A stretch of DNA of 45,171 nt from Chloroflexota bacterium (GTDB taxonomy: Bacteria; Chloroflexota; Anaerolineae; JAAYEA01). The translations under genes and the position numbers were made by a program. The stretch lies in assembly GCA_012689325.1 (NCBI GenBank), contig JAAYEA010000122.1:1-45171 (forward strand). Reading direction: 5' to 3'. Shown here piece by piece: positions 1-45,171 of this stretch. Below the pieces are notes generated by a model. It was given only the letters and a program-made list of their open reading frames with translations. It ran no database searches and was not told the DNA's origin. Within the stretch, counting starts at the first letter, position 1; each line of letters starts with the position of its first letter.

Positions 1-185
1 ATCCCCGAGATCTCGGCGGTGAGCACCTTGGTGGGCTGGGCGCTGGCAAAGCGCCGCGCCAGCTCGCGCCCGGCCGCCATCATCAAGGGCGTGTCGACTT
101 GGTGGTTGATAAAGGTGTCGGCCTTGAGGATGCCGCTGCCCAGGTTGCGGCCTTCGCACGCGATCTTGTCTTTCAGTGCCTGCAT
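1..185 (-). CDS. xpt: xanthine phosphoribosyltransferase, N-terminal part (cut by window edge)
   Basis: The first 61 codons are present; the rest lies left of the window. The product should convert xanthine and PRPP to XMP in cytoplasmic purine salvage. The visible N-terminus (MQALKDKI, then a GILKADTFINHQVD stretch and the start of the TAEISG segment) follows Bacillus Xpt closely, including the FLNHQ-like substrate loop. The ATG at 183-185 is preceded by AAGGAGG about 12 nt upstream. A TATAAT box at 245-250 would give a leader of roughly 50 nt. I looked for the purine riboswitch that often precedes xpt in Firmicutes and did not find its conserved loops; only a simple hairpin (214-233) lies in the leader. 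Identification is strong from the N-terminus, but the catalytic PRPP loop is not visible. Confidence 0.88.
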   Translation of the reverse strand, partial: MQALKDKIACEGRNLGSGILKADTFINHQVDTPLMMAAGRELARRFASAQPTKVLTAEISG

Positions 186-213
186 ACGCTGGCGCTGCCT
201 CCTTGCTCGAGAT

Positions 214-233
214 GCGTTTCCGGAAAGAAACGC
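214..233 (-). other. hairpin in the xpt leader
   Basis: GCGTTTC and GAAACGC form a perfect 7-bp stem with a 6-nt loop. Flanking GATG/CATC bases can extend it across a small bulge. It lies between the candidate -10 and the RBS of xpt. It has no T-run, so it is not a terminator; it may affect mRNA stability or bind a protein. Confidence 0.45.
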
Positions 234-244
234 TCATCTGCGTC

Positions 245-250
245 ATTATA
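245..250 (-). promoter_or_regulatory. candidate -10 box of xpt
   Basis: TATAAT on the minus strand, about 60 nt before the xpt start codon. I see no good -35 at 16-18 nt, so this rests on the perfect -10 alone. Confidence 0.4.
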
Positions 251-296
251 GCCAAATCCGTCACAAACGCATAATCTGCAAGCGGCAAACGGCCAT

Positions 297-325
297 TTGG
301 CCCGCGCCCCCGAGGGGCCTATACT
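297..325 (+). promoter_or_regulatory. candidate promoter for the DUF1801 gene
   Basis: TTGGCC (297-302), 17 nt, TATACT (320-325). Transcription would start near 332 and give a leader of about 200 nt. The 346-nt gap between xpt and the DUF1801 gene thus holds two divergent promoters and a structured leader, with no further gene that I can support. Confidence 0.45.
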
Positions 326-335
326 GGGGCTGGGC

Positions 336-478
336 GCGTCGCAGACGCCAAGGAGTTGGCTATGGGCTGCGGCGCACCGTTGCGGATGAAAGCGCCATCT
401 CGCAACCAGGTCACCCGGAGGCCGCCGAAGGGTCTCGGTGTTCGCAAGCAGAGACGCCTCGGAGGGCATTCCATGCCC
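336..478 (+). ncRNA. structured 5' leader candidate upstream of the DUF1801 gene
   Basis: Several good stems follow each other: GCGTC/GACGC (336-348), which competes by two bases with GCCAA/TTGGC (347-360); a 10-bp stem GTTGCG-GATG / CATC-t-CGCAAC (379-406) that ACC/GGT can lengthen; an outer stem CCGGAGGC/GCCTCGG (415-422 with 456-462) enclosing a CGCCGAAGG loop and an inner GTCTC/GAGAC hairpin (432-455); and GGGCAT/ATGCCC (464-478). No poly-T tail follows. I could not match it to a riboswitch class I know; the CGCCGAAGG loop recalls glycine aptamers, but the rest does not fit. GC-rich DNA pairs easily, so covariation evidence would decide. Confidence 0.35.
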
Positions 479-531
479 CGATCTCGGCATAACACAACAC
501 CGCGAGGCTGCTGTCAAGGGAGATTCAACCG

Positions 532-1002
532 ATGCAATCGCAAGCCAAGACCGTCGCCGAGTACCTGGACGAGCTGCCCGCCGACCGCCGGGAGGCGGTG
601 GAGGCGGTGCGGCAGGTCATCCTGGCGCACCTGCCGCCGGGCTATGAAGAGGCGATGAACTGGGGCATGATCGCCTACCAGGTGCCGCTGGAGCGCTACC
701 CGGATACCTACAACGGCCAGCCGCTAATGTATGCCGCGCTGGCCTCGCAAAAGGGCCACATCTCGCTCTACCTCACCAGCATCTATATGGACGACCAAGC
801 CCGGCGCCAGTTCGAAGAAGCATATCGCGCTACGGGCAAGCGTTACGATGCCGGCAAGTCGTGCGTCCGCTTCAAAAAGCTGGACGACCTGCCGCTCGAG
901 CTGGTCGGGGAGGCCATTGGCGCGATGAGCGTGGACGAGTTCGTGGCGCGGACAAGGGCAATCTGGGCAGCCCGCCAGTCGGGGCGCGGGAGGGGAGCGT
1001 AG
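532..1002 (+). CDS. DUF1801 (YdhG-like) domain protein
   Basis: A 156-residue soluble protein of the DUF1801/YdhG family. It shows the usual order: an N-terminal helix pair (TVAEYLDELP, EAVRQVILAHLP), the EEAMNWGMIAY core, a central strand region with GQPLMYAALASQKGHISLYL, and the C-terminal GKSCVRFKKLDDLPLELVGEAI segment typical of the family. The family's biochemical function is unknown; members are small cytoplasmic alpha/beta proteins, so no reaction is assigned. The ATG at 532 has a GGGAGATT-type RBS. The ferritin-like gene follows after 55 nt on the same strand and may be cotranscribed. The long structured leader ahead of it is unusual for such a gene. Confidence 0.85.
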   Translation: MQSQAKTVAEYLDELPADRREAVEAVRQVILAHLPPGYEEAMNWGMIAYQVPLERYPDTYNGQPLMYAALASQKGHISLYLTSIYMDDQARRQFEEAYRATGKRYDAGKSCVRFKKLDDLPLELVGEAIGAMSVDEFVARTRAIWAARQSGRGRGA

Positions 1003-1057
1003 GCAAGTCCAAAATGAGGGACCGATGAGGGGTGGCGATGCCACCAGGAGGATTTCC

Positions 1058-1552
1058 ATGGATAGCCAAGGAGCTGGTTCCGACCTGCTGAGCCTGCTGA
1101 ACCAGGCGCTGGCAAGGGAATTGCAGGTTTGCATCCAGTATATGATCCAGCACGCCATCGGGGCGGCCCGGGAGCCGGCGCCCTCTGGCAAGACGCCTGA
1201 GGGCAAACGATCGAGCTTTGTCGGAAGCCATTCGATGTACTGGCTTCCTGGGATCACGCTGAAAAAGATCGCCATCGCCGAGATGCGCCATGCCGAATCC
1301 ATCGCGGAGCGGATCGTTCACCTCGGGGGCGAGCCGACCACGGAAGCGAGCGACATCGTCCTTGGGCAGGCGGTCAGGGAGATGCTGGAACTGGATAGGG
1401 AAGAGGAGCGTAGCGCTATCGTCCTATACCAGCGGATCATCGCCGCCGCCCAGGCGCAGCACGATGAGGAGACGGTTCGGTTGTTCCAAGGGATCCTGTC
1501 GCAGGAAGAGAAGCATCACCAGGCTTTCTCTGGTCTGATAGGTCAGGGGTGA
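1058..1552 (+). CDS. ferritin-like diiron protein (bacterioferritin-type)
   Basis: A 164-residue four-helix-bundle protein. Diiron ligands of the bacterioferritin pattern are visible: the Glu of ARELQ in helix A, the ExxH of AEMRHAE in helix B, a Glu in the DREEER helix C, and the ExxH of QEEKHHQAF in helix D. It probably oxidises or stores iron or handles peroxide in the cytoplasm. Between helices A and B there is a longer loop (EPAPSGKTPEGKR and following residues) than in E. coli Bfr, so it may belong to a ferritin-like subfamily and not to true Bfr; no haem-ligand Met could be placed with confidence. I chose the ATG at 1058 because AGGAGG (1046-1051) precedes it by 6 nt; an in-frame ATG at 1025 has no such site. 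Confidence 0.82.
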   Translation: MDSQGAGSDLLSLLNQALARELQVCIQYMIQHAIGAAREPAPSGKTPEGKRSSFVGSHSMYWLPGITLKKIAIAEMRHAESIAERIVHLGGEPTTEASDIVLGQAVREMLELDREEERSAIVLYQRIIAAAQAQHDEETVRLFQGILSQEEKHHQAFSGLIGQG

Positions 1553-1569
1553 GCTTGGTCGGCGGGCCG

Positions 1570-2343
1570 CTATGACCGCGCCCGCACCTTGGCCAGGTAT
1601 TCGTCCAGCTCGTCCAGCACCGTGGGGCGGTTGGGTAGGGGGCTATACTTGTAGGCGCGGCTCAGGCGGGATTGCAGGCCCTTGATGGCGCGCTGGTGCC
1701 AGGGCCAGTCCCATGCCTCCAGCAGGCTTCGCTCCTCTGTCTTGGCGGAGATGAGATCGGGGAGCGGCTCCACCGGGAACCGCTCGGCGAGCGTGCGGAT
1801 GTTACATTCGAGCTCGCCCGTCTCCAGCACGTGGATGCCGGTCATCAGCACGCGATAGATGTACAGGAGCGTCTTGATGTGCTTGGGGTCCTTGTCCCGC
1901 AGCTTGGCGATCTGGGCGCGGGAAAAGCCGTTATAGTGGTGGTAGAGGCGGCGGGTGATGCAGCCGCGAGCCAGTTCGCGCAGGGGCGCCAGCGTCTCCT
2001 CGCCCATCAGCACCAACGGCGAGAGGATCTCTTCCAGGATGGAGCCGTTGCCCTGAGCGAGCATGCCGACGTACTTGTCGATCTCGTGCAGCACGAGGTC
2101 CATGTCCAGCCCGTCCACCAGGCACAGGCGAGTGAGGGTGTCGCTGGGGCTCTCGGGGCCCGCGGCCTCGATCGAGGGCCGCACGAAAGCGCCGCGCAGG
2201 TCGAAATCGCTATCCGACGAGGGGAAACCATACACGTCCACGCCGATAACGGTGACAAAGAGCGGATCAATCTCCCAGTCGGCGATGATCCGGCGCAGCG
2301 GCTCGTAATAGGCAGTGATGTCACGGTGGATGGGCAGTTCCAT
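1570..2343 (-). CDS. RlaP/YcgL-type predicted nucleotidyltransferase
   Basis: A 257-residue protein of the DNA polymerase beta-like nucleotidyltransferase superfamily (PF10127, YcgL/RlaP group). Near the N-terminus the strand VTVIGVDVYGFPSSDSDFDLRG carries the G-S-x-D-x-D type metal site (GFPSSDSDFD). The acidic pair of GLDMDLVLHEIDKYV is the likely third-acid region. Helices with KLRDKDPKHIKTLLYIYRVL and a basic C-terminus follow. RlaP proteins are linked in some bacteria to RNA repair and ligation operons; no ligase or RtcB neighbour is visible here, so the substrate is unknown. The start lies only 8 nt from a perfect extended -10, so the mRNA may be leaderless; no RBS is present. Confidence 0.82.
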   Translation of the reverse strand: MELPIHRDITAYYEPLRRIIADWEIDPLFVTVIGVDVYGFPSSDSDFDLRGAFVRPSIEAAGPESPSDTLTRLCLVDGLDMDLVLHEIDKYVGMLAQGNGSILEEILSPLVLMGEETLAPLRELARGCITRRLYHHYNGFSRAQIAKLRDKDPKHIKTLLYIYRVLMTGIHVLETGELECNIRTLAERFPVEPLPDLISAKTEERSLLEAWDWPWHQRAIKGLQSRLSRAYKYSPLPNRPTVLDELDEYLAKVRARS

Positions 2344-2351
2344 GGGCAGGG

Positions 2352-2380
2352 ATTATAGCATAAAAACCCGCAGCGGTCAC
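2352..2380 (-). promoter_or_regulatory. extended -10 promoter giving a probably leaderless mRNA
   Basis: On the minus strand: GTGACC (2375-2380), 17 nt, TATAAT (2352-2357) with the extended TGC just upstream. Only 8 nt separate the -10 from the ATG (2343-2341), so the transcript should start at or a base or two before the start codon. Confidence 0.7.
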
Positions 2381-2486
2381 ATTGGCCGGTCGCTCGCGCC
2401 GATCTCCGCAGGTCTGCGCCAGCCGGTGGGCGCGGGGCGCACCTCTGCAGCTAGGCCAGCACGTGGCCGATCTGCTCCTAGCAGGG

Positions 2487-3029
2487 TCAGCCCGCCGCTT
2501 CCCATTCCCCCCTGGTCAACTCGAAGGAATAGCCGAGGAATTCGGCAGGCTTTCCGTCGCGCCCGGGGCCAAATGAGGTCACGCTCTCGCCCACGCGGCG
2601 GAAGCCTAGTCGTGCCAGCAGCCGGCAGGAGGACTGATTCGCCGCCGCGGTCCCGCTGACCACCTTCTCCGCCTGGAGCGTCCCAAAGGCGTGGGACAGA
2701 AGCGCCTGGCACGCCTCAGTGGCATAGCCCTGGCCGTGATAGTCGGAATTAAAGACGTAGCCGAGGTTTAGGGCGCGCTCGCCCTGCTCGGGGTTGAGCG
2801 CGACGAACCCGATCAGCCGGCCGGTGTCCTTCAGGCAGACCGCCAGGTAGCGCTCGCCGCTGGCGAACCACGCCGCAATCTTGCGAATCTCATCCGGCGA
2901 GGTCGGCCACGGCTGGTCATAGGCGGCGAGCTCGGAAGCCTGGTATTGGCAGATTATCTCGTGCAGGGCCTCCCAGTCGCTGGCGCAAAAGTTCCTGAGC
3001 GTGAGCCTCTCCGTCTCGAGAATCGTCAT
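2487..3029 (-). CDS. GNAT N-acetyltransferase (RimJ/RimL type)
   Basis: A 180-residue cytoplasmic GNAT enzyme, probably acetylating an amino group with acetyl-CoA. It opens with the RimJ/RimL-style TILETERLTLRNF strand and has LIGFVALNP (strand 4), LGYVFNSDYHGQGYATEA with the acetyl-CoA pyrophosphate loop (HGQGYA), and the late ANQSSCRLLARLGF motif. The substrate cannot be read from sequence. The ATG at 3027-3029 is chosen because GGAGGG precedes it by 6 nt and the RimJ-like homology begins there; the frame is open 42 codons further upstream, but that part is Arg-rich and unlike the family. It has its own promoter (3140-3168). Confidence 0.85.
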   Translation of the reverse strand: MTILETERLTLRNFCASDWEALHEIICQYQASELAAYDQPWPTSPDEIRKIAAWFASGERYLAVCLKDTGRLIGFVALNPEQGERALNLGYVFNSDYHGQGYATEACQALLSHAFGTLQAEKVVSGTAAANQSSCRLLARLGFRRVGESVTSFGPGRDGKPAEFLGYSFELTRGEWEAAG

Positions 3030-3139
3030 GGCACACCCTCCGATGCTTCTTTCGTGGGCAGATAGGGAGGCTCGCGCCCTCCGATCTCTGCGCGGCGTCC
3101 CCCGCCTTACGCCCAGGTGCGATGGAGTGAACGAACACC

Positions 3140-3168
3140 ATTCTACCCCGGACACCCTCAGCGGTCAA
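3140..3168 (-). promoter_or_regulatory. promoter of the GNAT gene
   Basis: On the minus strand: TTGACC (3163-3168), 17 nt, TAGAAT (3140-3145). It is a near-consensus sigma-70 promoter and gives a leader of about 100 nt. The 457-nt gap 3030-3486 holds this promoter, the CGCAGAG inverted repeat and the upstream region of the dehydrogenase operon; I see no gene in it. Confidence 0.7.
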
Positions 3169-3309
3169 TGAGACCAAGACTCGCAAGATGCGCCAGAGGG
3201 ACAGTTCTGAGACTTACTGGCCGCTCGCGCTCGGCCCCCATTTGCTGTCTCGACCTGACTGGGATATGATACCCTCTGCGTCTCACAACTCGACCATGTA
3301 TCATAGACC

Positions 3310-3444
3310 ACCGCAGAGACGCAGAGAACGCAGAGATTGAGAGGCTGAGGAGACGAGAAGGGTAGGGCCTCGAGGAAATGTGGCGCCGACTGCTCTGCTC
3401 TCATGGTTCTGTTTTCTCTCTGCGGCTTCTGCGCCTCTGCGGCG
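3310..3444. repeat. CGCAGAG-type inverted repeat element
   Basis: The left arm (3310-3335) holds three CGCAGAG units in a row. The right arm (3416-3444) is its near-perfect reverse complement (CTCTGCGG, CTTCTGCG, CCTCTGCGG). The arms flank about 80 bp. This resembles short interspersed repeats built from CGCAGAGA units seen in intergenic regions of many bacteria. It sits between the GNAT promoter and the dehydrogenase operon and could fold into a large hairpin if transcribed. Confidence 0.7.
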
Positions 3445-3453
3445 GGGTCCGAT

Positions 3454-3467
3454 TTCCCGCGCGGGAA
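3454..3467. promoter_or_regulatory. 14-bp perfect palindrome before the dehydrogenase RBS
   Basis: TTCCCGCGCGGGAA is perfectly self-complementary and lies 7 nt upstream of the AAGGAG RBS of the dehydrogenase operon. It could be a repressor operator or a small hairpin affecting initiation. Its A/T-flanked CG core is typical of dimeric-regulator sites, but that is inference. Confidence 0.4.
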
Positions 3468-3486
3468 CGCGCATAAGGAGAGTGCG

Positions 3487-4512
3487 ATGAAGGCGTACAT
3501 GCTGGTGGAAAAGGACAAGCTGGAGCTGGTGGACCTGCCGATGCGCAAGCCCGCCCGCAACGAGATGCTGCTCAAGGTGGAGGCCTGCTCCATCTGCGGC
3601 TCGGACCTGGAGGGCCTGCACGGCATCCATCCCAAAGTGGTGATGCCGGTGGTGATGGGCCACGAGATGGCCAGCACCGTGGTGGAGGTGGGGGCCGACG
3701 TGAAGCAGTTCAAGCCGGGCGACCGGGTGGCCGGGACCGGGTCGGTCTCCTGCGGGCGCTGCGCCAACTGCCTGGCGGGCCGCCGCCACGAGTGCCTCAG
3801 CCCGCTCAGCCCGGGTTTCACCGGCCAGGGCGCCTATGCCGAGTATTTCATCTGCACGCCGCACAGCGTGACCCTGATCCCTGAGGGGATCAGCTTTGAC
3901 GAGGCGGCGGTGGCGCAGCCGGCGGGCATCGCCAACCACGCGGTGACCCAGCGGGCCAAGATCCTGGCGGGCGAGCTGGTACTGGTGCAGGGCTGCGGCC
4001 CCATCGGCCTCTCGGCCATGCGCCATGCCAAGCTGGCGGGCGCCAAGGTGGTCAGCACCGATATCGTGGACTATCGCTGCGATTATGCCGTGGAGCTGGG
4101 CGCGGACGTGGTGCTAAACGCGCACCGCGACGACGTGCGCCAGGCGATCATGGACCTCTCCGGCGGCAAGGGCGCGGACAAGGTGATCGAGTGCGTGGGC
4201 GGCGCGCAGGACGAGACCATCCCGCAGGCGGTGCGCTGTGTCAAGAACGGCGGGCTGGTGACCGTGGTCGGCTCCTTCGCGGAGGACCGCGCCACCCTGC
4301 CCATCATCAACTTCAAGTTCAGCGAAAAGGCCATCATCGGCTCGCAGGGCATGGCCCCTGGCTATGCGGCCATTTTCGACCTGGTCCTCTCCGGCAAGAT
4401 GGACCTGACGGCGCTGATCAGCCATACGATCTCGCTGGACGAACTGCCCCAGGGCCTGGCTATGATGGACACCAAGTCGGACAATGTGATGAAGGTCGTC
4501 GTGCGGCCCTAA
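3487..4512 (+). CDS. zinc-dependent medium-chain dehydrogenase
   Basis: A 341-residue alcohol/sorbitol-type dehydrogenase of the MDR superfamily, NAD(P)-dependent, cytoplasmic. The catalytic zinc site is visible as C37 (CSICGSD) and H59-E60 (MGHEM). The structural zinc site is C89, C92, C95 and C103. The nucleotide-binding loop is GCGPIG (169-174). Substrate is unknown: candidates are polyols, threonine-like amino alcohols or alcohols. It is the first gene of a tight operon with a DUF2769 protein (22-nt gap) and a formyltransferase (18-nt gap after that), so the three probably act together. The ATG at 3487 is chosen for AAGGAG 6 nt upstream; an upstream in-frame ATG would run through the repeat element. 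Confidence 0.92.
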   Translation: MKAYMLVEKDKLELVDLPMRKPARNEMLLKVEACSICGSDLEGLHGIHPKVVMPVVMGHEMASTVVEVGADVKQFKPGDRVAGTGSVSCGRCANCLAGRRHECLSPLSPGFTGQGAYAEYFICTPHSVTLIPEGISFDEAAVAQPAGIANHAVTQRAKILAGELVLVQGCGPIGLSAMRHAKLAGAKVVSTDIVDYRCDYAVELGADVVLNAHRDDVRQAIMDLSGGKGADKVIECVGGAQDETIPQAVRCVKNGGLVTVVGSFAEDRATLPIINFKFSEKAIIGSQGMAPGYAAIFDLVLSGKMDLTALISHTISLDELPQGLAMMDTKSDNVMKVVVRP

Positions 4513-4534
4513 CGTCAAGAAGGAGGATATCACC

Positions 4535-4744
4535 ATGAGTCTGCCGACGGAGAAGGATCTGGAGCGCTGCAATTGCAGCCGCTGCCCGAGCTTTATCGCG
4601 GGCGACACCAAGCTCTATTGCGTGCATGGCAAGAGCGCGAAAAAGCCGATCGAGAAGGGCTGCATCTGCCGCACCTGCCCGGTGCACGTGGAGAACGCGC
4701 TCAAGGGCCGCGCCTTTTGCCTGCGCGGTCAAGCCAAGGAATAA
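4535..4744 (+). CDS. DUF2769 small cysteine-rich protein
   Basis: A 69-residue protein with eight cysteines in two matching units: CxCxxCP at 12, 14, 17 with a partner at 29, and CxCxxCP at 43, 45, 48 with a partner at 62. This duplicated architecture, with YC..GKS after the first unit and CICRTCPV in the second, matches DUF2769 (PF10967), known mainly from archaea and some anaerobic bacteria. Two metal centres, either [4Fe-4S] or zinc, are a reasonable inference; ferredoxin-like electron transfer is possible but unproven. AAGGAGGA lies before the ATG. Its place between a dehydrogenase and a formyltransferase suggests it serves that pathway. Confidence 0.85.
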   Translation: MSLPTEKDLERCNCSRCPSFIAGDTKLYCVHGKSAKKPIEKGCICRTCPVHVENALKGRAFCLRGQAKE

Positions 4745-4762
4745 CCACAAAGGGGATCAATC

Positions 4763-5683
4763 ATGCGGATCGTTTACTTTACCTACTTTGGCCGGATCGG
4801 CTCCCGGGTGCTCGAGTGGATGCTGGCTAACACCAATGACGAGTTCCTCGGCGTGGTCTCCCGGCCCGGCGAGCAGGGCACGGCCATCCTCGACGTGGCC
4901 TTCAAGCACTATCTGCCGCTCTATCAGCCGCAGGTGAACGTCAATGACCCCGTCTTTTTGGACCTGCTGCGCAAGCTGGACCCGGATATCTTTATCTCGA
5001 TGTATTTCGGGCGGCTCTTTGGCCCCGAGATGCTGGCGATCCCCAAGGTGGGCTGCTTGAACATGCACCCCTCGCTGCTGCCCAAGTATCGGGGGCAGGG
5101 GCCTTCCACCTGGCCGATCGTCAACGGCGAGACCGAGACCGGCCAGACGGTCCATTGGCTGAACGAGGGGATCGACGCCGGCGACATCATTGCGCAGCGG
5201 GCCATCCCCATCGCCCCGGACGACACCAGCCGCACGCTGGGAAAAAAGCTGGAGGACCTGGGGGTGGAGCTGTTCACCGAGACGTGGCCGCTGATCGCCT
5301 CCGGCAAGGCCCCGCGCATCGTCCAGGACGATTCGCAGGCGACCTATAGCGTGGCGCCACGGCGGGAGCATTCGCGCATCCGCTGGAGCATGACGGCGGT
5401 GCAGATCCACAACATGTGCCGCGCCTTTATCGACGGCGGCGGCGCCTGGGCGCGGGTGGGCGGCAAGCGCTTGTTCATCCACAAGGCGCAGCCCTATACG
5501 GGCAGCCTCCGGGTGGAGGGCGCCCGGCCGGGCCAGGTGCTGGCGATCCTGGGGCTGGGGGTTTTGGTGCAGGCCGCCGATGGGCCGGTGCTTTTGACCA
5601 GCACCAGCGTCGGCGAAGACGGGCCCGACCTGATGACCCTGCTGGGCCAGACGCTTGGCAACCTGCCGATCGTGCTGGGGTAA
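4763..5683 (+). CDS. formyltransferase family protein (Fmt/ArnA-like)
   Basis: A 306-residue protein with an N-terminal formyltransferase domain and a C-terminal OB-like domain (from about 205), as in Fmt and ArnA. It should use 10-formyltetrahydrofolate as formyl donor. The catalytic triad is intact: N100 and H102 (NMHPSLLP) and D138 (GIDAGD), aligning with N108, H110 and D146 of E. coli Fmt. The HPSLLPKYRGQGP loop differs from the HGSLLP of true Fmt, and the gene has no def partner, so the acceptor is more likely an amino sugar or small molecule than Met-tRNA. The acceptor may be linked to the dehydrogenase product of the same operon. A terminator follows at 5706. Confidence 0.87.
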   Translation: MRIVYFTYFGRIGSRVLEWMLANTNDEFLGVVSRPGEQGTAILDVAFKHYLPLYQPQVNVNDPVFLDLLRKLDPDIFISMYFGRLFGPEMLAIPKVGCLNMHPSLLPKYRGQGPSTWPIVNGETETGQTVHWLNEGIDAGDIIAQRAIPIAPDDTSRTLGKKLEDLGVELFTETWPLIASGKAPRIVQDDSQATYSVAPRREHSRIRWSMTAVQIHNMCRAFIDGGGAWARVGGKRLFIHKAQPYTGSLRVEGARPGQVLAILGLGVLVQAADGPVLLTSTSVGEDGPDLMTLLGQTLGNLPIVLG

Positions 5684-5705
5684 GCGACGAAATCCCCATA
5701 TGTAG

Positions 5706-5741
5706 AAGCCCCTGCAGGAGCTTTCCTGCGGGGGCTTTCCA
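5706..5741 (+). terminator. intrinsic terminator of the dehydrogenase-DUF2769-formyltransferase operon
   Basis: AAGCCCCTGCAGGA pairs with TCCTGCGGGGGCTT (14-bp arms, short loop), followed by a weak TTTCC tail. It lies 22 nt after the formyltransferase stop. Confidence 0.75.
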
Positions 5742-5799
5742 TGCTTTTCGGCGGTAACCAGACCAAACGCGATAGGCGATCAGCGATAGGCCCTATCCG

Positions 5800-7122
5800 C
5801 TAGATCCCCGCGCCGCCTTCCATCTCTTCGCTGACGCGAATGGGCGTGACCAGCACCTTGTCCACGCGCAGCCCGTCCATGTCCATCACCTCGAAGCGCA
5901 GGTTGCCCCACTCAAAGCTATCGCTACTGGCCGGGATGCGCCCCAAGAAGGTCATCACGAACCCGCCAAGGGTCTGGTAGTACTGCTCTCCCTCGTCTGG
6001 GAGCTCGCGCAGGTCAAAGAGGTCCTGAAACTCGTCCATGGGCAGGCCGCCATCCACCAGCCAGCTTCCGTCCTCCCGCGGAGTCACCTCGGCCTCCTCC
6101 AACTCGTCGGGCTCGGGGAGGTCGCCGACGATGGCCTCCAGCATGTCGTTCAGGGTCACCAGCCCCAGCACGCCGCCGTATTCATCCACCACCACGGCGA
6201 TCTGCGAGCGCGTCTCGCGGAAGCGCTCGAGCATGTCAAAGGCGGGCATCCCTTCCGGCACATACAGCGCGGGGATCAGCATTTCTCGCAGGTTGATCGG
6301 CTGCCCTAGCAGGCTTTGGGCCAGCAGATCCTTGCTGCGCACCAGCCCCAGCAGGTTATCGAGGCTGCCCTCGGCCACGGGAAAGTGCGAGTGCCCGCCG
6401 GCGATGATCTTGGCGCGGATGTCCTCCGGCGGGTCGTTGACGTCCAGCCAGATCACCTCGGGACGCGGGGTGATCAGCGCGCTCACGCTGCGGTCGCCCA
6501 GGCGAAAGACCCGTCCCACCATCTCTTCCTCGATGGGCTCAAAGACTCCGACGCGCGCGCCGTGCTCCATGAGCCCCTTGACCTCGTCCTCGGTCACGGC
6601 GGGCTCGGTGCTGGGCTTGACGCCCAAAATGCGGATGACCAGGTCGGTGGAGGCGCTGAGCAGCCGCACCACCGGCGCAAAGAGCTTGGACATGGCGCGC
6701 ATGAATGGGGCGATGGCGGAGGCGATCTTTTCGGCATTGGCGAGCGCCAGCCGTTTGGGGGCCAACTCGCCCAGGACCAGGGTGAGAAAGGTGATCAACA
6801 GGACCACCACAGCCAGGCTGAGCCCGTTGCTGTAGGGCTGGAGGGCCGGAACCTGGGCCAGGAGCGGGGCGAGCCCTTCGGCGATGGCGGTGCCGCCGAA
6901 GGCGCCGGCCAAGATGCCCACCAGGGTGATGCCGACCTGCACGGTGGAAAGGAACTGCCCTGGCTCGTTGACCAGGGCGAGCGCGGCCCGGGCCCCCCGG
7001 CTGCCGCTATCGGCGCGTTCCTCCAGGCGGGCCTTGCGCGCCGAGACGATGGCGAATTCGGCGAGGGCGAGGAAGCCATTCGCCAGAATGAGGACAAAAA
7101 CGATGATAATGTCTGCTGCCAT
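5800..7122 (-). CDS. CNNM/CorC-HlyC family membrane protein with CBS domains
   Basis: A 440-residue inner-membrane protein. Residues 1-155 form the DUF21/CNNM domain with about four hydrophobic segments, including the opening helix with NGFLALAEFA and the GELAPKRLAL motif. Two CBS domains follow (about 218-340), then a C-terminal CorC_HlyC domain (about 355-435). Such proteins are linked to Mg2+/Co2+ efflux or resistance, and the CBS pair usually senses Mg-ATP. The old haemolysin label is a misnomer. No clear RBS precedes the ATG at 7122. A separate promoter lies at 7242-7269, overlapping the end of the upstream MFS gene, so it can be expressed independently. Confidence 0.9.
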   Translation of the reverse strand: MAADIIIVFVLILANGFLALAEFAIVSARKARLEERADSGSRGARAALALVNEPGQFLSTVQVGITLVGILAGAFGGTAIAEGLAPLLAQVPALQPYSNGLSLAVVVLLITFLTLVLGELAPKRLALANAEKIASAIAPFMRAMSKLFAPVVRLLSASTDLVIRILGVKPSTEPAVTEDEVKGLMEHGARVGVFEPIEEEMVGRVFRLGDRSVSALITPRPEVIWLDVNDPPEDIRAKIIAGGHSHFPVAEGSLDNLLGLVRSKDLLAQSLLGQPINLREMLIPALYVPEGMPAFDMLERFRETRSQIAVVVDEYGGVLGLVTLNDMLEAIVGDLPEPDELEEAEVTPREDGSWLVDGGLPMDEFQDLFDLRELPDEGEQYYQTLGGFVMTFLGRIPASSDSFEWGNLRFEVMDMDGLRVDKVLVTPIRVSEEMEGGAGI

Positions 7123-7241
7123 ATGGCGCGTCTATCTTGTCCTTGCGCTGCTGAACCCTGCCGGGCCCCCGCCAGAGAGCGCTCGACGACGGATCCCGTG
7201 GGGAGCGGGGCGCAGACCGGTCAGGTTGCTCTGCTGCCTAG

Positions 7242-7269
7242 ATTGTACTGTAATGCGCCAATTGGTCAA
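7242..7269 (-). promoter_or_regulatory. promoter of the CNNM/CorC gene, overlapping the MFS stop codon
   Basis: On the minus strand: TTGACC (7264-7269), 16 nt, TACAAT (7242-7247). The TGA inside TTGACC is the stop codon of the MFS gene. The leader would be about 110 nt. Confidence 0.6.
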
Positions 7270-8543
7270 ATCTGCGGGTCTGACTCCGTGCCGTCAGCCT
7301 GCCCAACGCGCAGCTCGCCGCGCGGGGTGCGAAAATAGGCCCAAAAGAGCATCGCGCCCACAGCGCTGATGGCTCCGCCCACCAGAAAGAGCGTCGGGTA
7401 GCCCCACGCGCTGATGGCAAAGCCCCCCGCCCAGGCGACCAGCCCGTAGCTGAGGCCCGTGGCCAGCGTATCCGCCCCGGCCATGGTGGTGCGCCAGCGC
7501 GGCGCCACCAGCTCTTGCTGCAACAGCAGCACCGCCGGGACCATGATCCAGGCGTAGGTGCTATTGAGGACAAAGACCAGCCCGGCGACGGTGGGGTGGG
7601 GAGCCAGCGCCAGCGGGACCAGGTTTACGGCGGAGAGCAGGGTGCAGAGCACGATCAGGCCGACCCGGCCGGAGCGCTTGCCCAGGAACGGCATGGCGAG
7701 CGCCGCCACAAAGCCGGCCAGTCGACCGGCGCCAAACCAGAGCCCGATGGTGGCCGTGGATACCCCCAACACGTCGTCCATATAGACGTTGAAAAAGGTG
7801 GAGGCAGCGGATTGGCCGACCAGCCGCAGCGCCACCACCACCGCCATGACGGTGATGACCTCATAGGGCGGGCTGCCCGTCCCGCCGGCGACCACAGGGC
7901 CGCGAGATGGGTCCACGTCGACGGAACGGCGCAGGATGGGGACGGCCGCCGCCAGCAAAAGCGGTGCGACGAGCAGCGCGTAGCGATAAGGCGCTGGGTG
8001 GTCCAGCGAGAGGCCCAGTGTCCTGGCCAGCAGGCTGGGCGCAAAGCCGCCAAGGAGGCTGCCGGCCAGCGCGGCCAGCGGCATCAGCGCCGACTGGACC
8101 GAAAAGGCCAGGTCGCGCATCTCGACGGTGGCCACGGCCATGAGGAAAGGGCTCGAATTGACGATGAACAGCGACATGCCCAGCCCGGACAGCACGTTGC
8201 TGGCGAGGAGCCAGCCGCGCTGCCAGGCTGCCGGGAGCCATTCTGCTCCCAGGAAGAGCAGCCCGCCCCAAACGGAGAGGGCCAACCCGGCGGTCATGGC
8301 GCGCCGCAGGCCCCAGCGCTGGCCCGCGGCGCCGGCGGGGAGGCCAAAGAACGCCTGGGCCAGGAGCGAAGCCCCGTTCACCAGGCCGATGAACTCGGGG
8401 CCATAGCCCAGGCGCAGCATATAGATGTTGAGCAGCACGCTAAAGACGCCGCCATAGAGGGTAAAGCCGAACAGGCTGGAGGCCACCAGGAAGCGACGCG
8501 CGTCGCCGCCGAAGGAGCGGATGTTGCGCCAGTAGGATAGCAT
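7266..8543 (-). CDS. MFS transporter
   Basis: A 425-residue protein with about twelve hydrophobic segments in two halves, typical of the major facilitator superfamily. GLPAGAAGQRWGLRRAM after helix 2 is a loose form of the MFS loop 2-3 motif. Substrate and direction cannot be inferred; drug or metabolite export is common for such 400-residue members. It begins 17 nt after the ferric-reductase-like gene, with GGAG in the gap, so the two are probably cotranscribed. Its stop codon is embedded in the -35 box of the next gene's promoter. Confidence 0.86.
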   Translation of the reverse strand: MLSYWRNIRSFGGDARRFLVASSLFGFTLYGGVFSVLLNIYMLRLGYGPEFIGLVNGASLLAQAFFGLPAGAAGQRWGLRRAMTAGLALSVWGGLLFLGAEWLPAAWQRGWLLASNVLSGLGMSLFIVNSSPFLMAVATVEMRDLAFSVQSALMPLAALAGSLLGGFAPSLLARTLGLSLDHPAPYRYALLVAPLLLAAAVPILRRSVDVDPSRGPVVAGGTGSPPYEVITVMAVVVALRLVGQSAASTFFNVYMDDVLGVSTATIGLWFGAGRLAGFVAALAMPFLGKRSGRVGLIVLCTLLSAVNLVPLALAPHPTVAGLVFVLNSTYAWIMVPAVLLLQQELVAPRWRTTMAGADTLATGLSYGLVAWAGGFAISAWGYPTLFLVGGAISAVGAMLFWAYFRTPRGELRVGQADGTESDPQI

Positions 8544-8560
8544 GGGCGGTGTGCGCGCTC

Positions 8561-9841
8561 CTATCTCAGGGCGAACTTTTCATAATGCGTACACCTGCGC
8601 GGCACGCCGAGCTGGCGCAGCGCCGCCAGGACCTTGCTCATCATGATTGCCGGGCCGCAGACGAAGCACTGGCTCTGGGCCACTTCCGGCGCGCAGCGCT
8701 GGATCAGCTCGGCGGTGATGTACCCCTTCTCGCCGGGCCAGTCCGGCTGAGCCGACAGCACGTGAACCACCCGTAGCGTTGGCATGGCCGCGGCCATCTC
8801 GTCGAGCTCGCGGCGGAAGACGATGTCGCGCTCGGTTTTGTTACCCCACAGGAGCAGCACCTGCCGCTCTAGGCTGCGGTCGTGCATGTAGCGCAGCATG
8901 CTCATAAAGGGCGTGATGCCGATGCCCCCGGCGATGAGCACCAGCCGGTCGGCGTCGTGGTTCATAAAGCTGAACACGCCATAGGGCGCGTCGATATAGG
9001 CCTGGTCCTGGGTGGTGGTCTCGCGGACGGTGGCGGTAAAGTCGCCCACCGCCTTGATGGTGACGCCGAGCTGCGCGGAGGTGGGGCTCGTGCAGATGGT
9101 GAAAGGATGCGACTCGGAGACGCGGCCCTGGCGGCCGAGTTGCAGGGTCATGAACTGGCCGGGTTGGTGATGGACCGGGCGCCCCTCGAAGCGCAGGCTC
9201 CAGGTGTCGTGGGTCTCCTGGGTGACGGCGGCGACGGCGTAGGGATGGCGGCGCACGTCGGCCAGCCGCAGCAGCTTGGCGACTACGATGGCGACATAGG
9301 TGGCCGCCATGGCGAGCCACAGGGCGCGCACCAGGCCGCCGCCCGTGTCGCTGCCGAAGAGGAGGCTGTGCAGCAGGCCCGCGGGGAGCACCAGGTAGCT
9401 CGCCAGGTGGATGCGCTTCCAGGTCTCATAGCTCCACTTGAGGCGGCGGTAGAGGAGCGCCGCGCCCGCCACGGCCAGCAGAAGCGTCAGCGTCACGGCG
9501 CCGCCGATCTTGGCCGGGGTGATGGTGGGGATGAGTCCCGCGGCCAGGTCGGAGGCGAAGAGAAACGCCGGATGGATTACCAGGAGGATGAGCGCCAGCA
9601 CGCCGGTGACCCGGTGCATGGCGAACATGCGGTCCAGGCCGATCCCCCGCTCCAGCCAGCGGACCTTGGAGCTGAGGACGAACTGGTAAAAGACCATGAC
9701 GAACCCCACCAGCGCCAACACTCGGCCCCCGCTGTAGAGGTATGCACTGGCAGGCAGGCCGGACGAGAGGGTCCTCGCCCAGACGGCCAGCGGGATCAGT
9801 GCCGTGATGGCGATGACCACGATGAGCAGCGTTCGCTTCAT
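8561..9841 (-). CDS. ferric-reductase-like membrane flavohaem protein
   Basis: A 426-residue protein. The N-terminal half has about six transmembrane helices of the ferric reductase-like domain (PF01794), with paired histidines for haem in HRVTGVLALILLVIHP and RIHLASYLVLPAGLLH. The C-terminal half is a ferredoxin-NADP reductase module: FAD-binding site around ESHPFTI, NAD(P)-binding GGIGITPF and the late CGPAIMM motif. It should pass electrons from cytosolic NAD(P)H through FAD and two haems across the membrane, to ferric iron, oxygen or an unknown acceptor. The ATG at 9841 is chosen because GGGAGG lies 6 nt upstream; an in-frame start seven codons earlier has no such site. Confidence 0.87.
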   Translation of the reverse strand: MKRTLLIVVIAITALIPLAVWARTLSSGLPASAYLYSGGRVLALVGFVMVFYQFVLSSKVRWLERGIGLDRMFAMHRVTGVLALILLVIHPAFLFASDLAAGLIPTITPAKIGGAVTLTLLLAVAGAALLYRRLKWSYETWKRIHLASYLVLPAGLLHSLLFGSDTGGGLVRALWLAMAATYVAIVVAKLLRLADVRRHPYAVAAVTQETHDTWSLRFEGRPVHHQPGQFMTLQLGRQGRVSESHPFTICTSPTSAQLGVTIKAVGDFTATVRETTTQDQAYIDAPYGVFSFMNHDADRLVLIAGGIGITPFMSMLRYMHDRSLERQVLLLWGNKTERDIVFRRELDEMAAAMPTLRVVHVLSAQPDWPGEKGYITAELIQRCAPEVAQSQCFVCGPAIMMSKVLAALRQLGVPRRCTHYEKFALR

Positions 9842-9880
9842 GCGCGCCTCCCTATGGAACACGGGACACGGATGCCGACC

Positions 9881-9893
9881 AATCAGACTGATT
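9881..9893. promoter_or_regulatory. 13-bp inverted repeat between dehydrogenase and reductase genes
   Basis: AATCAG-A-CTGATT is a perfect inverted repeat around one base, in the 66-nt gap upstream of the ferric-reductase-like gene. It could be an operator or a minor hairpin. No clear promoter boxes flank it. Confidence 0.3.
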
Positions 9894-9907
9894 CAGGATC
9901 TGACTTG

Positions 9908-10903
9908 CTAAGCCAGTATCTTGATTTTGTCCGGGTTCACCCAGTTGGCGAGCGGTTTGCCCTGCAGGAACCGTTCCATGTCGTCGATGACCGTCGCGGC
10001 CAGGCGCAGCCGGGACTCGGTGGCCCAGCCCGCCATGTGCGGAGTCAGGATCACGTTATCGAGCTTGCGGAAGGGGCTATCCTCCGCCAGCGGCTCCTGC
10101 GGAAAGACGTCCAGCGCGGCGCTAAAGCGGCCGGTCTGCAGCTCTTGCAGCAGCGCATCATAGTCCATCACCACCGCGCGGGCGTTGTTCACCAGCACCG
10201 CGCCATCGCGGATCATCCGCACGTGCTGGGCGGTGATCATGCCGATGGTCTCGTCGGTGACCGGCGCGTGGACCGAGATCACGTCGCTGGTGGACATCAG
10301 CTCTTCCAGGGAGACCAGCTCCACGCCCAGCTCCTGGGCGGCTGCCTGCGGCAGGTAGGGGTCGAAGACCAGCACCTTGCAGTGGAACGGCTCCAGCAGC
10401 TTGATCACCCGGCGGCCAACCATGCTCGCCGAGATCAGGCCGACCCGCTTGCCATAGAGCTCGCGGATGTGGGCCCGCGTCGGCCAGCGCACGCCGGACT
10501 TGAGCTGGGCGTTCATGGTCTGATAGTTGCGCAGGAGCGCCAGCATCATGAGCAGGGTGAACTCGGCCACCGAGTCGGCGATGGTGGCAGCGGAGTTCAC
10601 CACGGTGATGCCGTGATCGGCGACGATGGGGAACATGGCGCGGACACTGCCCGCGGCGTGGCCGATAATCTTGAGCTTGTCGGCGCGGGCCAGCATCTCT
10701 TCGGTGAACTTGGGCACGCCCCAGCTTGTGAGCAGGCCCCAGGCCCCGGGCAGGCGCTCCTGGAGCTCCTCGGCGGTGAGCGGCTTTTCGCCCAGGTTCC
10801 AGATGGGCGTGGCAAAGGATTCGAGCTGGGCCTTGGCGCTCTCAGACAGGATGTCGCGGCAGAGCTCCTGCCCAGGCACAACGACGACGATCGGCTTGTT
10901 CAT
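9908..10903 (-). CDS. D-2-hydroxyacid dehydrogenase family protein
   Basis: A 331-residue member of the D-isomer-specific 2-hydroxyacid dehydrogenase family (phosphoglycerate/glyoxylate reductase-like). The catalytic triad is intact: R242 (NNARAVV), E270 (DVFPQEP) and H289 (LTPHMAG). The dinucleotide loop is altered: where GxGxxG is expected the protein has S158-A-S160-M-V-G163, so two of three glycines are serine. A GxSxxG variant occurs in some subfamilies; a loss of both is rarer. The active site argues that it is still an enzyme. AGGGAGGG precedes the ATG at 10903. It lies 34 nt after the NHL gene and 66 nt before the reductase gene on the same strand; the functional link is unclear. Confidence 0.9.
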   Translation of the reverse strand: MNKPIVVVVPGQELCRDILSESAKAQLESFATPIWNLGEKPLTAEELQERLPGAWGLLTSWGVPKFTEEMLARADKLKIIGHAAGSVRAMFPIVADHGITVVNSAATIADSVAEFTLLMMLALLRNYQTMNAQLKSGVRWPTRAHIRELYGKRVGLISASMVGRRVIKLLEPFHCKVLVFDPYLPQAAAQELGVELVSLEELMSTSDVISVHAPVTDETIGMITAQHVRMIRDGAVLVNNARAVVMDYDALLQELQTGRFSAALDVFPQEPLAEDSPFRKLDNVILTPHMAGWATESRLRLAATVIDDMERFLQGKPLANWVNPDKIKILA

Positions 10904-10937
10904 TCTAGACCCTCCCTTTAAGTATAGGCGCGTAGCG

Positions 10938-12860
10938 CTACTTCCTGACCAACGGCAAGACGAGGCGGCGGCTCATCGTCACGCGGGCGAACTTTTGGAT
11001 GCGGTGGTTGCCCTTGTCCGCCACATAGACGTTGCCCCCAGCATCGACGGCGATGCCGCTGGGCTCCAGGAACTGCCCGAGACCCGCTCCGCGCGTGCCC
11101 CACATCGCCAGCAGATGGCCGGCGCGGTCGAACTTTTGGATGCGGTGGTTGTTGGTATCGGCCACATAGACCCCGCCCTGGGCGTCCACAGCGACGCCGT
11201 AAGGATAGTTGAACTGCCCCGGCGCGGACCCGCGGCTGCCCCAGGCGCGCAGGTAGCGCCCTTGCAGGTCAAAGACCTGGATGCGGTGGTTGTCGGCATC
11301 GGCGACAAAGACCTCGCCGCCGCCGATGGCCAGCAGGCGCGGCCCGCGGAACTGTCCCGGCGCGTCGCCATAGCTCCCCCAGGCGAAGGCGAAGGCGCCA
11401 TTGGGCTGAAAGACCTGCACGCGATTGTTGCCGGTGTCCGTGACATAGATGCGCCGGTCGGCGCTGACGGCCACGCCGCGCGGGAAGGCAAATGCTCCGG
11501 CGCTGCTGCCGTTATAGCCCCACTTGAGGAGAAAGTCGCCATTGGGCTTGAACGCCTGCACGCGGTGGTTGTAAAAGTCCACCACATAGACGTTCCCCTC
11601 GGCGCAGGCGGCGACACCGATCGGCCAGTAGAAGGAGCCGCCGGGGGAGTAGTAATCGCCGAACTGCCCCCAACTGGACAGGTAAGAGCCGTCGGCGGTG
11701 AAGGCCTGCACGCGGTTATTGCGCGTGTCGGTGACATAGACCGTGCCATTGGGCGCCGCGGTGATGCCGATGGGCTCGCGGAAGCGCCCCACGGCGGTGA
11801 CCTGCCCGCCCCATTGGGCCAGGTAGCGCCAATCCCGATCAAAACGCTGGATGCGGTTGTTGCCGGAATCGGCGACCAAGACATCATAGCTGGCGCTCAC
11901 GGCCACGGCATAGGGCAGCGAGAACTGGCCCGGCCCGTTGCCCTCGCCCCCCCAGGCGCCGAGGTAGAGGCCGCTGCCGGTGTAGCGCTGGATGCGATGG
12001 TTGAGGCTATCAGCCAGATAGAGTGTGTCGCTGCGATCCACGGCCAGCGCCCAGGGATCGCCGAACTGGCCGTCGCCAGGACCCAGGCTCCCCCAGCGCC
12101 CCAGCGGCACACCGTCGCAGGCGAAGCTCTGCACGTCGTCCCGCCCCACGTCCGAGACATAGACGTAGCCGAGCGAGTCGATGGCGATGCCAGCGGGCTG
12201 TAGAAACTGGCCGCTGCCGGAGCCCTGGCTGCCGAAGGAGAGCAGCCACTCCCCCGCCAGAGAGAAGCGCTGCACGCGGTGGTTGCCCATATCGGTGACA
12301 TAGACAGTGGACTGGCGGTCGAAGGCCAGGGCGATGGGCTGGTCGAACTGGCCGGGGCCGCTGCCGTAACTGCCCCACTGGTAGAGGAAGCGTCCGTCGC
12401 GGTCAAAGACCTGGACGCGGTGGTTGCCCCGGTCGGCGACATAGACCAGCCCTTGGGACGAGATGGCGAGGCCCTGGGGCGTATCAAAGCGTCCTGCGGC
12501 CTGACCAAAGCCGCCCCAACTGGCCACAAAGAGGCCGCTGGGGTCGAACTTTTGCATCACGTGGTGGTTCGAGTCGGCCACGTAGACAAAGCCGTTGGCG
12601 TCCACGGCGACGCCGCGCGGCCAGGAGAGCTCGCCGGCCAGCGCCGGCCCGCCCCATTGCATGACATAATCGTAACGCTCTGCGGCGGGCGCGCTGAAAG
12701 CGGGCGCAAGGGCGGAGCCGCCGAGGACCGGGCCGCTCAACTCGGGGGGCAGGGGCGAAGACATCTCACCGGTCGCCGCCGCAGGCGATAGGGCGATCCG
12801 GGCGCAAACCAGCCAGAGGACGAGAGAAAGCCAGGCTCGACGGCCAGAGGTCATGTCCAC
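10938..12860 (-). CDS. secreted NHL-repeat protein with twelve repeats
   Basis: A 640-residue protein with an N-terminal signal segment (RRAWLSLVLWLVCARIAL, then a small-residue region) and twelve NHL repeats of about 47 residues. Each is marked by a VYVADxxNHRIQxF-type strand and a WGxxGxGxGQF-type turn. Twelve repeats fit two six-bladed propellers. NHL propellers bind protein, sugar or nucleic acid ligands, or are enzymes; nothing here fixes which. It is probably exported and has no membrane anchor at the C-terminus. The GTG at 12860 is favoured by GGAG 8 nt upstream; an ATG two codons later (12854) is the alternative. Its promoter at 12934-12962 overlaps that of the divergent GNAT fusion. 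Confidence 0.88.
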   Translation of the reverse strand: MDMTSGRRAWLSLVLWLVCARIALSPAAATGEMSSPLPPELSGPVLGGSALAPAFSAPAAERYDYVMQWGGPALAGELSWPRGVAVDANGFVYVADSNHHVMQKFDPSGLFVASWGGFGQAAGRFDTPQGLAISSQGLVYVADRGNHRVQVFDRDGRFLYQWGSYGSGPGQFDQPIALAFDRQSTVYVTDMGNHRVQRFSLAGEWLLSFGSQGSGSGQFLQPAGIAIDSLGYVYVSDVGRDDVQSFACDGVPLGRWGSLGPGDGQFGDPWALAVDRSDTLYLADSLNHRIQRYTGSGLYLGAWGGEGNGPGQFSLPYAVAVSASYDVLVADSGNNRIQRFDRDWRYLAQWGGQVTAVGRFREPIGITAAPNGTVYVTDTRNNRVQAFTADGSYLSSWGQFGDYYSPGGSFYWPIGVAACAEGNVYVVDFYNHRVQAFKPNGDFLLKWGYNGSSAGAFAFPRGVAVSADRRIYVTDTGNNRVQVFQPNGAFAFAWGSYGDAPGQFRGPRLLAIGGGEVFVADADNHRIQVFDLQGRYLRAWGSRGSAPGQFNYPYGVAVDAQGGVYVADTNNHRIQKFDRAGHLLAMWGTRGAGLGQFLEPSGIAVDAGGNVYVADKGNHRIQKFARVTMSRRLVLPLVRK

Positions 12861-12933
12861 CTCGTAGGCTCCAGAGGATGCCCAGGCCGGGCCAGGCCTG
12901 GATCACGGCGCCGCGACATCCGTTACTTGGACT

Positions 12934-12962
12934 ATTATACGCAACTTGACTTGTGATGAAAA
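12934..12962 (-). promoter_or_regulatory. promoter of the NHL gene
   Basis: On the minus strand: TTTTCA (12957-12962), 17 nt, TATAAT (12934-12939). It overlaps the divergent plus-strand promoter, so the two cannot be occupied by polymerase at once. The 328-nt gap 12861-13188 holds these promoters and the leader described separately. Confidence 0.65.
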
Positions 12963-12974
12963 CAACGCTATACT
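12946..12974 (+). promoter_or_regulatory. promoter of the attenuator-like leader and GNAT fusion
   Basis: TTGACT (12946-12951), 17 nt, TATACT (12969-12974). Each box has one mismatch to consensus. Transcription should start near 12981 and give a leader of about 208 nt before the fusion gene. Confidence 0.75.
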
Positions 12975-13008
12975 TGCGGCGTTGGAATCCTGCGAAAGGA
13001 GGCGCGTG

Positions 13009-13047
13009 ATGACCTTGGTGAGCACCTGGAGAGGTAGCTTGTCCTAG
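13009..13047 (+). CDS. 12-codon leader peptide
   Basis: ATG ... TAG encodes MTLVSTWRGSLS. AAAGGAGG (12995-13002) lies 6 nt upstream, the best RBS spacing in the window. It sits about 28 nt after the predicted transcription start and before two terminator hairpins, the usual layout of an attenuation leader peptide. The RBS overlaps GGCGCG (13001-13006), which can pair with CGCGCC (13048-13053) and close a stem around the whole small ORF. It contains one Trp and no run of a single regulatory amino acid, so classic amino-acid attenuation is not obvious. Confidence 0.5.
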   Translation: MTLVSTWRGSLS

Positions 13048-13061
13048 CGCGCCTGGTTCGC

Positions 13062-13077
13062 CTGCCAATCCTGGCGG
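13062..13077 (+). other. candidate antiterminator hairpin
   Basis: CTGCCA pairs with TGGCGG around the loop ATCC (6 bp, one G-U). Its 3' strand uses GCGG, which is also the 5' strand of the first terminator (13074-13079), so the two hairpins exclude each other. That is the geometry of an attenuator switch. Confidence 0.4.
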
Positions 13078-13111
13078 TCGCCGGCGCATCAGCCCGGGGG
13101 ACCGCTTTTTT
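13074..13111 (+). terminator. first intrinsic terminator in the leader of the GNAT fusion
   Basis: GCGGTC (13074-13079) pairs with GACCGC (13100-13105), with GGC/GCC inside, and is followed by six T (13106-13111). It lies upstream of the coding gene, not after one. Confidence 0.7.
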
Positions 13112-13125
13112 GTTGCCGATCTGCT

Positions 13126-13158
13126 AACGCTGCGGCCCCTTGGGCTCGCAGCGTTTTT
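13126..13158 (+). terminator. second intrinsic terminator in the leader of the GNAT fusion
   Basis: AACGCTGCG (13126-13134) pairs with CGCAGCGTT (13147-13155). GCCC/GGGC continues the stem inside, giving about 13 bp, with TTTTT at 13154-13158. It lies 30 nt before the start codon. No promoter is visible between it and the gene, so readthrough or antitermination would be needed. Confidence 0.75.
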
Positions 13159-13188
13159 GCTTTCGTCTTAGGGAAAGGGGACTCATCC

Positions 13189-16100
13189 ATGTCAGAGCAG
13201 TTGATGCTCAGATCGCTGAATATCGAGCAGGATGCCGAGGCGTTGGCGACTATGTTCAATGGCTCGGACGACCAGTGGCCCGGCTCGTTCACCGGAGGCG
13301 TGCCCTTCAACGTGGAGCGCATCCGACGCTGGTACGAGGAAGAGGACGCGCTGGATGTGTTCATCTGGGCCGAGCCGGACGGGACCATCGCCGGGTACTG
13401 CTCGTTGCAGGCCCAGGCCTCGGAGAAGGGCACCGGCTATGTGCACCTGCTGAACGTGCATCCCGCCTACCAGAAGCGCAGCCTGGCGCGCCGCTTCCTG
13501 ACCAACGCCGTCGAGCGTTGCGTCAAGCTGGGCTTTCGCCGCCTCGACCTGCATACCTGGCCGGGCAACCTCAAGGCGGTGCCGCTCTACAAAAAGACCG
13601 GCTTCTTCTGGATGCCCGATACGCAGGTCTATATGCAGAACTATATTCCGTGGCTGCTGCAGGCGCCGTGCGCCCGGCCGTACTTTGACAAGCACGACTG
13701 GTACGCCACGTACAAGCGCAAGCTGGAGCAGCACGAGGATGACGAGCGCTGGCGCGGCATGAAGGTCTTTACCTACCACTGGGAGGAGGGCGGCGACTCC
13801 CTCACCGCCTGGGCCGACCGGGAGGGACGGGCCATCACCGCGCTGGAGACGGACGCCTTTTTCGCCGCCGCCATCCCGGCCCAGATCAAGCCAGCCAAGG
13901 GTGCGCGCACGACCATGCGCTGGGAGCTGCGCAACAAGGGCGAGCGGCCCCTGTCCGTCTCGATCATCGCCCGCGGCACGGAGCATCTCAAGCTCGACTA
14001 TCGGGAGAACCTCATCGTGGCGCCCGGCGAGACCGTGGAGCGATCCGCCGAGGTGGAGGTAGATGCGAAGACGCCGCGGGTGTCACGGCGCAAGCCCGCC
14101 CCCAAGATCGAGACGCTGCTGGTGATCGACGGGCAGACGCTCGAGCTGGGCACGGGCTTGGCTCCCGAGCCCGCGCTGCAGGCGCGGCTGATGCCGCTGC
14201 GCTTCACCCTGGCTCCTGGCGCGCGGCGGTCGGTGAACCTGCAACTGCGGAACGCGCTGGACGTGCCCGTGGAGGCCCAGGTGCAGCTCGTGCCCACGCC
14301 GGGGCTGACCCTGAGCAGCACGGGGCTGGAGATCGCTCTTCCGCCGCACGGGCAGGGCGGGCTGCCTCTGGAGTTGTCCGCCGCGGCGCCGGGCGCGCAC
14401 GCGATCCAGGCGCTGGTGAGCTACCGCGCGGGAGAGCAGCAGGGAGTCGCCGAGCCGCAGCGGCTGCCGGTGTTCGCCCTCTATCCCGGGCAAGCCCTGG
14501 CCTGTGACGAGGAGGACGGCATCCGCGTGGATACCGACTCGGGCAGCTTTTTCATCGGCAAGGAGGGCGGCGGTCTGAGCCTCTATGCGCTGGAGAGCGA
14601 TCGGGAGATGGGCAGCATGGGCGCCGAGTTCGGCCCGCCCTATGACCCCTCCGAGTTCCGCTACGCCCAGGCGAGCCTCTCCTGGCGGCCGGAGGGCAGC
14701 GGGGTGGTGGTGACCAGCGAGCAGGTCTCCCAGCGCTTCCCGGGCCTCGCCCTGGTGCGCGAGCTGCACTTCCTGGGCGGGCCGCTGGTGCGCATGGTGT
14801 ATAGGCCGCTGAACCGCGGCGACAAGGAGCATGCACCGGATCTGATGCAGGGCGCCCCGCGCTTCTGGAACACCCAGCGGACCTATACCATCCCGCTGCG
14901 AGGCGGGCTGCTGCGCGCCGAAAGCACGGGCTACCCCGCCGGCGACGACGAGCTGCCACGCAAGACGGACAAGTTCGCCGAGAAATGGATGTCCTACGAG
15001 ACCAAGTTCGGCACCGTCGGCATCATCTGGGACAAGAGCTTTGAGGAGCTCGAGTTCTGGGGCGCCCCGTATCTGCGCCGCTGCCGCCTGGCCTGCCCGC
15101 CTCACCAGTGGGCCGAGCCGTTCGAGAGCTGGCTTTACTTTGGCTCCGGCGACTGGCGCGACGTGCAGCGGGCCTGGGCGCGGTTAGCTGGCCGCGAGCA
15201 GCCGGCGCTCCTGACCGAACCCGAGCCGATCGTCAAGCTGAGCTGCGAGCAAGGGGTGCCGGCGGCGCATGACGGCGCCCTGCAGCCCACGCTCAAGCTG
15301 GAGAACCGGCGCGAGCGCAAGCTGGCCGGCGAGCTGCGGCTGAGCGCGCCGGAGGGCTGGACCGTGCAGCCGGATCGACTGGCGTTCCAGGAGGTCGACC
15401 GGGGCAAGCCCTTCACCGCGCGGGTGACCTTGGAGGCCAAGCGGCCCGCGCCTGCCGGGCTCAAGCTGCGCGCCATCATCTCGACACCGCTCTGCGACGA
15501 GGAACGAGAGCTCCCCTTCGTGGTGCTGGGGGATGGCGGCAAGGTGGCGGTGACGGAGGGCCAGCAGGACGGGCAGGCGGTCTGGACCCTCGACAACCGC
15601 CGGATGCGCCTGACGGTAGCGCCCCAGTTCGCCGGCACGGTGGCGCGCTGGCTCACGCCAGACGGCGCGAACCACCTGGACAGCGCCTTCCCCACGGTCG
15701 GCGTCAAGAGCTGGATGGCGCCCTTCTACGGCGGCGTCTGTCCGGTGCTCTGGACCGACGAGGATGGCGGCTACCCCGGCAAGCTCTACCTGGAGCCTCT
15801 GGCGGCCAAGGTAGCGACGGTCAAGGACGGCCAGGGGCTCAAGTGGCAGGGCGTGACGCTCTCCGCCGAGCTGCAGCGCGAGCCGCTGCGCGGGCTGCGG
15901 GTGGAGCTCGACTACCTGACCACTGGCGATAGCCCGGTGCTCAAGGCGGTGCTGCGGCTGCGCAACGCCACGGGCGCCGTCCGCAAGGTCCAGGGCGGGT
16001 TCACCACTTTCTGGGCGGTGGACGGGAGCTATGCGGAGAACGTGCTGCACGGCGGCGCATGGACCAGCCGTCGCACCGACTATATGGATAGTTGGGTGGA

Positions 16101-16332
16101 TGTGCTGCACTGGGGCGCGGTGTCCAACCCGGCGACGGGCCGGGCGGCGATCCTGATCTGCCCCGAGCCGGTGGTGCGGCTCACCGAGGAAGGGCGCAGC
16201 TCCACCGCCGTCTCGGCGATGGACGAACTGCTCATCCCGCCGCAGGGCGTCGCTGAGCGGGTGATCTATCTGGCCGTGGCGCCGGATCTGGACGCGGCCA
16301 AGGGCTGGACCGTCCTGAGCGGATACCGCTAA
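13189..16332 (+). CDS. GNAT domain fused to a very large beta-sandwich region
   Basis: A 1047-residue protein. Residues 1-155 form a GNAT acetyltransferase fold: strand VHLLNVHPAY, the acetyl-CoA loop Q95-K-R-S-L-A100, in which the usual glycine is Ser98, and NLKAVPLYKKTGFF (128-140). From about 200 to 430 there are Ig/NEW3-like beta segments (LSVSIIARGTEHLKL, RRSVNLQLRNALDVPVEA). The remainder resembles carbohydrate-enzyme supersandwich folds of the aldose-epimerase kind (for example LTVAPQFAGTVARWLTPDG). No signal peptide or membrane segment is present, so it should be cytoplasmic. Function is unknown; acetylation of a sugar-containing substrate recognised by the beta region is my inference. 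The RBS is AAGGGGA. Expression probably depends on the leader described above. A long hairpin terminator follows. Confidence 0.8.
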   Translation: MSEQLMLRSLNIEQDAEALATMFNGSDDQWPGSFTGGVPFNVERIRRWYEEEDALDVFIWAEPDGTIAGYCSLQAQASEKGTGYVHLLNVHPAYQKRSLARRFLTNAVERCVKLGFRRLDLHTWPGNLKAVPLYKKTGFFWMPDTQVYMQNYIPWLLQAPCARPYFDKHDWYATYKRKLEQHEDDERWRGMKVFTYHWEEGGDSLTAWADREGRAITALETDAFFAAAIPAQIKPAKGARTTMRWELRNKGERPLSVSIIARGTEHLKLDYRENLIVAPGETVERSAEVEVDAKTPRVSRRKPAPKIETLLVIDGQTLELGTGLAPEPALQARLMPLRFTLAPGARRSVNLQLRNALDVPVEAQVQLVPTPGLTLSSTGLEIALPPHGQGGLPLELSAAAPGAHAIQALVSYRAGEQQGVAEPQRLPVFALYPGQALACDEEDGIRVDTDSGSFFIGKEGGGLSLYALESDREMGSMGAEFGPPYDPSEFRYAQASLSWRPEGSGVVVTSEQVSQRFPGLALVRELHFLGGPLVRMVYRPLNRGDKEHAPDLMQGAPRFWNTQRTYTIPLRGGLLRAESTGYPAGDDELPRKTDKFAEKWMSYETKFGTVGIIWDKSFEELEFWGAPYLRRCRLACPPHQWAEPFESWLYFGSGDWRDVQRAWARLAGREQPALLTEPEPIVKLSCEQGVPAAHDGALQPTLKLENRRERKLAGELRLSAPEGWTVQPDRLAFQEVDRGKPFTARVTLEAKRPAPAGLKLRAIISTPLCDEERELPFVVLGDGGKVAVTEGQQDGQAVWTLDNRRMRLTVAPQFAGTVARWLTPDGANHLDSAFPTVGVKSWMAPFYGGVCPVLWTDEDGGYPGKLYLEPLAAKVATVKDGQGLKWQGVTLSAELQREPLRGLRVELDYLTTGDSPVLKAVLRLRNATGAVRKVQGGFTTFWAVDGSYAENVLHGGAWTSRRTDYMDSWVDVLHWGAVSNPATGRAAILICPEPVVRLTEEGRSSTAVSAMDELLIPPQGVAERVIYLAVAPDLDAAKGWTVLSGYR

Positions 16333-16483
16333 TCGCGAATCGCATATCGTGAGTCTGAGACGGCGGTTTGGCGCGTTCCCTCGCGGAGCGGGCCAAGCCG
16401 CCGTTCCCTTTCCGAGCTGGTGGACACCTCGCTCAGAAGCTCGCAATACGCCATTGGCGATATGCGATATGCGATACGCGCCC
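16331..16483. repeat. inverted GCGATA-rich repeat pair around a terminator
   Basis: AATCGCGAATCGCATATCG at 16331-16349 reappears inverted and expanded at about 16457-16481 as GGCGATATGCGATATGCGATACGCG. The arms flank the terminator of the GNAT fusion. Shorter GCGATAGG motifs occur in the gaps at 5771-5794 and 41286-41294, suggesting a dispersed intergenic repeat family. Confidence 0.45.
16360..16408. terminator. long hairpin terminator between convergent genes
   Basis: ACGGCGGTTTGGC (16360-16372) pairs with GCCAAGCCGCCGT (16392-16404) over 13 bp with one G-U. It is followed by a mixed TTCCCTTTCC tract. It lies 28 nt after the GNAT fusion stop and could serve the minus-strand PA14 gene less well, as no T-run lies on that side. 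Confidence 0.7.
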
Positions 16484-16484
16484 C

Positions 16485-18479
16485 CTACAGCGGACCCGGA
16501 GAGGACGAGAGGCGGGTCCACCCAAATTGGATGCTGGCCTCAAAGACCCGGTCGTAGTGCTCCACCACCCATTCTTGGACGCCGGTCAGGCCGCGCTCCA
16601 CGACATACTCCTGGCCGGTCCCGTCGTGCCATTCGTCAATGAGGAGCTCCCCGTTCAGGTAGAAGCGCACCCCGTCGTCGGCGCGGACGTGGAAGCGATA
16701 GACGCCGTCGGGCAGCGCCACCGTGCGGCTCCAGCGCGCGGAAAAGCCATCCTCGGGAAGCCCAGGCGCCGGGCTGCTGCGCCCCCAGTCGAAAGCGATG
16801 GCGCCATCGTTGCGGGTGAGCGCCGGCGGGCCCAGCAGATCTTGGTTCGGCCAGTACTCCCCCTTCCAGTCGGGGTAATAGGCGTCGTCCACGCGCTCCC
16901 AGCGAAACCGCATGCGCGCGTTGCCGCCGCCCTCGAAATACTCGACGCGGAGGTCGTGCTGGCCCGTGCCCAAGTCGCGGTCGGCGGAGATCTCGTTGGG
17001 GCTATAGTGGGACCAGGTGTCGAGCACCAGCTCGCCATCTACCCAGACGCGCGCCCCGTCGTCCGCCAGGAGGCGGAAGCGGTAGAGCCCGCCTTCCAGG
17101 TGCAGCCGCCGCGTCCACCGCGCGGAGAACTCGTCGGCGGGCAAGCTGCCGTCAGGGGAGCCCTCGCCCCAGGTGAAATCGATGGCTGGGTCGTTGCGCG
17201 CCAGCGCGGGGCTGCCCGCCAGGTGCCGGTTGGCCCAGTACTCGCCGCGCCAGTCGGGGAAAGACCCTTCGCGCTCCCACCAGAGCCGCGCGCGCGCCGA
17301 GCCGCCGCGCTCGAAATACTCGAGCCGGACGCTGTGGCGGCCGGGGGCCAGCGATAGCAGCGCCGAGACGGTTCGCGAGCTGCTTTCCCGCCATTCGTCG
17401 AGGAGCAGGACGCCATCCACCCACAAGCGCGCGCCGTCATCGACCAAGACATAGAAGCGATAGAGCGCCGCGTCGAACTCGACGATCCGTGACCAGCGGG
17501 CGCTCCAATCATCCCTGGGGAGGCCCGGGGCGGCGGCGCCCTCGCCCCAGTCATAGTCGACCCGCAGGTCGTTGCGGACCAGCGCCGGCGCGCCGTCCAG
17601 GTCACGGTTGGGCCAGTACTCGCCCTTCCAATCGGAGAAACTCTCGATCCGCTCCCACCAGAAGCGCATGACGGCCTCGCCCGCTCGCTCCAAGTACTCG
17701 ATGCGCAGGCGGTGATTCCCGCGGACCAGTGGCAGCGCGTGGCTCACGGTGCGCAGGCTGCCATCCTGCCAACTGTCGATGATCAGCATATCGTCAACCC
17801 AGACGCGAATGCCATCGTCCACGGAGGCGAGGAACTGGTAAGTGCCTCCCTCGAAGTGGAGGGTGCGGGACCAGCGAGCGCTCCAGGCGTCGGCGGGGAA
17901 GCCCGGCGCCGGCGCGCCCCCGCCCCAATCGAAGGTGACCACCGAGTCGTTGCGGACCAGTCGCGGCGCGCCGCGCAGCTCCGAGTTGGCATAATACTCG
18001 CCGCGCCATTCGGTGATGACCGGCGTTGGGCTGTAGGTGGGCGAGGGGCTGGGCGTCCCGGTCCGCGTGGGCTGCGACGTATGGGTCTGGGTCGGCAGGA
18101 CTGTCGCCAGCGGCGACGCTGTGTGAGTGGCCGTGGCGGGCAGCGCGGTGGCCGTCGGAGTGAGTGAAGGCGGCGCGGTTGTCTGGGTGACCGTGGCGGG
18201 CGGGGCGCTCAGCGTCAGGGTGGCGGTTGGTGGAACGGGCGTCGGCGTGCCCGTCGCGGTCGTGGTCGCTGGCGGTAGGGCGGCGGTGGGTGAGGCAGCC
18301 GCGCCGGTGGCCAGCGCCGTCAGCGTCGCGGCGACGCGGGTCTGGACCTCCTCCTCCAGCGCAGGGGTAGGCGTTGGCGTGGTGCAGGCGCGCAGCCATA
18401 GCGCCAACAGCGCCGCGATCAGCAATGGGATGGCGGTCTTCGCGCCCCGGCGCCAGACCTCCTGCCGTTGGCCCATCAT
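16485..18479 (-). CDS. surface protein with four PA14 domains and a Thr/Pro stalk
   Basis: A 664-residue exported protein. A hydrophobic segment near the N-terminus (AIPLLIAALLALWLRAC) acts as a signal or anchor. LRAC resembles a lipobox, but Arg at -2 is unusual, so lipidation is uncertain. A Thr/Pro/Ala stalk of about 120 residues follows, then four tandem PA14 domains of about 125 residues, each opening with a DWKGEYWPN-like strand and carrying a DDGxRxWVDG loop. PA14 domains often bind carbohydrate with Ca2+ through DD-containing loops, so cell-surface glycan binding is likely. The start is uncertain: ATG 18479 and ATG 18476 both follow an AAGGGGG tract, while an in-frame GTG at 18500 has no RBS. 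Confidence 0.85.
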   Translation of the reverse strand: MMGQRQEVWRRGAKTAIPLLIAALLALWLRACTTPTPTPALEEEVQTRVAATLTALATGAAASPTAALPPATTTATGTPTPVPPTATLTLSAPPATVTQTTAPPSLTPTATALPATATHTASPLATVLPTQTHTSQPTRTGTPSPSPTYSPTPVITEWRGEYYANSELRGAPRLVRNDSVVTFDWGGGAPAPGFPADAWSARWSRTLHFEGGTYQFLASVDDGIRVWVDDMLIIDSWQDGSLRTVSHALPLVRGNHRLRIEYLERAGEAVMRFWWERIESFSDWKGEYWPNRDLDGAPALVRNDLRVDYDWGEGAAAPGLPRDDWSARWSRIVEFDAALYRFYVLVDDGARLWVDGVLLLDEWRESSSRTVSALLSLAPGRHSVRLEYFERGGSARARLWWEREGSFPDWRGEYWANRHLAGSPALARNDPAIDFTWGEGSPDGSLPADEFSARWTRRLHLEGGLYRFRLLADDGARVWVDGELVLDTWSHYSPNEISADRDLGTGQHDLRVEYFEGGGNARMRFRWERVDDAYYPDWKGEYWPNQDLLGPPALTRNDGAIAFDWGRSSPAPGLPEDGFSARWSRTVALPDGVYRFHVRADDGVRFYLNGELLIDEWHDGTGQEYVVERGLTGVQEWVVEHYDRVFEASIQFGWTRLSSSPGPL

Positions 18480-18512
18480 GCCCCCTTCTATCTCGCGCAC
18501 CTCTTGCGCCGC

Positions 18513-18540
18513 ATCATAGTCAGGCCGCGCAGCGCGTCAA
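18513..18540 (-). promoter_or_regulatory. promoter of the PA14 gene
   Basis: On the minus strand: TTGACG (18535-18540), 16 nt, TATGAT (18513-18518). Its -35 is ten bases from the -35 of the divergent CYTH promoter. Confidence 0.65.
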
Positions 18541-18555
18541 ACCCGGGCATTTGAC
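18536..18555. promoter_or_regulatory. palindromic centre of a divergent promoter
   Basis: GTCAAA-CCCGGG-CA-TTTGAC: both -35 boxes and the 10 bases between them form a near-perfect inverted repeat with a CCCGGG centre. One dimeric regulator bound here could control both the PA14 gene and the CYTH gene. Confidence 0.4.
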
Positions 18556-18579
18556 AGATCTCCAGCCTTGGGGCATACT
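18551..18579 (+). promoter_or_regulatory. promoter of the CYTH gene
   Basis: TTGACA (perfect, 18551-18556), 17 nt, CATACT (18574-18579). The predicted leader to the chosen ATG at 18639 is about 50 nt. Confidence 0.65.
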
Positions 18580-18638
18580 GCCCCATCCTGGAGATGGGCG
18601 GCAAGAGAATGGTTGCAGAGGCGAAGCAGGGGGCGGCA

Positions 18639-19427
18639 ATGCCCACCGAGGTGGAGGCGTCGCTGGCCATCGCGGCCCTCGATCCGGGGGCGGCGGCCAG
18701 AAAACTGGCCGGGCTCCGGCGTTTGGGCAGGTACCGGCTCCTGCCCCGGCCCCCGCGGCAGATCCGCGACACCTATGTGGACACGCCCGACATGGAGTTG
18801 GCGCGGCGTCTGGTCTCGCTGCGCCTGCGCCAGGCCAACGACGATCTGGTGCTGACGCTCAAGGGCGACGACGCATCGGCGGGGCCGGGCCTCAAGGTGC
18901 GGCGGGAACTCGAGCTGCCCTGGAGCGAGGAAGGCCTGGAGCGCATCTGGGCCGAACTGGCCGGGTATGGCGTCCGCCTGCTGGGGGAGCCGGCGCGGCG
19001 AGAGGACGCGCCGCTGGCGCGGTTGCGCGAGCGAGGGTTGGTGGTCTTGCAGGAGCGCGCCACCCGGCGGTTGGTGCGGGATGTGGTCGCTGCGGCGAAT
19101 GCGGCGGCGGAGGCGGCCGAGCCGCTGGCCGAGCTGGTTATCGACCGGGTGGACTTTACCTTTCACGGGCGCACCATCCGCCATCGCGAGGTGGAGGTCG
19201 AGCTCAAGGCTGGGCGGGAGCGGGCCTTGGTGTCCGAGCTGCTGGCGGCGCTATCGGCCAAGGCGCCTGGGACGCTGTTGCCCTGGTCGGTGCCCAAGCT
19301 GGCGCTGGGGCTCTGGCTGGAGCGGATGCTGCTCGCCGGCGCGCTGGAGGCTTGGCTGGCTCCTGACGGGGCGCTTCTGCCCGAGGCTTATCCGGCCATC
19401 CTGGCCTTTGGGCGCGGCGGTGGTTGA
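18639..19427 (+). CDS. CYTH-domain protein (triphosphate tunnel metalloenzyme family)
   Basis: A 262-residue cytoplasmic protein of the CYTH/TTM superfamily (inorganic triphosphatase, thiamine triphosphatase and class IV adenylate cyclase relatives). It starts with E4-V-E6, but the lysine that completes the usual ExExK signature is Ser8. The tunnel strands are otherwise recognisable: IRDTYVDTPDMELA, SLRLR, LVLTLKGDD, LKVRRELELPW, LAELVIDRVDF and HREVEVELKAG. It probably hydrolyses inorganic triphosphate or a related compound; loss of the lysine may reduce catalysis. I chose the ATG at 18639 because AGGGGG lies 5 nt upstream and the domain starts there; in-frame ATGs at 18594 and 18609 are possible. 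The next gene's promoter overlaps its stop codon. Confidence 0.83.
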   Translation: MPTEVEASLAIAALDPGAAARKLAGLRRLGRYRLLPRPPRQIRDTYVDTPDMELARRLVSLRLRQANDDLVLTLKGDDASAGPGLKVRRELELPWSEEGLERIWAELAGYGVRLLGEPARREDAPLARLRERGLVVLQERATRRLVRDVVAAANAAAEAAEPLAELVIDRVDFTFHGRTIRHREVEVELKAGRERALVSELLAALSAKAPGTLLPWSVPKLALGLWLERMLLAGALEAWLAPDGALLPEAYPAILAFGRGGG

Positions 19428-19451
19428 CGCGAGGGAAAATCGTGCTATGAT
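19424..19451 (+). promoter_or_regulatory. promoter of the HAD-like/DNRLRE gene pair, overlapping the CYTH stop codon
   Basis: TTGACG (19424-19429), 16 nt, TATGAT (19446-19451) with extended TGC. The TGA in TTGACG is the stop codon of the CYTH gene. The leader is about 150 nt and contains CCGGCGCCGG, but no gene. Confidence 0.7.
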
Positions 19452-19607
19452 ATGGCTGTCGACCATTGCCCACAGCCCTGGATTGGCAGCAAGATGCTCC
19501 TGACCTGGTCCCACCGGCGCCGGCTTGTGCGGCGTTCTCCGAACTCTAGCCTCCGTTGCGCTGGCCTGGCAGCGGCGCGGCCTAGCTCTTCCATTTGAGG
19601 TAAGTTG

Positions 19608-20549
19608 ATGAAAGCGGTCTTTATCTCCAGAGGGTGTCTCCTGCGGAACGCCAGCGACCAAGGGCTGTCGGATGAGACGGCTGCGGCCATGCGCAGTCTG
19701 GCCGAGACGGGGCTATACATCGTGCTGCTGGGCATCGGCGGTGAAGGCGATGGACCAGTGGACTCGCCTCAGGACGGTGAACTGAGCCAGCAGGTGGTGG
19801 GGTGGGTCAAAGCGGCGGGCGGCCGGATCGACGCTCTGGTGCATTGCCCACACGTGGCTGGCGAGCCCTGCCACTGCTGGGGCCCGAACCCTGGGCTGCT
19901 CTGGGAGGCCGCGTCTGACCTGGATGTCTATCTGGAAGAGAGCTATACCATCTGCGATGCGCCGGGGGATGTGCCACTGGCCTGCGTCGCGGGGACGCGG
20001 CCGCTGCTGGTGCTGAATGGTCGCAGCATCGATGAGCTGTATGGCGGGGTGCAGCCCGAGCCGTCGGATTTCCCCATCGCCCGCGATCTGGCTCGGGCGG
20101 TGAGCTACATCCAGGTGGAGGAGGCGGGCGCGGAACAACTGGGCCACCCCCATCCCCGACCCTCCCTGGCGCTGGAAGAGCCGGAGACGCTGCTGGCCTG
20201 GCCTGACGGGCTGGCCTCCGATAGCCGCCCCACCGTGACAGCCTTTACCGCGGTCAAGACCAAAGAGGAGCGGCCAGTCCAGGTGGTGCGCTATGGCGGG
20301 CGCACCCTCGCCCTGGTGATGATGGGCGGCGTCTGGCTGAGCCTGGGCATCGCCTATCTGCTGACGCACCTCTACCGCGTCAAGCCCTTCCCCGAGTTCG
20401 TTTGGTACCTGACGTTGCAGTTCATCCCTCGCCCTGTGCGCGGCGCGCTGTTCATCTTGACCGGCGTGGCTGTGCTCGGATTGGCCCTTCGCAGTTTTCG
20501 TGGCATGCTCCCTACGGCTCTGCGTTGGGGCAAGGTCAAAGATAAATGA
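19608..20549 (+). CDS. membrane-anchored, catalytically degenerate HAD (GmhB/HisB-N-like) protein
   Basis: A 313-residue protein. The first 180 residues follow the HAD-IIIA family of GmhB and histidinol-phosphatase. The zinc loop is kept: C80, H82, C88, C90 in HCPHVAGEPCHC, and the late acidic motif is kept as D117 and D121 in CDAPGDV. The catalytic DxDG loop is lost: where GmhB reads FLDRDG this reads FISRGC (S7, G9), and the lysine-bearing RKP loop is WGP. It is therefore probably not a phosphatase. Two hydrophobic helices (about 233-255 and 277-297) place it in the membrane. It is followed 45 nt later by the secreted DNRLRE gene. A binding or regulatory role is inference. GAGG lies 7 nt before the ATG; a TTG one codon earlier is possible. 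Confidence 0.75.
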   Translation: MKAVFISRGCLLRNASDQGLSDETAAAMRSLAETGLYIVLLGIGGEGDGPVDSPQDGELSQQVVGWVKAAGGRIDALVHCPHVAGEPCHCWGPNPGLLWEAASDLDVYLEESYTICDAPGDVPLACVAGTRPLLVLNGRSIDELYGGVQPEPSDFPIARDLARAVSYIQVEEAGAEQLGHPHPRPSLALEEPETLLAWPDGLASDSRPTVTAFTAVKTKEERPVQVVRYGGRTLALVMMGGVWLSLGIAYLLTHLYRVKPFPEFVWYLTLQFIPRPVRGALFILTGVAVLGLALRSFRGMLPTALRWGKVKDK

Positions 20550-20594
20550 GCTGTTTTGCCCCCATGATGAGCAATCTGGATTGAGGAGGGAGCC

Positions 20595-23573
20595 ATGCCT
20601 TCCAAAGGACGCGTGGTGGTCACGTGGGCGCTGGCCTGCCTGACCCTCTGGGCCTCTGCTTGGATGACGGGATGGGGGCGCGCGGAGGCAGGTGCGCCGG
20701 CGGCCTCCCCGACCTGGCACTCGATCTGGCTGGCGCAGGTGCTCAAGCCCGTCAGCGAAGAGTGCCTGGACCCTTTCGAGCCCAACGATACCCCTGCGGA
20801 AGCCGTCTGGATCGGCGAGCAGCCGGTGCAGAGCTATGTCTGCGACCCCGGGGATGTGGACTATTTCGCCAACTATGGCGGTGCGGGGGGCTCGCTGCTC
20901 AGTTTCGCCGTCGATCTGTACAACCTCCCCGCCGACTATGACCTCTATGTGTACGATGGCGAACAGGAGCTAGCTCGCTCCACCAACCCCGGCGCTCGCG
21001 CGGAGCGGATCTATGTCTATACCGGGCCGCGCACCGTCAACTCGTACCAGATCAAGGTGGTCAGCGCCGGCGGCGGGTTCGACCCCCTGCGCCCCTATAG
21101 CCTGCGCTTCACGCGCAACCCTGATGTGGGCACGCCCACGCTCACCGAGACGCCCTTGCCGTCCTGGACTCCCTCGGTGACGCCGTCGGTGACGCCGACC
21201 ACGTCACCGACCGGCGGCAGCTCGACGGCCACGCCCACCGACACGCGCGGCCCCGGGCCCGCCCTGGCCGTGGAGCCGGTCCTTTCGCCGACTACCTTGC
21301 TCCGCCAGACGATCTATGGGCTGAGCGATCCGGGCGTGACCATCTATGTCATCTGCGAGACGGGCACCTATCAACAGGTGACCGCCAGCGGGCAGTTCGC
21401 CGTCGAGGTGGATTTGATCCCCGAGGCGATCACCCACCTTCGCGTGGTGGCGGAGAGCCCGCTCGATCCCGCCGCGCGAACGGTGACCACGGTGGACCGG
21501 CTGGGCGACCCACTGCAGATCACCCATATCCTGGCCTCGCCTACGGCGAGCAGGACGGCGACTCCGACGCAGACGCTGACGCCCACCAGCACGGCGACGT
21601 CCACGGCGACGGCCACGCCTTCGCTCACTCCTTCCGTCACATTGACGGCGACACCCACCGGCACGCCGAGCGCCACGGGCACGCCGTCCGCCACGGCGAC
21701 GCCCTCGGCGACGCCCACGGGCACCCCCGACGCGCTCTTTCGCGTCCTCGTGCCCTCGGAAGTGACCCGCGGCGTGCCCTTTGATGTGATCGTGGCGGTG
21801 GAGGATCGGGAGGGGCACTTGGTGGCGGGCTACCGCGGCACCGCCTCCTTCAGCGTGCTCCCGCCGGAGGTCCATGTGGACCTGCTGCCAGCGACCTACA
21901 CTTTTGTGGCCGCGGACGGTGGCCGGCACGTCTTTAGCGTCGTGATCAATAACACCCATGGCGTCAGCGCGCGCATCCAGGTCAAGGACGCGGTCAACGG
22001 CTATGGCGGGCTGAGCGCCTCCTTCTTGGTGCGGCCGCCGCTGGCGACGGACACCCCGTCCGCCACCGCGACACCGACCCGGACCTCGACCGCCACAGTG
22101 ACGCCCACCTCGACGACGACATCTACCGTGACGGCGACGCGCACGGTAACCCCGACGCCCACGGCGACGAGCACCGGCGGCCCCTTCACCAAGGTGTTCC
22201 AGCATGGGCTCGACGGCTATACCGGCGTGCAGGACACCACACTGAACGCCTCCTATGCCAATACGACCCACGGTTTTCGCAGCACGCTGGTGCTGGCGGT
22301 GCGCGAGCTGCCGCAGTCGATCATCCTGAAATTCGATCTCTCCGCGTTGCCGGCCTATGCCACTATCCAGGAGGCGACGCTGGACCTCTACGTCCACCCC
22401 GACAGCGACGACAAGCCGATCAACATTGCGGCCTATCGGGTGCTGCGCTTCTGGCGCGCTGACGAGGCGACCTGGAACGAGGCGATGGCGGGGACAGCCT
22501 GGGGGCTGCCGGGCTGCAACCTCGAGGGGGTAGACCGCGAGGCGACGCCGCTGCTGAGCCTGCCGCTGAACCATGATAACACCTGGGTCTCCATGTCTCT
22601 GACCAACCTGGTGCAAGAGTGGGTCCGGGCTCCCCAGAATAACCAGGGCATCCTGCTGGCCGCCAGCGCTCCGGCGGTGGTGCAGTACTATATCAACTCG
22701 TCCGAGTTCTGGCAGGAGGAGCTCCGGCCGCGGCTGCTGGTGACCTACCACACCATGGCGACGGCGACCCCGACCATCACGTCGACGCCGACCATCTCGC
22801 CAACGCCCAGCCGGACGCCCACCCTAACGCGCACGCCGACGGTGACCCAGACCCCGACCAGGACGCCAACCTATACACCGACGGTCACCCTGACGCCAAC
22901 GGCGACCCTGACGCCGACCCGGACGCTGACGCCCACCGCATCGCCCACCTTGACCGTGACGCCGACGCCGTCGCGGACGGCCACGCCGACCCGCACGCCG
23001 ATCCTTAGCACCGTGGTGCTGCAAGAGCGCGTCGGAGGGTACGCGGGGACCAGCGATACGACCATCTCGAGCTGGGACCAGACCGGCAACACCGGGAGCA
23101 CCGGCGAGCTGGCGCTGCGCACCGGCGACCAGAAATCGGTGCTGTTGCGGTTCGACTATTCCTCGCTGCCCAAGGGCGCCGTGGTCCACGAGGCCATCCT
23201 GGAGCTGTACGCTTACGCAGGGTCGCATCCGGTGACGCTGCGCGCCTATCGGGTGCTGCGGCCGTGGGCGGAGAACCAGGCCACCTGGCGCGCGCCGATG
23301 ACGGGCCTGCTCTGGAACGTGGTGGGCTGCAACGGCATCGGCACCGATCGTGAGGCCGACCCCGCGGTGGAAAGCACGCTGGACGCCATCAATACCTGGG
23401 CGGTCTGGGACGTGACGGATCTGGTGCGCGACTGGGTGGACGACCCCTCGACCAACCAGGGCGTCCTGCTCAAGGCGTCCGGCGAGGTGGCGACCGAGTA
23501 TCGGTTCGCCTCTTCCGAATACTGGAACGCCGCACAGGCGCCCAGACTGACGATTCGCTACGCCGTCCCCTAA
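20595..23573 (+). CDS. secreted multidomain protein with PPC and two DNRLRE domains
   Basis: A 992-residue exported protein with a signal peptide (VVVTWALACLTLWASAW). A PPC-like domain (about 55-175, with DPFEPNDTPAEA and DVDYFANYG) comes first. Then come a Thr/Pro linker, a small beta domain, a second linker, an Ig-like domain (about 375-475), a third linker and a DNRLRE domain (about 535-715). A fourth long Thr/Pro linker leads to a second DNRLRE domain (about 805-992). The two DNRLRE domains share motifs such as AAYRVLRFW/RAYRVLRPW and NNQGILL/TNQGVLL. DNRLRE domains occur in bacterial surface and matrix proteins, some of which bind polysaccharide. No C-terminal anchor is seen, so it may be released or bound to the cell surface. 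GAGGAGGG precedes the ATG. The linkers are repetitive ACGCC-rich DNA and may vary in length between strains. Confidence 0.85.
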   Translation: MPSKGRVVVTWALACLTLWASAWMTGWGRAEAGAPAASPTWHSIWLAQVLKPVSEECLDPFEPNDTPAEAVWIGEQPVQSYVCDPGDVDYFANYGGAGGSLLSFAVDLYNLPADYDLYVYDGEQELARSTNPGARAERIYVYTGPRTVNSYQIKVVSAGGGFDPLRPYSLRFTRNPDVGTPTLTETPLPSWTPSVTPSVTPTTSPTGGSSTATPTDTRGPGPALAVEPVLSPTTLLRQTIYGLSDPGVTIYVICETGTYQQVTASGQFAVEVDLIPEAITHLRVVAESPLDPAARTVTTVDRLGDPLQITHILASPTASRTATPTQTLTPTSTATSTATATPSLTPSVTLTATPTGTPSATGTPSATATPSATPTGTPDALFRVLVPSEVTRGVPFDVIVAVEDREGHLVAGYRGTASFSVLPPEVHVDLLPATYTFVAADGGRHVFSVVINNTHGVSARIQVKDAVNGYGGLSASFLVRPPLATDTPSATATPTRTSTATVTPTSTTTSTVTATRTVTPTPTATSTGGPFTKVFQHGLDGYTGVQDTTLNASYANTTHGFRSTLVLAVRELPQSIILKFDLSALPAYATIQEATLDLYVHPDSDDKPINIAAYRVLRFWRADEATWNEAMAGTAWGLPGCNLEGVDREATPLLSLPLNHDNTWVSMSLTNLVQEWVRAPQNNQGILLAASAPAVVQYYINSSEFWQEELRPRLLVTYHTMATATPTITSTPTISPTPSRTPTLTRTPTVTQTPTRTPTYTPTVTLTPTATLTPTRTLTPTASPTLTVTPTPSRTATPTRTPILSTVVLQERVGGYAGTSDTTISSWDQTGNTGSTGELALRTGDQKSVLLRFDYSSLPKGAVVHEAILELYAYAGSHPVTLRAYRVLRPWAENQATWRAPMTGLLWNVVGCNGIGTDREADPAVESTLDAINTWAVWDVTDLVRDWVDDPSTNQGVLLKASGEVATEYRFASSEYWNAAQAPRLTIRYAVP

Positions 23574-23626
23574 CGCGGCGAGCCCGGCGCCAGCGCGTCG
23601 GCGCTGGCATCCAACAGGTACGAAGG

Positions 23627-23660
23627 AAAGCGCGGGACCACCTGGTCCCGCGCTTTTGTT
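23627..23660 (+). terminator. strong intrinsic terminator after the DNRLRE gene
   Basis: AAAGCGCGGGACCA pairs perfectly with TGGTCCCGCGCTTT (14 bp), followed by TTGTT. A second hairpin, GCCAGCGC/GCGCTGGC, lies just upstream at 23589-23608. The 349-nt gap 23574-23922 holds these hairpins, a promoter and a 215-nt leader. Confidence 0.88.
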
Positions 23661-23671
23661 GCTGGCCCGCC

Positions 23672-23700
23672 TTGACATCGTAACCCGTTTGTAATATCAT
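23672..23700 (+). promoter_or_regulatory. promoter of the histidine kinase operon
   Basis: TTGACA (perfect, 23672-23677), 17 nt, TATCAT (23695-23700). Start near 23707 gives a long leader of about 215 nt with an AT-rich patch at 23781-23805. Confidence 0.7.
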
Positions 23701-23922
23701 AGTGGTTGATTGAAACACGTCTGCTATAGCGGCTGGCGCGCTGATAGGGCGCATGTAAGTTCTGTCATGTGCCCCCGAAGTGTTTTTAATGCTTTGTTAA
23801 TATTCCTGTCGCATACTGGCGCAAAGTGGGCCTGGCCCAGGGCGGGCTTGGTCTGCGCTGCCCAAAAGGTGCACGGCTGCCAAGCCACCGCGGTGGCAAC
23901 GAGATCCCTGGAGGCGGCGATC

Positions 23923-26289
23923 ATGAGGGGGACCAAAGGGTACCAAGAGGCGCCGGAGGAGTTGGCGCGCCCCGACCTGGGCGTGGCCACGGACGACCTC
24001 GCGCTTTCGCTGGCCTGCCTTCCCGTGCATGCGGCGGACTCGGTTGAGTCCTGTCTGTACCTCTGCCTGCAGCAATTGGACGAGATCGTCGCCTACGATG
24101 CAGCAAGCATCGGCCTTGTGCGGGAGGATGCTCTGGTCGCGGCGGCGGCGCGGGGGCTGACCTCCGGCCAGTCCGCGCCCCCGCCGGTTTCGCTGCACGA
24201 CCATCCCCTGTTCGCCAAGATGACCGCTTCCGGGCAACCCGAGCGCGGCGTGGCGGAGGCTGGAGCGCCGGGAAGTGGCGGCGCGCCCTGGCTGCTGCTG
24301 CCGGATGGCGCCCCCATTCGTGCCTGGTTGGCGGTTCCGCTTCTGTCCGGCGGGCGCGCCCTTGGCCAGTTGTCCATCGGGGCCAAAGACTCGGGCGCCT
24401 ACGGCCCGCAGGAGTGCCGGCGCGTGGCGGCCTTTGCGGCGCACGTGGCGGTGGCGCTGCGCAATTCCGGGGCGCTGGCCGAGGAGCGTCGGCATGCCAC
24501 CCTTTTGGAACTGCAGAGCCGGTATCTGCACAAGCTGCTGGAGGCTTTGCGCGAGCTCTCCACCGAGCTGGATCCCCCGACGCTCTACCACCGTTTGGTG
24601 GACTGGGCCATGGAGACCGTCCCGGAGGTGGAAGGGGGCTGCCTCTTTATCCGGGAGGGTGCGCAGATGCTCTGCAAGGCCGTGATTGGGCGCGCTGACC
24701 CGGACATGCTCGGCCTGGCCGTTCCGGCGGACAGGCTGGCGCGCGCCAGCGTCTCCGATTGCCCGGTGGTTCGGCTCGAAGGCCGCCCATTGAGCGAGGC
24801 GCTGCTCGTCAACGAGCCGGACCTTGCAGGGCCAGGCCGGACGCAGTCGGCGACGCTGATCGCTCCCGTCTGCCTGGGCAAAGAGATGCTGCTGGGCGCC
24901 CTGTATCTGGGCAACTGGCGCGCACGCGAGGCATTCACCGACACGGCTGTGGAGCTGGCTCGCCTCTTTGCGGCGCAGGCGGCCATCGTCATCTCGAATG
25001 CGCGGCTCTACCGCGTGGTGCGCGAGTATACCAACACGCTGGAGCAGCGCGTCTCCGAGCGGACGGCGCAAATCCGCGAGGCCAAGGATCGCAGCGAGGC
25101 CATTCTGCATAGCGTGGCCGATGGGGTAGTCGTCACCGATCTCGAAGGTCAGATTGTGGAGGCCAACCCCGTTGCCAGCGCGTGGCTCGATCTGCGCTTC
25201 GGCGGCCGGGTGGCGCCAAACGCCCGGCTCTATGCCTTCATCCGGCAGATCGCGACCGGACAGCTCCCCCAGGGGGAGAACGTGGTGGATTTCGTCACGT
25301 GGCCGGAGGGCCCTGCGGCCAAGGTCGCGGCCGCGGATTGCGTCGCCTGTGCCGGGGCGGCGGAGCGGGTGGAGAGCCTGCCTTGCTGGATGGACGCGGC
25401 AGGGAGCCAGGCCCTGGACCGAGGCGAGTCGTGCGACCAGATGGCCCGGCTGCCCAAGACGTACCTGCAAGCTCATGCCGCCCCCATCGCGCAAGATGAC
25501 GAGCCCGCGACGGGCATGGTGATCGTGCTGCGCGACATATCCAAGATGCGCGAGCTGGACGATCTCAAGTCCCAGTTCGTCTCCAACGTCTCGCATGAGC
25601 TGCGCACGCCGCTATCGAATATCAAGCTCTATCTCTCGCTGGTGGCGCGGGGTAGAAGCGACAAGCGGGCGCGCTATCTGCGCATCCTGGAGGATGAGAC
25701 CAACCGGCTAAGCAGGCTGATCGAGGATCTGCTCGACCTCTCGCGGCTCGAGACGGGCCAGGTCCGTGTGACGCGGGAGGAGCAGCGCTGGGAGCGGATC
25801 ATCCCCCAGGTGCTGGACACCTACCAGCCCCAGATCGAGGGGAGGCGCCTGACGGTGCATGTCGATCTCTCGCCGGAGGCCTTGCCCATTTGGGCCGGAC
25901 GCGATCAGCTTATCCAGGTGCTCACCAACCTGCTGAGCAACGCGTTCAACTATACCGATCCACGCGGCGAGATCTGGGTCTCCACGGATTCGGTGACGGA
26001 GGGCGAGCAGAGCTATACGCGGCTGATCGTCCGAGACACCGGCATCGGCATCCCGGAAGCGGATCGGGAACGCATCTTTGATCGTTTCTATCGGGGGATG
26101 GCCGAGGACCTGGGCATCCCGGGCACCGGCCTCGGACTGACCATCGTCAAAGAGATCGTCGAGTCCTACGATGGCCGCATCGAGGTGCAGAGCCAGATCG
26201 GCGAGGGGAGCTGCTTCATCGTCTATCTGCCGTCGTGTCGGAGGACCGAGATGGCAGTGGGGACACCGGAGGGTAGGGGGGTATGCTAG
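23923..26289 (+). CDS. GAF-GAF-PAS sensor histidine kinase with a four-cysteine insert
   Basis: A 788-residue cytoplasmic kinase with no membrane segment from the chosen start. Domains in order: GAF (about 40-185), GAF (about 200-355), a coiled linker, PAS (about 386-535), HisKA with H558 in SNVSHELRTPLSNIK, and HATPase with the N-box NLLSNAFNYTD, DTGIGIPEADRERIFDRFY and GTGLGLTIVKEIV. Inside the PAS domain there is an insert with C473, C476, C488 and C504 (Cx2C-x11-C-x15-C), which could bind zinc or an Fe-S cluster and sense redox state. The ATG at 23923 has GGAGG about 10 nt upstream; the frame is open further upstream to a TTG at 23710, just after the promoter, but that part has no family match. 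It overlaps the next signalling gene by 7 nt. Confidence 0.87.
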   Translation: MRGTKGYQEAPEELARPDLGVATDDLALSLACLPVHAADSVESCLYLCLQQLDEIVAYDAASIGLVREDALVAAAARGLTSGQSAPPPVSLHDHPLFAKMTASGQPERGVAEAGAPGSGGAPWLLLPDGAPIRAWLAVPLLSGGRALGQLSIGAKDSGAYGPQECRRVAAFAAHVAVALRNSGALAEERRHATLLELQSRYLHKLLEALRELSTELDPPTLYHRLVDWAMETVPEVEGGCLFIREGAQMLCKAVIGRADPDMLGLAVPADRLARASVSDCPVVRLEGRPLSEALLVNEPDLAGPGRTQSATLIAPVCLGKEMLLGALYLGNWRAREAFTDTAVELARLFAAQAAIVISNARLYRVVREYTNTLEQRVSERTAQIREAKDRSEAILHSVADGVVVTDLEGQIVEANPVASAWLDLRFGGRVAPNARLYAFIRQIATGQLPQGENVVDFVTWPEGPAAKVAAADCVACAGAAERVESLPCWMDAAGSQALDRGESCDQMARLPKTYLQAHAAPIAQDDEPATGMVIVLRDISKMRELDDLKSQFVSNVSHELRTPLSNIKLYLSLVARGRSDKRARYLRILEDETNRLSRLIEDLLDLSRLETGQVRVTREEQRWERIIPQVLDTYQPQIEGRRLTVHVDLSPEALPIWAGRDQLIQVLTNLLSNAFNYTDPRGEIWVSTDSVTEGEQSYTRLIVRDTGIGIPEADRERIFDRFYRGMAEDLGIPGTGLGLTIVKEIVESYDGRIEVQSQIGEGSCFIVYLPSCRRTEMAVGTPEGRGVC

Positions 26290-27482
26290 AGGGCGCGCCA
26301 AGCTATTCCAGGGCCAAGGACCGGGCGCCGGCCAAGATCCTGCTGGTGGAGGACGACCTGCCGATGCAGGAGGGCATCCGCGATGTGCTCGAGCTGGGCG
26401 GCTATCGCGTGGTGACGGCCACCAATGGGTCTGAGGGCCTCGCGGCGCTGGCCAGAGAGACCCCGGACCTGGTCATCTCGGACATCATGATGCCGCGCAT
26501 GGATGGCCTGGAGTTCTGCCGGCGCGTCCGCCAGGAACCCCGGTGGGCGAGCCTGCCGTTCGTATTCCTGACGGCCAAGGGACAAAAGACCGATGTGCGG
26601 GCAGGCATGAGCCTGGGCGCCGACGACTATTTGGGCAAGCCCTTCGAGATGCAGGAACTGCTGGATGTGGTGGAGACCCGCCTGCAGCGAACGGCCACGA
26701 TCAAGCAAGAGATGGCGGCCCAGGCGGCCAGGCTGCGCGAGATGATCCTGCACACCGTCAGCCACGAGTTGCGCACGCCGCTGACGTTTGTCAAGGGCTA
26801 TACGGAACTGATGGAGGAGAGCGGCGGCGACCTGACGTCGGAAGAGTTCATGCGCTTCCTGAGCTCGATCAAGCTGGGGAGCGATCGGCTGGGGCAGTTG
26901 GTGGATGACCTGATCCTGCTCATCAGCCTGGAGACGGATGACGCCCGGCTCCTCTTCGAGTACGAAAAACAGCGGGTGGACCTCTCCAGCGTGGTGCTGG
27001 AGGCGGTCGCCGCGCTCAAGCCCAAGGCGGCGGCGCGCAACGTGATGCTCCTGACCCAGCTCGAGCGCCCCTCCTGCCAGGTGGTCGGCCACCTGGGCTA
27101 TCTGCTGGACGCCACCAAGCGCATCCTGGACAATGGCATCAAGTTTTCCAAGCCGCAGGGCGGCCGCATCGTGATTCGCACCGAGGAGCGCGCGCATCAG
27201 GCCTACGTGCGCTTTGCCGATGATGGGATTGGCATCCCGGCGGACCAACTGGGGCAGATCTTTCAGTCCTTTTACCAGGTTGGCCGCGAGCAGCGGGAGC
27301 AGCAGGGCGCTGGCATCGGGCTCCCCATCGCCTCCAAGATCGCCGAACTGCATGGCGGGCGGCTCGAGGTGCAGAGCAGCGTGGGGGTGGGGAGCGTGTT
27401 CAGCCTCGCGCTGCCGGTGGCGTCCCAGACCTATGTCTCCAAAGCTGGCTCGGCCGTGGGCTGGGCGCGCCCTTACTCGTAG
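26283..27482 (+). CDS. receiver-histidine kinase hybrid
   Basis: A 399-residue protein with an N-terminal receiver domain (about 17-130; acidic pocket E23-D24-D25, phosphoacceptor D67 in ISDIMMPRMDG, K120 in LGKPF) joined to a HisKA domain (H162 in HTVSHELRTPLTF) and a HATPase domain (LDNGIKFSKPQ as N-box, DDGIGIP, GAGIGLPIA). The order REC-HisKA-HATPase means its kinase activity can be set by phosphorylation of its own receiver. The start overlaps the previous kinase stop (ATGCTAG) behind AGGGGGG, so the two are translationally coupled, and H558 of the first kinase is the obvious phosphodonor to D67. No DNA-binding output domain is present; the final target must be elsewhere. Confidence 0.9.
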   Translation: MLEGAPSYSRAKDRAPAKILLVEDDLPMQEGIRDVLELGGYRVVTATNGSEGLAALARETPDLVISDIMMPRMDGLEFCRRVRQEPRWASLPFVFLTAKGQKTDVRAGMSLGADDYLGKPFEMQELLDVVETRLQRTATIKQEMAAQAARLREMILHTVSHELRTPLTFVKGYTELMEESGGDLTSEEFMRFLSSIKLGSDRLGQLVDDLILLISLETDDARLLFEYEKQRVDLSSVVLEAVAALKPKAAARNVMLLTQLERPSCQVVGHLGYLLDATKRILDNGIKFSKPQGGRIVIRTEERAHQAYVRFADDGIGIPADQLGQIFQSFYQVGREQREQQGAGIGLPIASKIAELHGGRLEVQSSVGVGSVFSLALPVASQTYVSKAGSAVGWARPYS

Positions 27483-28279
27483 GGGCAGCCGGGGCCAAAG
27501 AGGCAGGGCGGCGCAAAGGCCGCGACCTTTTCTCGCCAGTCCAAATCCGCTTCCACCAATTCCAGCAGCGCCTGGCTCAGGGGCATCCCGGAGCGATCCG
27601 CGTGCCGCTCCACATGCTCGGCGAGCAGGCAAAAGCCGTCTGCCGGTCCCAGCCCCGCGAGGCGCGGCGTGGCCCCGTCCCTGATCATCCCCGCAATCGC
27701 CGGCGCGTAGATGCGTTGCCACCAATCTGCCACTGCCTGATCGGTCCGGAAGAGCTGCGCCCGCGCCGCCTCCATGTAGCGGTGGTGGAGCTCGATGTTG
27801 CGCCAGAGCTGCGGATAGCGCCCCGCCAGGGCCAGTTCCACGTTGCGCAGGCCGGAGCGTTGTTCGAACTCGGCGCGCTCACGACGAACCAAGCCCTCCG
27901 CGCTGGTGGTGGGGGGCTCGTGGGCGATAACGCGAGCCCTGATCTGCTGCCGGCCCAGCGCCCTGGCCGCGTCTACCGCGGCCTGACCAGAATCGACATA
28001 ATACAACTCCTCGATGCGAAAAAGCCGCGGCAGGGGCGGCTCCTTCCCGCGCCGCATCTGGCGCTTCAGGCGGGCGGCCGCGCGCCAATCCCGCCAGCGG
28101 GCGCCTACCCCCTTCTTGGCCTCCCGGCAGCTCAGCCGCGCGCCGCGAATCTGCGCGAGCGGGATGGCCTCGACGACGCCGAGGTCTACCACGTAGAGGT
28201 TGCCCTCTCGATGGACCCACTCCATCTCGAAGCAGGGCGCGATGGGCGATTTGGGCGAGCGGTTGTTGGGGGATGGCAC
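27473..28279 (-). CDS. ParB-like domain protein with degenerate active loop
   Basis: A 268-residue protein. Residues 30-120 resemble ParB-N-like proteins of the type found with DUF4032: a basic helix (ARWRDWRAAARLKRQMRRG), LPRLFRIEELYYVDSGQAAVDAARALG, then IRARVI. In relatives the central motif reads DGNHRVSVARALG; here it is DSGQAAVDAARALG, so the Asn-His-Arg triplet is gone and nucleotide binding or catalysis is doubtful. The C-terminal half is helical with no motif I recognise. GTG at 28279 is chosen for AGGAG about 10 nt upstream. Its end overlaps the convergent kinase gene by 10 nt. The family link is moderate, and the function is unknown. Confidence 0.6.
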   Translation of the reverse strand: MPSPNNRSPKSPIAPCFEMEWVHREGNLYVVDLGVVEAIPLAQIRGARLSCREAKKGVGARWRDWRAAARLKRQMRRGKEPPLPRLFRIEELYYVDSGQAAVDAARALGRQQIRARVIAHEPPTTSAEGLVRRERAEFEQRSGLRNVELALAGRYPQLWRNIELHHRYMEAARAQLFRTDQAVADWWQRIYAPAIAGMIRDGATPRLAGLGPADGFCLLAEHVERHADRSGMPLSQALLELVEADLDWREKVAAFAPPCLFGPGCPYE

Positions 28280-28317
28280 TGGTTGCTTGCTCCTCAGGTA
28301 ATCGGGATGGCGCGTCC

Positions 28318-28346
28318 GTTATAGCACCCATCCGGCGCAGAGACAA
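28318..28346 (-). promoter_or_regulatory. promoter of the ParB-like gene
   Basis: On the minus strand: TTGTCT (28341-28346), 17 nt, TATAAC (28318-28323) with extended TGC. The 358-nt gap 28280-28637 holds this, the small RNA candidate and the ftsH promoter. Confidence 0.6.
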
Positions 28347-28399
28347 ATCCCGCGAACCCGATCCTGGCCCTGCCGTATCCCATGCTCCCTATCGGCGTC

Positions 28400-28405
28400 T
28401 ATAAT
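28400..28405 (+). promoter_or_regulatory. candidate -10 box of the small RNA
   Basis: Perfect TATAAT with no recognisable -35 at 16-18 nt. It would start transcription near 28412. Confidence 0.4.
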
Positions 28406-28411
28406 AGCAGG

Positions 28412-28531
28412 GAAACATCCCAACCAGAGGAAATAGAGGGTAGCCATCAGAACCCCCCACTGACCTATCTTCTATTTCCTTCCTTTCGCCCTCCCTGACC
28501 GGTCCAGCACTGTGCTGGGCCGGTTTTCTTT
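28412..28531 (+). ncRNA. candidate small RNA of about 120 nt upstream of ftsH
   Basis: Between a TATAAT box and a strong terminator lies a 53-nt near-perfect hairpin at 28428-28480: AGGAAATAGAGGGTAG pairs with CTATCTTCTATTTCCT, and TCAG pairs with CTGA inside, around a C-rich loop. A pyrimidine-rich single-stranded stretch follows (28481-28498), then the terminator. ftsH has its own promoter after the terminator, so this unit is not needed as the ftsH leader. It carries no convincing ORF. It does not show the conserved parts of SRP RNA, tmRNA or RNase P RNA. Ends are predicted only. Confidence 0.45.
28499..28531 (+). terminator. strong intrinsic terminator upstream of ftsH
   Basis: CCGGTCCAGCA pairs with TGCTGGGCCGG (11 bp, one G-U), loop CTG, followed by TTTTCTTT. 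No protein gene ends just before it on this strand. Confidence 0.85.
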
Positions 28532-28571
28532 GCGCCAACGGCGGCGCTCCTGGCGAAGTGACGCCGGCGTT

Positions 28572-28600
28572 TTGGCGGATCAGCCTACCTGGGGTATGAT
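28572..28600 (+). promoter_or_regulatory. promoter of ftsH
   Basis: TTGGCG (28572-28577), 17 nt, TATGAT (28595-28600). Start near 28607 gives a short leader of about 30 nt. Confidence 0.6.
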
Positions 28601-28637
28601 GTGCCCGGCAGACCTTCGCGCCGATAAGGAGCTACGG

Positions 28638-30461
28638 GTGGAGAAAGAACAACGCAAGAGAGTCCAGTTTTCGCTGATCTATGTCCTCATCGCCGTGGCA
28701 GCGGTGTGGCTCTTCCAAGGCCTCATCTTTCGCCCAATGATCGTGCGCTGGCAGGAGGTGCCGTACAGCCGCTTCCGCGAGCAACTGGCGACCAATAACG
28801 TCCAAGAGGTGACCATCGGCGCTGATCGCATCTATTTCACCTGCTGCATGCCGATGGAAGGGGCCACGCCGGACCAGGTCTACAACACGGTGCGAGTGGA
28901 AGACCCTGACCTCATCAAGGACCTGATGGCCGCCGGGGCGACCTTTTCCGCGGAAGCGCCATCTAGCGGGCTGCTGGTGAGTCTGGCCGGTATCCTGATC
29001 CCCATGCTGCCGCTGGCGCTGATCTGGTACTCGGTCTTCCGCCGGATGGGCTCGGGCGGCGCGGGCGTGATGTCCATCGGCAAAAGCAAGGCCAAAGAGA
29101 TCGCTGGCGAGATGACCGGCGTCAAGTTCGGGGACGTCGGCGGCCTGGACGAGGTGGAGGTGGAGCTGCGGGAGATCATCGCCTTTCTCCGCAACCCGGA
29201 CAAGTTCACGCGGCTGGGGGCCAAGCTGCCCAAGGGCGTGCTGTTGGTGGGCCCTCCTGGGACGGGCAAGACGCTCCTGGCGCGGGCCACGGCGGGCGAG
29301 GCCGGGGTGCCGTTTTTCACCATCAGCGGGTCCGATTTCGTGGAGCTTTTCGTGGGCGTGGGCGCATCGCGGGTGCGCGACCTTTTTGTGCAGGCCAAGG
29401 CCAAGGCGCCCTGCATCGTCTTTATCGACGAGATCGACGCCATCGGGCAATCGCGGGCGGGTGCGCGGGCGATCGCCACCAACGACGAGCGCGAACAGAC
29501 GCTGAACCAACTGCTGGCCGAAATGGACGGGTTTGCCCCCAACCAGGGGGTGGTGATCATGGCGGCCACCAACCGGCCCGAGGTGCTGGACAAGGCGCTG
29601 TTGCGTCCCGGCCGCTTTGACCGGCAGGTGGTGGTGCCGCTTCCCACGGAGGAGGGCCGCCTGCAAATCCTCAAGATCCACACGGAGCAGGTCAAGCTGG
29701 CGCCCGACGCCGATCTGCAGCGCTTGGCGCGGATCACCTCGGGCTTTTCCGGGGCGGACCTCGCCAATTTGGTGAACGAGGCGGCCCTGCTGGCGGTGCG
29801 CCGGGAGAGCGAGGCGGTGGGGATGGCCGACCTGGATCAGGCCATCGAGCGGGTGGTGGCGGGCTTGCAGCGCAAGATGCCGCTGCGCGATGACGTCAAG
29901 CGCAAGGTGGCCTACCACGAGGGCGGGCACGCGCTGGTGGCGGCGCTCCTGCTGCACACTGACCCGGTGCACAAGGTGAGCATCATCCCGACCTCCAAGG
30001 GCGCGCTGGGCTACACGATGCAGATGCCGGAGGAGGATCAGTACCTGCTCGGCGAGCAAGAGTTGAAGGAGCGCCTGGCGGTGATGCTGGGCGGCCGGGC
30101 CGCGGAGGTGCTCGTCGTCGGCGAGCCCTCCACCGGCGCCTCCAACGACCTGGAGCGAGCCACGGACCTGGCGCGCCGGATGGTGACCGAGTTCGGGATG
30201 ACCGAGGCGCTGGGCCCGATGCGGTACGAGGCGGAGGCCGGGTCGGGGTATCTGGGCCTGCCGGGCGGCCCGGCGCGCGAGCTGGGGCCCGAGACTGCGG
30301 TGCTCATCGACCGGGAGATTCGGCGCTTGGTGGAGGAGGCGCAGGCCAGGGCGACGGAGGTGCTGCGCGCCCACGAGCCGGCGCTGCATGAGGTCGCCCG
30401 GGTGCTGGTGGAGCGCGAGGTCATCAGCGGCGAAGAGATCGGGCGCATCGCGCGCGGGTAA
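28638..30461 (+). CDS. ftsH: ATP-dependent zinc metalloprotease FtsH
   Basis: A 607-residue membrane-bound AAA+ protease that degrades damaged and regulatory proteins at the inner membrane. It has a first transmembrane helix near the N-terminus, a short periplasmic domain, a second helix before RRMGSGG, then the AAA domain with Walker A GPPGTGKT (205-212), Walker [11 protein letters not shown] and the [20 protein letters not shown] second region of homology. The protease domain has the zinc motif H427-E-G-G-H431. The length is normal. The GTG at 28638 is chosen for AAGGAG 6 nt upstream; the frame is open back to the terminator, but that part is not FtsH-like. The periplasmic part contains an unusual pair of adjacent cysteines (YFTCCMP). 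Confidence 0.96.
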
Positions 30462-30546
30462 TGAACGGCGCGGTATGGCAATGGCTCTGCGACATGATGC
30501 TGTCCTGCTGAGGGCGGCAGTGAGCCGCAGGAAGCGAGGTGACACC

Positions 30547-30867
30547 ATGGTGGTGCTAGCGGAAAAGCAGCTATGGACTGCGGATGAGATCCTGGCAGCG
30601 CTATCAGAGCACGGGGCAGAGCTGCGGGCTCTGGGCGTGAGGAGGATTGGGTTATTTGGCTCCTATGGTCGCGGCTCGCCGACCGTCCACAGTGACATTG
30701 ACCTGTTGGTGACTCTGGATCGCTCGACCTTTGACACCTACATGGACGTCAAGCTGTTTCTCGAGGACCTCTTTCAGCGACGGGTGGACTTGGTTCTAGA
30801 GAAGTCGCTCAAGCCGCGCTTGCGTCCCCGCATCATGGCCGAGGTCACATATGCCCAGGGAGTATGA
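30547..30867 (+). CDS. mntA: MntA-type antitoxin nucleotidyltransferase
   Basis: A 106-residue minimal nucleotidyltransferase of the HEPN-MNT toxin-antitoxin family. It carries the motif G38-S39-YGRGSPTVHS-D50-I-D52, with a further acid at D81 (RRVDLVLE). Characterised MntA antitoxins transfer AMP groups to a tyrosine of the HepT toxin and so inactivate it; the intact motif suggests the same here. The gene overlaps hepT by 17 nt, so the two are translationally coupled. GAGGTG precedes the ATG at 30547. It lies 85 nt after ftsH with no terminator between that I can see. Confidence 0.9.
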   Translation: MVVLAEKQLWTADEILAALSEHGAELRALGVRRIGLFGSYGRGSPTVHSDIDLLVTLDRSTFDTYMDVKLFLEDLFQRRVDLVLEKSLKPRLRPRIMAEVTYAQGV

Positions 30868-31210
30868 TCTCTATCTCGAGGATATGCTCGACGCTGTGGA
30901 CAAGATCCATCGCTATCTGCACGGTGTGACTCGCGACGAACTCGACCGGGACAGCATGCGTCTGGATGCGGTCCTGAGCAATCTGGAGCTCGTTGGAGAA
31001 GCGGCCAAGAATGTCCCGCTGGAGGCGCGTCATGACTGGCCTGATGTGGAGTGGCGCAAGATCGCTGGCCTGAGGGACATTCTCACCCACCAGTACTTTG
31101 GCATCGACCTTGATATCGTTTGGGACATCGTGACCCACAAGTTGGGCGAGTTGAGGCCGATTCTTGTGGACATGCTGCGCAGCAGCGGCGCCACTGAGGA
31201 GTCTCGATAA
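30851..31210 (+). CDS. hepT: HepT-type HEPN (DUF86) toxin
   Basis: A 119-residue all-helical HEPN protein of the DUF86/HepT family, a putative RNase toxin. The RX4HXY motif is intact: R75, H80 and Y82 in GLRDILTHQYF. The catalytic Arg and His and the tyrosine that MntA modifies are all present, so the pair looks functional. In known systems it cleaves RNA (for example tRNA ends) when unmodified, acting in stress or phage defence; the target here is unknown. A strong hairpin terminator follows at 31220. Confidence 0.92.
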   Translation: MPREYDLYLEDMLDAVDKIHRYLHGVTRDELDRDSMRLDAVLSNLELVGEAAKNVPLEARHDWPDVEWRKIAGLRDILTHQYFGIDLDIVWDIVTHKLGELRPILVDMLRSSGATEESR

Positions 31211-31219
31211 TACGCAAAC

Positions 31220-31267
31220 GCCTCCGGGGCTCTGGGTGAGGGCCCAAGCCCCGGAGGCTCTTGTCTT
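31220..31267. terminator. terminator between hepT and convergent lon
   Basis: GCCTCCGGGGCT (31220-31231) pairs with AGCCCCGGAGGC (31247-31258), 12 bp, with GGG/CCC inside and TCTTGTCTT after it. It sits 3 nt before the lon stop, so it may serve both directions, though the minus-side tail is less T-rich. Confidence 0.85.
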
Positions 31268-31270
31268 GAC

Positions 31271-33748
<2,478 letters not shown>

Positions 33749-33795
33749 AAGTCTCTCCACTTCTAGCGCGGTCGGCGCTCTGGTCGCCTATAGCG

Positions 33796-33830
33796 CACAG
33801 TCCCACGCCTTGTCTGGGTGTGGGACTGTG
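33796..33830. promoter_or_regulatory. inverted repeat at the lon transcription start (operator candidate)
   Basis: CACAGTCCCAC (33796-33806) and GTGGGACTGTG (33820-33830) are perfect 11-bp arms around 13 bp. The right arm abuts the lon -10 box, so the predicted start (about 33824) falls inside it. A repressor bound here would block lon. Confidence 0.5.
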
Positions 33831-33836
33831 AGTATA
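33831..33836 (-). promoter_or_regulatory. extended -10 box of lon
   Basis: TATACT on the minus strand with the extended TGC just upstream. No good -35 is present, which fits an extended -10 or activator-dependent promoter. Confidence 0.6.
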
Positions 33837-33855
33837 GCAGCGCCGTGTTAGAATC

Positions 33856-33877
33856 GCACTAGAGAAGTGCTAGAGAA
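33856..33877. repeat. 11-bp direct repeats upstream of the lon promoter
   Basis: CTAGAGAA occurs at 33859-33866 and 33870-33877, an 11-bp period equal to one helical turn. GCACT-AGAGA-AGTGC (33856-33870) forms an overlapping inverted repeat. It resembles half of a CIRCE site only loosely (arms too short, spacer 5 not 9). Confidence 0.4.
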
Positions 33878-33966
33878 ACGTTAGCGGCCAGGGGAATCCC
33901 CCCTTTCCCCCCTTGATAATGGGCAAGACTGCGGGATCGCCCCTGGCTGGCCTGATGTGGGGCAGG

Positions 33967-35409
33967 CTACATGAACCTCCAGCCGCGCTGCCCGCTCAGG
34001 CCGCGGTTGGGTCCCTCAACGTAGGGCTTGTCCGGCAGGCCGACCAGCCGCCCGCCTTCCACCCAGCCCAGGTCGCCGTGGTGCAGGTGGCGGATCATCT
34101 CGCGCTCCAGCTCTTCCTTCACATCGGCGTGGGCCGGGTCCGCGGAAAGGTCGCGCTGCTCGTCCGGGTCCTCCTGCAGGTCAAAGAGGTGGAAGCGATT
34201 GCCCACCGGGTAATAGATCAGCTTGTAGCGGTTGCTGCGGACCATGCGGGTGGCGTTGGCGTCTTGGTTGTGCTCGCCGTAGAGGTACTCGCGGCGCTCG
34301 CCGGAGAGGAGAGAGGTTCCCTCCACCGTGGCGGGCACGGGGATGCCGCACATCTCGAGCAAGGTGGGCATGACGTCCATCAGCTCGACGAGCCGGTCGT
34401 CTTCCAGGTGGTGGCCGAGATGAGCATAGTCGGCCGTGGGCACCAGGATGAGCGGTATCTTGGCCGAGTCCTCATAGAAGAGTGTCTTGGCGTAGAGGCC
34501 GTGGTTGCCCAGCATGTCGCCGTGGTCGCAGGTAAAGCCGATGATCGTATCATCCAGCAGCCCCTCCTCGCGGAGCAGGCCGATGATGAGGCGGAGCTGG
34601 TGGTCGATGTGGGTGCATTGGGCGTAGAAGGCCTGCCGCGCGGTGCGCAGTTGGGCGGCGTTGAAGGCTGGCGGCACGGTGCGGCGGTTTTGGAGGGCGT
34701 AGGGCAGCCGGTCCACGTCCCAGGACCAGTCGCCAAAGTAAGGCTCCGGAATGTCGGCGCCGTCGTACAGGTCCATGTATTCGCGCAGGGGCACCAGTGG
34801 TGGGTGCGGAAAGTTGAAAGAGAGGTACCAGAAGGCCGGGCGGGTGGGGTCGCGGCGGCGGATGGTTTTGGACATCTCGCGGGTGAGCCAGTTGGTCGGG
34901 TGGGTGTGCTCGGGCAGGTGCCAGGTGCGGGTGGTATAGTCGTTGTTGCTCATGCCGTGGGTCATGGCCTGCCCGGCGTAGCCCTCCTCGGCCAGAAAGA
35001 GCTCGAAATCGTCGGCGGAGAGGCCCAGGTGGTGGCGGCATTCCTCCATGAGGATGACCTCATCGAAGCCGATGCGGTCGCGCTGCGGATAGACGTGGAG
35101 CTTGCCCACGGCGTAGGCCTGATAGCCCGCGTCGCGAAAGGTCTGCGCGAGGGTGGGCAGCGCGGGGTCCATGCGCAGGGTCTCGTTGAACACCCGGTCG
35201 CCATGGGTCTCGGGCGTCGTGCCGGTCATCAGCCCGCGCCGCGCGGGGATGCAGGTGGGGGCGGCGGAATAGGCGTTGGTGAAGCGCACGCCATTGACCG
35301 CCAGTTGGTCCAGGGTCGGGGTCAGGATGCAGGGGTGGCCGGCCACGCCGAGCAGCCGCCCTGGCCAGTGGTCCACGCAGATGAGCAAGACGTTGGGTCT
35401 AGGGGACAT
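33967..35409 (-). CDS. sulfatase (formylglycine-dependent, cysteine type)
   Basis: A 480-residue sulfatase of the alkaline phosphatase superfamily. The CxPxR motif is C53-I-P-A-R57 (PTCIPARRG); Cys53 should be oxidised to formylglycine by an FGE enzyme not seen in this window. Metal ligands are visible in CVDHWPG near the N-terminus and TCDHGDMLGNHG in the middle. It should hydrolyse a sulfate ester, perhaps from a sulfated polysaccharide, but a choline-sulfatase or phosphonate-hydrolase role is not excluded. No signal peptide is evident, so it is probably cytoplasmic. AGGAGGAG precedes the ATG. It is divergent from the Fur-family gene, with an own promoter at 35439-35467. Confidence 0.9.
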   Translation of the reverse strand: MSPRPNVLLICVDHWPGRLLGVAGHPCILTPTLDQLAVNGVRFTNAYSAAPTCIPARRGLMTGTTPETHGDRVFNETLRMDPALPTLAQTFRDAGYQAYAVGKLHVYPQRDRIGFDEVILMEECRHHLGLSADDFELFLAEEGYAGQAMTHGMSNNDYTTRTWHLPEHTHPTNWLTREMSKTIRRRDPTRPAFWYLSFNFPHPPLVPLREYMDLYDGADIPEPYFGDWSWDVDRLPYALQNRRTVPPAFNAAQLRTARQAFYAQCTHIDHQLRLIIGLLREEGLLDDTIIGFTCDHGDMLGNHGLYAKTLFYEDSAKIPLILVPTADYAHLGHHLEDDRLVELMDVMPTLLEMCGIPVPATVEGTSLLSGERREYLYGEHNQDANATRMVRSNRYKLIYYPVGNRFHLFDLQEDPDEQRDLSADPAHADVKEELEREMIRHLHHGDLGWVEGGRLVGLPDKPYVEGPNRGLSGQRGWRFM

Positions 35410-35438
35410 CGGTCGCTCCTCCTATGCTGATCTGGCGC

Positions 35439-35467
35439 ATTCTAGCATGAAATGGCTGGCATGGAAA
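35439..35467 (-). promoter_or_regulatory. promoter of the sulfatase gene
   Basis: On the minus strand: TTTCCA (35462-35467), 17 nt, TAGAAT (35439-35444) with extended TGC. Confidence 0.6.
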
Positions 35468-35496
35468 CCGGCCTTTGTTCCCGCTGGCAATGCGGA

Positions 35497-35502
35497 TATA
35501 AT
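35497..35502 (+). promoter_or_regulatory. -10 box of the Fur-family gene
   Basis: Perfect TATAAT 18 nt before the start codon; the -35 (TTTGTT at 35474-35479) is weak. The leader would be about 12 nt, just enough for the GAGGGAGG RBS. No classic Fur box is visible. Confidence 0.55.
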
Positions 35503-35520
35503 CGAGCTGAGGGAGGCGCG

Positions 35521-35964
35521 ATGGCTTGTCAAGAGGCTTTTCTGAAAGAGTTACACGCGCGTGGTTTTCGGCTCACGCCGCAGCGCGGGGCGGTCTTGGC
35601 CGTGATGCACCGGCTGGACGGCCATGCGACGGCGGAGGAGATCTATGCGCGGGCGCAAGAGGCTGGCCCGGCTATCGACGTCTCGACGGTGTACCGGACC
35701 CTCGAGCTATTGCACGAGATGGGGCTGGCGGGCGTGGTGGAGCTGGGAGACGGCCAGCGGCGCTACGAGCTGCTCAGCGTGGAGGGGCCGCATCACCATA
35801 TGAAGTGCCGTTGCTGCGGCGAGATGGTGCGGGTGGAGCCGGAGGAGCTTCAGCCGCTCCTGGAGGCGCTAGGGCGAGCCCACGGCTTTCAGATCGACCT
35901 CGACCACCTGGTGATCGAAGGGCTGTGCGCCCGGTGCCGTGAAGCGCAGGGCGCGAAAGGCTAA
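35521..35964 (+). CDS. Fur-family metal-responsive transcriptional regulator
   Basis: A 147-residue regulator with the winged-helix DNA-binding domain (FRLTPQRGAVLAVM, HATAEEIYARA, STVYRTLELLHEMGL) and the metal-binding dimerisation domain (HHHMKCRCCGEMV, then GLCARC). The two CxxC pairs form the structural zinc site. The HHHMKC stretch contributes the sensory site. Subtype (Fur, PerR, Zur) cannot be decided from this alone. The ferritin-like gene of this window is a plausible target in general terms, but no shared operator was found. The ATG at 35521 has GAGGGAGG upstream; an upstream in-frame ATG lies before the promoter. Its stop overlaps the convergent zinc-ribbon gene by 4 nt. Confidence 0.92.
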   Translation: MACQEAFLKELHARGFRLTPQRGAVLAVMHRLDGHATAEEIYARAQEAGPAIDVSTVYRTLELLHEMGLAGVVELGDGQRRYELLSVEGPHHHMKCRCCGEMVRVEPEELQPLLEALGRAHGFQIDLDHLVIEGLCARCREAQGAKG

Positions 35965-36200
35965 TCGCCGGGAGGCTGCTGGCTGCTCTCAGCGGGGCGC
36001 GCCGGGGCGCTGGCGGCGTCGCGGTGGCGGTTGCAGCCCCTGGGGCAGTGCCACCAGCCATCCGGGAGGCGCACCTCGGGGCAGGGGACCGGGGACCAGG
36101 TCATCCCGCACTGGGCGCAGCGCAGCTTGACGCGGAACTTGTTGAGGATCTGGACCCCGACGGTGTCCAGGGATTCGGTGGTCAACCTGATCTCTGGCAT
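35961..36200 (-). CDS. small zinc-ribbon protein
   Basis: A 79-residue protein not assigned to a named family. After an N-terminal stretch (MPEIRLTTESLDTVGVQILN) comes a likely zinc ribbon with CAQCG and, after a PVPCPE segment, WWHCPRGCN; the four cysteines of the two CxxC-like knuckles could bind one zinc. The C-terminal tail is Pro/Ala-rich and low in complexity. AAAGGAGG lies 6 nt upstream of the ATG, and a near-consensus promoter drives it, so it is well expressed for its size. A nucleic-acid-binding or adaptor role is possible but not shown. Confidence 0.75.
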   Translation of the reverse strand: MPEIRLTTESLDTVGVQILNKFRVKLRCAQCGMTWSPVPCPEVRLPDGWWHCPRGCNRHRDAASAPARPAESSQQPPGD

Positions 36201-36292
36201 GGCGAGCCTCCTTTGGCTGCGGCACGGGTGGGCGGCGCGCCGGGCCTGGCGATCCACCCCGGGAGCGACAGACCTGCTGCTTGCCCACTTGC

Positions 36293-36321
36293 AGTATAGC
36301 CTCATTGTGCGCCGATGTCAA
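36293..36321 (-). promoter_or_regulatory. near-consensus promoter of the zinc-ribbon gene
   Basis: On the minus strand: TTGACA (perfect, 36316-36321), 17 nt, TATACT (36293-36298). The leader is about 85 nt. Confidence 0.8.
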
Positions 36322-36394
36322 TGCCCGAAGCGCAGAAACGCAGGGCTGGCGAGACCCTGCGGCCAGAAACGGGCAACGAGAACGCGCACTAGAC

Positions 36395-36423
36395 TTGACA
36401 GCTTTGCCAATGCCGCTTATACT
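36395..36423 (+). promoter_or_regulatory. near-consensus promoter upstream of the small ORF and ABC importer
   Basis: TTGACA (perfect, 36395-36400), 17 nt, TATACT (36418-36423). It either drives the short gene at 36438 or gives a 225-nt leader for the solute-binding protein. A second TATACTGT.T.CG copy at 36616-36621, 35 nt before the binding-protein gene, lacks a -35. Confidence 0.8.
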
Positions 36424-36437
36424 GTATTCGTTGCTCA

Positions 36438-36635
36438 ATGGCGAGTACCTCTGCACTCGCGGTGAACAACCCACGGGCGGACCACGTCTGGCCGATTCAT
36501 ATGTACTCGCAGACCCATCCGGCCCGGTTTGTCGTGTGCCATTCCTGCAAAGAGTTGCGCAAGGAGGTGACGCTGCGAGACCCTACCCCGTTCTATTGCT
36601 TCGCCTGGCCCGGTCTATACTGTGTCCGCGTCTAG
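36438..36635 (+). CDS. possible 65-residue cysteine-containing protein
   Basis: A 65-codon ORF whose ATG lies about 8 nt after the predicted transcription start of a near-consensus promoter, with no RBS; translation would be near-leaderless. The second half carries VVCHSCKELRKEV, then FYCFAWPGLYC, a CxxC...C...C pattern that could bind a metal. Third codon positions are GC-rich as in neighbouring genes. I recognise no family. An internal in-frame ATG at 36501 also lacks an RBS. If it is not translated, this stretch is simply the leader of the binding-protein gene, 20 nt downstream. Confidence 0.4.
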   Translation: MASTSALAVNNPRADHVWPIHMYSQTHPARFVVCHSCKELRKEVTLRDPTPFYCFAWPGLYCVRV

Positions 36636-36655
36636 TCTGCACATAGGAGGATCAC

Positions 36656-38722
36656 ATGGCTATCGAGAAAAAGCTCAATCGGCGCGACTTTTTGCGTGGG
36701 ACGGCGATCGCCGCGGTGGGCGTCATGGCGGCGAGCTGTGCCCAGCCCACCCCGATCATCGTGGAAAAAGAAGTGCCGGTCGAGAAGGTTGTCAAAGAGA
36801 CGGTGGTCGTTGAGAAGCAGGTCCCCGTCGAAAAGATCGTCAAGGAGACCGTCGTCGTCAGCAAAGAGATCGCCATCGAGAAGGTGGTCACGGCGACGCC
36901 AGTGCCTCCCAAGTTCTTTGAGGCCCCCATGCTGGCCGAGTTGGTCAAGGCCGGCAAGCTTCCGCCAGTTGAGGATCGCCTGCCCGTGGATCCCATGGTC
37001 ATCGCCCCCGTGGACACCATCGGCACCTACGGCGGCACCTGGCGCATGGTCGCCTCCGGCACCAGCGATTTCAGCGGCCACTCCTCGCGCGTCAACCCCG
37101 TGGAAGGTTTCATCACCTGGGGCATGGACGGCGCGTCCATCGTGCCCAACCTGGCCAGCAAGTGGGAGATCGGCGATAACGGCGCCAGCTTTACCTTCTA
37201 CCTGCGCAAGGGCGTCAAGTGGTCGGATGGCAAGCCCTTCACCGCCGCCGATGTCCTCTTCCTGCACGAGGATGTCTACAAGAACACCGAGCTGACCCCC
37301 AACTATCCAGGCGGCTTCAAGATGGCGGGCGAGCCGGCCGTGGTGGAAAAGCTGGACGACTATACCTTCAGCATCAAGTTCGCCGCGCCCTATGGCCTCT
37401 TCCCGCTGAACATGGCGGCGGACTTTTCCGGCTGGTCGGAAGTGCCCGCCCACTATATGAAGCAGTTCCATGCCTCCTACACGGCCAAGGCCAACCTGGA
37501 CAAGATGGTGGCTGATAACAAGCTCGAGACCTGGATGCAGCTCTACAGCGCCAAAGGCAACTGGATGAACAACCCCGAAAAGCCGCTCCTGCGGCCCTGG
37601 TTGATGGTCCAGCCCCCGCCGGAGACGACGCTTATCTTGGAGCGGAACCCCTACTACTGGAAGGTGGACCCGGACGGCAACCAGCTCCCCTACATCGATC
37701 GCCAGCGCCACACCCTGGTGGAGAGCGTCGACGTAATCAACCTGCGCGCCGTTGCCGGCGAGATCGACAACCAGATGCGCAACATCGCCCTGGCCAGCTA
37801 TCCGCTGTACAAAGAGAACGCGGCCAAGGGTGGCTATGATGTGTACCTGTGGAAGATGGCCGAGACCGGCGCTTGCTTCTTCCCCAACCAGACCCTGCTG
37901 AAGGACGACGTGCTGCGCGGGATCATGCAGGACATCCGCTTCCGCAAGGCGCTGCAGTATGCCATCGACACCGACGAGGTGAACGAGCTGCACTATGTCG
38001 GCCAGGCCAGCGACATGACCTCCTGCGTCCCCGACGAGCTCAAGGGCGAAAAGATCTTTGAGGAATACACCTACGATGTGGCCAAGGCCAACGCGCTGCT
38101 GGACGAGATGGGCCTGGACAAGAAAGGGCCCAACGGCTGGCGGTTGCGCCCCGACGGGCAGGAGCTCTCGCTGACGGTCGAAACGGCCGCTTCCTGGACC
38201 ACCGTGGTACCGGTCGCGGAGCTGGTCGCGGGCTACTGGCAAAAGATCGGCATCAACGCCGTGCTCAAGAGCCTCATGTACGAAGGCTGGTGGGATCGGG
38301 TTGGCACCTCCGAGTATCAAGTGATCGCGTACCTGCTGGAGAACTTTGATCCGCTGATCAACCTGACCTACCCCCGCAACTATTTCGTTACTTCCTATGA
38401 CTGCTACTGGGGCACCCTGTGGGGCGCCTGGTACAATGCGGGCGGCAAGGCGGGCGAGGAGCCGCCGGACTGGGTGAAGGAGCTCCAGACGGCCTATGAT
38501 GGCGTCAAGGGCGAGACCGACCCGGCCAAGCAGATCGCGGTGATGAACGACGCCTTCAAGGTGTGGCTCGAGAGCCACAACATCGTCCACACCGTCGGCC
38601 GCTACCCGCAGCCAGTGATCGTCAAAACCAGTTTCAAGAACTTCCCCAAGGACGGCGTGAACGGCTGGCCTCTGCGCAGCCCGGGCTACTCCCGGCCTGA
38701 GCAGTACTTTATGACCGCCTAG
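36656..38722 (+). CDS. ABC transporter solute-binding lipoprotein (family 5, peptide/oligosaccharide type)
   Basis: A 688-residue extracytoplasmic binding protein (SBP_bac_5 type). The N-terminus is a Tat lipoprotein signal: RRDFLRG, a hydrophobic stretch and MAASC with lipidated C28. Residues 34-81 are three 16-residue Val/Glu/Lys repeats, probably an extended spacer from the membrane, then the binding domain (IVPNLASKWEI, FYLRKGVKWSDGKPFTAADV, LLRPWL, RFRKALQYAIDTDEVNE). The ligand is unknown; family members bind oligopeptides, nickel chelates or oligosaccharides. GGAGGATCAC precedes the ATG. Two permease genes follow, but after a 245-nt gap with strong hairpins, which fits higher expression of the binding protein. 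Confidence 0.93.
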   Translation: MAIEKKLNRRDFLRGTAIAAVGVMAASCAQPTPIIVEKEVPVEKVVKETVVVEKQVPVEKIVKETVVVSKEIAIEKVVTATPVPPKFFEAPMLAELVKAGKLPPVEDRLPVDPMVIAPVDTIGTYGGTWRMVASGTSDFSGHSSRVNPVEGFITWGMDGASIVPNLASKWEIGDNGASFTFYLRKGVKWSDGKPFTAADVLFLHEDVYKNTELTPNYPGGFKMAGEPAVVEKLDDYTFSIKFAAPYGLFPLNMAADFSGWSEVPAHYMKQFHASYTAKANLDKMVADNKLETWMQLYSAKGNWMNNPEKPLLRPWLMVQPPPETTLILERNPYYWKVDPDGNQLPYIDRQRHTLVESVDVINLRAVAGEIDNQMRNIALASYPLYKENAAKGGYDVYLWKMAETGACFFPNQTLLKDDVLRGIMQDIRFRKALQYAIDTDEVNELHYVGQASDMTSCVPDELKGEKIFEEYTYDVAKANALLDEMGLDKKGPNGWRLRPDGQELSLTVETAASWTTVVPVAELVAGYWQKIGINAVLKSLMYEGWWDRVGTSEYQVIAYLLENFDPLINLTYPRNYFVTSYDCYWGTLWGAWYNAGGKAGEEPPDWVKELQTAYDGVKGETDPAKQIAVMNDAFKVWLESHNIVHTVGRYPQPVIVKTSFKNFPKDGVNGWPLRSPGYSRPEQYFMTA
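36755..36898 (+). repeat. three 48-bp in-frame tandem repeats
   Basis: Codons 34-81 of the binding protein form three 16-residue units: IIVEKEVPVEKVVKET, VVVEKQVPVEKIVKET and VVVSKEIAIEKVVTAT. The periodic Val and Lys/Glu pattern suggests an extended or coiled spacer. Confidence 0.85.
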
Positions 38723-38742
38723 CCGTCAATCGTTGCGACAAG

Positions 38743-38774
38743 CAGGGAGCCGCGTGCGCGCACGCGGCTCCCTG
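38743..38774. repeat. perfect 32-bp palindrome between binding protein and permease
   Basis: The sequence from CAGGGAGCCGCGTGCG to its exact complement (16-bp arms, no loop) lies 21 nt after the binding-protein stop. In RNA it folds into a very stable hairpin with a small loop. There is no T-run, so partial termination or 3'-end protection of the upstream mRNA is more likely than full termination. Confidence 0.85.
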
Positions 38775-38856
38775 ACCCCAGGGCTCTGTCCCGGAGCCCG
38801 GCTGCTGGCCGCTGTGGTGAGGATGCTGCGGCTCGCTTAGCAGCCTGTGGTTGTGC

Positions 38857-38910
38857 AGTAGCGGCTTGAGTCGCGTCCGGGCTGGATCGGGCGCGCCCGA
38901 AGCCGCTGCT
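38857..38910 (+). other. second intercistronic hairpin
   Basis: AGTAGCGGCTT (38857-38867) pairs with AAGCCGCTGCT (38900-38910) with one mismatch, enclosing a GC-rich 32-nt loop. It adds to the palindrome upstream, so the whole 245-nt gap before the permease is structured and holds no gene. Confidence 0.55.
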
Positions 38911-38967
38911 ACATAGATGATCCGCGAACAGATGTGACCTATGCCCAATCAACAGGGAGCCTAGCTT

Positions 38968-39951
38968 ATGTTCCAGTATGTTGTGCGCCGCATTCTGTAT
39001 ATGGTCCCGACGCTGATTGCCGTTACCATCATCAGCTTTGTGGTAATCGAGCTGCCGCCTGGCGATTATCTGACCAACTATGTGAACCGCCTGATGTTGC
39101 AGGGCGAGTTCCTGGATGAGGCCCAACTGGAGGCGCTGAAAGTACAATACGGCCTCGGCCAGCCGATCTACATCCGCTACCTGAAATGGATGTCTGGCGT
39201 GGTGCGCGGCAATTTCGGTGTTTCGATGGAGTGGGGCAAGCCGGTCGGCGAGCTCATCGGGCAGCGCCTGCTGCTCACCGTGGTCATCTCGCTGGCGACG
39301 ACCCTTTTTATTTGGGCGGTGGCGATGCCCATCGGCATCTATTCGGCCACACACCAGTATTCGATCGGCGACTATATCTTTTCGTTCATCGGGTTCGTGG
39401 GCGTTGGCGTGCCTGAGTTTATGATCGCCCTGATCTTTTTATGGGTAGGCTTTTCCCGATTTGGCGTCAACCTGAGCGGGCTCTTCTCCGAGCAGTATGT
39501 CGAGCAAGGGTGGAGCTTTGGCAAGGTGGTGGACATGCTCAAGCACATGTGGGTTCCGCTCATTGTGCTGGGCCTGGGTGGAACGGCGGGCATGATCCGC
39601 ACCACTCGCGCGAATCTCCTGGACGAGCTGCGCAAGCCCTACGTGACCACGGCACGCTCGAAGGGCCTGACGGAGCGCAAGGTGATCTGGAAGTACCCGG
39701 TCCGGCTGGCGCTGAATCCCTTTGTGAGCGGACTGGCCTACCTGTTGCCCGGCCTGGTCGGCGGCTCGACGATCATCTCGGTGGTGCTGAGCCTGCCCAC
39801 CAGCGGGCCGCTCTACCTCAAGTCGCTCCAGACTCAGGATATGTACCTGGCAGGCACCTTTGTGCTCATGTTTAGCGTGCTGACGGTGATCGGCACGTTG
39901 ATATCGGATATCCTCTTGGGTGTGCTGGATCCGCGCATCCGCTACGAATAA
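38968..39951 (+). CDS. ABC transporter permease (DppB/OppB type)
   Basis: A 327-residue inner-membrane permease of the binding-protein-dependent transport family. It starts with the usual VVRRILYMVPTLIAVTIISFV helix of DppB proteins, followed by a periplasmic loop, about five further helices and the EAA loop (RTTRANLLDELRKPYVTTARSKGL) that contacts the ATPase. It should form the pore together with the next gene. An AGGGAG-type RBS lies before the ATG. The next gene starts 13 nt later. Confidence 0.93.
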   Translation: MFQYVVRRILYMVPTLIAVTIISFVVIELPPGDYLTNYVNRLMLQGEFLDEAQLEALKVQYGLGQPIYIRYLKWMSGVVRGNFGVSMEWGKPVGELIGQRLLLTVVISLATTLFIWAVAMPIGIYSATHQYSIGDYIFSFIGFVGVGVPEFMIALIFLWVGFSRFGVNLSGLFSEQYVEQGWSFGKVVDMLKHMWVPLIVLGLGGTAGMIRTTRANLLDELRKPYVTTARSKGLTERKVIWKYPVRLALNPFVSGLAYLLPGLVGGSTIISVVLSLPTSGPLYLKSLQTQDMYLAGTFVLMFSVLTVIGTLISDILLGVLDPRIRYE

Positions 39952-39964
39952 CCAGGATGGGAAA

Positions 39965-41155
39965 GTGACGGACGAGATGGAAGAGAAAGACACCCGAGTT
40001 ATCGAGTCTCCAGTCGTGGACGCGCAGCAGGAACTGGTTGACGCCAGCCAAGAGGACAGTGTCTTTGTGGCCACGCAGTGGCAGCTCATGTGGTGGCGTT
40101 TCCGCAAGCACAAGCTGGCCATGATCGCAGGCGTCATTCTGCTGCTCCTCTATTGTATCGCCCTGTTTCCCGAATTCCTGGCAACCTATAGTCCACACGA
40201 GAGCCGCAAGCTCTTCTCTCAGGTGCCGCCGCACAAGGTCCGCTTTGTGGATAGCGAAGGCAAGTTCGGCTTGCGCCCCTTCATCTATGCCTATGAGCGC
40301 ACACGCGACCCAGACACCTTGCGATTGGTCTACACGCCCGATCTGGACGCCAAGTACTACCTGGGCTTTTTCGTGCGCGGATTTGACTACAAGGTGTTGG
40401 GCCTCGTCGCATCCAATCTCCATCTCGTAGGCGTAAAGCCGGACGAGACGGGCACGGCTCCTGAGGTCTTTTTGATGGGGACCGATAACCTCGGGCGTGA
40501 CTTGTTTTCGCGGATGATGTATGGCACGCGCATCTCGCTCTCCATTGGTCTGATCGGAGTCGCGTTCAGCTTTCTTTTTGGCATCACGCTGGGCGGACTG
40601 TCAGGGTACTATGGCGGCGTCGCGGACCTGGTCATCCAGAGAGTCATCGAGTTCATCCGCGCCGTGCCTGGCATTCCCTTGTGGATGGCGCTGAGCGCGG
40701 CGCTGCCCGCCACCTGGCCGCCGCTGCGCGTCTACTTTGGCATCACCGTGATCCTCTCTTTCCTGAGTTGGACCGGCCTAGCGCGCATCGTGCGCGGGCG
40801 GTTCCTGGCGCTGCGAGAAGAGGACTTTATCATGGCGGCGCGACTGGCGGGCTCGGGGGAGATGCGCATCATCTTCAGGCACATGGTCCCCTCCTTCACC
40901 AGCTATATCATCGCCTCGCTCACCCTCTCCATCCCCGGCATGATCCTCGGCGAGACCTCGCTCAGTTTCCTGGGGCTGGGGCTCCGCCCACCGGTGATCA
41001 GTTGGGGGGTGTTGCTCCAGGGCGGGCAGAACCTGCAGGCGGTAGCCCAGACGCCCTGGCTGATGCTGCCGGGCATCTTTGTCATCGTCACCGTGCTGGC
41101 CTACAACTTTCTCGGCGATGGCCTGCGCGACGCGGCGGACCCGTACTCCCGATAA
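39965..41155 (+). CDS. ABC transporter permease (DppC/OppC type) with long periplasmic loop
   Basis: A 396-residue permease, about 100 residues longer than E. coli DppC. The extra length is a cytoplasmic N-terminus of about 40 residues and a periplasmic loop of about 120 residues after the first helix (from TYSPHESRKLF to PEVFLMGTDNLGRD). The core is standard: TDNLGRDLFSRMMYGTRISLSIG, the EAA loop (REEDFIMAARLAGSGEMRIIFRH) and a C-terminal LGDGLRDAADP. The GTG at 39965 is chosen because AGGATGG lies about 5 nt upstream; an ATG at 39977 is the alternative. No ATPase gene follows: a terminator ends the operon, so the ATPases must be encoded elsewhere. Confidence 0.92.
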   Translation: MTDEMEEKDTRVIESPVVDAQQELVDASQEDSVFVATQWQLMWWRFRKHKLAMIAGVILLLLYCIALFPEFLATYSPHESRKLFSQVPPHKVRFVDSEGKFGLRPFIYAYERTRDPDTLRLVYTPDLDAKYYLGFFVRGFDYKVLGLVASNLHLVGVKPDETGTAPEVFLMGTDNLGRDLFSRMMYGTRISLSIGLIGVAFSFLFGITLGGLSGYYGGVADLVIQRVIEFIRAVPGIPLWMALSAALPATWPPLRVYFGITVILSFLSWTGLARIVRGRFLALREEDFIMAARLAGSGEMRIIFRHMVPSFTSYIIASLTLSIPGMILGETSLSFLGLGLRPPVISWGVLLQGGQNLQAVAQTPWLMLPGIFVIVTVLAYNFLGDGLRDAADPYSR

Positions 41156-41180
41156 CGCGGCTGCTGTTCCTGGCTCCCTG

Positions 41181-41216
41181 AAGGCTCCGAGTCTGACGCA
41201 GGCTCGGAGCCTTTTT
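41181..41216 (+). terminator. intrinsic terminator of the ABC importer operon
   Basis: AAGGCTCCGAG pairs perfectly with CTCGGAGCCTT (11 bp), followed by TTTTT. Its T-run overlaps the -35 of the next promoter. Confidence 0.9.
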
Positions 41217-41242
41217 GACGGCTTGGCCAAAGCGTGTATGCT
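41215..41242 (+). promoter_or_regulatory. promoter of the YeeE/YedE pair
   Basis: TTGACG (41215-41220), 16 nt, TATGCT (41237-41242). The -35 begins inside the poly-T tail of the preceding terminator. Confidence 0.6.
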
Positions 41243-41330
41243 CTCGGACAGTATATCGGATCGCTGGCCTTGCCACAGGCTATTGGCGATAGGCCAGCGC
41301 CAAGATCATGCAAAGGATGGTGTTGAGCGC

Positions 41331-41849
41331 ATGGAATGGCTGCAAATGGCGCGATGGTCACCCTACGCCGTGGGCGCCGGGATCGGCGTCCTGAGTTGGC
41401 TGGCCTTTCTCCTCTCGGACAAGGCCATCGGCTGCTCTACGGCCTTTGCCCGGACGGCGGGCATGGTGGAGCGGTGGTGGCGCGGCGACAAAGTGCTGCA
41501 GAAGGAATACTATAAGCGCTTTGTGCCGGCCATCGATTGGGAGTGGATGCTGGTGTTGGGCATCGTCATCGGGGCTTTCCTATCGGCGCAGCTCTCCGGC
41601 CAGTTCCGCTGGGAGTGGGCGCCGGCGCTCTGGCGGACGACCTTTGGCGCGGCGGCGTGGCCTCGGGTGCTGGCGGCCTTTGTCGGCGGCGCGCTGATGG
41701 GGATCGGGGCGCGGTGGGCCGGGGGCTGCACCAGCGGCCATGGCATCAGCGGCACGCTGCAACTGGCGGTGAGCAGTTGGCTGGCGGCGGCCTGCTTCTT
41801 TATCGGCGGGATCGTCACCGCGCAATTGATCTACGGCCTGGCGGGCTGA
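41331..41849 (+). CDS. YeeE/YedE family transporter, first half
   Basis: A 172-residue membrane protein with about four helices and the family signature GGCTSGHGISG, whose cysteine is thought to bind sulfur compounds. YeeE/YedE proteins import thiosulfate or related sulfur species; here the transporter is split in two genes, this and the next. An earlier conserved cysteine is seen in IGCSTAF. A hydrophilic loop (GMVERWWRGDKVLQKEYYKRF) separates the first two helices. The RBS before the ATG at 41331 is weak (GGATGG at about 11 nt). The next gene starts 12 nt later. Confidence 0.88.
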   Translation: MEWLQMARWSPYAVGAGIGVLSWLAFLLSDKAIGCSTAFARTAGMVERWWRGDKVLQKEYYKRFVPAIDWEWMLVLGIVIGAFLSAQLSGQFRWEWAPALWRTTFGAAAWPRVLAAFVGGALMGIGARWAGGCTSGHGISGTLQLAVSSWLAAACFFIGGIVTAQLIYGLAG

Positions 41850-41861
41850 GGAGGCGAGCAC

Positions 41862-42416
41862 ATGTTGAACCGCATCCGTTCTCAGAAGGGCCTGCAACTG
41901 CTGATCGGCCTGTTGCTGGGCATCGCCTTTGGCTTTTTGCTGCAGCGCAGCGGCGCCACCTATTACGAGGTGATCATCGGCCAGTTGCTCCTCACCGACC
42001 ATACCGTGTTGAGGCTAATGCTCTCAGCGGTGGTGGTGGGCATGGTCGGGGTGCACCTGATGCGCAGCTTGGGCTGGGTGCAGCTTCATCCCAAACCCGG
42101 CTCCCTGGGAACCTCCGTGGTGGGCGGGCTGATCTTTGGCGTCGCCTTTGCGATCCTGGGCTATTGCCCCGGGACCGCGGTGGCGGCGGCGGGGCAGGGG
42201 TCGCTGGACGCGTTGCTGGGCGGGACGCTGGGCATGGTGGTGGGGGCTGGCCTCTTTGCTGCCAGCTACCCCCGGCTCAAGCCGATTCTCAACAAGGGAG
42301 ATTTCGGCGAGTTGACCCTGCCCGAGCTGTTCAAGGTGAACGCGTGGGTCGTGGTCGTGCCAGTGGCGGCGGCCATCGTGGGGCTGCTGTGGTGGCTCGA
42401 CGGGGTGGGGAGCTAA
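41862..42416 (+). CDS. YeeE/YedE family transporter, second half (DUF6691 type)
   Basis: A 184-residue membrane protein with about five helices and the partner signature LGYCPGTAVAAAGQG. Such genes follow the GGCTSGHG gene in split YeeE/YedE systems, so the two products probably form one sulfur-compound channel. The cysteine of GYCPGT is the likely counterpart of that in the first half. GGAGGCGAG precedes the ATG. No sulfurtransferase or TusA gene is next to it, so the cytoplasmic partner is unknown. A strong bidirectional terminator follows. Confidence 0.88.
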   Translation: MLNRIRSQKGLQLLIGLLLGIAFGFLLQRSGATYYEVIIGQLLLTDHTVLRLMLSAVVVGMVGVHLMRSLGWVQLHPKPGSLGTSVVGGLIFGVAFAILGYCPGTAVAAAGQGSLDALLGGTLGMVVGAGLFAASYPRLKPILNKGDFGELTLPELFKVNAWVVVVPVAAAIVGLLWWLDGVGS

Positions 42417-42438
42417 ACGATCCCCATACGGCAGACAG

Positions 42439-42475
42439 CAAAAGCGCGCGCCATCGTTGGTGGTGCGCGCTTTTG
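42439..42475. terminator. bidirectional terminator between convergent operons
   Basis: CAAAAGCGCGC pairs perfectly with GCGCGCTTTTG (11 bp) and GCCA/TGGT continues inside. A-tract and T-tract are symmetrical, so it can serve both the YeeE/YedE genes and the minus-strand MoxR operon. Confidence 0.85.
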
Positions 42476-42492
42476 GTGTGCGCGGCGTGACG

Positions 42493-43011
42493 CTAGCTCC
42501 CCTGGCGGCGAGCCAGGAAGAGGGCGCGGGACAGCGCCAGCACGGCGACCAGCCCGAGGAGCAGCCCCGTGGCCAGGGTGAGCCGAACATGTAGATACAG
42601 GGCCAGCAGCCCGAGCAAGAGCCCCGCGCCACTCGCCGCGGCCAGTTGCGCCAGGTGCCCTCGCTCCAGGCTGGCGCGGCCCTCGACGCGGCCGGCCGAC
42701 TCGAGGCGCTGGCCAAAATGCGCGAGGTCCCAAGCGGCCAGCGCGAGGACCGTCGCCAGCAGCATGGTCGCCGGCGAGAGGCCGCGCCAGATCCCCCAGG
42801 CCGCGCCGGCGGTGGAAAGGATAAACAGGAGATCGATCAGCCTGCCTGTCCAGGCGCCCGGAGGGGCGATCCGGCGCTGGCTGCTCAGCAGCCCAATCCC
42901 GCCGATGGCCGCGGCCAGCAACGCCTCTGCTGGGTGGCGGCCGAGGGCGAAGGCGCCGGCCAGCGCCGCCGTTAGCCCGAGCACGGCGAGGGTCTGGGCG
43001 ATGCGGATCAT
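42493..43011 (-). CDS. small integral membrane protein of the MoxR-DUF58 operon
   Basis: A 172-residue protein with about five hydrophobic segments (for example LAVLGLTAALAGAFALG, LLFILSTAGAAWGIW, LLLGLLALYLHVRLTLATGLLLGL). I recognise no family. The ATG at 43011 overlaps the DUF58 stop in ATGA, and AGGAGGG lies 6 nt upstream, so it is translationally coupled to DUF58. In MoxR operons the genes after DUF58 often encode membrane proteins (transglutaminase or von Willebrand type); this one has neither domain. A role as a membrane partner of DUF58 is inference. Confidence 0.75.
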   Translation of the reverse strand: MIRIAQTLAVLGLTAALAGAFALGRHPAEALLAAAIGGIGLLSSQRRIAPPGAWTGRLIDLLFILSTAGAAWGIWRGLSPATMLLATVLALAAWDLAHFGQRLESAGRVEGRASLERGHLAQLAAASGAGLLLGLLALYLHVRLTLATGLLLGLVAVLALSRALFLARRQGS

Positions 43012-44300
43012 GTCATCCCTCCTGCGCTGATGGTTCGCAAGAGCTGTGGGACGCGGCCGGTCGCCTGGGCCAGGGCGCGCTCCAAGGGCTGATCCACCGG
43101 CCAATCGACCACCACGGCGCCGGTCCGGCGCAGCGTGCCCAACAGCGCCCGGCGCTCCAGCCGCGCCAGCCGCGCGGCCAGCTCCACCTCACGGCTGGGG
43201 GCGAAGGCGCCGGCTTCAAAGCTCACCGGGTCGGGGCTCACCACCAGGAGCTGATAGCCCTGGGCGCGCAGCCGCGTGAGGAAGGGTAGATCCTCCGGGC
43301 AAAGGGCGCTGATGAGGACGAGCTGGGAGCGAGCGGGGAAGAACCTCGCTGGAAGCCGGTCCAGCGACTCGAAAACGACGCTCTCGCTGGCGCGGGCGCG
43401 GGCCAGGGCGCGGAGGATGCGCTCACGCTGCACCTTGCCATAGCCGGGAAAAGTCCAATCCAGGAACCAGCCATAGATGAGCAGCCCAACGCGGTTCCCA
43501 TCGTTGAGGAATGCCTCGGCCAGGGCGGCGGTGGCGCGGACAGAGTGCTCCAGCAGCGATTGCTCGCCGCGGCGGATGTCGTGGCGCTGCCGGCCATCCA
43601 GGATCAGGCCCACATCGGCGGTACGCTCCTGCTCGAACTCGTTGGTGAACAGGGCGCGGGGGTGTCGGGCGCTGGCACGCCAGTTGATCCAGCGCAAAGG
43701 GTCGCCGCGCTGGTACTCGCGGACCCCGTAGAACTCGACCCCAGGGCCGCCCTGGCGTGCGGGGATCGGCCCAGCAAAGCCATGCGTCCGCTGCGGGCGG
43801 ATCTCCACGTGGCGCAGGGCCTGGCTTCCGGGGACGATGAGCAGGTGGTTGAGGGCGGGCAGCACCAACCTGCGGGCCGCGATGCCCAACGGATCGCTGA
43901 CGGTCACTTCCGCGCCGCGCCAGACATAATCGCCGCGCTCGCCGCTCACGACATAATCCAGAGTCAAGGAGGCCCCTCGCGGCAAAGCGCCCACGACCGA
44001 GGTAGCGCCTTCCTCCAGGGCCGCCAGGGGCGGGAGGAGGTCGCGGATCGCCACCATCGGGGTGTCCGCCCCCTCGTTCGTGACGGTCAACTGCACCGAG
44101 ACCCGGGCTCCCTGGGGCGCCCGCGCGCTGCTGAGGGAGCGGCGCGCCGCCAGGCGTGGGACGTCCGGGCCGCGCAGTTGAGATGCCACCAGGTGAGCGA
44201 TCAAGGGCAAGGCCAAGACCACCCAGCCGCGCTCCAACGCGGCCAGACCCACGATCAGCAGCACATAGGCCAGGATGCTCAGCAGCAGGAATTGTCTCAT
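43008..44300 (-). CDS. DUF58 domain protein
   Basis: A 430-residue protein with two N-terminal transmembrane segments (FLLLSILAYVLLIVGLAAL, WVVLALPLIAHLVA), a beta-rich region and the DUF58 core with GVREYQRGDPLRWINWRASAR. The C-terminal half has a von Willebrand-A-like fold (VGLILDGRQRHD at the usual MIDAS strand, where the DxSxS motif is only partly kept). DUF58 proteins are encoded next to MoxR ATPases and are thought to act with them in assembly or metal-cofactor maturation of target proteins. It begins 16 nt after moxR. No good RBS is seen, so translation may depend on moxR. Confidence 0.9.
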   Translation of the reverse strand: MRQFLLLSILAYVLLIVGLAALERGWVVLALPLIAHLVASQLRGPDVPRLAARRSLSSARAPQGARVSVQLTVTNEGADTPMVAIRDLLPPLAALEEGATSVVGALPRGASLTLDYVVSGERGDYVWRGAEVTVSDPLGIAARRLVLPALNHLLIVPGSQALRHVEIRPQRTHGFAGPIPARQGGPGVEFYGVREYQRGDPLRWINWRASARHPRALFTNEFEQERTADVGLILDGRQRHDIRRGEQSLLEHSVRATAALAEAFLNDGNRVGLLIYGWFLDWTFPGYGKVQRERILRALARARASESVVFESLDRLPARFFPARSQLVLISALCPEDLPFLTRLRAQGYQLLVVSPDPVSFEAGAFAPSREVELAARLARLERRALLGTLRRTGAVVVDWPVDQPLERALAQATGRVPQLLRTISAGGMT

Positions 44301-44316
44301 CTTGCCAATCCAGGCG

Positions 44317-45171
44317 CTATCGGGCAGGCCCTTCGGTGTCCTCGATCACGGGGACGGGGATGCTGTTCGTGATGTCGGCGATGACCTTGCCTGTGGCGCG
44401 GCGATCCATCCATAGGTCCGGCTCCAGGATCAGCCGGTGGTTGAGCACGGCTGGCACGAAGAGCTTGATATCATCCGGCAGGACGTAATCGCGACCGCGC
44501 AGGGCCGCCCATGCGCGGGAGAGCTTGAGCAGGGCCAGGGAGGCGCGCGGGCTGGCCCCCACGGCGACGTTGGGCGCGCTCCGCGTGGCCGCCACCAGGG
44601 CGACGATATAGCGCTCCAGGTCGGGGTCAACGTGGATGCCCTCCACCGCCTGGCGCATGCGCGCCAGCTCGGCGCTGTTGGTCACCGCCTGCAGGGCGAA
44701 CTCGTCGCGGCGGCGTTCGCGGCGGCGACTGAGGATCTCTCGCTCCTCGTCTTGGGTGGGATAGCCCACCGCCAGCTTGACCAGGAATCGATCGAGCTGG
44801 GCCTCCGGCAAGGGAAAGGTCCCCTCGTACTCGATGGGGTTCTGCGTGGCGATGACGACGAACGGCTCCGGCAGGCGCATGGTCTCGCCCTCCAGGGTCA
44901 CCTGGTACTCTTGCATCGCCTCCAGCAGGGCCGATTGCGTTTTGGGGGAGGCGCGGTTGATCTCGTCGGCGAGGATGATATTGGCGAAAACCGGCCCCGG
45001 ATGTAGCGTGAAGCGCCCCTCTGCGCGGTCATAGATGTAGCCGCCGGTGATGTCCCCAGGGAGGAGGTCGGGGGTGAACTGGATGCGGCGAAAGTCCAGC
45101 CCCAGCGCAGTGGCCAGGCTCTTGGCGATCAGCGTCTTGGCCAGGCCCGGGTAATCCTCCAGGAGGACGTG
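44317..45171 (-). CDS. MoxR-family AAA+ ATPase (N-terminus beyond the window)
   Basis: 284 codons are present; the start lies right of the window. It has the MoxR Walker A region written HVLLEDYPGLAKTLIAKS (GLAKT in place of GVGKT, a common MoxR variant), DFRRIQFTPDLLPGDITG, Walker B IILADEINRASPKTQSALLEAMQ-type segment, the sensor IATQNPIEYEGTFPLPEAQLDRF and the C-terminal lid with VGASPRASLALLKLSRAWA. MoxR ATPases act as chaperones for metal-cofactor enzymes or other complexes, usually with DUF58 partners as here. Only about the first 30-40 residues should be missing. Confidence 0.95.
   Translation of the reverse strand, partial: HVLLEDYPGLAKTLIAKSLATALGLDFRRIQFTPDLLPGDITGGYIYDRAEGRFTLHPGPVFANIILADEINRASPKTQSALLEAMQEYQVTLEGETMRLPEPFVVIATQNPIEYEGTFPLPEAQLDRFLVKLAVGYPTQDEEREILSRRRERRRDEFALQAVTNSAELARMRQAVEGIHVDPDLERYIVALVAATRSAPNVAVGASPRASLALLKLSRAWAALRGRDYVLPDDIKLFVPAVLNHRLILEPDLWMDRRATGKVIADITNSIPVPVIEDTEGPAR

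Follow-up and report, generated by a model that had tools for sequence, protein, structure and literature searches.

A recurrent leader-peptide element, probably an attenuator induced by stalled translation, ahead of resistance-type genes in Chloroflexota

The window, the 45,171-nucleotide stretch of DNA analyzed here, carries a gene at 13189-16332 (plus strand) that lies behind a 12-codon open reading frame (ORF) and two terminators. What would allow transcription to pass these terminators? The gene encodes a fusion of an N-terminal GNAT acetyltransferase domain with ~850 amino acids of Ig-like/NEW3-like segments, and the Ig/NEW3-like matches in this long C-terminal part are weak. An earlier note had proposed that this gene is controlled by translation of the small peptide or by a ligand bound to the leader. 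The leader is likely a ribosome-mediated transcription attenuator that is induced by stalled translation, with antibiotics as the probable cause. The product of the GNAT fusion presumably acts against an inhibitor.

All features of the leader are on the plus strand. A sigma-70-type promoter, TTGACT-17-TATACT, occupies 12946-12974 and has 10 of 12 consensus matches; the near-consensus promoter of the earlier note is thus present, just 5' of where that note began the leader. Promoter-like sites occur in the leader region at 3 per 2.5 kb, compared to 0.1 expected from shuffling. The mini-ORF was also correctly placed. Its Shine-Dalgarno sequence, AGGAGG, is at 12997-13002, and the ORF, MTLVSTWRGSLS followed by a UAG stop, spans 13009-13047, with the stop directly 5' of a segment termed region 2. 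The ORF has one Trp codon and no codon run, as the note had read it. Another promoter-like site, at 12934-12962, is divergent from the leader promoter, lies back to back with it, and overlaps it. This site faces the gene of an NHL-repeat protein (10938-12860). On the other side of the GNAT-fusion gene, 16485-18500 (minus strand) encodes a protein with four PA14 domains and is convergent with it.

The proposed stem around the mini-ORF is found as P1, the anti-antiterminator, in which region 1 (13000-13007), overlapping the Shine-Dalgarno sequence, forms 8 bp with region 2 (13047-13054, GCGCGCCT). Region 2 is both the 3' strand of P1 and the 5' strand of an antiterminator (13049-13053 with 13083-13087; 13055-13057 with 13080-13082). 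The hairpin at 13062-13077, described earlier as excluding the first terminator, overlaps the 5' strand of that terminator and is the inner part of this longer antiterminator. Region 3 (13080-13087) serves either as antiterminator partner or as the upper 5' strand of the first terminator, T1 (13074-13111; 12 bp, then T6). The 5' strand of the second terminator, T2 (13126-13158; 12 bp, then T5), is able to base-pair with the 3' strand of T1 once the latter is freed. Folding places both tandem terminators where the note had put them; a simple terminator scanner detected neither. T1 (13074-13105 plus T6) folds at -21.6 kcal/mol, a value equaled by 6 of 200 shuffles (z -1.8). T2 (13127-13154 plus T5) reaches -24.6 kcal/mol over 13120-13165, equaled by none of 200 (z -5.1). 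In the window, the plain duplex of regions 2 and 3 does not surpass those formed with shuffled versions of the GC-rich partner (76/100), and neither does the duplex between the T1 3' strand and the T2 5' strand surpass shuffles. The whole leader is only mildly stabler than shuffled sequence (z -1.65), so that stability alone is no proof of structure; the proof comes from conservation.

In the window, folding predicts that the structure depends on the position of the ribosome. With no ribosome, P1 has a probability of 0.98 and T1 of 0.82. With a ribosome paused mid-ORF (edge at 13036-13048), the antiterminator rises to 0.77-0.86 and T1 falls to 0.03-0.16. A ribosome at the stop codon, its edge past region 2, returns T1 to 0.68-0.78, and T1 is also predicted to form again when the edge is at ~13024-13030. 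Imposing the antiterminator leaves the T1 3' strand paired with the T2 5' strand, and the probability of T2 falls to 0.33.

The predicted switch is of the 1:2 / 2:3 / 3:4 type. Without translation, region 1 would pair with region 2, T1 would form, and transcription would stop. During smooth translation, the ribosome reaching the stop codon would cover region 2, again giving T1. A ribosome stalled in the middle of the mini-ORF would mask region 1 and leave region 2 free to pair with region 3, in which case T1 could not form. The T1 3' strand, freed in this way, may then bind the T2 5' strand and weaken the second terminator as well, permitting transcription of the gene.

Orthologues of the GNAT fusion were compared for their upstream regions. 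Full-length relatives are found in several Chloroflexota families. The nearest, at 55% protein identity and from a sister genus of the same family (L033/L004), keeps the whole leader: a TTGACA-16-TATACT promoter, a 16-codon ORF, and two tandem terminators followed by the gene. This ORF, MFRATIVGALGGYALS and a stop, ends at the same motif as the window ORF (TTGTCGTAG-TGCGCCTG, the window counterpart being TTGTCCTAG-CGCGCCTG). The same divergent neighbour as in the window is apparently present. A relative with 40% identity (L005) keeps the promoter, ribosome-binding site (RBS), GTAGTGCGCCTG core, and two hairpins; its core is in another reading frame, and its first hairpin (T1) has no T-run. The earlier note had held that orthologues without the small ORF and paired stems would speak against attenuation. 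The leader is indeed absent upstream of the orthologues in families f36 and f50 and of L034, while it is present at the nearest orthologue and at L005. The leader does not, therefore, simply travel with the GNAT-fusion gene.

Two further observations concern these orthologues. One genome (G003, contig C49) has a short copy of the gene's first 229 residues (L037:5946-6629) beside the full-length gene, and the window protein is more similar to this short copy (57%) than to G003's own full copy (40%). A distant orthologue from another class (L078, genome G418, minus strand) has a consensus promoter, an RBS, a 28-codon ORF, and one strong terminator. It is not counted as a family member, as the final covariance model (R2, below) finds nothing in G418, and is perhaps an independent attenuator.

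The leader was then found ahead of other genes. A pattern search of 396 genomes of the class for TAGYGCGCCTG followed by a T-run located the same core and hairpin before ABC-F genes (L136, L137), a Mef-like MFS gene (L138), an ABC exporter gene (L133), and GNAT genes (L134, L135, L139). A search for the exact motif TTGTCNTAGNGCGCCTG with 2 mismatches allowed gave extra matches at chance level only. Because T1 was misaligned when MAFFT was applied to the ten initial leaders together, a covariance model was built from five leaders and then extended. This model (R1), made with the window left out, returned the window leader as the best match in its 5.3-Mb genome (22.8 bits, E=0.007) and, in a phylum sample, new members with E down to 3.5e-8. 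Twenty R1 matches were inspected, and seven (L180-L183, L185-L187) were discarded as chance or coding.

Model R2, composed of 22 leaders including the window's, has matches at E<=0.02 in 145 of 298 genomes of the class. Outside the class, in 23 genomes, it matches only G405 (3 hits) and, weakly, G411 (one hit). This near-absence points to good specificity. A covariance search of the kind that the earlier note suggested recovers the module in Chloroflexota, and the leader belongs to a large family rather than to one gene. Its members keep the promoter, mini-ORF, competing helices, and terminator(s) ahead of different genes, and this comparison lends strong support to the leader-peptide attenuation that had been proposed for the window. 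The window's own genome holds a second member (L189:1900-1977, minus strand; G000, contig C209), whose mini-ORF ends ..HSPWMSAP and which precedes an ABC-F ribosomal-protection-like gene.

A total of 102 leaders from 87 genomes were read. They share the core AGUGCGCC (region 2), whose two possible pairing partners are the mini-ORF RBS (region 1) and the 5' strand of T1 (region 3). An upstream promoter-like site with at least 9 of 12 matches is present in 83 of 99 family leaders, compared to 5 of 99 shuffled ones. The mean pairing energy across the family is -15.5 kcal/mol for regions 2 and 3 (-9.5 shuffled) and -11.2 kcal/mol for regions 1 and 2 (-7.7 shuffled). Swapping partners among leaders weakens both pairings, with 0 of 5000 permutations matching in each case and kinship ignored; the outcome for the 60 variant-core leaders only, kinship likewise ignored, is the same (0/5000 each). 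The regions of the antiterminator predicted for the window thus covary across the family.

A crude three-state calculation gives a family mean P(T1) of 0.93 for the free leader, 0.69 for the stalled state, and 0.98 with the ribosome at the stop codon. Reversing region 2 in the stalled state restores 0.92. P(T1) is below 0.5 with region 1 masked in only 26 of 100 members; in the majority, T1 is still energetically preferred to the antiterminator, so that kinetics, pausing, or factors must play a part. T2 is not recognizable by the rule used in 42 of 99 leaders. Among the 57 with a recognizable T2, complementarity between the T1 3' strand and the T2 5' strand is far above shuffles in 45, partly from the similar sequences of the two terminators.

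The reading frame of the mini-ORF relative to the core differs among leaders: 74 use a main frame, 22 that of the window, and 6 a third. Main-frame peptides have the C-terminus P-[CS]-R-S-A-P-[VI]-x-R, followed by the stop. ORFs in the window's frame terminate with L-[SP] at the UAG that immediately precedes region 2. Two leaders (L237, L255) have the core in the third frame (..TLSQRAHLPVP-stop and ..TLSQCAHLPVV-stop), with CAG in place of UAG. A +1 frameshift joining the two frame classes was considered, leaders of f1 and f50 having an SD-like GGAGG just upstream; it is needless, since the L-S/P-stop frame has its own clear RBS and start codon in f39 leaders. If the ribosome has a standard footprint, region 2 would be covered during termination in the main frame as well as in the window's. 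The conserved RNA core is retained while the reading frame changes.

The main-frame Arg is kept in 61 of 73 leaders through different codons (CGT 26, CGG 16, CGC 14, AGG 2, CGA 2), which suggests selection on the residue. This constancy is what would be expected of a nascent-peptide sensor, in which the P-S/C-R-S-A-P-V-x-R C-terminus is an arrest sequence and arrest or release is sensed. The peptide end also loosely resembles the RAPP/RAGP arrest motifs (PMC10987492), and +X+ motifs number 28 in the variable parts of the mini-ORFs versus 14 in shuffles (0/500). However, the window leader and 21 others end in another frame with the RNA architecture kept, and RSAP is missing from the motif list of the arrest-peptide survey. 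The window ORF ends GSLS and the main frame contains RSAP, neither being RAPP-like, and the targets are not Sec/YidC genes. Such a sensor is unlikely. A broader reading is tentative and probably too strong as a whole: one homologous RNA element copied before unrelated resistance-type genes across the class would form a regulon without a regulator protein, in which most copies encode P-S/C-R-S-A-P-V-x-R to pause the ribosome on region 2 and enforce termination, and a second lineage, the window's included, uses another frame and the stop codon alone.

The nucleotides of region 2 are better conserved than the reading frame, as would also be seen if a ligand or protein bound region 2 or the terminator hairpins to cause antitermination, the mini-ORF being incidental. 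The two pairing partners of region 2, however, account for its conservation. The RBS and stop are consistently placed relative to region 2 in different families, with the stop ending at +15 or at +31 to +37 in most leaders. No Rfam model matched the window or 20 homologous loci, either at the gathering threshold or at E<=5, in agreement with the earlier failure to find a T-box or known aptamer. Binding of this kind deserves little credence. Of the two controls that the note had offered, the evidence favors translation of the peptide and disfavors a ligand.

The genes downstream of 97 leaders indicate what may be sensed. Their proteins, assigned by an uncurated longest-ORF rule, include 57 with ABC_tran, 21 with GNAT, 3 with MFS, and 3 with ABC2 membrane domains. 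Within the ABC_tran group, 21 have an exporter membrane domain and 15 an ABC-F extension. Roughly 85 of the 97 genes are of the ABC-F, ABC-exporter, drug-type ABC, GNAT, or MFS type. The NCBIfam cut-off for ribosomal-protection-like ABC-F is exceeded by three tested ABC-F proteins, one of them being that of L189. Single proteins resemble Mef, TetA(P), and DrrA and stay below the cut-offs of those families.

An amino-acid-specific attenuator, in which the ribosome stalls at the codons of one scarce charged tRNA as it does in trp and his leaders, would have identical 1:2/2:3/3:4 geometry. The window ORF has its Trp codon, and general starvation could also induce the leader by this route. Yet upstream of the core the sequence varies and shows no codon runs: the longest same-residue run is at most 2 in the variable parts of 96 of 101 mini-ORFs, and no residue exceeds 9.6% of these parts overall. 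The targets are transporters and acetyltransferases, and neither the window nor the family pairs an end-product codon run with a biosynthetic target. Amino-acid attenuation is thus very improbable. It is hardly conceivable that the leader yields a small terminated RNA or peptide and that the downstream gene is merely read through. Strong promoters and terminators would suit such an element, but no promoter-like site was found by scanning between T2 and the start codon at 13189, as the earlier note had also observed. Moreover, the leader is kept before very different genes, and covariation links region 2 to region 3, which lies inside T1.

Stalled translation remains the preferred signal. From the sequences, we infer that the leader is transcribed, terminated, and inducible, and that a block of elongation is its likely inducer. 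Since the genes behind this module across the class encode ABC-F ribosome-protection proteins, efflux systems, and acetyltransferases, antibiotics that act on the ribosome are the most plausible cause of the block. By analogy with vmlR and bmrCD (PMC9226507, PMC4191407), such targets suggest that translation inhibitors are sensed. The note had supposed that the signal would be new, but it need not be, since translation inhibitors are a known signal class.

The module looks like an unrecognized, shared sensor of blocked protein synthesis. Drug-resistance leader-peptide attenuators are known mostly from Bacillota, usually with one leader per gene. Here, a single recognizable module precedes genes of the ABC-F, ABC-exporter, drug-type ABC, MFS, and GNAT types, and it occurs in about half of the genomes sampled from the class. 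It provides a sequence handle for inducible resistance-type genes, including uncharacterized ones such as the GNAT fusion, and it makes a prediction about the signals sensed by these bacteria that can be tested directly. No published account of Chloroflexota attenuators or of the peptide was found in a search that covered few subscription journals.

Known systems were compared by description, and no sequence relation to vmlR, bmrB-bmrCD, or mef(E)/mel was noticed. In Bacillus subtilis vmlR (PMC9226507), stalling on a uORF frees the antiterminator of an anti-antiterminator/antiterminator/terminator switch, and the target is an ABC-F gene, as at L136, L137, and L189. The present module differs in belonging to Chloroflexota, in being shared by many gene types, and in the tandem, mutually pairing terminators of many members. 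B. subtilis bmrB-bmrCD (PMC4191407) also has a leader peptide and alternative stem-loops before an ABC multidrug exporter, with the terminator inside the bmrB coding region. The window leader shares with attenuators of the vmlR and bmrCD kind a short translatable ORF with an RBS, an intrinsic terminator between ORF and gene with no later promoter, and, by prediction, a mutually exclusive antiterminator dependent on ribosome position. The mef(E)/mel (msrD) attenuator (PMC4335068, PMC10314930) has a leader peptide before MFS and ABC-F genes, and L138 is Mef-like; the macrolide response has been shown there, whereas antibiotics are only the probable inducer of the present module. E. coli toiL-topAI and the actinobacterial whiB7 uORFs (PMC12121999) sense several classes of translation inhibitors. 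Unlike the present module, toiL acts on an RBS and Rho, and the whiB7 uORFs control a regulator gene, in contrast to the Chloroflexota attenuator, which is placed before the effector genes themselves.

The window's own genome has one more leader of interest (L188:1003-1075, plus strand; G000, contig C78). Directly ahead of carA, it consists of a promoter, an RBS, an Arg-rich 30-codon mini-ORF (MRHTSTTVRDRRTGASVELPRVCCHGALLL), and two terminators, and is possibly an arginine-responsive attenuator distinct from the family.
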